From positions 1-55,356 of the forward strand of contig JAJFIS010000012.1 in the NCBI GenBank assembly GCA_021774735.1: a stretch of 55,356 nucleotides of DNA. The letters are read 5' to 3'. Under the pieces are notes generated by a model, which searched no databases, was not told the DNA's origin, and saw only the letters and a list, made by a program, of their open reading frames with translations. Of the stretch, positions 1-55,356 are shown piece by piece (position 1 is the stretch's first letter; each line of letters opens with the position of its first letter). The position numbers were made by a program, and so were the translations under genes. The DNA is from Alphaproteobacteria bacterium (GTDB taxonomy: Bacteria; Pseudomonadota; Alphaproteobacteria; Sphingomonadales; Kordiimonadaceae).

Positions 1-96
1 GCCAATCAAAGCGGCAGCGCAACGTGCTGTCGTACCCGCTACAAAATGTTCTTGTAATCGTGATCGTTTAGCTTGGCTTAATCTGCTCTTTCTCAT
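1..96 (-). mobile_element. IS1595-type transposase, N-terminal fragment cut by window edge
   Basis: The minus strand opens with ATG at 96-94 and reads 32 codons without a stop to the window edge. The peptide begins MRKSRLSQAKR and continues EHFVAGTTARCAAALIG, which I recognise as the start of IS1595-family (ISXO2-like) transposases. These normally continue into a helix-turn-helix and a DDE-type (DDNK) domain outside this window. The family assignment rests on memory of the N-terminal consensus. Whether the element is intact cannot be judged from 32 residues. Confidence 0.75.
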
Positions 97-140
97 ACAT
101 ACCCCTATAACACAAATTATGCATTATCTGGGTCAGCCCC
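97..140 (-). repeat. Probable IS1595 terminal region and inverted repeat
   Basis: Read on the minus strand, 140 down to 97 starts GGGGCTGACCCAGATAATGC and leads into the transposase ATG. IS1595-group elements often have terminal repeats beginning with a G-run followed by CTGACCC, so the element probably ends at 140. The adjacent 8 bases (141-148, aagttatt) are where a target-site duplication would lie, but the other end is outside the window. Positions 149-352 are AT-rich and I see no gene there. Confidence 0.55.
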
Positions 141-352
141 AAGTTATTTATTGAAGAGCCTGCTGTTTTCGGAACATGAAGGTTAAATAATATTTTTGAC
201 ATAAATAACTTATTGTCTCTTGATATAGATAATATGGAATTCTATCTTTGCTCTAACACTTTAGGTCTGAATAATTCTATGAATTATACATGCCTTTAAT
301 CTGTACATTAACCATAGTATGACATTACCTATTTAACGCGACACATAATATC

Positions 353-1387
353 TTAGAATGAAATGCTCGCTTCATTACGACGAATATCTGCTTCGACCAT
401 CATTTTACATAACTGTTCAAGGTTCGTACTTGGTTCCCAACCTAAAACTTTTTTTGCTTTGGTTGGATCGCCTATCAGCAATTCAACTTCAGCAGGGCGA
501 TAAAATTTAGGGTTAACTTTCACTACGGTCTCACCAGTCGCAACGTCAGTCGCAGTTTCGTTTTCTTCATTGCCATCCCATCGCAATGTAATATTAGCGG
601 CTTTAGCTGCCATAGTGACAAAATCGCGAACGGTTTCCGTTCGATTTGTTGCTAAAACAAAAGTATCAGGTTCATCTGCTTGCATCATGCGCCACATACC
701 CTCAACATAATCCTTGGCAAACCCCCAATCACGTTTAGCGTCCATATTACCAAGTTCCAATACCTGCAGTTTACCCAGTTTAATTTGGGCGATACTGTCA
801 GTAATTTTGCGTGTCACAAATTCTTTGCCTCGGAGAGGGCTTTCATGATTAAATAAAATTCCACTGCAGCCAAAAATACCATAACTCTCCCGATAATTAA
901 TGGTCATCCAGTGTGCATAAAGTTTAGCAACTCCGTATGGACTGCGTGGGTAAAAGGGGGTGTCTTCTTTTTGAGGAATTGCCTGTACTTTGCCAAACAT
1001 TTCTGACGTAGACGCTTGATAGAAGCGAATTTTTGTGTTGACGATTCGAATGGCCTCCAACAAATTTAGTGGGCCCAAACCTGTGATTTCAGCAGTTGTT
1101 GTAGGTTGATCAAAAGACACACCGACAAAACTTTGCGCCGCGAGATTATATACTTCGGTTGCCCCTGTATCTTGCAACAAACGTATGCTGGCGCTCAAGT
1201 CCGTTATATCATATTCGACAAGCTCTAAATTTTTGTGGCCAACTACGCCCAATTCTTCTATCCGCCAAAAATTGACTGAGCTTGTACGGCGAAAAGTGCC
1301 GTAAACCTTGTAACCCTTACCCAAGAGCAGCTCCGCCAAATAAGCGCCATCCTGCCCCGTAATCCCTGTTATAATCGCTTTTTTCAT
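353..1387 (-). CDS. gmd: GDP-mannose 4,6-dehydratase
   Basis: Extended short-chain dehydrogenase of 344 aa that converts GDP-D-mannose to GDP-4-keto-6-deoxy-D-mannose, the precursor of GDP-fucose, GDP-rhamnose and GDP-perosamine. The Rossmann motif TGITGQDG is at residues 7-14. The NADP-contacting Arg-Arg sits at 33-34 (GTFRRTSS). The catalytic set is T127/E129 (STSEMFG) and Y151/K155 (SPYGVAK). Length is slightly below the usual 350-370. It is the last gene of the glycan operon, starting 6 bp after the sulfotransferase stop. No GDP-fucose synthase, Rmd or perosamine synthase is found nearby, so the final sugar is unknown. Confidence 0.93.
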
Positions 1388-1393
1388 ATTCTT

Positions 1394-2242
1394 TTAATCC
1401 TTGTCAATAAATTCGTATGGATACTCGTAACTTAAGTCTAATAATTCCTTCGGGTTTAAAACTTTATCGGGTCGAGAAGAGAAATCTTGCCTTTTGTATT
1501 CAGGTAAGGAATTTTCTTTCATCATAACCAAATTTTCTATTTCATATAAAGAAGACAACTGTTCTTTCAATATCATCAATGCCCCCTCTCCAGGTAAGGA
1601 AGTCAAATCTTCATAGAAAACCTCCGTGAAATCAATTTTCATGCTTTGACAAGTAAATCTAACTGTCTTGTAATATTTCTTCATTCCCTTATAATATGCT
1701 TCAAATTCATCTTCAACAAACTGAATTTGAACGGAGCTAGTGTTGTAATTTTGTGGTTGTTTAGTTAATTCCAGTTTTTTAAATGAAATATAGGCGTCTA
1801 AGGGGTCCCTATACAAAAACAAAACCTTGTCGTTAGGGCTGATGTAGCCTGATAATGATGTAGCCCCATGAATATGCTCAGGAAAAATTTTTATCGCAGG
1901 CTCCAGATTTCTACATAAAAAATGTAATGCACTTTTATATAAATCTGGTTTCCTATGAGAAAAACTTGATAAAAAGGTCAACATTTTATCCTTATCAAGA
2001 GTCTGAATATATGATTTTAGTAAATCTCGCTCATCCTGGCACAGAGCATGGAGGGAGTTCATCAATACACATGCTAATAGTTCAAACCGTCTTCTCCAAA
2101 ACATTGAATCGTCTGAAGCAATAAAATAAGGCCCGCCATTATGAAACATCTCCCCTAAAACATCGAATTCGTTCAATTTCCCAATCAAAGTCATGATGTA
2201 GTTGGTGCCATGTCGCTGCCCGCTTGCAATTATTAAGGCCAT
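1394..2242 (-). CDS. PAPS-dependent sulfotransferase-like protein
   Basis: A 282-aa protein with the two signatures of cytosolic sulfotransferases. A 5'-phosphosulfate-binding loop lies at the extreme N-terminus (IIASGQRHGTNYI, residues 4-16), and a 3'-phosphate-binding segment at about 140-153 (LFLYRDPLDAYISF). It would transfer sulfate from PAPS to a sugar hydroxyl. It sits between a GT4 glycosyltransferase and gmd in the same operon, which points to sulfation of the glycan made by this locus. The P-loop-like motif RHGTNY differs from the usual RSGTT/S, so the exact subfamily (Stf0- or Sulfotransfer_3-like) is uncertain. The acceptor is not predictable. Confidence 0.78.
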   Translation of the reverse strand: MALIIASGQRHGTNYIMTLIGKLNEFDVLGEMFHNGGPYFIASDDSMFWRRRFELLACVLMNSLHALCQDERDLLKSYIQTLDKDKMLTFLSSFSHRKPDLYKSALHFLCRNLEPAIKIFPEHIHGATSLSGYISPNDKVLFLYRDPLDAYISFKKLELTKQPQNYNTSSVQIQFVEDEFEAYYKGMKKYYKTVRFTCQSMKIDFTEVFYEDLTSLPGEGALMILKEQLSSLYEIENLVMMKENSLPEYKRQDFSSRPDKVLNPKELLDLSYEYPYEFIDKD

Positions 2243-2436
2243 TTATTTACTCTTTTTCGCTTATATACATACATGTTCATTAGCTAGTTTTTTTCTAAAT
2301 GGAACAATTATATGGCATACTGTAATGCAAATTATTTTTGCCATCTCAGCTGGTTCGAAATCAAGCTATGCATTCTTCAATCATAGCTCGCAACTACAAA
2401 AATGAATGTTTGGTGTAAATCCCTGCTCATTTTTGT

Positions 2437-3645
2437 TTACTCCTGGAACGAACAAATCTCTTGTTGAAGAATGCTATTAATTAAGTTGTACGTACGGTCA
2501 TATGAGAAACTATTCGCTCGTGATTTAGCGCGCGAAATTAACTCAATATTTCTTCCTGTCATGTCGCCATGAAAAAATTGCGCAATGGCCTTGTCAAAAG
2601 ATTCTACACAGTAAGGGTCGAAATAATATCCACATTGACCTAACACTTCAGGTATTGAAGTGGAACAGCTTGCTATTACAGGCGTTCCAATTGCCATAGC
2701 CTCAAGTACAGGAAGTCCAAAACCTTCAAAAAGTGATGGGAATACGAGAGCTTGTGTTGCAACTAACAGTGTGGCTTTTTCAGCTTCTGATACATAACCC
2801 AAATGAACTATACGACCCTCGTCCATGTATTGACTAAGCCCAAACTCCTCAACATATTCTGAAAACGGCTTCCCCCACCCTTGGCGCCCCGCAAAAATAA
2901 AGCAGTATTTGTCCATTATCTTCAAGTTTTGTTGGAGCCACTTCAATACAATTATCATGTTTTTTCTGGGTTCAATTGTTCCCAGCAACAAAAAAAATGG
3001 GTCAACAGGATTGTTTGATATTTTTTTTCTGGCCTCTTCGGCAAACGACCTATCAACATTATGACCTAACAGTGTCACATGGCAATTCTCTTCAGGTACG
3101 TCATATAACCATAACAGGTCTTTAGCAGTGGACTCAGAAATAGTAAAAAATAAGTCTGTAGTTTCAATTTGTTGTCTCAGTCCATCCAAGTGGTATTCAA
3201 CAGTATCTGCTGTGTGACACTCCTGTGTTAAAATGAACGAAAAATCATAAAAAAGATAGCTATCTTTCAAATATACTTTTTGGGGGGGTTTTCTGTGTAA
3301 AAACAAGCCAAGTGTGGGATGTCCATCTACAACTCCGTGCTCATCCATTTCAACGTCATTTATACCCTCTTGCAACTTGAATTTTTCTTGCAAATATTGA
3401 CCACTTCGAGCAAGTAGACAATGTTGGATAACAGGGACCTCAATTACTTTGCGAAAAACAGTAAACCTTATTTCGAAACAAGGCGGTGGATTTTCAACAT
3501 ACCTACGAGCCAATTCATAAACAACATTGGAAATTCCAGTATAATCTAGTTCCCATAAAGGACTGACATCAATATAAAGCAGCCAGTTATTAGCTTTATC
3601 TTTCAAATCAATCGCCTTAACCTTCTTCATGAATTTCGCCCCCAT
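2437..3645 (-). CDS. GT4 (GT-B fold) glycosyltransferase
   Basis: A 402-aa GT4 glycosyltransferase. The C-terminal nucleotide-sugar domain starts near 215 with LLLGTIEPRKN. It carries the retaining-GT E-x7-E element FEGFGLPVLEAM (E307, E315), followed by GTPVIAS and IPEVLG. The N-terminal acceptor domain is variable. The reading frame overlaps the upstream glycosyltransferase by 19 bp. An internal ATG at 3630 (MKKVKAI), preceded by a G-run at Shine-Dalgarno distance, is an equally good start. The 194 bp downstream (2243-2436) are AT-rich with no clear gene or strong terminator. Confidence 0.87.
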   Translation of the reverse strand: MGAKFMKKVKAIDLKDKANNWLLYIDVSPLWELDYTGISNVVYELARRYVENPPPCFEIRFTVFRKVIEVPVIQHCLLARSGQYLQEKFKLQEGINDVEMDEHGVVDGHPTLGLFLHRKPPQKVYLKDSYLFYDFSFILTQECHTADTVEYHLDGLRQQIETTDLFFTISESTAKDLLWLYDVPEENCHVTLLGHNVDRSFAEEARKKISNNPVDPFFLLLGTIEPRKNMIIVLKWLQQNLKIMDKYCFIFAGRQGWGKPFSEYVEEFGLSQYMDEGRIVHLGYVSEAEKATLLVATQALVFPSLFEGFGLPVLEAMAIGTPVIASCSTSIPEVLGQCGYYFDPYCVESFDKAIAQFFHGDMTGRNIELISRAKSRANSFSYDRTYNLINSILQQEICSFQE

Positions 3646-4847
3646 TTCAAGATGGCCTTCTTAAATGTATTGAGGCTATATTTTGACCATACGGTCTTTT
3701 TAGCCCTATCAGACTTGGTCTGGTATTGGCGAGGCGTGAGTTTAATTGCCTTAATAACTGCATTTTTTACAGCTCCTTGCACAGGTGGAAAATGCGTTGT
3801 TTTAAGGTCTTCACCAAAAACATGATAGCCAGTTCCTGTCCTCTGCTGCTTAACTGAAATAACAATTGCGTTTGACTGAAACACATAATCTTTCATTGCA
3901 GTTTCCCTAGATGATACGGGAACACAGCCCATCGACATGGCTTCAATTAAAGGCAGATTTAAGCCTTCAGTTGAAGATGTACAAAGATAAAAGTTTGCCA
4001 TATCATACAAAGCGTTTAGTTGCTCTGAAGTTAATTCGTCTCCAATAAATATAATCTTGGGGCATTCTGCTGTCAAAAGATAATGAGATTTCAAGATATC
4101 CTGAATGTGCACAAGTTTAGTTTGTTCATTGTCAATAATAAGCTTTATGATAAGCACAATATTATTATCAACTGCAACAGACTGAAATTCCTCTATCATC
4201 ATTGCAAATTGTTTCCGCTTGTCAAACGGATTTAAAACCGAAAAGAATATCTTTTGTTCTGAACTGGGCGCTACAAAATCTTCCAATCTTCCAATATCCT
4301 CCCAGTCAGGAGGCTTGGTGTTATCAAGCGGATAAGCTGGAATTTTTAAAACATCATAACTCTTAGTCTTGGAACTCTCAGTGATAACAGGTGGCGGGAA
4401 ATACTTTGCTTGATTTATGCCATATGCCTTTAAATTATTAGCAGCGAACGAGGACCAACACCAAACTTCATCTGCTTTGGAGAGTATGTGAATTTGATCC
4501 TCAAGAGGATTGTCATCTGTGATACAGGCTGTAAATTCAGGAAATTCCCATCCACATATAAACACGTTTTTAATCCCATAAAATGGCCTGATATGTTCCA
4601 CTGGTTTGACTGCTAAATGAACATCACCGTATCTGATTCCTTTGACTTTCCATGCCAACTCGGTTTGATAAATCTCAGGACGCGTTATCATTTCAACATA
4701 CATTCCTGCATTTGTCAGTCCACTACGGTATAACTTCGCTATTACCTTCCAAGAATAATGTGCTTTACCATAAATAATTTCGGTATTATCTGATACATCA
4801 AGTTTTTCATCTTCGATAGAATTACTTATAAGAAATCTTCTATTCAT
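3627..4847 (-). CDS. GT4-type glycosyltransferase
   Basis: A 406-aa glycosyltransferase of GT-B fold. The donor-binding half carries TEGLNLPLIEAMSMGCVPVSS, with the E-x7-E pair at E294 and E302. Just before it lies the typical LTSEQLNALYDMANFYLCTS helix. The N-terminal half contains CGWEFPEF and WCWSSFAANNL, features seen in GT4 enzymes of complex surface glycans. Its start codon overlaps the DUF4214 gene stop by 4 bp, indicating translational coupling. Sugar specificity cannot be read from the sequence. Confidence 0.85.
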   Translation of the reverse strand: MNRRFLISNSIEDEKLDVSDNTEIIYGKAHYSWKVIAKLYRSGLTNAGMYVEMITRPEIYQTELAWKVKGIRYGDVHLAVKPVEHIRPFYGIKNVFICGWEFPEFTACITDDNPLEDQIHILSKADEVWCWSSFAANNLKAYGINQAKYFPPPVITESSKTKSYDVLKIPAYPLDNTKPPDWEDIGRLEDFVAPSSEQKIFFSVLNPFDKRKQFAMMIEEFQSVAVDNNIVLIIKLIIDNEQTKLVHIQDILKSHYLLTAECPKIIFIGDELTSEQLNALYDMANFYLCTSSTEGLNLPLIEAMSMGCVPVSSRETAMKDYVFQSNAIVISVKQQRTGTGYHVFGEDLKTTHFPPVQGAVKNAVIKAIKLTPRQYQTKSDRAKKTVWSKYSLNTFKKAILKWGRNS

Positions 4848-5470
4848 TGTTTTGGTTTCTCTATACTAGACGCAATAGCCAACAGGTCCGCTAACATTAA
4901 TGTTGAACATTTCTGCTCAGCGCCCCTAAGTCCAAGATTGATGTTTTCTTCAGGTTTCTGGTGTTGTGCGGAATTTTGCGTGGTGTCAGTAGAATTCATT
5001 AAGTATTTTTTACCGCTTATGGTGACCGATATACCTGTTTCAGAGATGTTTTCTAGATGTGAATTCTGAAAAATTGCCGCCTCTAATTGCTTTTCTATTC
5101 GACCAAGCCTCATTTCTATTGAACTACCTAGGTCCCTCAAACCAAAGAAGTGAAAAATCTTCCCCCAAAATGGATGGCAAAGTCTTCGATGGCGAATAAG
5201 AGCTTTGTCAAGGTTTCTTATTCTATGTTGATGTCTCTGTGTGCTGGGCAGCAGAGATATTGCATATAAAACACTTACCTTTGACGCGCCTGATCTCAAC
5301 TGCCGCGAATATCCTTGATACTCTGCTGTCAACGGAGCTCGGTCCAAAAATATTTTGAATGTAGCATAGATAAACTCGTTGCCATTTCTGGTCAATAACT
5401 GATTTAGAGATAGTATTGGCAAAATTTCGCATTCCTCATAACTACAGTTGTCCAAGTTTTTGCTCCTCAA
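4844..5470 (-). CDS. DUF4214-domain protein of the glycan locus
   Basis: A 208-aa soluble protein. Residues about 28-75 (FIYATFKIFLDRAPLTAEYQGY, then SGASKVSVLYAI) match the DUF4214 pattern: a helical pair with D/GR-x-P, a small hydrophobic core and an SGAS turn. In alphaproteobacteria DUF4214 domains are often attached to, or encoded beside, glycosyltransferases of polysaccharide loci. The C-terminal 100 residues look low-complexity and polar. It lies between a domain fragment upstream (25 bp) and a GT4 gene downstream (4-bp overlap). The biochemical role is unknown; an adaptor in a glycosyltransferase complex is only a guess. Confidence 0.65.
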   Translation of the reverse strand: MRSKNLDNCSYEECEILPILSLNQLLTRNGNEFIYATFKIFLDRAPLTAEYQGYSRQLRSGASKVSVLYAISLLPSTQRHQHRIRNLDKALIRHRRLCHPFWGKIFHFFGLRDLGSSIEMRLGRIEKQLEAAIFQNSHLENISETGISVTISGKKYLMNSTDTTQNSAQHQKPEENINLGLRGAEQKCSTLMLADLLAIASSIEKPKQ

Positions 5471-5494
5471 CGCAGGAAATCACATGTCTTATAA

Positions 5495-5668
5495 TCAGCA
5501 TATGAAATCTTGTAAATCCTTATTCAAGGCCTGATGTTCTTTAGTGTTTACCAGTATCTGTCTCAAGTCTTCAATTGAACGCGTTTCTAGCCCAGCCGTC
5601 ATGACTTCAACTGAGGGCTCATGTCCCAGTATCCATTTACTTCCCGCCATGACCTCGGCTTTTTTCAT
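5495..5668 (-). CDS. Small protein with a GREP-like glycosyltransferase-associated motif; possible gene remnant
   Basis: A 57-aa frame starting MKKAEVMAGSKW, with AAGGG about 8 nt upstream. It contains WILGHEPSVEVM and, 11 residues on, SIEDLRQILVNTKEHQ. This resembles the recurring domain LLGREPE..V....SLEELR..FLAS.EF that is joined to glycosyltransferases and FkbM methyltransferases in rhizobia and cyanobacteria. Standing alone it could be a small adaptor or the surviving piece of a larger gene. Its frame stays open upstream to 5728. The adjacent DUF4214 gene may once have been part of the same protein. Confidence 0.4.
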   Translation of the reverse strand: MKKAEVMAGSKWILGHEPSVEVMTAGLETRSIEDLRQILVNTKEHQALNKDLQDFIC

Positions 5669-5799
5669 AATGCAACCCTTGTATCGTTGCGGGTTAGCAA
5701 AAGGGCACCATTGCTTACACTCAAGCAATCAATTGGTATATTCATCACCCTGAAGCTTCAACCAGCATTTGTCCATATATAGTCGATAGGATTGTAAAG

Positions 5800-8208
5800 C
5801 TAGCCAAAGTTCAAAATTTCCTTAACTCTCCCCTCATAACATTTAGAAATAACAGTTGTTGATAATTCTTTATTTACAAGCCTCCAAGCAGCATCAGCTT
5901 TCTTTCGTGCCAATTCGGGATTATCAAATATCTTTTTCATCATACTGGCTGCATGATCCAAGTCTGGCTCGGCCCATTTCTGTCCTTTTTGGTAATATAC
6001 ATAATCCCCCGGTTCTACATCTTTTAGCTCAAAATCAACAAGAAAGGCGGTGTCTTCGTTGCAAAAAGCTAGGTTTCCGGAATATCCAGTAGCGATAACA
6101 GGCACATTGAGTTGCATCGCCTCGGCCATACCATATCCGAAGCCCTCAGACCGGTGAAGGGAAACATAACAGTCAGCCCCCTTAACCAATTTTAACATAG
6201 TCTCATATTCGACCGCCTCGTCAATTAGTAACAACCTTTCATCATTATCAATCTGAGTTAGCAAAGTCATCAATTTATCTTTTTGTGGGCTGTTCATCAC
6301 ATCAGACATATTATGGCATTTGATAACAAAACACGCCTTCTCCCCTGCGTTAAAGGCAAGCTGGAACGCACGAATAGTTCCCAGCGGATTCTTCCGCTCA
6401 GAGTAGGAAAAAGCATCAAAAGAAAAGAAAAATACAAATGGTTCAGGCGATAGAAGGTGTTTATTTAGTTCTTTTCTCCCCGCTTGTCGCGATATCTCAG
6501 GGATGTTTTCTAAACACATTCCAACATTAATGACGGGCTTATCGGTGTAAGGCTGATAGATTTCCACGCCATAATCAGATGAAACCCATATTTCATCCAA
6601 TAGATCTAATGCCAACAAATGGCTCTCTGCTGGCTTGTCTAACTCCCAGAAAAAATAGCCAATATTATAAGAAGCAGAAAAAACATCGGGCAAACACAAC
6701 ATGACTTTTGGAATTTGATCTGCATTATAATGCAACAAATTAATTGAGGCAGAGTTTAATTTATCAGGCCATTCATTGATGCCATTTTGGATCGGCTGTG
6801 GATTTTCAAGTGAAAAATTGTAAATTGATGTTTGGATTGAAAGTCTGTTAAAAATTAAAGCTGACGCACGTGATGCTTGGCTTAACCCAGACATACGATC
6901 AAAACAGCCGACAAGCTGAAAATTAACACATTTATCAATCAGGGGTGATGTCCCTGTTTTCGGCACTTTCAATCTGAGTCCAGTCTCCTCCCACTTATTT
7001 TCGAAAGCACCTGTCTTCAAAGAAAACCCCATTTTCTGTATTTGCAAGTATAAAGCCGAACGACTTCCATACTCATCCCCTAGGCCATCACATGGCATTA
7101 TTATTAATTTAAGCCAATATAATGGCATAAGTAACAATAATTCTCGACTTCCATGGGAAAGTTCAATAAGCGCATGGTACACTTTCCTTCTTTGTTTGGA
7201 ACACTTCCTTTCGCCCTCGCCTAACAAATTGTATCGGGCACATGCTACTTCCATGCCATATGTCAAGGGCCAGCCTTGATGGGACATGTCCATTGGCATG
7301 TCTTGTAATATTTTGATATGCCGAGGGAGAATGGTGCAATCCTCTACTCCTAGCGAAGGAGCTTTGTCAAAGCACCACCAGTAAATTTCAAGAGCGAGTG
7401 TCCTATTACAGTGTACCATATCTACATCAGCCGAAAGAAGCTCATCTTTATACCAAGATAAAATGCGCTCGCTTACCTGTCCATTGGGCAAAGTCACAGT
7501 TGTATTCAAATATGTAATTTGACCCTTCGTTAGAGGGAGCTGCATCAGCTCACCTCGTTGCTCGCCAAGCCCGTCAAAAAACTGCTGCAATGTGCAGGCA
7601 TTCCTTCGTCCTCCGAAATCACTCTGAAGCGTAAAAATATAATTAAAGTAAGCGGTCATCTGTGTCGTTTTGTTGGTTTCAAGTACAGTCTTGGCAAGTA
7701 GATGATCAAAAGAAATTTCGCGATCAACCATGTTTGCAAGACTTCTATGTCTTAAGGATTTATGAGTATCATTATTTGCAAGCTTAGTTATAGTGACTGG
7801 CACCCACTCGGCTAATTGTACAAGTTGATTAAATGGGGTTAACAAGCAGACCTGCATACTCTTTGGTAAATCTGCTCCTTGGGTCAATTGAAAACTAAAG
7901 CCTGAGAAACCAGCTGAAATCCCAGCATCCAATAGGTCTTGCCGGAAAATACATGCCTTAGTCAAAGAATGAGGCAGGCCATTCACCAGAAGAAAAAGCC
8001 TAACGGGAGTTGCCGAACCATGTTGAATAGCCCAGCCAGACAATCTATCGTGAGCGATTCCATCGATATGGACAATATAGGCCTTACGGGTTTTATATGT
8101 GTCAATTTGTAAGTAAATTTTTTGAACTAATCTGCGAACAAAATCAAAGGCAGAAAAGGCGCGTCTGTCCATAATCTTTACATTATTCATCAATGACTTT
8201 TTCATCAT
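5800..8208 (-). CDS. Large multidomain GT4 glycosyltransferase with N-terminal GWA domain
   Basis: 802 aa, about twice the size of a simple GT4. Residues 43-108 form a beta-sandwich-like module with HIDGIAHDRLSGWA, then R-x-DL at 89-92 and a closing GFSGFSF. This 'GWA' pattern recurs in alphaproteobacterial glycosyltransferases. Residues about 160-430 are not recognisable. Residues about 500-800 are a GT4 domain: NIGYFFWELDK, DEIWVSSDYG, FFFSFDAFSYSERKNP and the E-x7-E element SEGFGYGMAEAM (E688, E696), then NVPVIATGYSGN. The start overlaps the upstream dehydratase stop by 4 bp (ATGA). It is probably the main chain-elongating enzyme of the locus; donor and acceptor are unknown. Confidence 0.83.
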   Translation of the reverse strand: MMKKSLMNNVKIMDRRAFSAFDFVRRLVQKIYLQIDTYKTRKAYIVHIDGIAHDRLSGWAIQHGSATPVRLFLLVNGLPHSLTKACIFRQDLLDAGISAGFSGFSFQLTQGADLPKSMQVCLLTPFNQLVQLAEWVPVTITKLANNDTHKSLRHRSLANMVDREISFDHLLAKTVLETNKTTQMTAYFNYIFTLQSDFGGRRNACTLQQFFDGLGEQRGELMQLPLTKGQITYLNTTVTLPNGQVSERILSWYKDELLSADVDMVHCNRTLALEIYWWCFDKAPSLGVEDCTILPRHIKILQDMPMDMSHQGWPLTYGMEVACARYNLLGEGERKCSKQRRKVYHALIELSHGSRELLLLMPLYWLKLIIMPCDGLGDEYGSRSALYLQIQKMGFSLKTGAFENKWEETGLRLKVPKTGTSPLIDKCVNFQLVGCFDRMSGLSQASRASALIFNRLSIQTSIYNFSLENPQPIQNGINEWPDKLNSASINLLHYNADQIPKVMLCLPDVFSASYNIGYFFWELDKPAESHLLALDLLDEIWVSSDYGVEIYQPYTDKPVINVGMCLENIPEISRQAGRKELNKHLLSPEPFVFFFSFDAFSYSERKNPLGTIRAFQLAFNAGEKACFVIKCHNMSDVMNSPQKDKLMTLLTQIDNDERLLLIDEAVEYETMLKLVKGADCYVSLHRSEGFGYGMAEAMQLNVPVIATGYSGNLAFCNEDTAFLVDFELKDVEPGDYVYYQKGQKWAEPDLDHAASMMKKIFDNPELARKKADAAWRLVNKELSTTVISKCYEGRVKEILNFG

Positions 8209-9227
8209 AATTGACTGGCACGACTCAAATCTGCATCGATCATATCTTTAACTAATTGACTAAAACTGGTCTGATGTTGCCACCCAAGTATCTTCCTAAT
8301 TTTTGAGGGTTTAGCAACAGCAATAACATTATCAACAGGCCGAAAGAATGTAGGGTTTACTTTTACCAAAGTTTTCCCTGTCTGGTCATCATATCCCTCT
8401 TCGTCTTCCCCTGTTCCTTTCCATTTCAAATTATACCCTGCCCCTTTAGCAGCCAATTGAACAAACTCTCGCAAAGTGTGCGTTTCGCCTGTTGAGATTA
8501 TAAAATTATCTGCCTCATCCCCCTGAAGCATTTTCCACATAGCAAAAACATACTCTTGAGCACTACCCCAATCGCGCGATGTATCCAAGTTACCGAGCTC
8601 AAGCAAGCCTTGCTTTCCTTCTTTTATAGCTGCAAATGCGCGCGTTGTCTTACGCGTAACGAATTCCTCTCCTCTTAATAATGATTCATGATTAAAAAGA
8701 ATTCCGTTACAACCAAAAATACCATATGCTTCTTTGTACCCAGAAACGCTATAATAAGCGGATAACTTAGATATGCCATACGGGTTTTGAGGCATGAACG
8801 GGGATGACTCCGTCAAGTCTTGTACACCATTAGCACCAAAAATCTCAGCTGAACCAGCTTGAAATATGCGAGTATGAGGAGAATGTTGCCGAATAGCCTC
8901 AAGTAATCGAAGAATGCCTAATGCATTAATATTATGTGTTAAGACCGGCTGAGAAAAAGAGACGCTAACTGAGCTTTGTGCTCCAAAATTATACAATTCA
9001 TCTGGTGTATATTTTGAAATCACCTCGATTACATCACCGCCATTTAACAAGTCCATCCCAACAATAAGGATCTGGTTTGAAACACCTAATTCTTCAAGAC
9101 GCCAAAATCGCGCCCCTACTGGCGAACAAGTTGTACCAATAACTCTATACCCTTTTTTCAGTAATAACTCCGTCAGCCATGCAGCATCCTGACCGCCAAT
9201 GCCAGTTATCATCGCTGTTTTATTCAT
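8205..9227 (-). CDS. Divergent GDP-mannose 4,6-dehydratase-like SDR, first gene of the glycan operon
   Basis: A 340-aa paralogue of the gmd at the other end of the operon. I place the start at ATG 9227 (MNKTAMITGIGGQ), behind a GGGGA box. A GTG at 9263 would add 12 unlikely residues. Catalytic residues are kept: S126 (for Thr), E128, Y150 and K154. Two cofactor features differ from ordinary GMDs. The glycine motif reads TGIGGQDAA, with the third Gly replaced by Ala. The Arg-Arg pair that grips the NADP phosphate is replaced (GTTCSPVGA). It may use another substrate or cofactor. It begins the operon, with 710 bp to the next gene upstream. Confidence 0.78.
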   Translation of the reverse strand: MNKTAMITGIGGQDAAWLTELLLKKGYRVIGTTCSPVGARFWRLEELGVSNQILIVGMDLLNGGDVIEVISKYTPDELYNFGAQSSVSVSFSQPVLTHNINALGILRLLEAIRQHSPHTRIFQAGSAEIFGANGVQDLTESSPFMPQNPYGISKLSAYYSVSGYKEAYGIFGCNGILFNHESLLRGEEFVTRKTTRAFAAIKEGKQGLLELGNLDTSRDWGSAQEYVFAMWKMLQGDEADNFIISTGETHTLREFVQLAAKGAGYNLKWKGTGEDEEGYDDQTGKTLVKVNPTFFRPVDNVIAVAKPSKIRKILGWQHQTSFSQLVKDMIDADLSRASQL

Positions 9228-9263
9228 ATAGCACATCCCCAATTTTGATGACTCTATGATCAC

Positions 9264-9937
9264 CCATTAAGACGATGCAATCAAATCATAAATCAAATTG
9301 CCCCAGAAAATAACTATCATATTATAGTATTATCAGGCCTTCCGTTGCAACCGTCTCGACCATTTGATATTCCTCTGCACCTGCATGCATGAACCGCTAT
9401 TGTTTATTTGGCAATCTCGGCAGAAAGTCGCAGAATAAGTTGAGCCATTGCTGAAGGCTTTGACTGACAAAGTCGATTTCTGTTTCTCTGTTTACAAGAG
9501 GCGAATCGGGACAAATTTCAGCACGATAAGTAAGGATTGGAAAAGATGGCCCGTCATAACTGCATATCTCTATGTTAATGTGGGCCGGTACAAACTTGGC
9601 TTTAATTACAGCGCAAATCGTAACTTAGTGATATCAGCTGCATTGACCCCATAGTTGCCACCTATGCTGAACGACAAGCCCAAATGTCGCATTCACAAAA
9701 AAATACTTCAAATTTTATGACAGCGCGTTTTCCTTAATTCGTGACTATGCAACTATTGGGATTAATTATTTTTTAATAATTTTAGTATAATTTTATCTAG
9801 ATTTTAGATTTCAGGTTGAGGCCTACAGGTTAATTTTATGTATATATTGATGTGCCATGAGCTTCATTTGTAATCTTCCATATTTTGAAAATATCTTTGG
9901 GTATAGGTAGCTGCCTGAAATATAGGAGTATTATGTT
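9264..9937. other. Intergenic region between divergent glycan operon and PAS gene
   Basis: 674 bp with no convincing gene. It must contain the promoter of the minus-strand glycan operon and that of the plus-strand PAS/chemoreceptor pair. An open frame at 9448-9654 (68 codons) has no ribosome binding site and no recognisable motif. Around 9760-9840 the sequence is extremely AT-rich. I could not identify a clean -35/-10 or -24/-12 promoter by eye. Confidence 0.5.
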
Positions 9938-10468
9938 ATGACTCTTCATTCTGTCACACCACTTAACGAAGAGATTATGTTTGGGGAAAATGAAATCATC
10001 GTCTCCAAAACTGACCTAAAAGGCCGGTTAACCTATGCCAATGATGTTTTCTGCCGTGTAGCAGAAATGGCACCAAAAGATGTCATTGGCCAGCCTCATA
10101 ATATTATCCGCCATCCTGACATGCCGCGTACCATTTTTAAATTACTATGGGATTCCATTCAGGATAGCCAAGAAATTTTTGCTTATGTCAAAAACATGTC
10201 GCGAACAGGAAAGTATTATTGGGTCTTGGCCCATGTAACTCCGAGCATGGATTTAAATGGTAAACTTGATGGGTTCCATTCCAACCGTCGCAAGCCTGGC
10301 GCTAAAGAAATTGATAAAATTTCACATCTTTACCAAGACTTGCTGAAAGAAGAACAACGGCATCCCAATGGTAAAATGGGCTTAGAGGCCGGTCATAGCA
10401 TGCTGCATGATATCATTAGCGGTGCAGACCAAACCTATCCTGAATTTATCTGGTCCATGCAGAATTAA
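9938..10468 (+). CDS. Aer-like PAS-domain sensor protein
   Basis: A 176-aa soluble single-domain PAS protein. Residues about 12-120 closely follow the PAS domain of the aerotaxis receptor Aer: FGENEIIVSKTDLKGRLTYANDVFC, VIGQPHNIIRHPDMPR, YYWVLAHVTP. In Aer this domain binds FAD and reads redox or oxygen status. The membrane and signalling parts of Aer are absent here and appear to be supplied by the next gene, 55 bp downstream, which has no PAS domain. TAGGAG lies about 9 bp before the ATG. FAD binding is inferred from family similarity. Confidence 0.83.
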   Translation: MTLHSVTPLNEEIMFGENEIIVSKTDLKGRLTYANDVFCRVAEMAPKDVIGQPHNIIRHPDMPRTIFKLLWDSIQDSQEIFAYVKNMSRTGKYYWVLAHVTPSMDLNGKLDGFHSNRRKPGAKEIDKISHLYQDLLKEEQRHPNGKMGLEAGHSMLHDIISGADQTYPEFIWSMQN

Positions 10469-10523
10469 ATTATAACCATCCGTCACAGCCCAAGAGGGGC
10501 CAATAGAGTATAAGGGAAATACC

Positions 10524-12059
10524 ATGTTAAGCAGCTTAAGAAAGTCCAACAGCCGTCATCATGAAGAAAGTACCTTTGCAGGCAGTGAATTAGACAAACT
10601 GCGCAAGGAAAATACTCTTTATAAATCCACTATGGAAGAAATTGATAAAGTTGTCGGGCAGATGGCAGAGGGTGACCTATCCGCCAGAGTGGTTCTTTGG
10701 GATGAATTTGGGGGCCATACAGACACTTTAAACAAACTGAATAAGGCCTGTGACCTCGTCGATGCTTTTGTCCGCGAATCCGGTGCAACGCTGGATCATG
10801 CTGCGCAAGGTAAATATTACCGAATATTTTTGGAACGCGGAATTCTTGGCAACTTTGGTGATGCCGCAAAAATTATTAACGCTGCCCAAAACCATATGGA
10901 AAAAACAGAAATTGGCCGTAAAGCAGAAACTGTAGCTCTTGCGGATAATCTAGAAAGCGAAGTCAAATCCGCTGTGGATATTGTTCAAGTAAGCAGCGAA
11001 GAAATGGGCGCAAAATCCAAAGAGATGTCTGCAAGCTTGACCGATGTCACGGCTCAGGCCAATGAGGTTGTAGCACTGTCAAACGACGCTACCAATAATG
11101 TGGAAACTTGCGCAGCCGCCGTCGAAGAAATGTCTGCATCCGCACAAGAAATATACAGACAAGTAGACTCGTCACGCGCCGCCACCATACGCGCTGAAGA
11201 TGAATTGGAAAAAACCAATGAAATTGTGCAAGGACTATCAACCTCAGCGGAGGAAATCGGTGATATCGCCAATATGATCAAAGATATTGCATCACGAACC
11301 AACTTATTAGCCCTGAATGCCACCATTGAGGCCGCCCGTGCTGGAGAAGCCGGCAAAGGTTTTGCCGTGGTAGCCTCTGAAGTGAAAAACCTTGCGAGCC
11401 AAACCGCTGATGCCACCGAGCGAGTAAATACTCAAATTGAGACCATCCAACAAATGGCTACGCAGACGACAACTGCCGTAGATAGAGTAGGCAAAGTAAT
11501 TTTAGAATCTAGTGAGATATCTAAAGCAGTGGCATCCGCAGCCGAAGAGCAACTAACCGCCACTCAAGAGATTAGCAATAATGTTCAAGAAGCAGCAAAC
11601 GCCACCAGAACATCAGCCGAGAAAGTAACCGAAGTTGCCCAAAAAACTCAAAATAGTAGCTCAACTGCTCAAGCCGTTTCTACGGAATCCAGTAATGTAA
11701 CCGAAGCCATAGTGTCCCTGTCTCATAAAGTGATGGATATCATGGGTGACCTCCGGGGTTATGACGCTTTCAACCGTCGCGGTGCAGAACGCCATGAGCC
11801 TGCATCTGTCCTTGTATGTGAAATGCGCTGTAACAATAAACTCTATAGAGCCAAGGTTAGCAATATTAGCCTAACTGGAGCCTCTTTCACGCTCAATGAT
11901 AGTGAGGGAATTTCAGGCGATATCACGATTGTCCCCCGTGATTGGACCAAGGAAATTTTGGCAACCATGCACGGTAACGAAGATGGTGTTGTGCGTGTTA
12001 AATTTAAATCTGGCCAAAGAGCCCTCATTGCAGAGTTCATCAAGCTAACAAATAACTGA
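10524..12059 (+). CDS. Soluble methyl-accepting chemotaxis protein with C-terminal PilZ domain
   Basis: 511 aa without a transmembrane segment. The order is an N-terminal helical/HAMP-like part ([12 protein letters not shown], about 44-55), a long coiled coil, and the conserved MCP signalling tip around 255-290 ([37 protein letters not shown]). A PilZ domain follows from about 410. The PilZ carries both c-di-GMP contacts: the R-x-x-x-R motif (RRGAER) and NxSxxG (NISLTG). It probably signals to CheA/CheW from the cytoplasm, taking PAS input from its neighbour and c-di-GMP input through PilZ. An AAGGGA box precedes the ATG. Confidence 0.9.
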
Positions 12060-12092
12060 GCCATTATCAGTTAGAGCCTTTGTAAAAGGTAT

Positions 12093-12116
12093 AAAGGGCG
12101 CATATATGCGCCCTTT
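12093..12116 (+). terminator. Hairpin terminator after the chemoreceptor gene
   Basis: A perfect 24-nt palindrome (aaagggcgcata and its complement) lies 34 bp past the chemoreceptor stop. It ends in a short T-run, so it can act as an intrinsic terminator. No other feature is seen in 12117-12246 apart from the leader of the next gene. Confidence 0.75.
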
Positions 12117-12246
12117 AATAATTCCTATAAATTAGATTCTATTGCTCAAAATATGAAATATTTTCAAATTTAGCTGTAAAAACCTACTAAAAAGTCTAAT
12201 CTGCACCGATTAATGCAACATTACACTTATTTAGTGAGGATATCAC

Positions 12247-12726
12247 ATGCCCGAAATTTCTATACTTGGCTGGTTTCATACCGTCATTGCTATCATTGCC
12301 CTCATTGCTGGGGTCTATACATTTGTAAAATTTAAGGTCATTGCATATAGCCAAACTTCGGGTAAAATATTTCTTGTCTGCACCCTGTTTGCTGCAACTA
12401 GCGCACTTTTTATTTATGCCCGTGGTACCTTTAACCCAGCTCATATCCTTGCCATATTAACCCTGATCGCGCTTGCGGTTGGCATGTTTGCCGAAAAAAC
12501 CCGCGTACTTGGTAAGCTATCCCCCTATGTTCAAGCCATGAGCTTTAGTGGTGCCTTTTTGTTTCATATGATCCCAGCCATTACCGATGGCTTGATGCGC
12601 TTGCCTGTTGGCGCACCCATTGTGACCGAGATCGAAGACCCCCTGTTACAGGGTTTCTATCTGGCCTTTCTGCTTACCTATCTGGTTGGCTTTACCGCGC
12701 AAGTGCTATGGCTACGCAAACAGTAA
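12247..12726 (+). CDS. Small four-helix integral membrane protein
   Basis: A 159-aa protein with about four to five hydrophobic helices: residues 8-27, 40-57, 64-82, a short amphipathic HMIPAITDG loop, and 134-155. It ends in a basic tail. It resembles unnamed small inner-membrane proteins of alphaproteobacteria. The His/Asp-containing loop (about 103-112) might bind metal or haem, but nothing proves this. It is monocistronic: a hairpin precedes it and a bidirectional terminator follows. GTGAGGA precedes the ATG. Function unknown. Confidence 0.7.
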   Translation: MPEISILGWFHTVIAIIALIAGVYTFVKFKVIAYSQTSGKIFLVCTLFAATSALFIYARGTFNPAHILAILTLIALAVGMFAEKTRVLGKLSPYVQAMSFSGAFLFHMIPAITDGLMRLPVGAPIVTEIEDPLLQGFYLAFLLTYLVGFTAQVLWLRKQ

Positions 12727-12758
12727 ACTTCGCACTGGTAACTTTATCATACAAAGAA

Positions 12759-12790
12759 AAAGGCTGACGGGGATCAACCCGCCAGCCTTT
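12759..12790. terminator. Bidirectional terminator
   Basis: The inverted repeat aaaggctg...cagccttt lies between converging genes, with a GC-rich inner stem. An A-run precedes and a T-run follows (12791-12800), so it can stop both the membrane-protein transcript and the TonB-receptor transcript. Confidence 0.8.
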
Positions 12791-12828
12791 AATTTTTTTA
12801 TGCTCGCTTCGGAACTAAGGGCTAACCC

Positions 12829-15219
12829 TTAGAACTTATAGCTCGCCCGCAAGTACCATGAACCACCTTCATAGTTAGCAGCGGAACGGCGTGGATATTG
12901 CAGACCAACGCTCAAGCGGTTGGCATTTGGCGCACCAATCTCATTGATAAAGCTATCAAATACGTTCACCGCACCCGCAGTAAGGCGCAAGTTATCATTC
13001 ATTTGATAGTTTAACTCCATATCAAAATAGATGGTGGCATCAATACTGGACGTAGGGCCAGGCCTTCCACCAATGGTGCCGCGCTCATCAAAGTGTACGC
13101 CATAGAAGTTAGCGCGAGCCATAAAGCTCCATTGATCATTAAAGTGGGTGTTCGCCGTTAAGACAAAGCGCTGACGAGGGAAGTTATTTTCAATGTCTTC
13201 AACAGTGCTATCGCTAACAGGTTTTACACCATTGATTTCGCGCTGACCCGTAACATCGAACTTGTTATAGCTATAAGCAAACGATATATCGGTGCTCATA
13301 TCATCACTCCAGTCAAGATTAGATGTCAAAACAACATCAATCCCGCGAGACCGAGTATCAATAGCATTGGTATAGAATGAAATTGTACCAGATGCTGGCG
13401 CTGGAAGGGCTATATCACCCGTACGGTAGATCCGATCATCAACATCAATTTGGTAAACATCTACTGTCAAAGTGGTGTTATCGCCAATAGAAGACGTAAA
13501 ACCAAGACTGTAGTTAATCGACGTTTCTTCCTGTAAGGCTTTACCGCCAACCGACAAAGCACCAGGGCTTGTTGGTGACACTAGGCCTTCTTCAACTTGC
13601 AGACCGGTTGACCCATCGAACGTTGTAATGGTGGTTTGAACGTTCGCTTGCCCCGGTGTTGGTGCGTGGAAGCCGGTTGAAAAGGCACCACGAAGCGTGA
13701 AGGTATCTGTGACATTATAGCGGCCTGCTATCTTACCGTTGATAGTACCACCAAAGTCTGAGAAGTCCTCATAACGCAAAGCATATTGCAGCATGAAATC
13801 ATCACTGATGTCATGTTCAACGTCAATGTAAGCTGCCCAGTTATCCCGGCTGAAAGAACCTGCATCATCTGGATTAATACCCGCAAGGCCATTTGATCCC
13901 GCACCAGTGTATGAGTTCAACTCACCCGCACGAGCGGTATAAGTTTCTTCACGCCATTCAAGACCAAAGGCGAAGTTCACTGTGTCGCTAATGGCTTTAG
14001 AGAAGTCCGCATTGATGTTCACTTCTTTATTTCTGTATCCACCAGCATCAAAATCGCGCTGAACTGGTTGACCACTGCCATCAAGGCCCAAGGATGGGTT
14101 GAGGGTGTTGTTCAAGAAATAATCAAGTTTGTTTTTACCGTATGAAACGCTGAAATCATAATAAAATTCGTCAGCGAATTCACCCTTCACGCCACCAGTA
14201 ATACTAACGTCCGTCTGGGCACCATCAAGAAACGGGGTGTAACCCGCTTGCAAGCCAGTAAAGCCAAGCGCCCGCAGTGTAGCGATTGATGAGTGACTAG
14301 GGTTACGATAGAAAAACCGGTAGCGGCCATCTGTGTCAGCGTAGTTACCACGCAAATAAATGCTTGATGTATCGCTTAGCTCAACACCTGTATTGATAAA
14401 CAAACGCGCTCCGCTGGTTTCAGGGCGGCCCCAAGTTTGGGTAAATGGCGCGTCACCAAAAGGTGAATCTGCACCAACACCTGGAACACCAGCATCGATC
14501 AATGCTTGTGCGTCAGGGCGAATAATACCGCGCGACAGTGCTTCGTTATCGACATATTCAGCACTGATATTGAAGAAACCCGTGTCGCCAAGTGGCAGAC
14601 CCGCATTTGCTGAAAGTTTCCAGCTTTCTTCACCTTCATAAAACTGACCATACTGAGCGATAACTTCACCGCCTTCATTAGAATCTTTTGTCACAAAGTT
14701 TATAACACCAGCGATCGCATCGGAGCCATATTGTGCAGCAGCGCCATCACGTAGCACTTCAACCCGCTTCAGGGCGATACCTGGAATCATACCAATGTCT
14801 GGGGCATGAGCACCATTACCGGCAGCTGGTGCAAAAAAGTGCACAAGGGCAGAACGGTGACGGCGCTTACCATTAACCAAAACCAATGTTTGGTCAGGTG
14901 CCATGCCGCGCAAGGATGTTGGGCGCACAAACGCACTACCATCCCCGGTCGCTGGTGTCGCCGTGAATGACGGTACCAACATTTTCAAATTATCGGTAAT
15001 ATCAGCGCCATTACCAAGGCTATTAAATTGCTCTCCGCCGATCACATCCACTGGGACTGTAGAATCAGTAGCTGAGCGTGGTTTTACACTTCTGGAACCA
15101 ACCGTTACAATCTCTTCCAACTCCACATCCGTATCAGCATCTTGAGCCGATGCAGGAAGCGCCGCCGCCATCATGGCGATAGACGACACTCCAATCATCA
15201 ATCTCTTAGTATTTAGCAT
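12829..15219 (-). CDS. TonB-dependent outer-membrane receptor of the catabolic cluster
   Basis: 796 aa with a cleavable signal peptide (MLNTKRLMIGVSSIAMMAAALPASAQ). A TonB-box-like EEIVTVGSR at about 34-42 is followed by a plug domain (about 50-175: LRGMAPDQTLVLVNGKRRH, VEVLRDGAAAQYGSDAIAGVINF). A 22-strand barrel ends in the aromatic motif LRASYKF. A strong AGGAGGAAG box precedes the ATG. It is transcribed in the same direction as, and 129 bp after, the BKACE gene. The likely ligand is therefore a nutrient handled by that pathway rather than a siderophore. The ligand itself is not predictable. Confidence 0.92.
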   Translation of the reverse strand: MLNTKRLMIGVSSIAMMAAALPASAQDADTDVELEEIVTVGSRSVKPRSATDSTVPVDVIGGEQFNSLGNGADITDNLKMLVPSFTATPATGDGSAFVRPTSLRGMAPDQTLVLVNGKRRHRSALVHFFAPAAGNGAHAPDIGMIPGIALKRVEVLRDGAAAQYGSDAIAGVINFVTKDSNEGGEVIAQYGQFYEGEESWKLSANAGLPLGDTGFFNISAEYVDNEALSRGIIRPDAQALIDAGVPGVGADSPFGDAPFTQTWGRPETSGARLFINTGVELSDTSSIYLRGNYADTDGRYRFFYRNPSHSSIATLRALGFTGLQAGYTPFLDGAQTDVSITGGVKGEFADEFYYDFSVSYGKNKLDYFLNNTLNPSLGLDGSGQPVQRDFDAGGYRNKEVNINADFSKAISDTVNFAFGLEWREETYTARAGELNSYTGAGSNGLAGINPDDAGSFSRDNWAAYIDVEHDISDDFMLQYALRYEDFSDFGGTINGKIAGRYNVTDTFTLRGAFSTGFHAPTPGQANVQTTITTFDGSTGLQVEEGLVSPTSPGALSVGGKALQEETSINYSLGFTSSIGDNTTLTVDVYQIDVDDRIYRTGDIALPAPASGTISFYTNAIDTRSRGIDVVLTSNLDWSDDMSTDISFAYSYNKFDVTGQREINGVKPVSDSTVEDIENNFPRQRFVLTANTHFNDQWSFMARANFYGVHFDERGTIGGRPGPTSSIDATIYFDMELNYQMNDNLRLTAGAVNVFDSFINEIGAPNANRLSVGLQYPRRSAANYEGGSWYLRASYKF

Positions 15220-15347
15220 AGTCTTCCTCCTTGTTTATTGTGCAGAATGCAGTATCATAATTTTATTATAGAGTAACCTCAAAATTTGGCATTTATATGC
15301 GTTATGTACGCCGCAAGAATATTTTTCTTACATATGCGTGTTATATG

Positions 15348-16163
15348 TCACATAAACACCTTTCTTACATAAGACGCGTTTGCAACTTCTCTTCCTGCGT
15401 CTTTTGCCGCTTGAAACGCCCCTCGAACCAATTCAGAATTGCTGGCAACTAAACTGCCATCAAAACGCCATAGATTATTTTCAAATCCAACGCGTACATG
15501 GCCACCAATATTTGCTGTTTTCGCGGCAAGAGTATTTTCTTGCTGACCAAAAGCACAGGCCGCCCATGGGCTATGAAGTGCAGCAACCTTTGCCAAAAGC
15601 GCGTCGTGGTCTTCTTGCGAGGACGCTATATCATTACTGTATCGCCCCAGAACCGCGAGAAGGAAAAATACCTGCGCCGTTAACAACCCCAATTGCTGTA
15701 GTTTTTCAAAACGGTCTACATCATTCTTATTATAAAGAATAATCTGTGGAGAAATTTTCTCAGCCGTCATCCAATTGAAAAAATCAACTGTTTCCTCCTG
15801 GTCATTGTCATTGGGGCAAATTTCTCGCAGCGCAATTGAAACAGCTTCTGGCTTTAGATCTTTAATCATCGCCATCTGTTCATATCTGCTATAACGACCA
15901 ACAGCTTCACTTGTAACCTGTATGACCAATTTTTCACCTACCCGTTCTCTTATGGCTGCGATTGCTTTTCGGTATCGGTCCGTGTCCAAAGTGTGGTTTC
16001 CATCTTCATCGCGCACGTGCAAATGAATAATGCTGGCACCAGCAGCTAAAATCTCTTCAGAACATTCCCCAAGTTCATCGGGTGATATTGGCAAACGAGG
16101 GTGGTCGCCCTTGTTTCGCCTCGCCCCATTGGGCGCACACATAATAATGAAGGGATCAACCAC
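15348..16163 (-). CDS. BKACE-family beta-keto acid cleavage enzyme (DUF849)
   Basis: 271 aa, a TIM-barrel zinc enzyme of the 3-keto-5-aminohexanoate cleavage (Kce/BKACE) family. Such enzymes condense a beta-keto acid with acetyl-CoA to give acetoacetate and a new acyl-CoA. The zinc ligands are visible: H47 and H49 in IIHLHVRD, and E228 in GHVRVGFENN. The start overlaps the aminotransferase stop by 8 bp, so the two are translationally coupled. Together they suggest that a beta-amino acid is transaminated to a beta-keto acid and then cleaved. The specificity is unknown, since the family covers many substrates. Confidence 0.9.
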   Translation of the reverse strand: MVDPFIIMCAPNGARRNKGDHPRLPISPDELGECSEEILAAGASIIHLHVRDEDGNHTLDTDRYRKAIAAIRERVGEKLVIQVTSEAVGRYSRYEQMAMIKDLKPEAVSIALREICPNDNDQEETVDFFNWMTAEKISPQIILYNKNDVDRFEKLQQLGLLTAQVFFLLAVLGRYSNDIASSQEDHDALLAKVAALHSPWAACAFGQQENTLAAKTANIGGHVRVGFENNLWRFDGSLVASNSELVRGAFQAAKDAGREVANASYVRKVFM

Positions 16164-17496
16164 CGAAGACCTCCACCATGACTTTATGGAATTTTTCGAT
16201 CATCTCCGCGATATGGCTGTCATCCAATATGAAAGGAGGGGCAAACATGACATGACACCCCGAGCCACTTTCGGCAGACCCACCATTGGGATAGCATAAC
16301 AAGCCATGTCCCATCGCGCTTTTAAGTATTTTTTTGGCTAGGCCCGCGCCGTCCTCCGGCATAGCATTAGTGGCCTTATCTGCTACAATTTCCACACCAA
16401 TAAACAGTCCACGACCCCTAATATCCCCCACATTTGCATGCCCAGCAAAATTACTTCTAAGTGCGTCTATAAGAGCCGTCCCTTTGGCGCGAACATTACC
16501 CAACAATTGGTATTTATCAAATGTATCAAGGACCGCCATGCCCGAAGCACAAGCACTAGCGTGGCCAATATAAGTGTGGCCATGGTTGAAAGCCTGTCCC
16601 GAAGATGAAAATGCATCAGCGATTTTACGGCGAACGATGGTAGCGGCAAGTGGTTGGTACCCTCCCCCAATGCCTTTAGCCAATGTTACGATGTCAGGCA
16701 GAAAGTCATCTTGTTCATGGGCAAAAAATGTGCCCGTGCGCCCCGTACCGCACATTATTTCATCAGAGATCAATAATATATCATAGCGATCACATATGGC
16801 CCGTATTTCTGCAAAATACCCCTCCACAGCTGGCACAATACCAAGCGAAGCGCCAACAACAGGTTCCGCAATAAAAGCAGCAACAGTGTCTGGCCCCGCC
16901 TTCAATATAGCATCTTCAAGGGCTTTGGCGGCGCGCAAGCCATAATCCACTTCACTTTCACCCTCAACCATATCCCGAAAAGCATAACAAGGCATAATGC
17001 GCGGCCAATCATGCAAAACACCCATCATCGGTTTGCGGCGCCCCGGATGGCCGCTAACCGAAAGCGCCCCAAGGGTATTGCCGTGATAACTATGCTCGCG
17101 GCTGATGATTTTTGTTTTGCCCTCAAGGCCAAGGGCGCGCCAATATTGCCATACCAGCTTCAGCGCGGTTTCATTCGCTTCAGAACCACCCGAGCTGAAA
17201 TAAACTTTCGCCCCTTCCTCGCCAAAACGTGATGCCAAAGCAGTGGCTAATTTCTCTTGTGGTTCATTGGAGAAAAAAGTCGTATGTGCAAAAGACATAG
17301 TGCCGATTTGGCCCTGCAAAGCAGCTATCACATCAGGATGTTGATGGCCAAGGCATGATACCGCTGCGCCGCCGCACATATCCAAATATTTCTTGTCCAT
17401 CTCATCAAAAATATACATTCCTGATGCTCGAACAGCTATAGGATATTGGTGCTCGGCTTCTCTGTAAAAAACTGCGCTCATATAGTCCATCTTCAC
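16156..17496 (-). CDS. Class III (omega-amino acid) PLP aminotransferase
   Basis: 446 aa, fold-type I PLP enzyme. SSGGSEANETA (101-111) binds the cofactor phosphate. ISDEIMCGTGRTG carries the PLP-contacting D245. K274 in TLAKGIGGGY is the Schiff-base lysine. Class III enzymes act on omega- or beta-amino acids and amines. It is the first gene of a minus-strand operon with the overlapping BKACE gene, and probably feeds it a beta-keto acid. A second in-frame ATG at 17481 (MSAVFYREAEH) is possible. A LysR gene lies divergently 99 bp away and is the obvious regulator. Confidence 0.92.
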   Translation of the reverse strand: MKMDYMSAVFYREAEHQYPIAVRASGMYIFDEMDKKYLDMCGGAAVSCLGHQHPDVIAALQGQIGTMSFAHTTFFSNEPQEKLATALASRFGEEGAKVYFSSGGSEANETALKLVWQYWRALGLEGKTKIISREHSYHGNTLGALSVSGHPGRRKPMMGVLHDWPRIMPCYAFRDMVEGESEVDYGLRAAKALEDAILKAGPDTVAAFIAEPVVGASLGIVPAVEGYFAEIRAICDRYDILLISDEIMCGTGRTGTFFAHEQDDFLPDIVTLAKGIGGGYQPLAATIVRRKIADAFSSSGQAFNHGHTYIGHASACASGMAVLDTFDKYQLLGNVRAKGTALIDALRSNFAGHANVGDIRGRGLFIGVEIVADKATNAMPEDGAGLAKKILKSAMGHGLLCYPNGGSAESGSGCHVMFAPPFILDDSHIAEMIEKFHKVMVEVFGG

Positions 17497-17512
17497 TCAT
17501 TCACTAAAACTA

Positions 17513-17538
17513 ATAGCAAAGAGTATTTGCTTTGCTAT
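17513..17538. promoter_or_regulatory. Candidate LysR operator, 9-bp inverted repeat
   Basis: Between the divergent aminotransferase and LysR genes, atagcaaag (17513-17521) is repeated in inverse as ctttgctat (17530-17538), with 8 nt between. It lies 17 bp upstream of the aminotransferase start codon, so it could also overlap its leader. Confidence 0.55.
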
Positions 17539-17570
17539 AGCATTCATCAAATTTATAATTTTGCTTTAAC

Positions 17571-17587
17571 TATAAGAAATGGTTATA
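17571..17587. promoter_or_regulatory. Second inverted repeat, LysR-box-like
   Basis: tataa-N7-ttata lies 9 bp before the LysR start codon. It fits the T-N11-A spacing of LysR boxes and may serve autoregulation. The short AT-rich arms make it weaker evidence than the repeat at 17513. Confidence 0.35.
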
Positions 17588-17595
17588 TTATCGTT

Positions 17596-18498
17596 ATGAA
17601 TGGTCGTCAAATAGAGATATTCCATGCAATTATGCGCACTGGTACTGTTACCGAGGCAGCACAGCGCCTGCGCGTAACCCAACCTGCCATTACCGCCAGC
17701 CTGAAACAAACCGAAGCAATATTAGGTTTCAACCTTTTTCATCGTACCGGTGGGCGTCTTCACCCCACCGCAGCAGCCAGAACTTTATATGCAGAAGCAG
17801 AGCGCATCCAAGATTCTTTGGATGTTTTTAGGAACCTTGCAAAACGTTTAAAAAAGGACCTCACGGATCATTTGCGCATCGCAACGCCGCCCACTTTCAG
17901 CCATGACCTTATTCCCGACGCAATCGCTAAGTTCAAAGCCAAAAATAATGACTGTATATTGGATATCACAACCCGGCATCATGACCATATTCTCAGTGAT
18001 GTACAGAACCCCACCGGCCATACCAACCTTGGTTTCACCTTTGGTTTGGGTGACCGCCCAGGACTTGGCATGGTACATATAGGTACCGTGAAAATAAGCG
18101 CCCTTATCCCCGTTAATTGGTCCATCGCCAACCAAGATGAGGTGACGGTCAATGAGCTTGCTGAACATCCCATCATCGGCACATTCGCCGGAGAGCCGCT
18201 CAGTAATGCCGTTGAACAGATGATGCTAAAAAATGGGGTAGGCTTTGATTCTGATATTCGCGTCCACAATCATAGTGTGGCCGCCAAACTCGCCAGCAAG
18301 GGATTAGGTGCCACTATAATAGATTCCATAACCGCCGCTCACGCGCTTTCTTACTATGATCAAAACCAGTTTAAACTAGTACCCATTCAAGACGCGCCAG
18401 ATATGCAGGTTTTCGCCGTATATTCCTATGAGCATCCGCTCAATAAAAACGCCAAACTTTTCATCGATGCATTCCGACAATGCCTCAAAGCACTTTAA
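17596..18498 (+). CDS. LysR-family transcriptional regulator
   Basis: 300 aa starting at ATG 17596 (MNGRQIEIFHAIMRTGTVTEAAQRL). An upstream extension to 17446 would run antisense into the aminotransferase and is rejected. The winged helix-turn-helix is at 1-60 (VTEAAQRLRVTQPAITASLKQTEAILGFNLFHRT). The co-inducer-binding domain covers about 90-295. It is divergent from the aminotransferase-BKACE operon and probably activates it in response to the substrate. It converges on the TetR gene, 25 bp from its end, with no visible terminator. Confidence 0.9.
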   Translation: MNGRQIEIFHAIMRTGTVTEAAQRLRVTQPAITASLKQTEAILGFNLFHRTGGRLHPTAAARTLYAEAERIQDSLDVFRNLAKRLKKDLTDHLRIATPPTFSHDLIPDAIAKFKAKNNDCILDITTRHHDHILSDVQNPTGHTNLGFTFGLGDRPGLGMVHIGTVKISALIPVNWSIANQDEVTVNELAEHPIIGTFAGEPLSNAVEQMMLKNGVGFDSDIRVHNHSVAAKLASKGLGATIIDSITAAHALSYYDQNQFKLVPIQDAPDMQVFAVYSYEHPLNKNAKLFIDAFRQCLKAL

Positions 18499-18523
18499 AT
18501 TGACCTCCTTTGTAAATAGCCCC

Positions 18524-19129
18524 TTAGACCAATAACCCACGTACTAACCCCGTAATAAGTAGCCTTGTGTCTTGCCATCTTAATTCAGGAATGGTGACCA
18601 CACTGTGGCAGACCCCATGCATGGCACAGAGCAACTGTTGAAGGGCTAAATCAAAGTCAAACCCCAGCCTAGGCCCCATTGATGACGCAAGCAAATCACG
18701 CAGATAAGAAAGTTCCTCAGCCACTAGTGCGCTATCAGCAAAGAAGCTTTCTCCGCCCGCCGGGATATCAATTTCGCCGTATACCATCATATAATTATCT
18801 GGATTGGCCACCCAATATTCCACGAAAGTTATTGCATATATGACCAAGGCCTCTTTTGGGGTTTCTGCCCGCTCGGCAGACTTTCTGCAATCCGCGAATA
18901 ATTGGTCAAAAATCACGGCCCATATATGCATTAAAATAGCGCGTTTATTCTCATAATAACGATAAAGCGACATAACAGAGAAGCCTGTCTCCCGCGCTAA
19001 TGCCCGCATAGAAACAGATTTATACCCTTGCTTTACAAACAGCCTGTTTGCAGCTGTTAAAATTTTGGCCCGTCCCACATCAATATCTTCTTGTGAGAGC
19101 GGTTTTCTACCTCTTGTCATAATCGACAT
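18524..19129 (-). CDS. TetR-family transcriptional regulator
   Basis: 201 aa. The N-terminal helix-turn-helix at about 35-60 reads SVSMRALARETGFSVMSLYRYYENKRAIL, the standard TetR DNA-binding pattern. The remaining 140 residues are the ligand/dimer domain. The second ATG (19120, MTRGRKPL) is an alternative start. It is divergent from the FAD oxidoreductase gene, with a 50-bp palindrome in the 107-bp gap. It is therefore probably a repressor of that gene and of itself. The inducer may be the amine substrate of the oxidase. Confidence 0.88.
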   Translation of the reverse strand: MSIMTRGRKPLSQEDIDVGRAKILTAANRLFVKQGYKSVSMRALARETGFSVMSLYRYYENKRAILMHIWAVIFDQLFADCRKSAERAETPKEALVIYAITFVEYWVANPDNYMMVYGEIDIPAGGESFFADSALVAEELSYLRDLLASSMGPRLGFDFDLALQQLLCAMHGVCHSVVTIPELRWQDTRLLITGLVRGLLV

Positions 19130-19172
19130 TTGTATTTTTCCAGACCCTTAAAATAAATGCTCATTGACAGTA

Positions 19173-19222
19173 CTCTAGTTTATTTATTAAATATACGCGT
19201 AAATTTAATAAATAAACTAGAG
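19173..19222. promoter_or_regulatory. 50-bp near-perfect palindrome, candidate TetR operator
   Basis: The left arm ctctagtttatttattaaat (19173-19192) is exactly complementary to the right arm (19203-19222). The 10-nt centre contains tacgcgta, leaving a single mismatched pair (19193/19202) in the whole 50 bp. It sits 43 bp from the TetR start and 14 bp from the FAD oxidoreductase start. It is long enough for two TetR dimers. It is not followed by a T-run and lies between divergent starts, so it is not a terminator. Confidence 0.75.
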
Positions 19223-19236
19223 ACAATATTTTAATA

Positions 19237-20613
19237 ATGTCAAACCCACCGGGCATAAAAACTGAAAGCGATAAGGATATTCCTGTCTCCTTTTGGCAAG
19301 CATATGGAGAGACGCCGACCACCGCGCATTCCCTTATGGGTGACATTGTGGTCGATGTTGCCGTCATCGGTGGTGGTTTTACCGGGCTTTCGACCGCCCG
19401 CGAGATACGAAGCGCTGACCAAGCCCAAAGGGTGGTTGTTTTAGAAGGTAATTATGTTGGCTACGGCGCATCGGGGCGTAACGGCGGTTTCAACATGTCT
19501 CTTTTTGGCTTAGAGCCTGAGCTAACAATGCTACGTTGGGGCAAGGAAAAAACCATCCAAGCGCAAAACTATATGAAGCACGCTGTTCACTATGTGCAAG
19601 ATTTGGTTCGCACGCATGATCTAAAAAGCGATTATCAACATACTGGCATGTACCGTGTCGCTTACAGTGATGCGCAGCTAAAACGGCTTGTTGCGCGCAT
19701 GGAACTATTTGAAAAATTAGGTATCGCGGATCAGTTTAGTTTTAAAACACGCGAGCAAATCCGAGAGGACGTAGGGTCTAAAAAGTTCCAAGCTGCCATT
19801 TTTGAAGCGGGCAGTGGGATTTTAAACCCCTATAAACATGTCAGGGAGCTTAAGAGGTTAGCCGAAAATGCCGGCGCAGAAGTCTTTGAAAATACACCCG
19901 TAACCCATGTTGCCCGCAACGGGCAGGCTATAAAACTGACGACACCAAATGGCACCGTAACATGCAAAAAACTTGTAATTGCCGTCAACGCATGGTCGGG
20001 GTTTATACAAGAGCTGCCTAAAATCCGTTCGCGGCAAGTGCCTGTTTGGACCGCCCAAGTAGTAACCGCGCCGCTGTCCCAAGCGCAGTGGGATGAAATT
20101 GGCTGGGCGGGCCGTCAATCGATCGAAGATAACCGACAGCTTCTGCATTACTTCCGTCGTACTGTGTGTGGTCGCATAACCATGGGTGGCGGCAATGTCA
20201 TTCTTGGCCGAGGCAAGAAAATGGGCCGCATGGATGTTCCTAAAATCTGGAACAATCTTGAATGCCATCTAAAATGGCTATTCCCAGCGCTAAAAAACAT
20301 CACTTTTGACTATCACTGGGGCGGACCGGTTTCGATCAATATGGATATGACGCCCGAGATTGGCTTCATTGGCGATGAGCGCGTCATATATGCCAGTGGC
20401 TGCATTGGCCATGGTGTGTCCCTCACCCAATTGAATGGCCGTACCATTGCTGATTTAATTTTAGAGAAAAAAACCAACCTAACAGATTTCTGGATTGTTA
20501 ACCGTAAGGCTATCCGTTGGCCCCCAGGCCCGCTCGGCTCTCTCGCCTTTAATACCATAAAAGGCGGTCTAAAACTGTGGGATGCTTTTGAAGAGAGAAA
20601 TTTAACCCGATGA
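19237..20613 (+). CDS. FAD-dependent amine/amino-acid oxidoreductase (DAO family, PuuB-like)
   Basis: 458 aa. The dinucleotide-binding motif VAVIGGGFTGLSTA lies at about 44-57. VVVLEGNYVGYGASGRNGGF follows, typical of DAO-fold oxidases such as gamma-glutamylputrescine oxidase. The C-terminal FAD contact is YASGCIGHGVSLTQLNGR. It probably oxidises an amine or N-alkyl amino acid. Its promoter region overlaps the large palindrome, implying tight repression by the TetR neighbour. The actual substrate is unknown. The next gene starts 41 bp downstream. Confidence 0.87.
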   Translation: MSNPPGIKTESDKDIPVSFWQAYGETPTTAHSLMGDIVVDVAVIGGGFTGLSTAREIRSADQAQRVVVLEGNYVGYGASGRNGGFNMSLFGLEPELTMLRWGKEKTIQAQNYMKHAVHYVQDLVRTHDLKSDYQHTGMYRVAYSDAQLKRLVARMELFEKLGIADQFSFKTREQIREDVGSKKFQAAIFEAGSGILNPYKHVRELKRLAENAGAEVFENTPVTHVARNGQAIKLTTPNGTVTCKKLVIAVNAWSGFIQELPKIRSRQVPVWTAQVVTAPLSQAQWDEIGWAGRQSIEDNRQLLHYFRRTVCGRITMGGGNVILGRGKKMGRMDVPKIWNNLECHLKWLFPALKNITFDYHWGGPVSINMDMTPEIGFIGDERVIYASGCIGHGVSLTQLNGRTIADLILEKKTNLTDFWIVNRKAIRWPPGPLGSLAFNTIKGGLKLWDAFEERNLTR

Positions 20614-20654
20614 AGCTTCAACTCTATCAACTCTGAAACAAGGAATATTGAACC

Positions 20655-21086
20655 ATGAAAACCGAAACCGCCACACGGCTGATGCAATGGAGCTTAAGGG
20701 GATTAGCGCTTTATTTTATCTTGATCGCCCTCGCCCATATTTCAGGAACAAAAGTCCCATTATTATTCGTTTATTTTGATGTTCCATCGAACATTTACCA
20801 AGATAACATCATCTCGTTTTTGGCTTTTGGCTGGTCCGCTTTCCTCTTCACCATGGCCCGGAACCCTCTGGCCAATCTGGCCTTTGTCCGCGTCTTTCTG
20901 TTGGGGGTTGTTGGGGCGCTTGCTGGGCTGTCCTACACAAATATGACAACAAATTTCAGCAATTTTGCACCAGAATTGGAAGTTTGGCCCTACTGGGCAC
21001 AGACCGGCATGCTGGCGGTAATAGGCCTCTGGGTTTTATGGCTATATATAGCACTAAAGCGCAACAGCAACCCACAGGCGGAATAA
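20655..21086 (+). CDS. Small four-helix membrane protein downstream of the amine oxidase
   Basis: 143 aa with four hydrophobic helices (about 12-30, 50-67, 75-95, 113-134) and a short polar C-terminus. It has no recognised domain. It may be co-transcribed with the FAD oxidoreductase, 41 bp upstream, but may equally be independent. CAAGGAAT precedes the ATG. Function unknown. Confidence 0.65.
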
Positions 21087-21098
21087 TATTTGGAGCGT

Positions 21099-21175
<77 letters not shown>

Positions 21176-21308
21176 CAATATGACTGCGGCAAAATGTGGC
21201 ACGTAAGAGCTAACTTACGCACTACCTGACCGGCGCGGAACATAGCCATATTCATCTCTCTTGGCAATGTTATTTTAGCCCAAAAGCTTACCCACTTCAA
21301 AGTCAAGC

Positions 21309-22256
21309 TTAGCTGCCTGAACCTTGGATGCCGCTAAAGGCTGCACTAAGGTCGGTGCCTGCCGCCGCAATGGCCTGAGACGCTGCCGGTACAATGCCCA
21401 GCAAATTGACAAAGCCGTGGATCATCCCAGCAAAATCACGGTAATTCACTGCCACACCAGCAGCCTTAAGCGCTTCGGCGTAGGCCTTGCCTTCATCGCG
21501 CAGGGGGTCATGGTCTGCGGTGAAAATGGTCGCAGGCGGCAAGCCGGTGAGCGACGGTGCGCGCAAGGGGGAAGCAAGCGGATTAGCACCGTCAGCTTTG
21601 GACGTTAAATAATGATCCCAGAACCACATCATTTCGCGCCTGCCCAGGTAAAAGCCCTCCGCAAAGGCGCGGTAGGATGCTGTATCAATGCCGTAATCCG
21701 TCACCGGGTAAAAAAGCATTTGGTGGCAAATAGGCGCACTGCGAATTTGCTGGGTCATCATAGCAACAGCTGCGGCCAAGTTGCCGCCTGCACTATCTCC
21801 GCCCACGGCCAACCGACTGCTGTCTATCCCTAAATCACCGCCATTTTTTACCAGCCATTCCTTGGCTTGATAACAATCATAGAGCGGTGTCGGAAATTTA
21901 TGCTCTGGCGCTAAGCGGTAATCAACAGAGACCACAATGGCACCGGTCTCTTTGGCGAGGCTTCTACAAACACCGTCGTGGCTATCAAGATCACCCAGTA
22001 CCCAGCCGCCCCCATGATAAAAAACCAAGAGCGGCAGGTTCGCCTTCTTGCTGCTTGCATAAAGCCGGGCTCCAATTTTGGCACCTTCAACGGGGATCGA
22101 TAATTGCTCAATCCGCTCCAGGGAAATGGGGGGAACTTGCGGGCGCGCGGCAGCAGAAAGTTTGCGCGCTGTAGCCGGATCCAAACTCTCCATGGACGGA
22201 GTACCGCTGGCTTCATAGGCGGCCAAAATGCCTTGTATGATTGGGTTTATTGCCAT
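21309..22256 (-). CDS. Alpha/beta-hydrolase esterase of the HSL family
   Basis: 315 aa. The oxyanion-hole motif HGGGW is at 81-85, and the nucleophile elbow GDSAGG has S155. D250 (TADHDPLRD) and H280 (GMIHGF) complete the triad. YRLAPEHKFP is characteristic of the hormone-sensitive-lipase/bacterial esterase group. It is soluble and cytoplasmic, probably acting on short acyl esters. It starts 3 bp after nadB and is the last gene of an ABC-nadB-esterase series. There is no obvious link to NAD synthesis. Confidence 0.9.
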   Translation of the reverse strand: MAINPIIQGILAAYEASGTPSMESLDPATARKLSAAARPQVPPISLERIEQLSIPVEGAKIGARLYASSKKANLPLLVFYHGGGWVLGDLDSHDGVCRSLAKETGAIVVSVDYRLAPEHKFPTPLYDCYQAKEWLVKNGGDLGIDSSRLAVGGDSAGGNLAAAVAMMTQQIRSAPICHQMLFYPVTDYGIDTASYRAFAEGFYLGRREMMWFWDHYLTSKADGANPLASPLRAPSLTGLPPATIFTADHDPLRDEGKAYAEALKAAGVAVNYRDFAGMIHGFVNLLGIVPAASQAIAAAGTDLSAAFSGIQGSGS

Positions 22257-22259
22257 CCC

Positions 22260-23888
22260 TCATTCCACCCGGCTTCGCATAGCATCAACGAAAGGGGTTA
22301 AAATGGTCTTGCTGCTGTCAGGGTCCAGATCAGGATAATCAACCGTATAATGAAGCCCGCGCGATTCTTTACGTTCCATCGCCGAACGTACGATAAGGTC
22401 AGCCACCGTAACCAGATTACGCAGTTCCAACAGGTCTGATGTTACGCGGAAATTACCGTAATATTCCTGAATTTCCCCCATCAGCAGATCAACTCTGCGC
22501 TTGGCCCGAGCCAGCCTTTTATCGGTACGTACAATACCAACATAGTCCCACATAAAGCGCCGCAACTCGTTCCAATTGTGGCTAACAACAATTTCCTCAT
22601 CCGAATCGGTAACTTTACTTTCATCCCAGTCACGCGCGAAAGAAGAACCATCAAAGCTGGCAAAACGCTCCATAATATCTTCCGCCGCCGAGCGGCCATA
22701 AACCAAGCACTCTAACAAGCTATTAGATGCCATCCGGTTTGCGCCGTGCAGCCCTGTATGGGCGCATTCCCCAATAGCATAAAGATGCTTCAAGTCGGTT
22801 TGCCCTGCTTGGTCTACCATTACACCACCGCACGTATAATGAGCAGCCGGCACCACCGGAATGGGTTCACGGGTTATATCGATGCCCAGCTCCATACAAC
22901 GACGATAGATCATCGGGAAATGCGAAAGGGTAAAATTGGGGTCCTTATGGGTGATGTCCAAATAAACGCACTCTTCGCCAGTGCGCTTCATTTCATGGTC
23001 AATGGCACGGGCAACAATATCCCGTGGTGCCAGCTCACCGCGTTTGTCGAAGCGGTCCATAAAGCGGTCACCGTCTTTTAGGCGCAGCACAGCGCCTTCA
23101 CCGCGCAGGGCTTCGCTTATAAGGAAAGTTTTAGCGTCCGGGTGAAAAAGAACCGTCGGATGAAATTGGTTAAATTCCATATTAGCCACCCGGCACCCAG
23201 CGCGCCAAGCCACAGCTATGCCATCCCCTGTGCTGCCATCGGGATTAGAGCTATAAAGATAAACCCTGCTAGCCCCGCCTGTGGCCAAGATGGTCGCCTT
23301 ACCGTAAAGCGGCGATACTTTACCCGTTTGCTTGCTTAGCACATATACGCCGTAAGCGCGGTTGCTGTCAGGCACACCGTCCTTCAGGTGCCGATTGGTG
23401 ATAATGTCTACCGCCACATAGTCGGTCATAAGCGTGATGTTTTTATGGGCGCGGACATGATCGTTCAAGGTTGATTGCACCGCTCTGCCAGTAGCGTCAG
23501 CTGCATGAATGATGCGGCGATGGCTGTGGCCGCCTTCGCGGGTCAGGTGAAAATCATAGCCGTCTTCTGCTTGGTCAGCGTAGCGCGAGAAAGGTACGCC
23601 CATTTGCACCAGTTGCTCAATGGCGCTGCGGCCATTTTCCACCACAAAACGCACAGCACTTTCATTGCACAAGCCCGCACCCGCCATCAGGGTATCATCG
23701 ATATGAGATTGGTCACTGTCGGTGGCGGCCAGAACCGCCGCAATGCCGCCTTGCGCCCAGTTAGTAGCACCTGATGACATGCTGTCTTTTGAAAGAACTG
23801 CAACACGGTATTTGTCCGCCAGCTGCAAAGCGGCGGTTAAACCCGCTGCCCCTGCGCCAACAATCACAATGTCAAATGTACGTTTCAT
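22260..23888 (-). CDS. nadB: L-aspartate oxidase
   Basis: 542 aa, FAD enzyme that oxidises L-aspartate to iminoaspartate in de novo NAD synthesis. FAD binding: IVIVGAGAAGLTAALQLA at 6-23. Family signatures include SSGATNWAQGGIAAV, REGGHSHRRIIHAADATG and HYTCGGVMVDQAGQTDLKHLYAIGECAHTGLHGANRMASNSLLECLVYG. The C-terminal helical domain is present, so the protein is full length. nadA and nadC, its usual partners, are not in the window. The start overlaps the ABC ATPase stop by 4 bp. Confidence 0.95.
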   Translation of the reverse strand: MKRTFDIVIVGAGAAGLTAALQLADKYRVAVLSKDSMSSGATNWAQGGIAAVLAATDSDQSHIDDTLMAGAGLCNESAVRFVVENGRSAIEQLVQMGVPFSRYADQAEDGYDFHLTREGGHSHRRIIHAADATGRAVQSTLNDHVRAHKNITLMTDYVAVDIITNRHLKDGVPDSNRAYGVYVLSKQTGKVSPLYGKATILATGGASRVYLYSSNPDGSTGDGIAVAWRAGCRVANMEFNQFHPTVLFHPDAKTFLISEALRGEGAVLRLKDGDRFMDRFDKRGELAPRDIVARAIDHEMKRTGEECVYLDITHKDPNFTLSHFPMIYRRCMELGIDITREPIPVVPAAHYTCGGVMVDQAGQTDLKHLYAIGECAHTGLHGANRMASNSLLECLVYGRSAAEDIMERFASFDGSSFARDWDESKVTDSDEEIVVSHNWNELRRFMWDYVGIVRTDKRLARAKRRVDLLMGEIQEYYGNFRVTSDLLELRNLVTVADLIVRSAMERKESRGLHYTVDYPDLDPDSSKTILTPFVDAMRSRVE

Positions 23889-24850
23889 GCCGCCGTGTCG
23901 CTGTCTGTGTCACTGCCCATTTTGTTGCTGGTGAGTTGCAAGAAAATATCTTCCAAGTCAGTTTCATCGGTTGAAATGTCATTAATGGTTAGCTTAGCTG
24001 TCACAAGTGCCTCCAGAACAGGGCCAACACCATTACCACTTTGATTGATCTTAATCACGATCTGGTTTGTACCTCGCATTTCAGCATGAAAACCAGTTAG
24101 TGATTTAGGCAAACTACCCTGCGCTTCGGCGATATCAACGATAATCTCTTTCTCATCAATACGTGCCAGAAGCTTGGACGTGGGCTCAGAGCAGACCACT
24201 TCACCGTGGTTGATAATAGCAATGGTATCGCAGAGCTCTTCCGCTTCTTCAAGATAATGGGTGGTCAAAACAATAGTTGTACCGCGCGCGTGCAGCATGC
24301 GGACATATTCCCACAGCTGTTGACGCAGCTCAATATCAACCCCCGCCGTGGGCTCATCCAATATCAGAACCGGCGGATTATGAACCATAGATTTCGCAAT
24401 CAGTAACCGCCGCTTCATGCCGCCAGAGAGCGTGCGCGCATAAGCGTCGCGCTGATCCCACAAATGCACCGCCTTGAGCAATTCCTCCGTGCGACGCTCC
24501 GCCTTGGGCACCCCGTACATGCCAGCTTGCACATCGAGCATCTCCGCTGGGGTGAAAAAAGCATCGAACAACAGTTCCTGCGGTACAACGCCAATATTGG
24601 CGCGGGCGTTACGCGGGTTATCAACAATGTCGAAACCCCAAATGCTCGCGTCACCACTGGTTTTATTCACTAGACCCGCAAGAATATTAATCGTCGTAGA
24701 TTTACCCGCACCATTAGGCCCGAGCAAACCGAACATGGATCCCCTAGGCACTATAAGGTCAATGTCATTCAGGGCTAATTTATCACCCGTGGTGCCACTG
24801 CCTTTATAAATTTTACGCAGCTTGCTAATTTCAATGGCATTATCCGTCAT
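23885..24850 (-). CDS. ABC transporter ATP-binding protein, orphan
   Basis: 321 aa from ATG 24850 (MTDNAIEISKL), preceded by AAGGTCC; the frame is open further upstream. Walker A GPNGAGKST 44-52, Q-loop VVPQE, signature LSGGMKRRL 141-149, Walker B VLILDEPTAGVD and H-loop TTHYLEEAEE are all intact. It has the architecture of DrrA/NodI-type exporter ATPases, with a C-terminal extension of about 90 residues. No permease gene adjoins it, which is unusual for this group. Its 3' end overlaps nadB, so the two are probably co-translated. Confidence 0.9.
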   Translation of the reverse strand: MTDNAIEISKLRKIYKGSGTTGDKLALNDIDLIVPRGSMFGLLGPNGAGKSTTINILAGLVNKTSGDASIWGFDIVDNPRNARANIGVVPQELLFDAFFTPAEMLDVQAGMYGVPKAERRTEELLKAVHLWDQRDAYARTLSGGMKRRLLIAKSMVHNPPVLILDEPTAGVDIELRQQLWEYVRMLHARGTTIVLTTHYLEEAEELCDTIAIINHGEVVCSEPTSKLLARIDEKEIIVDIAEAQGSLPKSLTGFHAEMRGTNQIVIKINQSGNGVGPVLEALVTAKLTINDISTDETDLEDIFLQLTSNKMGSDTDSDTAA

Positions 24851-25016
24851 GAAGGACCTTTTTTTATTGGTTATATTTACCCGATGAGCGGTAGCACCTG
24901 CATGGGGCCGCGTCAATTGGCCTCAATGAATAGTGATGACATTTCACCCTGTGCTTGTCGCAGCGACAGTCCCCCGTTATAAGAATGAGGAAACCATTAT
25001 CATAAGGCAGTAAACC

Positions 25017-25202
25017 ATGTCAGCTGACACACCAGAAACCAAACGCATTACCACTAATAAAGTATCCTGTGACGGCGATGAAGGGGCTCTTGGCCACCCT
25101 CGGGTTTATTTAACCGTCAACAGGGATGGCATGACCGAATGCCCTTATTGTGACCGCCGTTACCTGCTTATTGGCAGTCAAGCTGATAAGGCAAACACGT
25201 GA
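25017..25202 (+). CDS. Zinc-finger CHCC-type small protein
   Basis: 61 aa. The motif CDGDEGALGHPRVYL...TECPYCDRRY supplies Cys, His, Cys and Cys zinc ligands (zf-CHCC, related to the C-terminus of mitochondrial NDUFS6). These proteins are common in alphaproteobacteria, and a role in respiratory complex I assembly is suspected from the mitochondrial relative. Its stop overlaps the polA GTG start (GTGA), so polA translation is likely coupled to it. Confidence 0.87.
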   Translation: MSADTPETKRITTNKVSCDGDEGALGHPRVYLTVNRDGMTECPYCDRRYLLIGSQADKANT

Positions 25203-27973
25203 GCCTAGAGCAAAAACCCCATCTGTATTTGGTGGATGGTTCAGGCTTTATCTTCCGGGCTTACCATGCGGTAAGGCCTATGAGCCGCTCTGACGGTACG
25301 CCGGTAAATGCCGTTTTCGGCTTTTCCAACATGTTGTTCAAATTGCTTCAAGACCTTGATGACACTGAACGGCCTTCCCATCTGGCGGTTATTTTTGACG
25401 CTGCCCGCAAAACTTTCCGCAATGATATCTACCCCGATTATAAAGCCCATAGACCGCCCGCGCCGGAAGACTTGGTGCCGCAATTTAGCCTAATACGAGA
25501 AGCCGTTGAGGCCTTTAATATTCCTGCAATTGATTTACCGGGTTTTGAGGCTGACGATATTATAGCAACCTATGCCGCCCATGCTAGAGCCAAGGGCTGG
25601 CAGGTGACTATTGTTAGCAGCGATAAAGACCTGATGCAGCTGGTTGATGATAAGGTCACCATGTTCGACAGCATGAAGAACCGCCGCATTGATACCTCTG
25701 GTGTTATGGAAAAATTTGGCGTTGCGCCCAATCGGGTGATTGATGTCCAAGCCCTTGCTGGGGATAGCGCCGATAATGTACCCGGCGTACCTGGTATCGG
25801 CGTTAAAACCGCAGCATTACTCATAAATGAGTATGGCGATCTGGATACACTGCTCAGGCGCGCCGGTGAAATTAAGCAAAATAAACGCCGTGAAAATTTG
25901 ATTGAACATGCGGACCTTGCCCGGGTCAGCCGAGAGCTTGTCACGCTTAAAGATGATATTCATTTAGAATCGACTATCGATGATCTAAGAGTTAAAGAGC
26001 CCATCGGCACTGACCTACTTGCTTATATTGACGCGCTTGAGTTTCGCTCTCTGCGGACACGGGTTCTGAACCATTATGATGATCTGGATATTGACAGCGA
26101 CTTTGGTGATGCTGAGGTCGAAAATATCGAAGTGCAATATGATTGCGTGACCGACATGGTAGCATTGCAGAAGTGGATTGATGCCGCCACCAAGGCCGGC
26201 ACTGTTGCCATAGATACCGAGACGACATCACTCGACGCTGTTGCCGCCCGGCTTGTGGGTATCAGCATGTCGGTCGAGGCTGGTAAGGCTTGTTATATCC
26301 CCCTTGACCATTCAAGCGGTGATGCGGGTGATTTGCTTGCAAGTCGTCCCAACCAACTTGATAAAAAAACTGTCCTTAAGGCCCTGCAGCCTATGTTGAG
26401 AGACCCATCGGTGATGAAGGTTGGGCAAAATATGAAATATGATCTCAGCATTTTTGCGGGTGAGGGGGTTTCTGTTAGTCCCATCGATGACACTATGCTG
26501 ATGAGCTATGCGCTTGATAGCGGCAAACATAGCCACGGCATGGATACACTGGCGAGCATCCACCTCGACATAACACCAATCCCTTTTAAGGAGGTGGCGG
26601 GCACCGGCAAAAATGCCATAACTTTTGATCAAGTGCCGCTAGACAAGGCCACCCAATATGCCGCCGAAGACGCTGATATTACGGGGCGGTTAGCGCGGAT
26701 ACTCAAACCCCGATTGGCATCAGAAGGCCTGCGCACCGTTTATGAAACGCTAGAGCGCCCCCTTGCCCCTGTGTTAACGGCCATGGAGCGCGAGGGCATA
26801 AAGGTTGATACGGTCGCCTTGAAACGATTGTCCAATGAATTCGCCGAGGGCATCGCCCGCCTTGAAGGTGAAATTCACACCATGGCAGGGCGGCCTTTCA
26901 ATGTAGCCTCCCCCAAGCAACTTGGTGAAATATTATTCGAAGAAATGGCCATAAAAGGCGGCAAGAAAAGCAAAAAAACTGGCGCATGGACCACCAACGC
27001 CGAAGTGTTAGAGAGCCTAGCGGCAGAGGGCTATGATATGCCCGCCCGCGTGCTAGAGTATCGCCAATTTGCCAAGTTAAAGAGCACCTATACCGATGCG
27101 CTTGTGGCGCAGGTGAACCCGCAAACTGGCCGGGTTCATACCAGTTACCATATGGCAGCTACCACCACCGGGCGGCTGTCATCCAATGACCCCAACCTGC
27201 AGAACATTCCCATAAGAACCGCTGAGGGGCGCAAAATTCGCCGCGCCTTCATCCCGGAGGCTGGCAATAAGTTAATCGCGGCAGATTATAGCCAGATTGA
27301 ACTGCGCATTCTGGCCCATATGGCCGATATTGAAGCCCTGCGCAGTGCCTTTGAAGCCGGCACAGACATCCATGCCATGACCGCGAGCGAGGTCTTTGGT
27401 GTACCGATTGAGGGTATGGACCCGATGGTCCGCCGCCAAGCCAAGGCGATTAACTTTGGGATCATTTACGGCATTTCTGCCTTTGGTCTCGCGCGCCAGC
27501 TTGGCATTGGCCGCAAGGAAGCCCAAGGCTATATCGAAGCTTATTTTGAGCGCTTCCCCGGCATTCGCGCCTATATGGATGAAACCATTGAGGCCTGCAA
27601 AGCACAGGGCTATGTGGAGACCCTGTTTGGCCGCCGCTGCCATATCCAAGCGATCGGCGACAAGAACCCCATGCGACGACAGTTCGGTGAGCGAGCAGCG
27701 ATCAACGCCCCCATCCAAGGCAGTGCCGCCGATGTCATCCGCCGCGCCATGGTTGCCATGCCAGACGCCTTAAGGCACGCGGGCCTAACTGATGTGCGTA
27801 TGCTGCTGCAGGTGCATGATGAACTGGTGTTTGAGGCCCCAGAAGGGCTTGTGGATGCCGCCAAGCCGGTCATTCGCCGTGTGATGGAAAATGCCTGCGC
27901 TCCGGCGGTGGAAATGGACCTGAAATTGGTGGTTGATATTGGCACCGGCGACAATTGGGAAGAAGCTCATTAG
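25199..27973 (+). CDS. polA: DNA polymerase I
   Basis: 924 aa with a GTG start. The three domains are all present. The 5' nuclease/flap domain is at about 1-290 (YLVDGSGFIFRAYHA, GFEADDIIATYA, GDSADNVPGVPGIGVKTA). The 3'-5' exonuclease has intact acidic residues (AIDTETTSLD near 347). The polymerase domain is at about 530-924, with DPNLQNIPIRT, DYSQIELRILAH, RRQAKAINFGIIYG and HDELVFE. It is full length and apparently fully active, including proofreading. It overlaps zf-CHCC by 4 bp and is followed by a bidirectional terminator. Confidence 0.98.
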   Translation: MSLEQKPHLYLVDGSGFIFRAYHAVRPMSRSDGTPVNAVFGFSNMLFKLLQDLDDTERPSHLAVIFDAARKTFRNDIYPDYKAHRPPAPEDLVPQFSLIREAVEAFNIPAIDLPGFEADDIIATYAAHARAKGWQVTIVSSDKDLMQLVDDKVTMFDSMKNRRIDTSGVMEKFGVAPNRVIDVQALAGDSADNVPGVPGIGVKTAALLINEYGDLDTLLRRAGEIKQNKRRENLIEHADLARVSRELVTLKDDIHLESTIDDLRVKEPIGTDLLAYIDALEFRSLRTRVLNHYDDLDIDSDFGDAEVENIEVQYDCVTDMVALQKWIDAATKAGTVAIDTETTSLDAVAARLVGISMSVEAGKACYIPLDHSSGDAGDLLASRPNQLDKKTVLKALQPMLRDPSVMKVGQNMKYDLSIFAGEGVSVSPIDDTMLMSYALDSGKHSHGMDTLASIHLDITPIPFKEVAGTGKNAITFDQVPLDKATQYAAEDADITGRLARILKPRLASEGLRTVYETLERPLAPVLTAMEREGIKVDTVALKRLSNEFAEGIARLEGEIHTMAGRPFNVASPKQLGEILFEEMAIKGGKKSKKTGAWTTNAEVLESLAAEGYDMPARVLEYRQFAKLKSTYTDALVAQVNPQTGRVHTSYHMAATTTGRLSSNDPNLQNIPIRTAEGRKIRRAFIPEAGNKLIAADYSQIELRILAHMADIEALRSAFEAGTDIHAMTASEVFGVPIEGMDPMVRRQAKAINFGIIYGISAFGLARQLGIGRKEAQGYIEAYFERFPGIRAYMDETIEACKAQGYVETLFGRRCHIQAIGDKNPMRRQFGERAAINAPIQGSAADVIRRAMVAMPDALRHAGLTDVRMLLQVHDELVFEAPEGLVDAAKPVIRRVMENACAPAVEMDLKLVVDIGTGDNWEEAH

Positions 27974-27990
27974 CAGCTAACAACAGATGA

Positions 27991-28025
27991 AAAAGCGACC
28001 CAGACAGATCAGTCTGGACCGCTTT
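27991..28025. terminator. Bidirectional terminator between polA and the phosphate transporter
   Basis: The stem aaagcg/cccagac pairs with gtctgg/cgcttt, with an A-run on one side and T-rich sequence on the other. It sits in the 71-bp gap between converging genes. Confidence 0.65.
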
Positions 28026-28044
28026 AGCATTTCAATATCTAAAG

Positions 28045-29487
28045 CTAAGCATCAAATATATTGGTTAGCGCAAAGAAGATGCCCGCAGATAATACTGCCG
28101 CCACCGGCACCGTGATGACCCAAGCAGCCGCAATTTGCAGTACATATCTGCGGCGAACCAATTTGCGTTTCGCTAATTTCTTCAACTTCTTCTCGCTCGG
28201 TGTTTTTTTAGCTTTTTTGGCTGAAAGGAACTCTCGCAGGAACCCAACACCGAAAACTCCGCCTACAGCAATATGGGTACTGGAAACCGGCATCCCCATC
28301 CAGCTGGCAGCAATCACGGTAATAGCGGCTGACAGGGCCACACAGAAAGCACGGATTTGATTGAGCTTAGTTATTTCTTGGCCCACCGTGCGGATAAGCT
28401 TCGGGCCAAATAATAACAGGCCAATAGAAATGCCAACCGCACCAATGATCATCACCCAAATCGGTATCGCTACCTTTGATGCCATATCACCGCCACTATC
28501 AGCCACACCAACGATGGCCGCCAGCGGACCTATTGCATTAGCCACATCATTGGCACCATGAGCAAAGGAGAGCATAGCCGCAGAGAATATCAAAGGAATA
28601 GTGAAGAGCTTTGTGATTGATTTTTTGCGATTTTCTAACTTTTCCGATGCCCTTGCTACCATCGGCCGGGTGATATACCAAACCACTAATAAAGTCGCGA
28701 CGCCGATAGACCAAATCTCCCAGACCTCAGCCTTCCAGATCTTCTTAAGGCCTTTCATGGTTAGATACATGCCAAAGGCACCGGCCATGATACCGACCAA
28801 TAAGGGCACCCACTTGCGGGCAGCGGCCAGTTTATCATCAGGTCCTAAAATCATCTTTTTGATGAAATATAGAAAAGCGGCGGCGATAATTCCGCCGAGC
28901 ATGGGGGAAATAACCCAGCTGGCAGCAATTTCACCCATTTTGGGCCAATTCACCGCTGAAAAGCCTGCTGCTGCAATGCCCGCGCCCATAACACCGCCGA
29001 CGATCGAATGGGTCGTTGAAACGGGAGCGCCAAAATAAGTCGCTAAATTGAGCCATACAGCCGCCGCGAGCAGTGCCGACATCATCGCCCATACAAAAAC
29101 CGTTGCATCTTGAAAGCCGCTAGGGTCAATGATGCCCTTGCGGATTGTGGAGATAACATCTCCGCCAGCGATAAGCGCCCCAGCAGATTCGAATATGGCG
29201 GCAATGATAAGCGCCCCGATAAGCGTTAAGGCCTTTGAACCGACCGCCGGACCAATATTGTTCGCCACGTCATTAGCGCCAATATTAATGGCCATATAAG
29301 CACCGATGACCGAGGCTGCCACCACCATCATGCCCATCTGGTCAAAAGATTGACCAAGCATTACATAAGTTAAGACCGCAGCAACAAAAATAAGTGCTAA
29401 AATAAGCCGCATGCGGGATGTTGTATTGTCAATGAGGCCCGTCTCAAAACGAGCAAATTTAGATAAGTCCTTGTTTAATTTCTTCAT
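28045..29487 (-). CDS. PiT-family inorganic phosphate transporter
   Basis: 480 aa, polytopic. The two family repeats GANDVANNIGPAVGSKALT (N-terminal half) and HGANDVANAIGPLAAIVG (C-terminal half) are diagnostic of PiT proteins. The conserved PVSTTHSIVGG and PVSSTHIAVGG motifs lie in the same relative positions. It imports phosphate, usually as a metal-phosphate/H+ or Na+ symport. The first 25 residues are a basic cytoplasmic lead. It is monocistronic with its own flanking hairpins; no PhoU-like partner (DUF47) is seen beside it. Confidence 0.94.
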   Translation of the reverse strand: MKKLNKDLSKFARFETGLIDNTTSRMRLILALIFVAAVLTYVMLGQSFDQMGMMVVAASVIGAYMAINIGANDVANNIGPAVGSKALTLIGALIIAAIFESAGALIAGGDVISTIRKGIIDPSGFQDATVFVWAMMSALLAAAVWLNLATYFGAPVSTTHSIVGGVMGAGIAAAGFSAVNWPKMGEIAASWVISPMLGGIIAAAFLYFIKKMILGPDDKLAAARKWVPLLVGIMAGAFGMYLTMKGLKKIWKAEVWEIWSIGVATLLVVWYITRPMVARASEKLENRKKSITKLFTIPLIFSAAMLSFAHGANDVANAIGPLAAIVGVADSGGDMASKVAIPIWVMIIGAVGISIGLLLFGPKLIRTVGQEITKLNQIRAFCVALSAAITVIAASWMGMPVSSTHIAVGGVFGVGFLREFLSAKKAKKTPSEKKLKKLAKRKLVRRRYVLQIAAAWVITVPVAAVLSAGIFFALTNIFDA

Positions 29488-29583
29488 GGGGTTCCACCGT
29501 TTAAAAATTTATGTGATCAAGGTAGTATCTCAGCCGCTATCTCTCATATCAGAAGTTAGATTGCAAGCTGTAACTTTCAAAAA

Positions 29584-29615
29584 AAAGCGGCCCGGGCATA
29601 TGCCAGAGCCGCTTT
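29584..29615. terminator. Intrinsic terminator of the second TonB receptor gene
   Basis: aaagcggc...gccgcttt hairpin, 24 bp past the minus-strand receptor stop. On the minus strand it is followed by a run of six T. T-rich sequence also follows on the plus strand. Confidence 0.75.
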
Positions 29616-29638
29616 AAATTTTTTATAAGTATCAGAGC

Positions 29639-32182
29639 TTAGAATTCAAACGATACCGTTGCACCATATGTGCGTGGATCACTTGGATAAGCACTAAAGC
29701 TACCCGCTTGTGCCACACTATCAAAGACAATCTGATTATAGTTCTCTTTGGTCAAATTCTTAACCCAGAGGTTTACTCTCCAGCTATTTTCTGGATCATA
29801 AAGCGCAACACTTGCATTCAATATGAAGTTGCCACCTTGGAAACCATTCGGGTCATTATCACCCGCGATAGAACGACCGCTACGTGAATACATGCCTAAC
29901 TGCCAAGCTGATGACAGGTTTTCATTGATCTCATGCTCATAGCTAAGAGAGGATGAGGTCGTTAACTTTGGCACGTCCGCAGGGCGCTCGCCTGTTAGGT
30001 CGCAAACAGAAGCTGGATCATCAAAAGTACACGGCCCACCAGGGAAGCTGGTAAATTCAGCATCATTATAGGCTGCAGCGAAGCTCCAGAGAAGATTTTC
30101 TGTTAAAGCAAAATTTGCATCAACCTCAACACCTTTAATGCGGATCGAGCCAGCATTGCGAAGTTCAAACCCAAGACCATTAAAGAGATTGGCTTGGAAA
30201 TCTTTCACTTCTTGGGTGAAGAAGGCCACATTCACTTGCGCACGATTTTCCCAAAAGCGCGTTTTGAAACCAATTTCAATGGCATCTACTGTTTCAGGAC
30301 TAAACTCAAATGTATTTGTGTCATTTGGATCATTTGAGCTAGCAGCACGGCTTGTATCAAAGCCACCGGCTTTATAGCCCCGTGAGACACTGGCATAGGC
30401 ATTAACGTCATCACTTATATCATAAGCTAGGATGATATTACCGGTCCATTTATCCTCTGTACGGCTGCGATCAAAGTCTTCCAGTGCTGGGAACAATTGC
30501 AACGCTTGGAAGCCAAGTAATGTATTGAAAGCTGGATCGCCTTTAATTGGATCAACTGCGGCACGAGTACCGTCGATAACCGCTTGAATAACCGCAGGCG
30601 GTGTTCCAGGAGGTAATGCCCCTAGTTGGCCTGCAATTGCCAGCGAAACAAACATCTCTTCAAAATCGATAGCAGCGAAGCTATCATTAATATCAAAGAC
30701 ACCTTGTGCTTGCTTGTTTTCTTTGGTGTAACGAAGACCACCAGTTAGGGTCAGGCGATCATTGATATGGAAATCAAATTGACCAAACAGCGCCCAACTT
30801 TCAGATTGCGTGGTAAAGGTTTCATCTACCTGACCAGTGCCTTCCGCAAAAGAAGAACCCAGCGCCGGCACTGGGCCAGCCCATAGACCACCGGCCGCCA
30901 AGCTAGCTAAGGTCAATTCAACACCCGTTACATTATCAACTGGGCCAAAAGCACCAAAGCCAGATAGGATGCTGAAGAAGTTACGCGTATCAGCACCAAA
31001 AGGTACCTCATCGATAGCAAGCAGGTCTTGGTTCGAATAGAAACCACCGACCAACCAATCAACCCGATTATTTCCGGTTGAAGCTAAACGAAATTCTTGA
31101 GTGAAAACTTGAATATCAGTGAATTCACCGTTGCGCTTAACTATATCCAAGTCGGTAAAGTCAGCATCAATGCTAGCGTCAGAAGTGAAATCACGGTAGG
31201 CGGTAATGCTGGTAAACTCAACATTCTCAAAGTCGTAATTAACCTCCATTGAGATGCCTTTGTCTTTCATGCTGCTGAGCAAGTCACCATCGAAGCTAAC
31301 TTCGCGGTTGAAAGGCACAATAGGTAAGACAGTACCGCCGATAGCTGCCCGAACAGCAGCCGTTGGGCCATTTACCGTGAACGGTGCAGCACAGCAAGCT
31401 TCATCAATTTCACTGTAGTCGCCAATGATACGAATGCTTAGCGCATCAGATGGTTCATATAGAAGCTGGCCGCGAAGGGCAAAACGATCACGGTCATTAA
31501 CATCTTCGCCGTTAAAGACATTTCTAATAAAACCATCACGTTGATTTATATTGGCTGAAATACGAACACCAAGCACATCATCAACGATAGGTGCTGTGAA
31601 TGTACCCTTGGCAATGAACTGGTCATAGTTACCGTAGGTTACTTCAAACTTTCCGCCCGCCTCAACAAGATCAGGTTTTTGTGTAACAAAAGAAATAACA
31701 CCTGCTGAGGTGTTTTTACCAAAAAGGGTACTTTGCGGGCCGCGCAATACTTCAACGCGTTCAACCGAGACAAAGTCACCAATTGCAGAACCTGTACGTG
31801 AGCGATATACGCCGTCTACATAAATCCCAACCGACGGCTCAAGCCCGGGGTTAAACCCTGATGTACCAATTCCGCGAATATTCACAACGGTCTGAAAAGC
31901 CGCAGCAGACTGGGTCGTGTTCAGTGCTGGTACAACGAATTGCAGATCCCGAATATCACGCGTGTTTGTTTTAGCCAAAACATCACCAGATATGGCGCTA
32001 ACCGCAACTGGTACATCTTGCAATGTTACTTCACGCTTTTGCGAAGTAACAATAATTTCTTCCAGCGCAAAATCGCCGTCATCATCAGCATCCTGAGCCA
32101 TTAGGCCAGGTGCAGACATTCCATAACTTACCGCTGCTGATGCTAATAATAGCGTCCGCATGCGGTTTCTCGATTTGTTCAT
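29639..32182 (-). CDS. TonB-dependent outer-membrane receptor
   Basis: 847 aa from ATG 32182, chosen because GGGAGGAA lies just upstream. An in-frame start at 32215 would put 11 non-signal residues before the signal peptide (MNKSRNRMRTLLLASAAVSYGMSAPGLMAQ). TonB box EEIIVTSQKRE is followed by the plug (VPVAVSAISGDVL, VNIRGIGTSGFNPGLEPSVGIYVDGVYRSR, VEVLRGPQSTLFGKNTSAGVISFVTQKP). The barrel ends TYGATVSFEF. The plug pattern matches the large sphingomonad/marine receptor group used for diverse organic nutrients. It stands alone with its own terminator; the ligand is unknown. Confidence 0.93.
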   Translation of the reverse strand: MNKSRNRMRTLLLASAAVSYGMSAPGLMAQDADDDGDFALEEIIVTSQKREVTLQDVPVAVSAISGDVLAKTNTRDIRDLQFVVPALNTTQSAAAFQTVVNIRGIGTSGFNPGLEPSVGIYVDGVYRSRTGSAIGDFVSVERVEVLRGPQSTLFGKNTSAGVISFVTQKPDLVEAGGKFEVTYGNYDQFIAKGTFTAPIVDDVLGVRISANINQRDGFIRNVFNGEDVNDRDRFALRGQLLYEPSDALSIRIIGDYSEIDEACCAAPFTVNGPTAAVRAAIGGTVLPIVPFNREVSFDGDLLSSMKDKGISMEVNYDFENVEFTSITAYRDFTSDASIDADFTDLDIVKRNGEFTDIQVFTQEFRLASTGNNRVDWLVGGFYSNQDLLAIDEVPFGADTRNFFSILSGFGAFGPVDNVTGVELTLASLAAGGLWAGPVPALGSSFAEGTGQVDETFTTQSESWALFGQFDFHINDRLTLTGGLRYTKENKQAQGVFDINDSFAAIDFEEMFVSLAIAGQLGALPPGTPPAVIQAVIDGTRAAVDPIKGDPAFNTLLGFQALQLFPALEDFDRSRTEDKWTGNIILAYDISDDVNAYASVSRGYKAGGFDTSRAASSNDPNDTNTFEFSPETVDAIEIGFKTRFWENRAQVNVAFFTQEVKDFQANLFNGLGFELRNAGSIRIKGVEVDANFALTENLLWSFAAAYNDAEFTSFPGGPCTFDDPASVCDLTGERPADVPKLTTSSSLSYEHEINENLSSAWQLGMYSRSGRSIAGDNDPNGFQGGNFILNASVALYDPENSWRVNLWVKNLTKENYNQIVFDSVAQAGSFSAYPSDPRTYGATVSFEF

Positions 32183-32414
32183 AATGCGTTCCTCCCTTAA
32201 ACAAATTCCGGCCAAAAATGACCAGCTAAACTTATATACTTATTGGTTGGTATGGGTATTTTCAGCCCCTCTGATCTCCCAATTACACCAAAACTATATA
32301 ATCCGGCCCTACAATCTACACCCGCCTATCCTAGGTCAAGGTAATCATGACTAATTCACGCAAATTTTAATCAAAGGGTGACATATATGTCCCAACTTTG
32401 CCCAAATTGCGCAA

Positions 32415-32849
32415 TTATTGTGCTGATTGATAGACAGATTGGTTAATAAATACGCGAATCTTCCCAGACCCTAGGCGACGATCAACCGCATTTTGAAAAT
32501 AATAAGCCACTACATCCGGGTCAACGGGGGTGTTCGGCCTAAAACGTCTTGCCGCCAACTGGTTGCCAGCAATTAATATATCTCCGCGCAGCTGAGGTAA
32601 TCTTGTATTTATTTCCTCCAGCTCTGCACCCTCTTGCAATTTCAAGACAACCACCAACATCATACTGCCCTTTTGGCGGCCCCTAACCGTCACCGGAAAG
32701 CTAAATGGTTTCATTTCAATTCTAGCATTAGCAGGCGTTTCTTCCGATGTTTCTTCACTGATCACCGCATCAGCCCCATATACTGGCGTTATTGATGTAG
32801 AAAAAATATTGAGAGCCCCACATATTAATACAATAGCAAAATGCTGCAT
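32415..32849 (-). CDS. Secreted FliL-like protein (tentative)
   Basis: 144 aa from ATG 32849, giving a clear signal peptide (MQHFAIVLICGALNIFSTSITPVYGADA); the frame extends to 32900 without a ribosome binding site. The mature part has a strand-rich core MKPFSFPVTVRGRQKGSMMLVVVLKLQEGAELEEINTRLPQLRGDIL and ends with VAYYFQNAVDRRLGSGKIRVFINQSVYQ. This follows the order of FliL, the flagellar-motor-associated protein: an N-terminal strand, then LP-x-hR-D-x-h and a final V-x-V-x-F strand. Proximity to flaEY supports a flagellar link. The similarity is remote and needs profile comparison. Confidence 0.5.
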   Translation of the reverse strand: MQHFAIVLICGALNIFSTSITPVYGADAVISEETSEETPANARIEMKPFSFPVTVRGRQKGSMMLVVVLKLQEGAELEEINTRLPQLRGDILIAGNQLAARRFRPNTPVDPDVVAYYFQNAVDRRLGSGKIRVFINQSVYQSAQ

Positions 32850-33053
32850 CTTAAACACCTGATGTCTTTGTTTTGGTTTTTGGCCCATTTGACTATCCAT
32901 TCACATTTATTCAACTGGTCTTAACAGCCAAAACTAAATTAATATTACCTTATAGCATATTTGCCGAATCAACTTGGTCTTAAATTATGTCATTTTTACA
33001 TTACTACCACTAAACCTAGGTTTTTTTATCAACAAGGGACCACAATAAAGATT

Positions 33054-33125
33054 ATTTTGCAGCTTCACATTGCCGCATTTTGCAAATTTAATGCATTTTG
33101 CAGTAATTAATTATTGCATTTTGCA
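33054..33125 (+). repeat. GCATTTTGCA repeats, candidate upstream activator sites
   Basis: GCATTTTGCA occurs at 33075-33084, 33093-33102 and 33116-33125. A partial copy (ATTTTGCA) lies at 33054-33061. They lie about 110-180 bp upstream of the predicted start of the sigma-54 promoter. That is the usual place for enhancer-binding-protein sites. Three short copies with unequal spacing are not a CRISPR array. Confidence 0.5.
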
Positions 33126-33209
33126 TCATAACTTTTAGCTGTAATAACACCCTGTTTCTAATCCTTTGAAAATAAACGATTTTAATTTTATTACAACTTA
33201 GATAAAATC

Positions 33210-33225
33210 TGGCACACCCCTTGCG
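33210..33225 (+). promoter_or_regulatory. Sigma-54 promoter (-24/-12)
   Basis: TGGCACACCCCTTGCG matches the RpoN consensus TGGCAC-N5-TTGCW except for the last base. GG (33211-33212) and GC (33223-33224) are exactly 10 nt apart. Transcription should begin near 33236. Nothing is coded between there and 33380, so the promoter serves an RNA. Confidence 0.8.
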
Positions 33226-33235
33226 TATATCTAAT

Positions 33236-33360
33236 TGTCTCTAGAGCAGAGGTAGCGAGAATAAGTTTTTGTAATACTCGACCCCCAATCGTGCGCTTAT
33301 TCACGCAAATACTGCCCTAGAGTCAATAAAGAGCCATTGGTTTTCCAGTGGCTCTTTTTG
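33236..33360 (+). ncRNA. Predicted sigma-54-dependent structured small RNA
   Basis: About 125 nt, starting at the predicted +1 of the sigma-54 promoter and ending in an intrinsic terminator. The closing helix is CTCTAGAGCAG (33239-33249) with CTGCCCTAGAG (33312-33322): 10 pairs and one mismatch. The middle helix is GCGAGAATAAG (33255-33265) with CTTATTCACGC (33296-33306), again with one mismatch. At the top, CGA/TCG (33279/33289) exposes a CCCCCAA loop. The terminator hairpin follows directly. No credible open reading frame lies inside. It converges tail-to-tail with flaEY. I do not recognise a known RNA family. A trans-acting regulator of flagellar genes is an inference from context. Confidence 0.7.
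33328..33359. terminator. Intrinsic terminator of the small RNA, also downstream of flaEY
   Basis: AAAGAGCCA (33328-33336) pairs with TGGCTCTTT (33349-33357), extended by TGG/CCA around a TTTT loop and followed by T residues. It lies 21 bp past the flaEY stop on the other strand and may stop both transcripts. Confidence 0.85.
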
Positions 33361-33379
33361 CATTCAAACTCACTGAAAC

Positions 33380-36376
33380 TTAGATACTGAAAGAGGACCC
33401 CGCGAAGGAACCTGCCTGCAGACGAGCAAGTGCGTCTTGGTAATTTGCGATCTGGGCCAATATTCTAGGTGGTGCATCACCAACATTATTTTTAGCTTGC
33501 TCTTTTATCAGTGCCTTTAAGGGGTCAAATTCTGTGGACCTAAAGGCCCGCTGAATCGTAGATATTGCATCATCGATTATACCTACAACAAATTTTGCCG
33601 TTACTTTATCCGATAGATTTAAGGCCTGATCGAGCCCCAACGCAAAAACACCACCAAGATTTTCAAGATTAGTGCCTTCGTCTTCATCCTTGGTAAGATT
33701 AAATAATTCATCGGTTGGCAATAAGCGAACAGGTTCGATACCTATGCTACGCAGTGCATCACGGCCATCAGCTCCAGCTATCAATTCTATAGCGCCTTTG
33801 CCGCTAACCGTTTCAATTTTTAGTTTTTCGCCTTCGCTCGTTGTTGTCACGGTAACTTTCGCCTTGCCCAGACCGGCAACCCTGATTTTACGGGCAATAT
33901 CGTCAAAGCCATCTCCATCATCAATGGTAATTTTAATGCGCCTGCCACCATTGAAACTAATGGAAAAATAGTCTCCATCTCTAGCGCTAGTCTGCGTGAC
34001 TATATCACGGCTTTGATCTGCATTGACCGCACCCACGGGCAAACCAAGCGCAGATAGCACCGAAGTGCCAGAAGGCGTAAAAGCGACGCCGCCCGCTTCC
34101 ACCTTAGAGAAGGCGAATCCAAATTGCTGGGTGTCCTCTGATGCTCCCGTGCTGCCATCTAAACGCGTGACAAAGCCATCGGTTGCACCCACACTGGTTT
34201 CACCTACAAAAGTTGATGTCGTGGTGCCTGCCACAAATACTTTACCGCTATCCACCGTTAAATCGACAACACGCTCCGTACCACTAGTGCCGATGAAAGT
34301 GGTGAAATCCGCACTAGCGCTGCCACCCCCGTCGGTTAAGCCTGTTACAAAACCATCAAAGCCACCAGCGAGGCTACCATTGACCGTGCCTGATCCAAAT
34401 GCACCGCTGGTGGTAACCCCGGCAATATAAATATTATTACCATCCACCTTCAAAGAGGATAATGAACCCCCTGTTCCCAAAGCACCTAGATTTACGCTGA
34501 AAAGCTGATTGTTTAAATCTGTTGCATCAAGTTTTCTGAGAATTGCATCACCGCCTTCTTCAACCGCGACCAAAATATTACCGTCCGCTGCTATGGCAAC
34601 ACCCTTAACCACATCTTTTCCTGCCCCGCCAAATACTGTCGAACCAATTAAAGCGCCGCTCGTACCATCAATTTGTAGAACCAAAGCGTCACCGCCGCCA
34701 CTATAGCCTGACGTCGCGCTTATGGCACCTTTGGTTTCCCCAGCCAGAATAATATTGTTGCTGCCATCAACCGTGACCGAAAGCCCCGCTGTTGTGGAGA
34801 ATGTATCCAATTGATAGCGAAAAACCTCGTCACCCCCACTGGTGAATTTTGCAACAAATGCATCGGTGCCCGTCACGGCGTCCCCCGCTGCCAGTGAAGT
34901 ATCCGTTTGTCCAGCTATGATAACATTATCGGCACTATCAATAGTGATAGCAAAGCCAGAAGCTTCACTATCTGCACCCAAAAGCCGAGAAAATATAACA
35001 TTGCCTTCACTGTCAAATTTAGTCAGGAAGATATCACTGGTCTCAGCCGTATTGATCTGATGACCAAAAGACCCGGACGATGTACCAACGGCATAAATAT
35101 TACCGACACTGTCCACCGCCACGCCGTTACTACGGGTTTCGGCTGAAACTACAGATTTTCCTTCAAGGTCTGTGATGGAGCCAACCTCTTCATCCACCGC
35201 ATCTGGGTCAGGGTCTTCGCCCGTCGCCGTCTTCAGCGCGTCGGCCAAAAACTTTTCTTTCAAGGCTGCAATTTTAGGATCTAGGTCGCTGTCATTATCA
35301 TCCAAAGCGTCTGTCAGAGTTTTTAATTCTGTCGCCGTTAAGTCAATGCCAGAAAATTTTATGCGGTCGCCTGTGGTTATGGTGGCGTCAATAGTATCTA
35401 AATTCTGTAAGAAGCTTTGAGCTTCGCCGGTGCCGTCAACCCGTGTCACGCTGCCCGTAACAATCAAGCCTGGCGTACTTGCTTGCGGCGTTAAAACTAC
35501 ATCTTCAGTAATCGTTCCCTCAATCTTCAGTCCATAGTCAAAATTACTGTCCGGACCAAAGCCAAAGCGTGTTTGATATTTGGATTGTGGGTCGCCGTTA
35601 CCATCCAAAACGGGGGCACCAAATTCATCTAACAACAGAACAGTTGATATTTGCTGATTTGCAAAGTCAACAATATTGCGAACACTTAATGTTCCGGTTA
35701 TCTGGCTTAAATCAATGGTGATGGTATCAGACACACCCGCTTTGGTTAGCGTAATATCGAAAACTTCAGTGCCTGTTAAACCCGCAACAACATCATCCAC
35801 TGACCCAGTTTGGATTATGCCACCAATATATTCAGTGCCATTGCGCCCTAACCTAACCGAGGTTTCTGTGCGGTTTTCCTTCTCACCAATTAATAAAGTT
35901 AGCTTGTCTAATTCAACATCTTCAATAAAGCCACGCAGTTCAGCAAATCCTTCGGTGAATTGGCTATCCAGGCGGCCAAGCGAGCTTTCTGGTGTGGCCT
36001 TTTCTGCGGCATATTGGGCCAGTGCCCGCAGATTATCGAGCGCTTTAAAAATAGTGAAAGTGGCTTTTTTGTCCAAATCATTACCTGCTGAACCCAAGAA
36101 CCCACGGCTCTCATCAATGAAAGAGCTGAGCCCGCGTACTTCTGCAATGCGAGAAACCAGCGAGCGCGAATCAGAGGCAACTTCCCACGGCGGGATAACC
36201 GCAGGTCCGCGATTGATATTTTGCAACGCCGCTGATGGGGGTAAGGTTAAAACAGATTGTTGAAAGGATTTAGCATCAAAGGACAGCTGCAACAAGTTAG
36301 CGCCCAGACCTACGATCTGAACCGGGGGCAATCCCGAGCCAAAAGCTCCGCCGCTTGTTGTGCCAAAAAAGGCCAT
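33380..36376 (-). CDS. flaEY: FlaEY-like flagellin regulatory protein with SBBP propeller repeats
   Basis: 998 aa. The N-terminal 200 residues are helical (SRIAEVRGLSSFIDESRGFL...). Residues about 400-770 carry beta-propeller repeats of the SBBP type: DSVGNIYAVGTSSGSFG...TSDIFLTKFDSEGNVIFSRLLG, repeated with DNVIIAGQTD, NNIILAGETKG, GNILVAVEEGG and NIYIAGVTTSG. The C-terminus is helical and ends in LQAGSFAGSSFSI. This layout and length match FlaEY of Caulobacter, a trans-acting modulator of flagellin and chemotaxis gene expression. There is no signal peptide. Assignment is by architecture, so moderate confidence. GAAGGAC precedes the ATG. The convergent sigma-54 small RNA ends just beyond its stop. 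Confidence 0.65.
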   Translation of the reverse strand: MAFFGTTSGGAFGSGLPPVQIVGLGANLLQLSFDAKSFQQSVLTLPPSAALQNINRGPAVIPPWEVASDSRSLVSRIAEVRGLSSFIDESRGFLGSAGNDLDKKATFTIFKALDNLRALAQYAAEKATPESSLGRLDSQFTEGFAELRGFIEDVELDKLTLLIGEKENRTETSVRLGRNGTEYIGGIIQTGSVDDVVAGLTGTEVFDITLTKAGVSDTITIDLSQITGTLSVRNIVDFANQQISTVLLLDEFGAPVLDGNGDPQSKYQTRFGFGPDSNFDYGLKIEGTITEDVVLTPQASTPGLIVTGSVTRVDGTGEAQSFLQNLDTIDATITTGDRIKFSGIDLTATELKTLTDALDDNDSDLDPKIAALKEKFLADALKTATGEDPDPDAVDEEVGSITDLEGKSVVSAETRSNGVAVDSVGNIYAVGTSSGSFGHQINTAETSDIFLTKFDSEGNVIFSRLLGADSEASGFAITIDSADNVIIAGQTDTSLAAGDAVTGTDAFVAKFTSGGDEVFRYQLDTFSTTAGLSVTVDGSNNIILAGETKGAISATSGYSGGGDALVLQIDGTSGALIGSTVFGGAGKDVVKGVAIAADGNILVAVEEGGDAILRKLDATDLNNQLFSVNLGALGTGGSLSSLKVDGNNIYIAGVTTSGAFGSGTVNGSLAGGFDGFVTGLTDGGGSASADFTTFIGTSGTERVVDLTVDSGKVFVAGTTTSTFVGETSVGATDGFVTRLDGSTGASEDTQQFGFAFSKVEAGGVAFTPSGTSVLSALGLPVGAVNADQSRDIVTQTSARDGDYFSISFNGGRRIKITIDDGDGFDDIARKIRVAGLGKAKVTVTTTSEGEKLKIETVSGKGAIELIAGADGRDALRSIGIEPVRLLPTDELFNLTKDEDEGTNLENLGGVFALGLDQALNLSDKVTAKFVVGIIDDAISTIQRAFRSTEFDPLKALIKEQAKNNVGDAPPRILAQIANYQDALARLQAGSFAGSSFSI

Positions 36377-36484
36377 TATCGTCCTTCGTTTTCTACGTTA
36401 CTAAATAGGCAAATTCTGCCCACTAGGCAATATTTACCGGATTTTCCGGCGACATCGCCGCTCCTTTGACCCACAATAGACATT

Positions 36485-36519
36485 AAGAGGCACTTATTGC
36501 CGCCTCTTGCCAATTGGCA
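36485..36519. promoter_or_regulatory. Tandem inverted repeats between flaEY and yggT
   Basis: aagaggc (36485-36491) and gcctctt (36502-36508) form one inverted repeat. It is followed at once by the 12-nt palindrome tgccaattggca (36508-36519). They lie in the 237-bp gap between divergent genes, so they are more likely operator or leader elements than terminators. Nothing else is evident in the gap. Confidence 0.4.
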
Positions 36520-36613
36520 GGCTAGTCCTTACATATATATGCAAGGAGTGTGCTAAAGCGCTCACAACAATAATATCACCTGCCCAATATGGCGAAAAAG
36601 GGAAGACAAAATA

Positions 36614-36913
36614 ATGAATGCGATCGTCTGGCTTGCTCTAACCATCCTAAATATCATGTGGTGGATGGTCATCGTTCAGTTTATCTTAAGCTGGCTCATT
36701 GCTTTTAATATTATCAATACTAGCCAACCGCTTATCTATTCGGTTGTTGATTTTCTAAACAAGGTTACCGAACCGCTTTACCGGCCCATAAGACGCCATA
36801 TCCCGCTGGTTGGTGGTTTTGACCTCTCACCCTTGGTACTTATTCTCGCCATCGGCTTTACCCAGCGAATAATTATATCGCTCTATTATAGCTCACATGG
36901 TCTTTTTTATTAG
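36614..36913 (+). CDS. YggT-family membrane protein
   Basis: 99 aa with two hydrophobic segments (about 5-30 and 68-90) around the conserved loop INTSQPLIYSVVDFLNKVTEPLYRPIRRHIP. This loop pattern (EPLL/YRPIRR-x-IP followed by GGFDLSPLV) is diagnostic of YggT. The family is linked to osmotic tolerance and membrane-protein or division functions, without a firm biochemical role. It heads a plus-strand block yggT-DUF167-folD-marC with overlapping or adjacent ends. Confidence 0.9.
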   Translation: MNAIVWLALTILNIMWWMVIVQFILSWLIAFNIINTSQPLIYSVVDFLNKVTEPLYRPIRRHIPLVGGFDLSPLVLILAIGFTQRIIISLYYSSHGLFY

Positions 36914-37233
36914 TGCTCTTTCGCGACAGTCGCCGTGGGCCAATGCTGGATATTCGCCTTTCGCCGTCTGCTAATGAAAATAAAATCATCGGGCCAATTA
37001 CGGATGCAGCGGGAGCGACGCGCCTAAAGGTTAGTGTCACCGCTGCGCCTGACAAAGGCAAAGCCAATGCAGCGCTCATAAAGTTGCTGGCGGCCCAGTG
37101 GCATACGGCCAAATCAAATTTCACCCTTGTTAGCGGTGAGACAAGTCGATTTAAAACAGTTTTGCTTGACGTTTCCCTCGAAAAGCTGAAAGAGATACAG
37201 ACAAATATTTTGGGTGGGAGTGAACACAAATGA
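36913..37233 (+). CDS. DUF167 (YggU-family) protein
   Basis: 106 aa from a GTG that overlaps the yggT stop by 1 bp; ATG at 36943 is the alternative start. The core [33 protein letters not shown] and [14 protein letters not shown] is the DUF167 signature (A-P-x-x-G-K-A-N, then G-x-x-S-R-x-K). Alphaproteobacterial genomes often place it between yggT and folD, as here. Molecular function unknown. The stop overlaps the folD start by 4 bp. Confidence 0.9.
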
Positions 37234-38120
37234 CGGCGACTATAATTGACGGTAAAGCTTTTTCAGCGAAGGTTCGCGCTGATGTAAAAACTAAGGTAGA
37301 CAAATTAAAACAACTTCATGGCATAACCCCAGGTCTGGCGGTCATTATCGTTGGCCATGATCCAGCCAGCGAAATTTATGTCCGCAACAAGGTTAAGCAA
37401 ACAGCGGAAGCTGGCATGAACAGTTATCATCATGAAATGTCCGCTGATATCAGCGAAGAAGCGTTGCTGGCCAAGGTGGATGAACTGAACAAAGACCCTG
37501 CGGTACACGGCATTTTGGTACAGCTACCCCTACCAAGCCAAATCAATGAAGCTTCGGTCATCAATGCCATAGCGCCAGAAAAAGACGTGGATGGATTTCA
37601 TGTCATTAATTCGGGTCTGCTGGCAACAGGCGGTGATGCCATGGTGCCCTGCACCCCGCTTGGCTGCGTCATGATGCTGAAGGATACAATCGGTAACATG
37701 TCTGGCAAACGCGCTGTTGTTGTGGGCCGGTCTAACATTGTTGGTAAACCCGTTGCGCAGTTGCTTTTAGATGAGAATTGTACCGTCACTATTGCCCACA
37801 GCCGCACGGTTGACTTGGCCGATGAAGTGCGCCGCGCTGACATTGTTGTCGCCGCCGTTGGCCGCGCCGAAATGGTCAAAGGGGATTGGATCAAGCCCGG
37901 CGCCGTCGTTATTGACGTGGGCATTAACCGCCTGGATGCGCCCGAACGCGGCGAAGGAAAAACCAGACTTGTCGGCGATGTAGACTTTGCAGGCGCTTCC
38001 ATGAATGCTTCGGCCATAACCCCTGTGCCCGGCGGCGTTGGCCCCATGACCATTGCCTGTTTGCTTGCCAATACTGTTACCGCCGCCTGCCGCCAACATG
38101 GCATCAAGCTGGACAGTTAA
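37230..38120 (+). CDS. folD: Methylenetetrahydrofolate dehydrogenase / methenyl-THF cyclohydrolase
   Basis: 296 aa bifunctional enzyme of one-carbon metabolism, interconverting 5,10-methylene-, methenyl- and 10-formyl-tetrahydrofolate with NADP. Signatures: [14 protein letters not shown] (catalytic Lys near 56), [44 protein letters not shown] and [16 protein letters not shown]. Full length. The start overlaps the DUF167 stop (ATGA). Confidence 0.97.
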
Positions 38121-38144
38121 TAGCGTTGATAAAGGAAACACGCC

Positions 38145-38768
38145 GTGATGTATGATGCTTTTATCGCTGCTTTTATTGCGCTTTTTGTCATCATTGACCC
38201 GGTAGGTATCGCGCCAGTTTTTGCGAGCCTAACCGAAGGAACTTCTAAACATCACAAGCGCTCAATGGCCTTTAAGGGTACCATTGTTGCGTTGCTAATC
38301 ATGGTATTTTTCGCCTATGTCGGTAAACCGTTTTTAATCACGCTCGGCATCTCGATGGACGCCATGCGTATAGCTGGCGGCATTATGATGTTTCTGATCG
38401 CACTAGAAATGGTGATGGAAAAACGGGCCGAGAACAAACAAGAATCCGCTGATAAGCTCGACGAATTTTTCGAAGATATTTCGGTCTTCCCCATAGCCCT
38501 ACCGTTGCTCGCGGGCCCCGGATCTATCGCCACTATCATGCTTTTGATGAATACTCACGAAGGCGACCTACAGGCGCAGGGCATGGTAATCGCTGCCCTC
38601 TCTTTGGTAATGCTCATATCACTCATCGTCTTTTTGCTGGCGGGGAAAATTATGAGCTTGCTTGGCCCAACGGTGAACAGCGTCATCACCCGTGTTCTCG
38701 GTATTATTCTCGCTGCCTTAGCAGCGCAATATGTTATCGACGGCCTCAAGGGTGCCTTAATCAGTTAA
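38145..38768 (+). CDS. MarC-family integral membrane protein
   Basis: 207 aa, six predicted helices. FIIDPVGIAPVFASLTEG-type opening (ALFVIIDPVGIAPVF, 13-27) and FPIALPLLAGPGSIATIMLL near 117-136 are MarC signatures. The family was named for multiple antibiotic resistance but has no proven transport role. It is 24 bp downstream of folD and probably co-transcribed. Confidence 0.9.
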   Translation: MMYDAFIAAFIALFVIIDPVGIAPVFASLTEGTSKHHKRSMAFKGTIVALLIMVFFAYVGKPFLITLGISMDAMRIAGGIMMFLIALEMVMEKRAENKQESADKLDEFFEDISVFPIALPLLAGPGSIATIMLLMNTHEGDLQAQGMVIAALSLVMLISLIVFLLAGKIMSLLGPTVNSVITRVLGIILAALAAQYVIDGLKGALIS

Positions 38769-38847
38769 GCTTACTAATTGACATATCTTTAGTTGACCAA
38801 CACCATAGTGGCTGGCACTCTGCAAAAAACATTTTGGAGGGACCCCA

Positions 38848-40542
38848 ATGACACCGAATTTTTTTAAAGCCGTCTTGGTTGTGCCGCTGGCAATGGTCAG
38901 CATGCTAACCGCTTGCAGTGAAGAACCTGCCCCGCCATCGGGGGAAGCGGTCATGAGCGCTGAAACCCTATCGGATAATATCCGCACGCTCGCAAGCGAT
39001 GCCTTTGGTGGCCGTGGCCCCGCGAGCGAAGGTGAGGAATTGACGGTAGCTTTCCTCACGGAGAAATTCACCGAGCTTGGCCTGAAACCCGCCAACGGAG
39101 ACAGTTTCACCCAAGCTGTACCGCTGGTTTCCATCGAAGCCGGGCAAGACACAAAATTATCAGTGAAAGCAGGCGGCGCCGTCATCGATCTAGCCTACCG
39201 GCAATCACAGGTAACCTGGACCCGCCAAGTGGTGGATAGCATTAGCGTTAGTGACAGCGAAATGGTTTTTGTCGGCTATGGCATTAACGCGCCAGAGCGT
39301 GGTTGGAACGACTATGAGGGTGTGGACGTAAGCGGCAAAACCGTTATCATGCTGATTAATGACCCCGGCTATGCGACCCAGGACCCTGAAGTTTTTAACG
39401 GCAATGCCATGACTTATTATGGCCGCTGGGATTATAAATTTGACGAAGCTGCCCAGCGTGGAGCCGTGGGCGCGATCATGATCCATGATACCAAGCCGGC
39501 CGCTTATGGCTGGTCAACGGTGGAAAATAGCTGGACAGGTCCTGCATTTTCGTTGGTGCGCGAAGACGGCGGAGCGGCGCTGAGCAAATTTGAAGCGTGG
39601 GTGAGCAATGACAGTGCGCGGCTGATAATGGCCGCTGCGGGTCAAGACCTAGACGCACTGATGGTCGCCGCCAAAACACATGGCTTTAAAGCTGTGCCGC
39701 TTGGCATCAGCGCCAGCGCCGAATTTACCAACAAAACCAACCATATCGATAGCCGTAATGTGGCGGCCATTCTGCCCGGCAAGAAGAACCCGGATGAGGT
39801 TTTCATTTACATGGCCCACTGGGATCATATTGGCATCGACCCGGCGGCTAAAGAAGGTGAAGACGGCATCTATAACGGCGCGCTTGATAATGCCACTGGC
39901 ACAGCGGGCCTGATTGAGCTGGCCAAAGCCTATGCCAGCTTACCCGAAGCGCCTGATCGCTCTGTAATGTTCTTAGCCGTCACAGCTGAGGAACAGGGCC
40001 TGCTCGGCTCCGCTTATTACGCCGAACATCCACTGGTGCCACTGGCAAACACTGTCGGCGGCATTAACATGGACGGGCTCAATAATTTTGGCCCCACATG
40101 GGATATAACCGTCGTTGGCCTTGGTAACAGCGAGCTGGATAACCACCTGCAAGCAGCCCTCGGTGAAGGCCGCCGCCTGCGCCCGGACGCTTACCCAGAA
40201 AAGGGCTATTTCTATCGCTCTGACCATTTTGAGCTATCAAAAAAAGGGGTGCCGATGCTCTATCCCGGCAGTGGCATTGACCATAAGGAAAAAGGCGAAG
40301 CATATGGCCTGGCTAAGGACGAAGAATATGTCACCAAACATTATCACGGGCCTAGCGATGAATGGTCAGCGGATTGGGACCTGAGCGGTGCTATCGAAGA
40401 CCTGCGCCTTTACTTCCGCACGGGCTTGTCATTGGTTAATAGTGATGTTTGGCCAGCTTGGGCAGACGGCACCGAGTTTAAAGCTGCCCGCGAAGCGCAA
40501 CGTGCTGCCGCTGAAAAAGACAGTAAGGTTAGCGAAGAATAG
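38848..40542 (+). CDS. M28-family peptidase, lipoprotein
   Basis: 564 aa. The lipobox LTAC (Cys 23) after a hydrophobic leader marks an envelope lipoprotein. A PA-type inserted domain covers about 130-290. The co-catalytic zinc site of M28 aminopeptidases is visible: H324/H327 region (AHWDHIG), D347 (ALDNATGTAGL), E381-E382 (TAEEQG), an Asp in INMDGLN and a late His in RSDHFEL. It probably releases N-terminal residues from peptides in the periplasm. TTGGAGGGA precedes the ATG. Separate from marC (79 bp), so it may have its own promoter. Confidence 0.92.
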   Translation: MTPNFFKAVLVVPLAMVSMLTACSEEPAPPSGEAVMSAETLSDNIRTLASDAFGGRGPASEGEELTVAFLTEKFTELGLKPANGDSFTQAVPLVSIEAGQDTKLSVKAGGAVIDLAYRQSQVTWTRQVVDSISVSDSEMVFVGYGINAPERGWNDYEGVDVSGKTVIMLINDPGYATQDPEVFNGNAMTYYGRWDYKFDEAAQRGAVGAIMIHDTKPAAYGWSTVENSWTGPAFSLVREDGGAALSKFEAWVSNDSARLIMAAAGQDLDALMVAAKTHGFKAVPLGISASAEFTNKTNHIDSRNVAAILPGKKNPDEVFIYMAHWDHIGIDPAAKEGEDGIYNGALDNATGTAGLIELAKAYASLPEAPDRSVMFLAVTAEEQGLLGSAYYAEHPLVPLANTVGGINMDGLNNFGPTWDITVVGLGNSELDNHLQAALGEGRRLRPDAYPEKGYFYRSDHFELSKKGVPMLYPGSGIDHKEKGEAYGLAKDEEYVTKHYHGPSDEWSADWDLSGAIEDLRLYFRTGLSLVNSDVWPAWADGTEFKAAREAQRAAAEKDSKVSEE

Positions 40543-40566
40543 CGCTGAAACCATGCACAAATCATA

Positions 40567-40596
40567 GATGATTCTGGGGCCTCAGGTCCCAGCATC
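40567..40596. terminator. Possible hairpin between converging peptidase genes
   Basis: gatg-att-ctggg pairs with cccag-catc in the 62-bp gap between converging coding regions. There is no T-run, so it is a weak candidate. Confidence 0.3.
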
Positions 40597-40604
40597 AACG
40601 GCAT

Positions 40605-42137
40605 TTAGCTTTTGACCAAGCTGGCGTTACATTCAATTCCCCGGCCCTCAATAGAAGAAGCAACATCTTTCATATTGCTGGTATCTTGATTATGTTTACC
40701 CTGCACCAGAAACGGCATAATTACTTCACAGGCTTTCATGGCATCCCCGAACCTTGCTTGATAACGTACATACATAGTGCGAATTTCTTTGTCTTCCGGG
40801 CGAATGGCATATGCTTTTATGAAATGCGCCAAGGCCTTCCTTGGTTGCCTTTCAGTGCCGTAGACATAGGACATGCCGATAAGCTTTTGCCCTAGAGAAC
40901 TATTTTCATAGGTCTCTAAACCCGCTAGCAACTCCGGTATGGCTTCATCAAATTTGTTGGGGTCAACTTTGGCTACGGATCGGTCTTTTCGGATTTCGCT
41001 TATGGCAAGCAACTGCCCCTTAGCAAGGCGGAACAAAGGGTCTGAATGATGTTTTTTATCGATGGCAAAAAGTGTCTTCACACTCTCTGACAATTTTCCA
41101 ACACCTTCAAGCTGACGCGCAAATAAAATGCGGAATTTCAGATCGTCTGGGTATTTTTTAACTGCCTTCTTTAGGCGCTTATGCGTTTTCTTCTTGCCTT
41201 CATCCGAGCCAAAAAAAGCAAATGAAACCTCTATGGCATGGCGCCGCTTATCAACCCTTGAAAGGGTCTTCACTGCCACTGGCTTATCTTTAAAGCCCGC
41301 TAAGTTCAAATGCATATAGGGAATGTTATGGTTTGCCCACAGTATCCGCATACGCTCGTCAAGATCTTCAAGAGAAAAGCCCAAATGTTCCTGAATAGCT
41401 TCCTTTGGGCTTGTGCCCCATATTAAAGCGTCGATAAAAGCGGCACGCTCCACATCTTTTATGTCAGGGTTTGTATGTAAATAATGATTTAAAAGCCAAC
41501 TTTGCGCGTAAAATAAAAGTGATGCTTTCTCTCCGCCGTGCCTAACATTCGTCGTGGAAGCGTTCAAAATTTTTCTAAAGCTCATCCAGTTTTTCTTATA
41601 ATTTAACCACTGAACTCGTTCAGGCACCAAGCCGGCAAATAAATATTTACCATTTTCTCGCTTTGCAAAGGGGCTTAAAAATTCGGCGAAGCCCTCGCTG
41701 AACCACGGCGGGTATACAAGATCAGAATTTCGTCGCATGAAGTAATGCACATATTCATGGAAAAGCACCAAACGCCCTTCATCGGCGTATTTACTCTTCT
41801 TTTTATCGTGGTGTAAAACAGCCAGAGAACCCAGAAAATCATTCTTAGTATACATCCCTCCGGTGCCCGTTCGGCCAACCAATGTGTCATACTGCTTTTT
41901 GCTGGCGAACATATATATAGGGAAAGGGATAATGTCATTCGCAGCTGGCCTATTCGTAATTAACCCCAAATAGTAACGAAAGGCCTCTAGGTCTTGGATC
42001 AGCGCGCGGCTTTTTTTCTCACCCACATCGGTATAGATAACAAAGTTATCGCTTCTAATCTCACGCCATGCTGCATGCACAGGCTGAAGCAGCCCACTAA
42101 ACAACAAAAATACGGTTATCATTAATATCCGGATCAT
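40605..42137 (-). CDS. Secreted gluzincin-type metallopeptidase-like protein with TPR-like repeats
   Basis: 510 aa from ATG 42137, behind an AGGGGGG box, with a signal peptide (MIRILMITVFLLFSGLLQPVHAA). The zinc motif HEYVH is at about 127-131. The third ligand lies in a WFSEGFAEF element about 20 residues later, the gluzincin arrangement also seen in DUF1570-like proteins. The C-terminal 250 residues are helical repeats (DDLKFRILFARQLEGVGKLSESVKTLF, RQPRKALAHFIKAYAIRPEDKEIR), probably TPR. Likely a periplasmic or exported protease; substrate unknown. Confidence 0.75.
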   Translation of the reverse strand: MIRILMITVFLLFSGLLQPVHAAWREIRSDNFVIYTDVGEKKSRALIQDLEAFRYYLGLITNRPAANDIIPFPIYMFASKKQYDTLVGRTGTGGMYTKNDFLGSLAVLHHDKKKSKYADEGRLVLFHEYVHYFMRRNSDLVYPPWFSEGFAEFLSPFAKRENGKYLFAGLVPERVQWLNYKKNWMSFRKILNASTTNVRHGGEKASLLFYAQSWLLNHYLHTNPDIKDVERAAFIDALIWGTSPKEAIQEHLGFSLEDLDERMRILWANHNIPYMHLNLAGFKDKPVAVKTLSRVDKRRHAIEVSFAFFGSDEGKKKTHKRLKKAVKKYPDDLKFRILFARQLEGVGKLSESVKTLFAIDKKHHSDPLFRLAKGQLLAISEIRKDRSVAKVDPNKFDEAIPELLAGLETYENSSLGQKLIGMSYVYGTERQPRKALAHFIKAYAIRPEDKEIRTMYVRYQARFGDAMKACEVIMPFLVQGKHNQDTSNMKDVASSIEGRGIECNASLVKS

Positions 42138-42286
42138 CACATCCCCCCTAAGGTTGCGCCGTGTAAGCACAACTTTGGCTTAGTTACAATGACCACAGAT
42201 TGCGCTCATGCCAAAATAGAATAAATAATAGCGCCCTCAGAATGAACCGGTGCGTTAGTATTATTTTCTTGCTAGCCCTTCAAAGC

Positions 42287-42838
42287 CTAGGCAGCAGCCG
42301 CTTTGGCTTTCGCTTCCGCGTAGACTTCCTGCGCCTCACGGAACTGGGTCAGAGACTTTTCAACATACATCATAACCTCGTCAATATAACCATCGGTGGA
42401 GGCCGACCAAACTCGGTTGATATAGCGCTCACCAGCGGCAAAGCTCGACATAATATCAGCGAAGGATTGCAGCCCAAACATAGATTTCATCGTGTCCCGC
42501 GCGTCGGCGAAACGGTTAAGATCATCGCGTAACAGGCGATCAATTTCAAAGCGCATATCATAGGTAGGAATATTAGCTTTATCCGCGTTCAGCTTTTCCA
42601 AATTAGCAACGATATTATTCATGCTTTCTTCAAGCGCTGCCCGGTTAACGGTCACCACATCGCCGTGGTTTGCCGCAGCATTATCCGCTTTTTTCGACAG
42701 ATAAGCCCCTATGAGACCCGCAAGCACGATCGGCACAAAAGCAGGCCAATACATGGTTTTCGGGTCAAGTGAAGCGAGATATGCCCCTGCAATGAAGGCG
42801 GCGGCCACAAGTATTTTTGCCATAAGTGATATATTCAT
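42287..42838 (-). CDS. Small membrane-anchored coiled-coil protein
   Basis: 183 aa. Two N-terminal hydrophobic segments (about 5-22 and 30-47) are followed by a soluble helical region with coiled-coil character (ALEESMNNIVANLEKLNADKANIP) and an Ala-rich C-terminus (QEVYAEAKAKAAAA). I do not recognise the family. It starts 14 bp after the OPT transporter stop and is probably co-transcribed with it. It could be an accessory factor of the transporter. Gap 42138-42286 shows nothing notable. Confidence 0.7.
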   Translation of the reverse strand: MNISLMAKILVAAAFIAGAYLASLDPKTMYWPAFVPIVLAGLIGAYLSKKADNAAANHGDVVTVNRAALEESMNNIVANLEKLNADKANIPTYDMRFEIDRLLRDDLNRFADARDTMKSMFGLQSFADIMSSFAAGERYINRVWSASTDGYIDEVMMYVEKSLTQFREAQEVYAEAKAKAAAA

Positions 42839-42852
42839 TTCTCAGCTCCCTT

Positions 42853-44628
42853 TTATCCGTTCAGTATGGTGACAACCGCATTGCCGACCCCGACAAGCGC
42901 TTCACCCACTATAAGCCCCGCCGCCACTGGTATACCCCAGTTGTCGGACCAACTCTGGCCAAGTTTACGGTCTGTAACTTCCCGCAGCAGCGTACCTAAG
43001 GAATAGGTCAAAACAATATTAAACGGCAGGTAAAACCCAAGACCAACCGTAATGCCGAAACCTGTTTGCATGAGCGACAGAAGCGCACCAAGCGCTGCAC
43101 CTGCGATATATTTCTCCGTCGGCACATCACCGCCGGTAATGCCCGATACCATGCTCGCTAAAGCTTGGCCCTGCGGCGCGGGTAATTTATCTGAGCCCAG
43201 AACAAAAGCATCGTTCAAAATATAAATGAGCATTATGATGAGGATAGGCCCAAGCCACGCCCCCATAAATTGCCCCATTTGTTGCATGCGCGGGGTGGCC
43301 CCGACCAGATAACCGGTTTTCAAATCCAGCATCAGGTCGGTCGCTTGGCTCATAGCCACGCAGGTGGCCGCACCCACCGTAATAGACGCCACAATCGCTT
43401 GGGTCGTCTCCATGCCGTTTGCTATAATAATAAGCAAGGTTACCGCAATCAGGGTCATGCCGCTAAGCGGGGACCAATTGGTGCGACCAATGGCCTCTGA
43501 CAGAATAACTCCCGCCATCCAAATCCAAATAGTGCCGAGAACACCCATAGCAATACCCCGACCAATACCGACATTTTCAGCGGATAAGAAGGCTATGACC
43601 ATCAAGAGAATGGCGCAGGAAATAATGGCTATATACAGCAATTTAATCGGCATTTCATCGCGGCTAGCAGCACTGCCCGCTTTAGCGCTATTTTGCATCG
43701 AGCGAATTGCTGACACGATAAGCGGAAAGGCGCTGGCCACGCCGATAACGGCCCCGCCAATGAGCATGCCAATACCAACTGGGCGGAACAGGGTTAAACG
43801 CAAGGTCGTTGGATTAAAAATAGTCGCGCCTGTCTCAGGGTCAACCGGCAGAGCGCCCGTGACATCCAACAGAGGCGCAAGTACCCAGTAACAAATATAG
43901 CCGCCGACGATGAAGGCGACACCGCCGCGCCCGGCGATAAAGCCAACCCCGATAGTTAGCAAGGACAGATACCAAACCCCGTTCATATATTCCGGAATTG
44001 CCGGTGACCCAATCAGGCCATTGATCCAGCTAAACAGGTCGAAATTTTCAACCCCAGTGCTGATGCTGACATAATGGATGATACCCGCGACCATCATAGA
44101 GGCGACCAATAACTGGGCTTTTTGAATGCCCGCGCCGGGGGACTTTAGGATAGTAGCAACCGCAACGCCGCCCGGGTAGGTCAAGCGTTCAAAGTCGATC
44201 ATTTGCTTGCGCAGGGGAATGATGAAAGCAATGCCCATGAAAGCCCCTGCAATGGCACCAAAGGTTAGCACAAAAGGGTTAAATTCCGTGCCGTAACCAA
44301 GGATGAAAATAGCAGGCACCGTAAACATCATGCCCGAGCTAGCGCCGTTAACCGCGCTGGCAACGGTCTGCGTGACGTTATTTTCAACGATCGAACGGCG
44401 GCGCAAAATGCCGCGCAAGATACCAAAGCCCAAGATGGCTGCAAGCTCCGACCCTTCAATAGAGAAGCCCAGCCTTAGCGAGGCATACCCAATAGAAAAA
44501 GCAATGATCGCGCCCAAGAAATAGCCAACGATAACCGCATGAAAAGTTAATTCAGGATATGGCCCTGTAGTAATAGGCCCCGAAGTTGATCCTTGTGTAG
44601 AATTTGGTGCTAGTGAAGTGTCTGACAC
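42853..44628 (-). CDS. OPT-family oligopeptide or metal-chelate transporter
   Basis: 591 aa, about 14-16 hydrophobic segments. The N-terminal ELTFHAVIVGYFLGAIIAFSIGYASLRLGFSIEGSELAAILGFGILR and later PLRKQMIDFERLTYPGGVAVATILKSPG are OPT signatures. Family members import oligopeptides or metal complexes (for example iron-siderophore-like chelates) by proton symport. It is the first gene of a two-gene operon. It is divergent from the small basic protein gene, with 157 bp between them. Confidence 0.9.
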   Translation of the reverse strand: MSDTSLAPNSTQGSTSGPITTGPYPELTFHAVIVGYFLGAIIAFSIGYASLRLGFSIEGSELAAILGFGILRGILRRRSIVENNVTQTVASAVNGASSGMMFTVPAIFILGYGTEFNPFVLTFGAIAGAFMGIAFIIPLRKQMIDFERLTYPGGVAVATILKSPGAGIQKAQLLVASMMVAGIIHYVSISTGVENFDLFSWINGLIGSPAIPEYMNGVWYLSLLTIGVGFIAGRGGVAFIVGGYICYWVLAPLLDVTGALPVDPETGATIFNPTTLRLTLFRPVGIGMLIGGAVIGVASAFPLIVSAIRSMQNSAKAGSAASRDEMPIKLLYIAIISCAILLMVIAFLSAENVGIGRGIAMGVLGTIWIWMAGVILSEAIGRTNWSPLSGMTLIAVTLLIIIANGMETTQAIVASITVGAATCVAMSQATDLMLDLKTGYLVGATPRMQQMGQFMGAWLGPILIIMLIYILNDAFVLGSDKLPAPQGQALASMVSGITGGDVPTEKYIAGAALGALLSLMQTGFGITVGLGFYLPFNIVLTYSLGTLLREVTDRKLGQSWSDNWGIPVAAGLIVGEALVGVGNAVVTILNG

Positions 44629-44785
44629 ACGCCCCTCCCAATGTATTTCTATTTCCCCTATGGGCTAAACGCCCATCCCTTATTGCCATAGCCCTACCAT
44701 AGGAAGTCAACATTGAATAGTCACTCTTCCTTTTTTGTCGCTTATAGGCTAATCTGTATTTTAACCGAAAAGATAGGGCCGTCCG

Positions 44786-44995
44786 ATGAGCAAAGCCAGA
44801 GCACGTGAGCGCAAGAAAAAAAGATTAGCACGAGCGCATGAGACGGGCACAACCCATACCCCTGCTGCCGTCGTTGAGCCGAAACATCATCCGAACAAGT
44901 TTAACGCTCAATTAAACCAAGGCACCAAAGGTGGTGGCGGTAAGAACATCCCCAACTTGGCAGCCTCTAGCCGTGGTGCCGCGCGGTCAGGTTAA
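44786..44995 (+). CDS. Small basic conserved protein
   Basis: 69 aa. A highly basic N-terminus (MSKARARERKKKRLARAH) is followed by a Gly-rich tail (NQGTKGGGGKNIPNLAASSRGAARSG). No domain is recognised; it is probably disordered and may bind nucleic acid. The AAARERKKKR-type start resembles small conserved alphaproteobacterial proteins of unknown function. It converges on the methyltransferase-like gene, with 43 bp between. Confidence 0.55.
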   Translation: MSKARARERKKKRLARAHETGTTHTPAAVVEPKHHPNKFNAQLNQGTKGGGGKNIPNLAASSRGAARSG

Positions 44996-45038
44996 GAGCG
45001 CAAGAGCTCCATCTGCTGATCAAGGGTCCTTAGAAAAT

Positions 45039-45791
45039 TCACTCCAGCGGCTTTTGGTAAAGATGAGTGAAACGGTCGCTTTCGCCGATTTTTATATATT
45101 TAGCGTTGCTCCACCCTCGCAGGGTTGGAGGAAGCGACCAAACCCCATTTGGGTGGTCTTTTGTGTCGGCGGCATTACGGTTGATATCGCTGCTTTTCAC
45201 CAGCACAAAGCCTGCCTTTTCGGCCATGGCGCGGAAATAGCTTTCATTGATATAACCATTATCACCGTCCGGGTCTTGGGTGATATCTTCATTGCCCGCA
45301 TGGTCAACAATGCCAAAATAACCACCGGGGCGGAGCATTTTAAACAGGTCATCCACATGTTTTTGCGCTGGTTCATCATAAATCATGAACCCGTGGGCGC
45401 GAAATACAAAGGCTATATCAACTTGGCCGTATGGCACCCCTTTTGCCGGCCTCTTCGGCCAGTCATTGCTGCCAGAAACGGGGTAATAGGCACCCTTATC
45501 CGTCACAAATGGTTCAATGATCCGCCGGTACCATCCGCCTTGACCGCCGGGGAAAATTTCTGCCACTGTCATCTCGGGCTTTAAACCCATAAACTGCAGG
45601 GTCGCAAAGGGACGGCGATATTTATCCCGCTTTTTGTGCCGGTCGGGCCTATCATCACTATTAATCAAGGCTTCTAACGCCTTAACGTCAGCACTTATTT
45701 CTTCTGCGCCCGTTCCTTGTTGGGCGCTCACTTGTCCAGCAGCAATGGTGAACAAACTTAACAAGGCAATGGTAGCCGTTATTTTTTTCAT
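45039..45791 (-). CDS. Exported class I SAM methyltransferase-like protein
   Basis: 250 aa from ATG 45791, with AGAGGA upstream and a signal peptide (MKKITATIALLSLFTIAAGQVSAQQ). The mature domain has a Rossmann-like methyltransferase layout: MTVAEIFPGGQGGWYRRIIEPFV (motif I region), FDIAFVF-type strand (VDIAFVFRAHGFM), LRPGGYFGIVDHAG (motif IV/post-II loop). Such exported 'methyltransferases' are frequent in marine proteobacteria. Whether they find SAM in the periplasm is unclear. A promoter-like TTGTTC-N18-TATAGT lies just upstream. The promoter and first codons are duplicated at 46881-47002. Confidence 0.78.
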   Translation of the reverse strand: MKKITATIALLSLFTIAAGQVSAQQGTGAEEISADVKALEALINSDDRPDRHKKRDKYRRPFATLQFMGLKPEMTVAEIFPGGQGGWYRRIIEPFVTDKGAYYPVSGSNDWPKRPAKGVPYGQVDIAFVFRAHGFMIYDEPAQKHVDDLFKMLRPGGYFGIVDHAGNEDITQDPDGDNGYINESYFRAMAEKAGFVLVKSSDINRNAADTKDHPNGVWSLPPTLRGWSNAKYIKIGESDRFTHLYQKPLE

Positions 45792-45861
45792 GATAATTTC
45801 ATTCCTCTTTAAGGACGCACTATAGCCATTAAAGCACTGCAGGAACAATTCACGTAATGTT
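45739..45861 (-). repeat. Direct repeat copy A (promoter and signal peptide of methyltransferase gene)
   Basis: This 123-bp segment recurs at 46881-47002 in the same orientation with roughly a dozen differences. It spans the -35/-10 region, ribosome binding site and about 17 codons. Confidence 0.9.
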
Positions 45862-45978
45862 TATGCCTAGAGCGATCACCATGCGGCTTCATCTTATTTG
45901 CGGGTGAAATTCGGCCGGCAGCGCTGGCCGTTTGCAGCCCTGTTGGCCTACTATGTGGTCATGATGCTCACACAAGAC

Positions 45979-45994
45979 GTGATCGCACGATCAC
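45979..45994. repeat. 16-bp palindrome downstream of the DUF6090-like gene
   Basis: gtgatcg-ca-cgatcac. It lies 58 bp beyond the end of the DUF6090-like gene, within 45862-46052, which otherwise holds no supported gene. There is no T-run, so it may be a binding site. Confidence 0.4.
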
Positions 45995-46052
45995 ACTTGT
46001 TCATTTCTGCGGTAATTAGTTACGCTAACCTATGACCGTTCGATAGCTACCT

Positions 46053-46787
46053 TTAATGATTTAACTCAAGAGCAAAATCTAAGAGTTTATGTACTTTTTG
46101 AGCCTGCGCGCGCCAAGGTATAAGCCCATCGCGTAAATAGGCATCGTACGCATCTATGTTCATGCCTAATCCACCTATAAACGCCGCGCTGGATTGCATG
46201 GCCTTTAGATCACACTGGTAACTGATTTGATATTCTTTCAATGCCTCATCAAAATACGGCCTGGCTGGTATAAGAGCTGGGAACTCTCTAGAAAGATTAA
46301 CTTGATACAGACCCACTTCTATTATCAATTCTTTGAATGTTTGGTTTCGCTGTTGCAATGTTATCAATTCCAACCGAAGCTCAGAATCTCGAAGAATACC
46401 TAGTCGTCCCTCATTTTGCAGTTCCGCGAGTGAAGGAAGCCCCGGTATACTCATGCTAACGATATGAGAATCGCCAATGGCAAAACATTCTTTCTTAGTC
46501 AATTGGTCTATCTCGGATTTACCAAGGACGAGGTCGCTTGCGGCGACCAAACTGGTTAGCAGGTTCATGCGTCTATCGACAACGCGGCTGGGAATGTCCT
46601 CCATAAGTAACATATCCTCATGCAATCGAACCAGAAACATGCTTTCATCAGATCGGTCCTGACGTTTTTCGTTCCAATCCGTCACCTGAAGGCCAAGGAA
46701 AATACCAATCACGACGATTAGAATTTCAGTAAGTATCTGCGACCAGCTTTGCTGTCGAATGGCGGTTGTCAGACGCTGAAGTATCAT
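46053..46787 (-). CDS. DUF6090-like single-pass membrane protein
   Basis: 244 aa. One transmembrane segment at about 18-35 reads LTEILIVVIGIFLGLQVTDWNEKRQDR, the hallmark of DUF6090-type proteins (LIVVIGILIALQINNWNE). A helical periplasmic or cytoplasmic domain of 200 residues follows. A perfect AGGAGGG box precedes the ATG. Its function is unknown. It starts 49 bp after the truncated duplicate of the methyltransferase leader and so may be transcribed from that duplicated promoter. Confidence 0.78.
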   Translation of the reverse strand: MILQRLTTAIRQQSWSQILTEILIVVIGIFLGLQVTDWNEKRQDRSDESMFLVRLHEDMLLMEDIPSRVVDRRMNLLTSLVAASDLVLGKSEIDQLTKKECFAIGDSHIVSMSIPGLPSLAELQNEGRLGILRDSELRLELITLQQRNQTFKELIIEVGLYQVNLSREFPALIPARPYFDEALKEYQISYQCDLKAMQSSAAFIGGLGMNIDAYDAYLRDGLIPWRAQAQKVHKLLDFALELNH

Positions 46788-46836
46788 TACAAACCCTCCT
46801 AGTTTCAGTTACCCTACACTAATTGAAGTGTTTTGC

Positions 46837-46932
46837 TTATCGTTTACACCTGAAACAATAAATGGGTTCAACCGTCGCCCGCAGCAATGGCGACAAACTT
46901 AGCAAGGCAATGGCAGCCGTTATTTTTTTCAT
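46837..46932 (-). pseudogene. Truncated duplicate of the methyltransferase gene start
   Basis: ATG at 46932 reads MKKITAAIALLSLS, nearly identical to the start of the methyltransferase-like protein. A 1-nt deletion then shifts the frame and a stop follows after 31 codons. No further homology to that gene is present. This is the coding part of repeat copy B. Confidence 0.8.
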
Positions 46933-47002
46933 GATATTTTCATCTCTCTTTAAGGACGCACTATAGCCATTAAAACACTGATGGAACAATTCACGTAATG
47001 TT
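46881..47002 (-). repeat. Direct repeat copy B
   Basis: Copy of 45739-45861 with the promoter-like hexamers and Shine-Dalgarno region retained. Copies A and B flank the DUF6090-like gene in the same orientation. Confidence 0.9.
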
Positions 47003-47043
47003 GTTGTCCGTTAATTTGGCCATAAGGGCCTTTGATAAAATTT

Positions 47044-47622
47044 CTATTGTTCTTCGTTTTCAATGGTGCTTTTATTTTCAACAAGATATTTCAGTTTACC
47101 TAAAAGCCGACCCTGCCAAAGTGCCTTTGAATTTAAGGCAAATTCTTCAGACTTTCTAAATTCTTTCATAGGGTTATCCCCCTCGCCCAACCAGCTATAC
47201 CTTCTGCTCATAACTATTCTAACGATTGAGTTCCCAGCCATCTCTTGCAATGAAATGCTCGCTACGCCCGTTGATAATTCCTGCCTAAATGTACTAGGTA
47301 AATTTGCTATAACGAGCAGCTTATTGGGGACTATTTTAGTGATCTGAATTAAAAAGTCTTGTTCAGGATAAAGGCGTAATATCTCCCCTTCCTCACCTTT
47401 ATCACCCGAAACAGGTGAAAGGTCAAACGCATACATCCACTTGGAAAGGTCCCTTAAAACAGGCCAAACTTCTTCTGCTGGCGCTTTAATTAATACCTCA
47501 TAATGGGATACATAATTATATATTTTGTCGTTTGGTTCACTAACAAGACTGTCGTCAGCACTTACTTGTGTCACAAATAATTGAAGTAAAACCCATATTT
47601 TAAATGCAGCTTTCATGTCCAT
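47044..47622 (-). CDS. Exported SRPBCC/START-like domain protein
   Basis: 192 aa from ATG 47622 (GGGAGAAG upstream); ATG 47616 is equally possible. A signal peptide (MKAAFKIWVLLQLFVTQVSA) is followed by a domain beginning YNYVSHYEVLIKAPAEEVWPVLRDLSKW. This is the opening strand and helix of SRPBCC (polyketide cyclase/START-like) hydrophobic-ligand-binding folds. It would bind or modify a lipid-like ligand in the periplasm. It lies downstream of the GNAT gene by 28 bp and may share its transcript. Confidence 0.72.
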   Translation of the reverse strand: MDMKAAFKIWVLLQLFVTQVSADDSLVSEPNDKIYNYVSHYEVLIKAPAEEVWPVLRDLSKWMYAFDLSPVSGDKGEEGEILRLYPEQDFLIQITKIVPNKLLVIANLPSTFRQELSTGVASISLQEMAGNSIVRIVMSRRYSWLGEGDNPMKEFRKSEEFALNSKALWQGRLLGKLKYLVENKSTIENEEQ

Positions 47623-47650
47623 TCTTCTCCCATTCAAATATTGTATTCAC

Positions 47651-48097
47651 TCAGCCCACTCTCCATCTACATATACCTTTGATGTCAACATCTGCGCCCA
47701 GATGTTTGTAAAATTTGATGGCTTTCTGGTTCTCGCTTTCAACCTCCCATTTCATTTTCTGCACATCTTTGTTTTTACAGACCTCTTTAGCCTTGATCAT
47801 CAAAGCTTCGCCAACTTTTTGTCCCCTGTATCGCTCCCAGACGAAAACATCATCAATGTTCATGAAATTACCACCCAGCCATATTGAATAGTTCCATGTA
47901 TAAGAAATATATCCGGCTATTTCCTTGTCTACTTCCGCAAGCAACACACCAAACTTTAATGGTTCAGAGAAACCGGCATTCAGTAATTCTTGCTGGCTTG
48001 TTAGAACATGTTCTTCTTGATTGTGATGACGTGCAATTGCCATGATTAAATCATAAATTATTTCAACATCATCTTTTGTTGCTTCCCTTATAAACAT
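47651..48097 (-). CDS. GNAT-family N-acetyltransferase
   Basis: 148 aa. MFIREATKDDVEIIYDLI is the usual GNAT start. The acetyl-CoA-binding motif A is at about 88-100 (DDVFVWERYRGQKVGEALMIKA; R/Q-x-x-G-x-G/A variant RGQKVG). The C-terminal strand is NQKAIKFYKHLGAD. Substrate unknown. The start overlaps the DUF6058 gene by 10 bp, indicating translational coupling. Confidence 0.88.
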   Translation of the reverse strand: MFIREATKDDVEIIYDLIMAIARHHNQEEHVLTSQQELLNAGFSEPLKFGVLLAEVDKEIAGYISYTWNYSIWLGGNFMNIDDVFVWERYRGQKVGEALMIKAKEVCKNKDVQKMKWEVESENQKAIKFYKHLGADVDIKGICRWRVG

Positions 48098-48720
48098 AAA
48101 GCATACGCCCTTCGAACATCTTCAATCAGCCGTTTGCGGGAGCTAGCAGCTCTCTCATGTGGTGCGAACAAAGACGTAACACTATCCAAAAGATCCACTG
48201 CACTTTTCAAATAAAGTTTTTGTTCGTCTGTTAATTCCTTCACGTCCAAATGCTCTTTAATTATTATGATGGCTAGTTCTTTTGCTGCAATATCTTCTGG
48301 CAAGCCAGATTTTGTACAAAGCCCATAAGTGCCATCCAAAAAATAGCCCCACTCATTATCTAAATGCTCTGCCATAGTATCTAAGGCATTTGGCATAGAT
48401 GGATGAAACCCTTTATCACGCAATATAGTGAGTTGTTTTTGGTATCGGTTATCAAACACAGACCTTACCCTCTGGCTATCGCAGTCCCGTAGAATCAGTG
48501 AAAGCCATTCCACATTCCCTTTAGAATAAAACTCTATGGCTGAATTTTCTTCATGGGGTCCAAAGAAAGAAACACAATTTATACTCATATCAAGTTGATA
48601 TGAAGGTTTAGGCATCATGCTATCGCTTTGAAGCTGTTCAAGTTCCTGACGTGATACACCAGCCTGCTCTAATAAATGGTCTCGTGTAATAAAATGTTGG
48701 AACAAATATTCTATCAACAT
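48088..48720 (-). CDS. DUF6058-family protein
   Basis: 210 aa. It shows the conserved run MLIEYLFQHFITRDHLLEQAGVS at the start, FFGPHEENSAIEFYSKG in the middle, and YGLCTKSGLPEDIAAKELAI and FAPHERAASSRKRLIEDVRRAY in the C-terminal half. I recall this pattern from DUF6058, sometimes labelled natural-product biosynthesis. No enzymatic role is established. It may act with the coupled GNAT enzyme. Confidence 0.68.
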   Translation of the reverse strand: MLIEYLFQHFITRDHLLEQAGVSRQELEQLQSDSMMPKPSYQLDMSINCVSFFGPHEENSAIEFYSKGNVEWLSLILRDCDSQRVRSVFDNRYQKQLTILRDKGFHPSMPNALDTMAEHLDNEWGYFLDGTYGLCTKSGLPEDIAAKELAIIIIKEHLDVKELTDEQKLYLKSAVDLLDSVTSLFAPHERAASSRKRLIEDVRRAYALCL

Positions 48721-48907
48721 GAATGTTTTCCTTTTGTTCTTTTCTTGGTAGAAAAGTAATGGGGCAGTGTCAAGCTTCCAATCAATACCCTTTCACTATT
48801 GTCTTGTAAAAATCAGCGAAAAATAAACATCGCAATATACTATGGATTAAAGTAGTTGAGGGGATAGGTAACGGCAGTTTTGGGTAACCCCATTTGGTAA
48901 GCAGAAG

Positions 48908-50278
48908 ATGTGGCAAGTAGAAGAAAAACAGGATCGCGCTTGGGTTCACACCCGCGTAAAGCGTCATTTCAGCGAGCTTGTCCGCTTGTCGGGCCCTGCT
49001 GCCATGGCCCGCGTTGGGGTCTTCTCGCTGGGTATGGTCGATACGGCCATGGTTGGCCATTATGCCACCAGCCACCTCGCTTGGCTTAATCTTGCTAATC
49101 AATCGATCATAATGTTCACGCTGGTCATCGGCATTGGCTTTCTGCTAGGCGCGCTGGTGTATGTGGCGGAAGCTTTTGGCCGCGGTGATCCGCTGGAATG
49201 TGGCCGGGTTTGGCGGCGCAGTCTACCCATGACCTTCGCGATGGGGCTCGTAATCATCCTGACATGCCTGCCTGCCGAAAGCTTGCTATTAATGACCGGA
49301 CAAACGCCCGAAAAAGCCGAAATGGCGGGCGATCTTATATTGATCCTGTCGCTTGGCCTGCCGGCGCATATGCTGTTTTTTATTGGCAGCATGTTTCTCG
49401 ATGGCATCAAGCGGCCATCGATCAGTTTTTTCCTGATGATCGGCGCTAATGTCATTAATGTCAGCTTAAATTACGCGCTGATATTTGGTCATTTCGGCAT
49501 GCCTGAAATGGGCGCTGAAGGCTCGGCTTGGGCTAGTACCGCCATCCGCTGGTTCATTGCCATAAGCATTACCGGCTATATTTTATTTGCCCCATCAACG
49601 CAAAAGTATGGCGCCCGCTTACCCCACGGTCAGCGCTGGGCTGATTGGGCGGGGCAACGCAAAATGGGCTATGCATCCGCCACGGCTTTGGCCGCTGAAG
49701 TTGCAGCCTTTTCAGGGCTTGTTATTTTCGCGGGTTGGTTGGGAACCGAGCCACTGGCCGCTTACGGTATTATCAATCAAATAAGCGGGGTTCCGCTGAT
49801 GGCCTCCATCGGCATTGGTATTGCCACCGCCGTGCGCGTCGGCATCGCCTATGGTCGCAGGGACAGGTTCGACACGGCGCTCGCAGGCTGGATGGGGCTG
49901 GTGGTTGGCAGCATCGTTATGACCATCACATCAATATTACTGGTGGCGTTCGGCGAAGAATTTACAAGCGTATTTTCCAGTGATGAAAGCGTTATCATCA
50001 TTATCATCCCCCTGTTGGTCGTCATTGCCATCTCGATGGTATTCGATGCCTTTCAGATGATCATGTCTAATGTGTTGCGCGGCCTGAAAGAATCTTGGTG
50101 GCCGACGGGCATTCAGTCTTTTGTCTATCTAGGGACCATGATCCCCATCTGTTATTATTTGGCCTTCACGGTGGAAATGGGGCTGCTCGGGTTAATTTGG
50201 GGAACGCTGATCGCTTCCTTCCTGTCCTTCGCCCTGCTGACCCTGCGGTTTATGTGGTTGGTGCGCCCGCACAGCTAG
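48908..50278 (+). CDS. MATE-family multidrug/Na+ or H+ antiporter
   Basis: 456 aa, 12 predicted helices. LSGPAAMARVGVFSLGMVDTAMVGHYATSHLAWLNLA is the MATE N-terminal signature (P-x-x-h-x-x-h-x-x-x-D-x-h-h-V/M-G). The second half repeats the fold (MGYASATALAAEVAAFSGLVIFAGWLG). It exports cationic compounds. Single gene; the porin-like gene follows after 110 bp. Confidence 0.93.
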   Translation: MWQVEEKQDRAWVHTRVKRHFSELVRLSGPAAMARVGVFSLGMVDTAMVGHYATSHLAWLNLANQSIIMFTLVIGIGFLLGALVYVAEAFGRGDPLECGRVWRRSLPMTFAMGLVIILTCLPAESLLLMTGQTPEKAEMAGDLILILSLGLPAHMLFFIGSMFLDGIKRPSISFFLMIGANVINVSLNYALIFGHFGMPEMGAEGSAWASTAIRWFIAISITGYILFAPSTQKYGARLPHGQRWADWAGQRKMGYASATALAAEVAAFSGLVIFAGWLGTEPLAAYGIINQISGVPLMASIGIGIATAVRVGIAYGRRDRFDTALAGWMGLVVGSIVMTITSILLVAFGEEFTSVFSSDESVIIIIIPLLVVIAISMVFDAFQMIMSNVLRGLKESWWPTGIQSFVYLGTMIPICYYLAFTVEMGLLGLIWGTLIASFLSFALLTLRFMWLVRPHS

Positions 50279-50388
50279 AGCGCTCTAAAATACAATTTTA
50301 TCACTTTTATATTATTGTCAACCTTTTGCCATTATTCTATCTAAATACTAAATATATATTAGTGATAGATGCTGATGAAGAAGGCTAT

Positions 50389-51300
50389 ATGCAACATATA
50401 GAGCAACCCGATAGACATAATTTATTTGGAAAGCCCTCAAGGCGATTTTCCAAGTTTTTATGTTGTTTGGTGCCTGCGGTAATCTTCACGAGCCCTTCCA
50501 GCCATGCCCAAGACAGCTTTAATTTTATTGATGCCTTCAACCAGGCTGTAGATTTGGTTCAAAGCGGCCTTGATGTTATTTGGCCCGGCGCGTTGGACCC
50601 GGATGCCTTTTCTTTTCGCGGCGGATTAGCCATAGGTACGACACCTGACTATGTGGGATCTGATAATTACCGCATCCGCGCCCTACCGGTTATTGACCTT
50701 CGCTACAAAAACAAGTGGCGCATTAGTGGCTCAAAACTACTGGTCAATGCAATTACCAGAGACCGGTGGGCCATTGGCCCGCTGGCGAACCTTAAATTTG
50801 GCCGCGACGAAGGTACAAACCGCGCCTTAATGGGGCTTGGAGATATCAACACCACCTTAGAAGTTGGTGCCTTTGTGCAATATAAAACCAAATATAATCA
50901 AATAATGGCTGAATACCGCTATGCACTGGGTGAAGGGCAAGGCAGTAGTGCCCAAATAACTGTCAGCCAAGGCCTGCTGAAAAATGGCAAATTTTCCATG
51001 GCCGCCGCCGCCCGGCTTAAATGGATGTCCGATAAGGCCATGCAGACCAACTTTGGCGTGACACGGCTGCAGGCCCGCCGCTCAGACGCCCAATTTAATG
51101 CCTTTAATGCAAACTCAGGCTTTTCTGATCTTTCAGTTGCAGTGATTGGTGACTATCAATTACACAAAAACATACATCTCGCGGGCCTTGTGCAATTTGG
51201 CCGCCTTATGGGGGATGCGGGACGTAGCCCAATTGTTAATGCGGGTGTCGGCAACCGATTTCAAGTAACATCTGGTATTGGTTTGCTCTTTCAATTTTAA
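50389..51300 (+). CDS. MipA/OmpV-family outer-membrane protein
   Basis: 303 aa from ATG 50389 (AAGAAGG upstream). The same frame stays open back into the MATE gene but that part is an out-of-frame shadow. A signal peptide (FLCCLVPAVIFTSPSSHAQ) is followed by a beta-barrel pattern. GGLAIGTTPDYVGSDNYRIRALPVIDLRYKNKWRISG is the family's opening motif, and the end is a typical barrel-closing aromatic (GIGLLFQF). Members act as scaffolds or porins in the outer membrane. Confidence 0.87.
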   Translation: MQHIEQPDRHNLFGKPSRRFSKFLCCLVPAVIFTSPSSHAQDSFNFIDAFNQAVDLVQSGLDVIWPGALDPDAFSFRGGLAIGTTPDYVGSDNYRIRALPVIDLRYKNKWRISGSKLLVNAITRDRWAIGPLANLKFGRDEGTNRALMGLGDINTTLEVGAFVQYKTKYNQIMAEYRYALGEGQGSSAQITVSQGLLKNGKFSMAAAARLKWMSDKAMQTNFGVTRLQARRSDAQFNAFNANSGFSDLSVAVIGDYQLHKNIHLAGLVQFGRLMGDAGRSPIVNAGVGNRFQVTSGIGLLFQF

Positions 51301-51351
51301 TATGCTCTAGGGTATCATCCACTTATATTTACTATGTAAGGGTGGCTTAAC

Positions 51352-53127
51352 GTGCGCAATTGGCTTTTCAGCTGTTTCTTTATTCTCTCTTGTGCCTTTG
51401 TCGGCCTTAAGGGGCTGCAGGCGCAGTCAATACCTGTAAGTGCAGATGAAATAGCAGCTTTAACCAAGCAGTATGATACTGCGGCTTATATGGTGATGAG
51501 CGGCGCGCGGCACTATAGTAATTTTCCAGAAGATAAGCCCGTCAAACTTGGCCGCCTTGCGACCTTGCCACTGATCTATACTACATACCGCCTTCTTGAT
51601 CGGGGTGAACTGGATATTGACCAACCAATTATGGATATGTTGCCTCAATATGATCTGGAGGATATCAATTTTATTACTGTTACTGTTCGTCACCTATTGG
51701 CGGAAACCGGTGGCTTTGCTGTACCACCATGGTTGACAGTAGAAGGGCAGAAAAAACTAATAGGCCGTAATATTGAGCTGAATAAGCACCATGATCCTTT
51801 ACCCTATGTGAAGCGCCTGCGTAGTAGTGGTGAAATGACCCATCAAGACGTAATTGGCTGGTTTCTTCTCGCACAAATATTAGAAAAAGTTAGCGGCAAA
51901 GATATATTAAATTTGATTGATAATGAAGTCGCTAAGCCTTTAGGGCTACCCACTGGAACATTTTATACTCTTCCCCCATCAGCTGATAATAATGGCCTGG
52001 GGGCCACACCTCCATTCTTGGCCCCTATTATGGCTTTAGAGACATCCACCGATGGCTTGGCCGCCCTGATGCAGGCCTTGACAAATAATGAGCAATTTGA
52101 CGGCAAGTCATATCTGAGCCAGCGGGCACGCATATCCCTTGTCCGTGACCAAACGTGGCATTTGCACCCCATGGGGCCGGGGCGCACATTAGGTCTGGCT
52201 ACAAGCTGGCATGATGGTCGACGCTTATTATCAATTAACCAATTAAACTGTATTAACGCACAGGGCCTTGCGCCCTACCAGCTTGTTTATTTTCCTACCG
52301 CTGACCTCGTGGTAGTGTCCAAAACTCCTTGTGATGCTGGTGCCGAAAATCTGTTTTTAAATGCTATAGCAAAGCGTTTCATCCCCCCTAAAAGCCAAAA
52401 AGATATCCGCGCAAAAGCAGCTGCCTTGCGTCTACCCAATAAACTGGGCGGCCTCTATATTAAAGACACCGCTCCCAGTGCTTGGTTGGCGCTACGCCTT
52501 GATGCCCTGAAAAGTGATGTCATCAATCTGCGCCAAACGCCAGAAGATTTGTTTGTTGAGAATAGTGGTATCATTGAAGCACATTTTAAGAAAATTACTA
52601 ATTTAGCTTATGAAACACCCACAGGTGAAAAACTTTATATCAGCGAGGCTTATGGTGGCGGTAACCTTTATTACCGAGGGGAATATTACCGGTATATTGG
52701 CTTGTTGGGGGACAAGGATATCCTCATTACACCGGTTGTTTGGCTTCTAGCACTTTTATTTAGCGGGTCGATATATGCTTTTTCAAAACGTGACAAAAGC
52801 TGGCGCCGTATGGGGCAATTTTGCGCGCTCGGGCCCATCTTATTCAGTGTTGGCGTTGCTCTTGAGCTAACTTACTGGCCAGAAATTTGGTTGGCGGGAG
52901 ATGGTTATTGGGCGGTAACTGCGTGGCGCATCACCTGGAACATCGGTCTTATGATGGTGCTTTCCGTTGTCATGTTCACCCTCAGCTTCGCACGATCAAA
53001 TAATATGCCAAGCGGTTATTATCTGCTACCTGCCAGCGTTCATGTTACCCTGCTTGCCGGCACCGCAACGGCCATAATACTAATTTCAGTGGCTTGGGGT
53101 ATTGCCGGGACTTTCTTCCCCGGATAG
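51352..53127 (+). CDS. Beta-lactamase/serine-hydrolase-fold pseudoenzyme with C-terminal membrane helices
   Basis: 591 aa with a GTG start and signal peptide (MRNWLFSCFFILSCAFVGLKGLQAQ). Residues 40-350 follow the class C beta-lactamase-like fold: LLDRGELDIDQPIMDMLP, TVRHLLAETGG, LLAQILEKVSGKDILNLI, PLGLPTGTFY. The catalytic residues appear lost. The SxxK site aligns with RLAT (R68, T71), the YxN site with QDV (165-167), and the late H-x-G with INQ. After a linker domain there are about four hydrophobic helices from 460 to 585. Probably a periplasmic binding or regulatory protein anchored in the inner membrane. Confidence 0.78.
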   Translation: MRNWLFSCFFILSCAFVGLKGLQAQSIPVSADEIAALTKQYDTAAYMVMSGARHYSNFPEDKPVKLGRLATLPLIYTTYRLLDRGELDIDQPIMDMLPQYDLEDINFITVTVRHLLAETGGFAVPPWLTVEGQKKLIGRNIELNKHHDPLPYVKRLRSSGEMTHQDVIGWFLLAQILEKVSGKDILNLIDNEVAKPLGLPTGTFYTLPPSADNNGLGATPPFLAPIMALETSTDGLAALMQALTNNEQFDGKSYLSQRARISLVRDQTWHLHPMGPGRTLGLATSWHDGRRLLSINQLNCINAQGLAPYQLVYFPTADLVVVSKTPCDAGAENLFLNAIAKRFIPPKSQKDIRAKAAALRLPNKLGGLYIKDTAPSAWLALRLDALKSDVINLRQTPEDLFVENSGIIEAHFKKITNLAYETPTGEKLYISEAYGGGNLYYRGEYYRYIGLLGDKDILITPVVWLLALLFSGSIYAFSKRDKSWRRMGQFCALGPILFSVGVALELTYWPEIWLAGDGYWAVTAWRITWNIGLMMVLSVVMFTLSFARSNNMPSGYYLLPASVHVTLLAGTATAIILISVAWGIAGTFFPG

Positions 53128-53279
53128 CCGTTCGCCTTCACATTCACAATTTGCCCACATTTTGGTCCCGCTCTTGACCCAAACTTCCATTTTAATAGAT
53201 ATCAGCGAATGACGTGTCTGACTTAAAATCAGCTTTGCGTTCTAACCGCAGCACTTTGGTAAAAAGAGGATGCTTAGTT

Positions 53280-53540
53280 ATGACTGTACCACTGAATTTC
53301 ATAAACCGCTTTGATCTGGTCACCAATGAAAACCCCCATGCCATTTCCAAAATACTAGATCTGTTTGCCCTGCATGAGCTTGCCCCCATTGCCCTTGCCG
53401 CCCGCGCTAGCCGTGATAATACATATTGGGTCAGCATCACGGTTAAGGGATTAGGTGAAAAAGCAGCCAGGGCGATATGCGAACAACTTAGGGCGCATAT
53501 TCATGTTCGCCGAGTTCATCTGGAACATATTTTACACTGA
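53280..53540 (+). CDS. Stand-alone ACT-domain-like protein
   Basis: 86 aa from ATG 53280, with AGAGGA upstream. It has the beta-alpha-beta-beta-alpha-beta order of an ACT domain: NRFDLVTNENPHAISKILDLFALHELAPIALAARASRDNTYWVSITVKGLGEKAARAICEQL, ending VRRVHLEHI. It resembles the small regulatory subunit of acetolactate synthase (IlvM type), but no ilvB-like gene is near. It converges on pyrF. The regulated enzyme is unknown. Nothing is seen in 53128-53279. Confidence 0.68.
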   Translation: MTVPLNFINRFDLVTNENPHAISKILDLFALHELAPIALAARASRDNTYWVSITVKGLGEKAARAICEQLRAHIHVRRVHLEHILH

Positions 53541-53562
53541 AAAATTAGAGATTCCATAAAAT

Positions 53563-54285
53563 TTATTCGATGCTATCCGCGATTGCCCTTGCTGCCGCTG
53601 CCGGGTCTGAAGCCCCAGTGATTGGCCGGCCAATAACCAAAATATCTGCGCCTGCCTTGATGGCTTCATCTGGTGTCATGACCCTTTTCTGGTCGCCCAG
53701 CGCACTGCCCGCTGGCCTGATACCCGGCACCACCAGTTTAAAGTCAGGCCCCGCCACCTTGCGGGCAAGGCTGATTTCCTTCGGGCTACAAACCATACCA
53801 TCAAGGCCATTTGCCTGCGCCAAACCGGCAAGCCGGGCCACCTGATCTTCCACAGTGTCTTGCACACCAATTGCTGATAAATCATCACTATCCAATGAGG
53901 TCAACACAGATACGCCGACCACCCAAGGTCGCTGAACGGAGAGCTTTGCAGCTTCTTCCCGGGCCGTGTTCGCAGCTCGCTGCATCATGTCTGGCCCCCC
54001 TTGGCTGTGGATTGTAATAATCCGCGGAGCCAGGGGCATCACTGCGCGTATTGCCCCGGCGACAGTATTAGGAATATCGTGAAATTTAAGGTCTAAAAAT
54101 ATAGGCATGCCCAAATCTGCAATAGATTTATATCCCGCAGTGCCACAGGCCATAAAGAATTCTAAACCCAATTTAATGCCGCCGATGGTACCATGTAGCG
54201 CTGTAGCAAGCTTCACGGCGTGGTCAAGGTCTGTCGTATCAATGGCGCAGTAAATACGCTCAGCCGGGGTCATAAGTGGGATCAT
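53563..54285 (-). CDS. pyrF: Orotidine 5'-phosphate decarboxylase
   Basis: 240 aa, the last step of UMP synthesis. Active-site array D65-x-K67-x-x-D70 in FLDLKFHDIPNTV. Also GIKLGLEFF, VVPGIRPAG and LVIGRPIT, the phosphate-binding end. Full length. It follows lapA (58 bp) and ihfB on the minus strand, a common alphaproteobacterial order in which trpF usually comes next. Here an unrelated gene lies beyond. Confidence 0.96.
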   Translation of the reverse strand: MIPLMTPAERIYCAIDTTDLDHAVKLATALHGTIGGIKLGLEFFMACGTAGYKSIADLGMPIFLDLKFHDIPNTVAGAIRAVMPLAPRIITIHSQGGPDMMQRAANTAREEAAKLSVQRPWVVGVSVLTSLDSDDLSAIGVQDTVEDQVARLAGLAQANGLDGMVCSPKEISLARKVAGPDFKLVVPGIRPAGSALGDQKRVMTPDEAIKAGADILVIGRPITGASDPAAAARAIADSIE

Positions 54286-54343
54286 TATTTTAGCTCTCCA
54301 GATTAATACCTACGCCGCTTCATAGCCTTGCCGCAAAAAACTA

Positions 54344-54682
54344 TCAAGCTGGAGGTGGAATAGGCATATCCGTCTCTTTCATCTGCTGGGTGCGTTTATC
54401 GTTCAGTTCGTCTTGCAGAGATTCGATTTCTGTGGTTTTTTCAATTGCTGTGCGTTCCGCCTTGCGCCGTGCAGTAAAGCCTTTAAGACGCAACCAGCCG
54501 GTGACAAGACTAGCGGTTATCAATCCAGTGAATACCCCAAAGAAAAATATTAAATATAAGGGGAGGGGCAAACTATCGTAACCCGGAAGCAGATAAACCG
54601 GCACCAAATGGCGATTGGTTATAGAAAAATAAAGAATCACTAGGGCAACAGCTGCCCATAAGAATCGCCGAATTAAAGGCAT
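54344..54682 (-). CDS. lapA: LapA-domain membrane protein
   Basis: 112 aa. Two transmembrane segments (about 5-22 and 40-62, with FSITNRHLVPVYLLP and LYLIFFFGVFTGLITASL between and after) and a cytoplasmic coiled coil (RRKAERTAIEKTTEIESLQDELND). The pattern matches the LapA/DUF1049 family, which in enterobacteria helps control lipopolysaccharide assembly. Position between ihfB and pyrF supports this. Confidence 0.82.
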   Translation of the reverse strand: MPLIRRFLWAAVALVILYFSITNRHLVPVYLLPGYDSLPLPLYLIFFFGVFTGLITASLVTGWLRLKGFTARRKAERTAIEKTTEIESLQDELNDKRTQQMKETDMPIPPPA

Positions 54683-54769
54683 GGTCTTGCTTTCACGGAG
54701 CCGCAGGAATGTGATTGTACATCCTTACCCCCTAGGCGCAGCCCCAAAACATAATGAGGATAAAGTGAA

Positions 54770-55048
54770 TTATTTGTTTAATTGTTCCCGCAAGTCTTTA
54801 CCTGTTTTAAAATAGGGGACGCGCTTTTCAGCGACAGGAACCTTTTCACCCGTACGGGGATTGCGGCCAATGCGTGCAGGGCGTTCTTTGACAGAAAAAG
54901 CCCCAAATCCGCGCAGTTCCACCCGGTCGCCCTCGACCAAGGCGCCTGTGATTTCATCAAAAATGGTTGAAACAATACGCTCCACATCGCGGTGGTAAAG
55001 ATGCGGGTTCGCCTCAGCAATCTTATTGATCAACTCAGACTTTATCAT
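54770..55048 (-). CDS. ihfB: Integration host factor, beta subunit
   Basis: 92 aa, HU/IHF fold. [34 protein letters not shown] is followed by the signature [28 protein letters not shown], with the intercalating proline in RNPRTG. Length and the Arg after the Pro favour IHF-beta over HU. It binds and sharply bends DNA as an IHF-alpha/beta dimer. It is needed for many sigma-54 promoters, including possibly that of the small RNA in this window. rpsA, the usual neighbour upstream, is not present; an IS lies there instead. Confidence 0.92.
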
Positions 55049-55230
55049 AATATTTCTCCCCTATTGTTCAAAAACGCGGACCAACTGAAGTATATATCCA
55101 AGGGGCACATCTCTTTGCCACCTCCATTGGTGCCTACAATTCAAGTTGAAAGAATCACCAACGTCTATTTAAAGTGCCAAATAAGGCGCCATTCGTCAAG
55201 GTTAAGTCTTTCTGTCTGTCAGTAACAGAT

Positions 55231-55269
55231 GATATGTCCGGTTTATGTAACATACGATCTGTCCGGTTT
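55231..55269 (+). repeat. Two copies of GAT(A/C)TGTCCGGTTT in the IS end region
   Basis: Copies at 55231-55244 and 55256-55269, one base different, 25 bp apart, lie just before the transposase start. They are probably transposase-binding repeats in the left end of the ISNCY-type element. The exact terminus cannot be fixed. 55049-55230 is the ihfB promoter side. Confidence 0.5.
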
Positions 55270-55295
55270 TAAGATGCCCTTTAGGAGGGGCGCTT

Positions 55296-55356
55296 ATGAG
55301 ACGGACAGAGATGTTACAAGGAATCCGAACAATGAAGTTCGAGGAGATTTATGATC
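55296..55356 (+). mobile_element. ISNCY-type transposase, N-terminus cut by window edge
   Basis: ATG at 55296 behind a strong AGGAGGGG box. The visible 20 residues begin MRRTEMLQGIRTMKFEE, the conserved start of a common ISNCY transposase group (MRRTEMLQEIRxMRFEEAY). The rest lies beyond the window. Confidence 0.75.

Follow-up and report, generated by a model that had tools for sequence, protein, structure and literature searches.

A conserved hairpin RNA of the Kordiimonas order with a sigma-54 promoter and LuxO-type upstream dyads, probably Qrr-like in logic and distinct from Qrr in sequence

The question raised by this locus is whether a short intergenic stretch of a Kordiimonadaceae contig holds the gene for a small RNA and, if so, what switches it on and what it acts upon. 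The window, meaning the whole 55,356 nucleotides of contig JAJFIS010000012.1 that were analysed, carries a sigma-54 (-24/-12) promoter, TGGCACACCCCTTGCG, at 33210-33225 of the forward strand, with GG-N10-GC spacing and a predicted RNA start at about 33236. The predicted RNA is about 125 nt long. Its body (33236-33325, forward strand), defined by fold, covariation and covariance-model matches, consists of a 5' segment that can form a small hairpin of its own, part of the consensus from 34 copies, and a long hairpin. The closing arms, 33239-33249 and 33312-33322, form 10 pairs with one A-C mismatch, the inner helix has one mismatch and the CCCCCAA loop sits on a CGA/UCG mini-stem; the apical region ACTCGACCCCCAATCGTGC (33276-33294, forward strand) is a putative target-pairing seed. 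An intrinsic terminator at 33328-33359 of the forward strand, possibly shared with the convergent gene, comprises a 13-pair hairpin and a T run (-20.6 kcal/mol). This hairpin is near-symmetrical, the reverse strand reaching -17.6 kcal/mol, and it was missed by a simple terminator scan because the stem consumes most of the T run. Folding of positions 33230-33365 gave -50.5 kcal/mol against a mean of -26.7 kcal/mol for dinucleotide shuffles (z -6.75, 0 of 200 as good), and without the terminator z was -3.62, again with none of 200 shuffles as good. A first-pass annotation, made from the letters of the window, had proposed a near-consensus promoter with this start, an inner helix with one mismatch under a CCCCCAA loop, and an intrinsic terminator, all of which are present. 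Its closing helix of 11 bases stands as far as the arms do pair, but over ten pairs rather than eleven.

The distribution of the RNA was evaluated by searches of increasing depth, in which f1 denotes the family of the window (Kordiimonadaceae, 29 genomes) and f2, f5, f6, f7 and f8 denote groups outside it. When 98 related genomes were searched at the DNA level, 28 matched, one of them (G034) in the promoter only; this match, L029, was left out of the alignment. The exact 19-mer of the apical region was found in 24 stretches of the genome collection, labelled Kordiimonas, Kordiimonadaceae, Kordiimonadales, Sphingomonadales or Alphaproteobacteria. With a covariance model built from 28 copies the RNA was found in 33 of the 98 genomes, including all 29 of f1, and with a second model (E<=0.01) in 43 of 296 genomes of the order, namely the 29 of f1 and 14 others. 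The class-wide model search returned one genome out of 385, that of the window itself. Across the 28 aligned copies ACTCGACCCCCAATCG is invariant. The string CCCCCAATCG is carried by all 27 loci L002-L028 and by both g4 genomes (L127, L128), its invariance in the 28-copy alignment being partly by construction because copies were located by that string; among the more distant copies, which came from the covariance models, some lack it, and most have GACCCCC. As judged from these copies the C-rich loop is the most conserved part of the RNA.

The first-pass annotation had described a dedicated, sigma-54-driven, structured small RNA of no recognised family and free of open reading frames, and each of these points held up. 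In the alignment 96.8% of 504 cells are paired, against 34-55% in slid controls. Changes on both sides occur at 6 of 18 pairs, and 13 double-change cells were counted against 2.0 in shuffles (0 of 500). The compensatory changes count in favour of the structure, but by number of pairs the control slid by +2 gives 8 with double changes, above the 6 of the real structure. Two further compensatory changes were seen among f8 copies in the mini-stem below the C-rich loop, from UCCG/CGGA to UCUG/CAGA and to UUCG/CGAA, and in two other copies the outermost pair of this stem is lost or weakened. A protein-coding reading was rejected: no frame inside the RNA exceeds 9 codons, the linkers differ between copies by single bases, and the length of the C run, ranging from 5 to 7 among f8 copies, also speaks against coding. 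At gathering thresholds Rfam returned one tRNA for the window and no family for the RNA. Below threshold the window copy gave no Qrr match even at E 10. The 17 loci of relatives that were compared gave none at E<=1, and all their matches within that limit fell on a single locus, L003. The best sub-threshold match to the window RNA was the alphaproteobacterial sRNA ar15 (RF02345), which scored 18.4 bits (E 0.074) where the gathering score is 40, and ar15 was unmatched in the 17 relatives' loci up to E 1. By these comparisons the RNA is a conserved family without an Rfam name. In one locus, L013 (G018:C1 34293-34482), two tandem copies of the RNA were observed, with a promoter directly before the first only.

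The genomic setting of the RNA is equally stable. A homolog of the convergent neighbour (33380-36376, reverse strand) adjoins the RNA wherever this was compared, 33 of 33, which comprises the 27 loci L002-L028 and six further genomes (L151-L156). The six belong to f1, f2, f7 and f8, so that synteny for f8 covers only those copies found among them. On the other side lies an unknown protein (32415-32900, reverse strand) with no Pfam match, whose homolog is present at every one of the 27 loci L002-L028 and in 4 of the 6 further genomes (31 of 33); in the longer loci, 11 in number, YggT always comes next, and six of them also have folD. The name flaEY, given to the convergent gene in the first-pass annotation, is unconfirmed because Pfam gives only a beta-propeller repeat (SBBP).

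Conservation of the promoter was followed in the 44 primary copies of the RNA family. A promoter resembling TGGCAY-N5-nTG lies about 26 bases before the RNA in 43 of them, that is in all 29 f1 copies and 14 of 15 others, with L011 carrying the variant TGGTAT. An automatic pattern counts 42 of 44, missing L130, whose promoter is present in the sequence; that of L242 was added from inspection of the syntenic locus. Upstream of the promoter three dyads were found that lie within the 33054-33360 span of the first-pass annotation and went unnamed there. Scored against the ten fixed positions of TTGCANNNTGCAA and assigned to neither strand, dyad 1 (TTGCATTTTGCAT, 33114-33126) matches 9 and begins 96 bases before the promoter start, dyad 2 (ATGCATTTTGCAG, 33091-33103) matches 8 at 119 bases and dyad 3 (CCGCATTTTGCAA, 33073-33085) matches 8 at 137 bases, the last distance being close to a cluster position of the sites in relatives. 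Dyads with at least 8 of 10 fixed positions precede 40 of 42 copies, compared to a mean of 10.8 and a maximum of 20 in 100 shuffles, and total 92 sites against 12.7 (maximum 27); 42 of the 44 primary copies entered this count, without L129 and L242. Their positions concentrate near -97, -121 and -140 relative to the promoter start. Within the window, dyads counted one by one are about as frequent as chance predicts, with 6 matches at up to one mismatch against 5.4 expected, and the evidential weight of the dyads accordingly comes from their being clustered and conserved. Two f1 copies, L018 and L025, lack a TTGCA dyad. By eye, other repeats resembling TTGTCT.. or TTATCA.. were seen at the usual dyad position in L025 (G027) and L018 (G006), possibly reflecting co-evolution with an altered activator.

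These data also bear on the most sceptical account of the locus, in which a promoter arisen by chance and a bidirectional terminator of the neighbouring gene would merely look like an RNA gene. The near-symmetrical terminator hairpin and the chance-level frequency of single dyads in the window are what such an account would draw upon, but promoter, dyads, loop and covariation are conserved across four families of genomes, and we regard it as extremely improbable.

In Vibrio fluvialis the LuxO consensus is TTGCAW3TGCAA and lies 89-120 bases before the qrr starts, according to excerpts of PMC11443567. The dyads upstream of the RNA match this published consensus at the level of sequence, and are placed somewhat further upstream. 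The genome of the window was searched for proteins that could act there. Eleven matches to the sigma-54 activator domain were obtained, 8 of them strong, and one is LuxO-like. This protein scores 590.7 bits with the NCBIfam LuxO model NF041946, below the model cut-off of 800, with the next family at 408.6; it aligns over positions 1-461 of 463, and its best PDB match is LuxO, 5ep0. It is encoded on contig C11 and the RNA on C4, so the two are not adjacent. Matches to LuxO at E<=1e-110 occur in all 29 f1 genomes, and the genome of the window has a single such protein. In a tree containing no Vibrio row, and for which a long-branch warning applies, the LuxO-like rows form one clade (99/99). A terminal helix reading PST[LI]YRK is shared by the 11 LuxO-like proteins of the tree and absent from its 6 other activators, although L034 has RSTLYRK. 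Eleven residues are needed for DNA binding by Vibrio LuxO, as stated in excerpts of PMC11407668, and of these 8 are kept in the window's LuxO-like protein, 7 in NtrX and 2-6 in the others, a test that discriminates weakly because NtrX keeps as many as it does. Dyads also precede luxO itself in 13 of 26 f1 upstream regions against a shuffled mean of 4.0 and a maximum of 9, where upstream was counted from the beginning of the match, which need not coincide with the start codon, and 26 of the 29 f1 genes were used (G006 gave no locus, and L086 and L091 were too short). This suggests that luxO may be autoregulated. No kinase or LuxU was recognised by eye among frames of at least 110 residues in the 16.5 kb around luxO, and the two small genes adjoining it encode a PilZ protein and a DUF1491 protein. 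In a 2004 survey of 138 organisms LuxU was present in three Vibrio strains only and LuxO-like regulators in most Proteobacteria, according to excerpts of PMC524169.

The association between the RNA and LuxO was then compared with that between the RNA and FlbD. Among 98 genomes, 38 hold both LuxO and the RNA, 12 LuxO only, 1 the RNA only and 47 neither. Outside f1 the corresponding numbers are 9, 12, 1 and 47 (p 4e-5, a value that is optimistic because the genomes are related). It is conceivable that the same RNA is served by another activator, be it the flagellar FlbD, NtrC or NtrX, or a SypG-like LuxO paralog where one is present. FlbD would suit a conserved neighbour that may be flagellar; all 29 f1 genomes carry it, as does each of the 10 genomes outside f1 in which, among the 98 searched, the RNA is present, and outside f1 the RNA occurs in 10 of 36 FlbD-bearing genomes and 0 of 33 FlbD-less ones. 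Against this, 19 genomes outside f1 have FlbD but give no LuxO match, and 18 of these lack the RNA. The exception, G035, which has FlbD and nothing matching LuxO at E<=1e-110, keeps the RNA without sigma-54 promoter or dyads. The link to flagellar or motility control drawn in the first-pass annotation is unsupported, because it rests only on the convergent neighbouring gene, and the dyads fit LuxO instead. At the syntenic copy in G035 (L129/L153, G035:C3 203005-203088) a sigma-70-like TTGTCT/TTATAT pair, identified by eye, apparently replaces the promoter.

Syntenic loci were also inspected, 19 loci for 22 genomes, leaving out G085 (no match) and, although they gave matches, G040 and G094. The LuxO-bearing G041 was found to have the RNA, promoter and dyads at the syntenic locus, a copy missed by the covariance models, and the loop is present in G035. 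The LuxO-bearing G033, G050, G054, G061 and G087 show at most one isolated element there, as do 12 LuxO-negative genomes. Searching 41 genomes for a dyad followed by a promoter yielded 43 matches, compared to 6 in the reversed control, and the only match in the genome of the window is the small RNA (dyad 1 and promoter). The pattern is a coarse tool because, of 19 RNA-bearing genomes searched, just three (G000, G012 and G021) had the RNA's own promoter recovered by it. Five of the 43 matches, chosen for good dyads, were read in sequence, six further stretches were examined with a wider gap allowed, and the remaining matches were judged by eye from the table. In the LuxO-bearing G050 and G061, for which the models had detected no RNA, a match precedes a hairpin with a GACCCCC loop and then a further hairpin, at a non-syntenic locus, with a T run after the hairpins in G061 only. 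These two genomes offer independent support for a unit of dyad, promoter and loop because they were picked for dyads and LuxO, not for the loop. Including G041, G050 and G061, such an RNA is found in 12 of the 21 LuxO-matching genomes outside f1. No RNA was found by any of these routes in the other nine, namely G033 and G054 (f6), G085, G087 and G094 (f8), and G044, G080, G082 and G086 (f5, paralog-type).

The dyad box is not specific to the pairing of LuxO and RNA, as G002, G022, G082, G086 and G044 also have it, together with a sigma-54 promoter, ahead of protein genes. In G002, G022 and G086 the genes concerned are for polysaccharide export, synthesis or transferase functions. In G082 the box stands before a gene for a haem-NO-binding protein (L287:2473-3012), directly before a LuxO-like gene, and in both G082 and G044 it also precedes unnamed proteins. 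LuxO-type dyads with sigma-54 promoters, several of them divergent, were noted at loci L287, L288, L289, L290 and L294. A LuxO-like paralog is encoded on the box-carrying contig in G022, G082, G086 and G044, and G002 has the LuxO ortholog only. With the LuxO model the paralogs score 506-551 bits (six tested) and the RNA-linked orthologs 551-626 bits (four tested). Taken by sequence, the LuxO-like proteins of the group, polysaccharide-linked paralogs included, would form one DNA-binding family with a shared box. In paralog-bearing genomes the activator could be LuxO or the paralog because the same box precedes genes near paralogs, and in Vibrio fischeri SypG and LuxO both activate qrr1 via overlapping sites (excerpts of PMC10162802). 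This, together with the seven LuxO residues kept by NtrX, counts towards a different activator, but the genome of the window has a single LuxO-like protein at E<=1e-110 and the dyads match the consensus published for LuxO itself (excerpts of PMC11443567). Activation by a protein other than LuxO thus appears unlikely to us.

Promoter, dyads, hairpin, loop conservation, synteny, LuxO ortholog and co-occurrence were all obtained by sequence comparison. We consider it probable on these grounds that the locus encodes a stand-alone, trans-acting small RNA activated by LuxO and sigma-54 via the dyads, Qrr-like in its logic and not a Qrr by sequence. A phosphorylated LuxO-type response regulator, presumably answering to cell density, would bind one to three dyads about 100-165 bases upstream of the start, loop to the sigma-54 RNA polymerase and switch transcription of the RNA on. 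The GACCCCCAA loop (CCCCCAA/GACCCCC), presented on the long hairpin, would then most likely pair in trans with G-rich mRNA leaders (UUGGGGG-like), perhaps with the use of Hfq, by analogy with the pairing of Vibrio Qrr RNAs with their targets.

Candidate targets were sought through complementarity to the loop, which the first-pass annotation had proposed might act on Shine-Dalgarno regions, and none was found. Exact complements before ATG numbered 29 against 17 in the reversed control, with a few plausible starts among them. With up to two mismatches there were 44 against 49 in the control, and TTGGGGG occurs 9 times in the window against 10.4 expected. The luxO mRNA was rejected as a loop target, its duplex energies being mostly ordinary compared to mononucleotide shuffles, with two of 30 loci ranking among the best 3 of 200. 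A lack of conserved targets in these searches would agree with a role in which the RNA binds a protein or acts as a sponge, for instance by titration of CsrA, or has another small RNA for a partner rather than mRNAs, and the long hairpin with its extremely conserved loop could be read in the same way. CsrA sites need GGA. The window RNA contains no GGA, on which account a CsrA sponge was rejected, and a loop conserved as plain sequence agrees with pairing. We hold such a role to be improbable and retain trans-pairing with mRNAs as the preferred reading.

In the literature surveyed by title, abstract or excerpt on LuxO, Qrr, Kordiimonas and sigma-54 small RNAs, LuxO-driven regulatory RNAs are described in Vibrio and its close kin, and there was no account of the present RNA or of a LuxO-driven RNA outside the kin of Vibrio. 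The Qrr RNAs of the Vibrionaceae share with it a sigma-54 promoter, a LuxO-like protein in the genome and upstream dyads that follow the LuxO consensus at a distance of about 100 bases or more. The size is also alike, about 125 nt with the terminator here compared to 112-121 bp for the Qrrs of V. fluvialis (excerpts of PMC11443567). The present RNA differs in its fold and seed loop, which have no match to Qrr sequence or structure in Rfam, and in mostly being one syntenic copy away from luxO, whereas qrr1 lies next to luxO; its host moreover belongs to another class of bacteria. Other small RNAs that depend on sigma-54 and upstream activator sites are CrcZ, NrsZ and GlmY/GlmZ, which have other activators and other RNA sequences than the present one. 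The comparison suggests that a Vibrio-type signalling circuit exists far outside Vibrio, in marine Kordiimonadaceae and some of their kin. We give about even chances to a fuller proposal, in which the Kordiimonas order runs a Vibrio-like circuit of LuxO, sigma-54 and small RNA with an RNA unrelated to Qrr, either because an ancient LuxO switch had its RNA exchanged or because this switch came to control a small RNA on two occasions, and in which mobile elements may carry hairpins with the same loop, possibly as interfering mimics. If so, the LuxO switch would be tied to small RNAs more widely, in another class, and the origin of Qrr circuits would become testable, with Kordiimonas offering culturable models.

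Short hairpins with the same loop and no sigma-54 promoter were observed at L132 (G028:C88 4335-4380), L133 (G028:C78), L144 and L031/L148 (G004:C63), and by eye three of these are followed by another hairpin. L144 lies on the viral contig IMGVR_UViG_3300005731_000415 together with an integrase, and L148 adjoins an EcoRI-type methylase. The genes tested beside L132 and L133 matched no phage family. It is possible that these hairpins are RNA mimics carried by mobile elements. At L188 (G000:C36 139978-139996) a gene start region, TATTGGGGGTAGATATTTATG, is partly complementary to the loop of the small RNA; the product of this gene may resemble a restriction enzyme.
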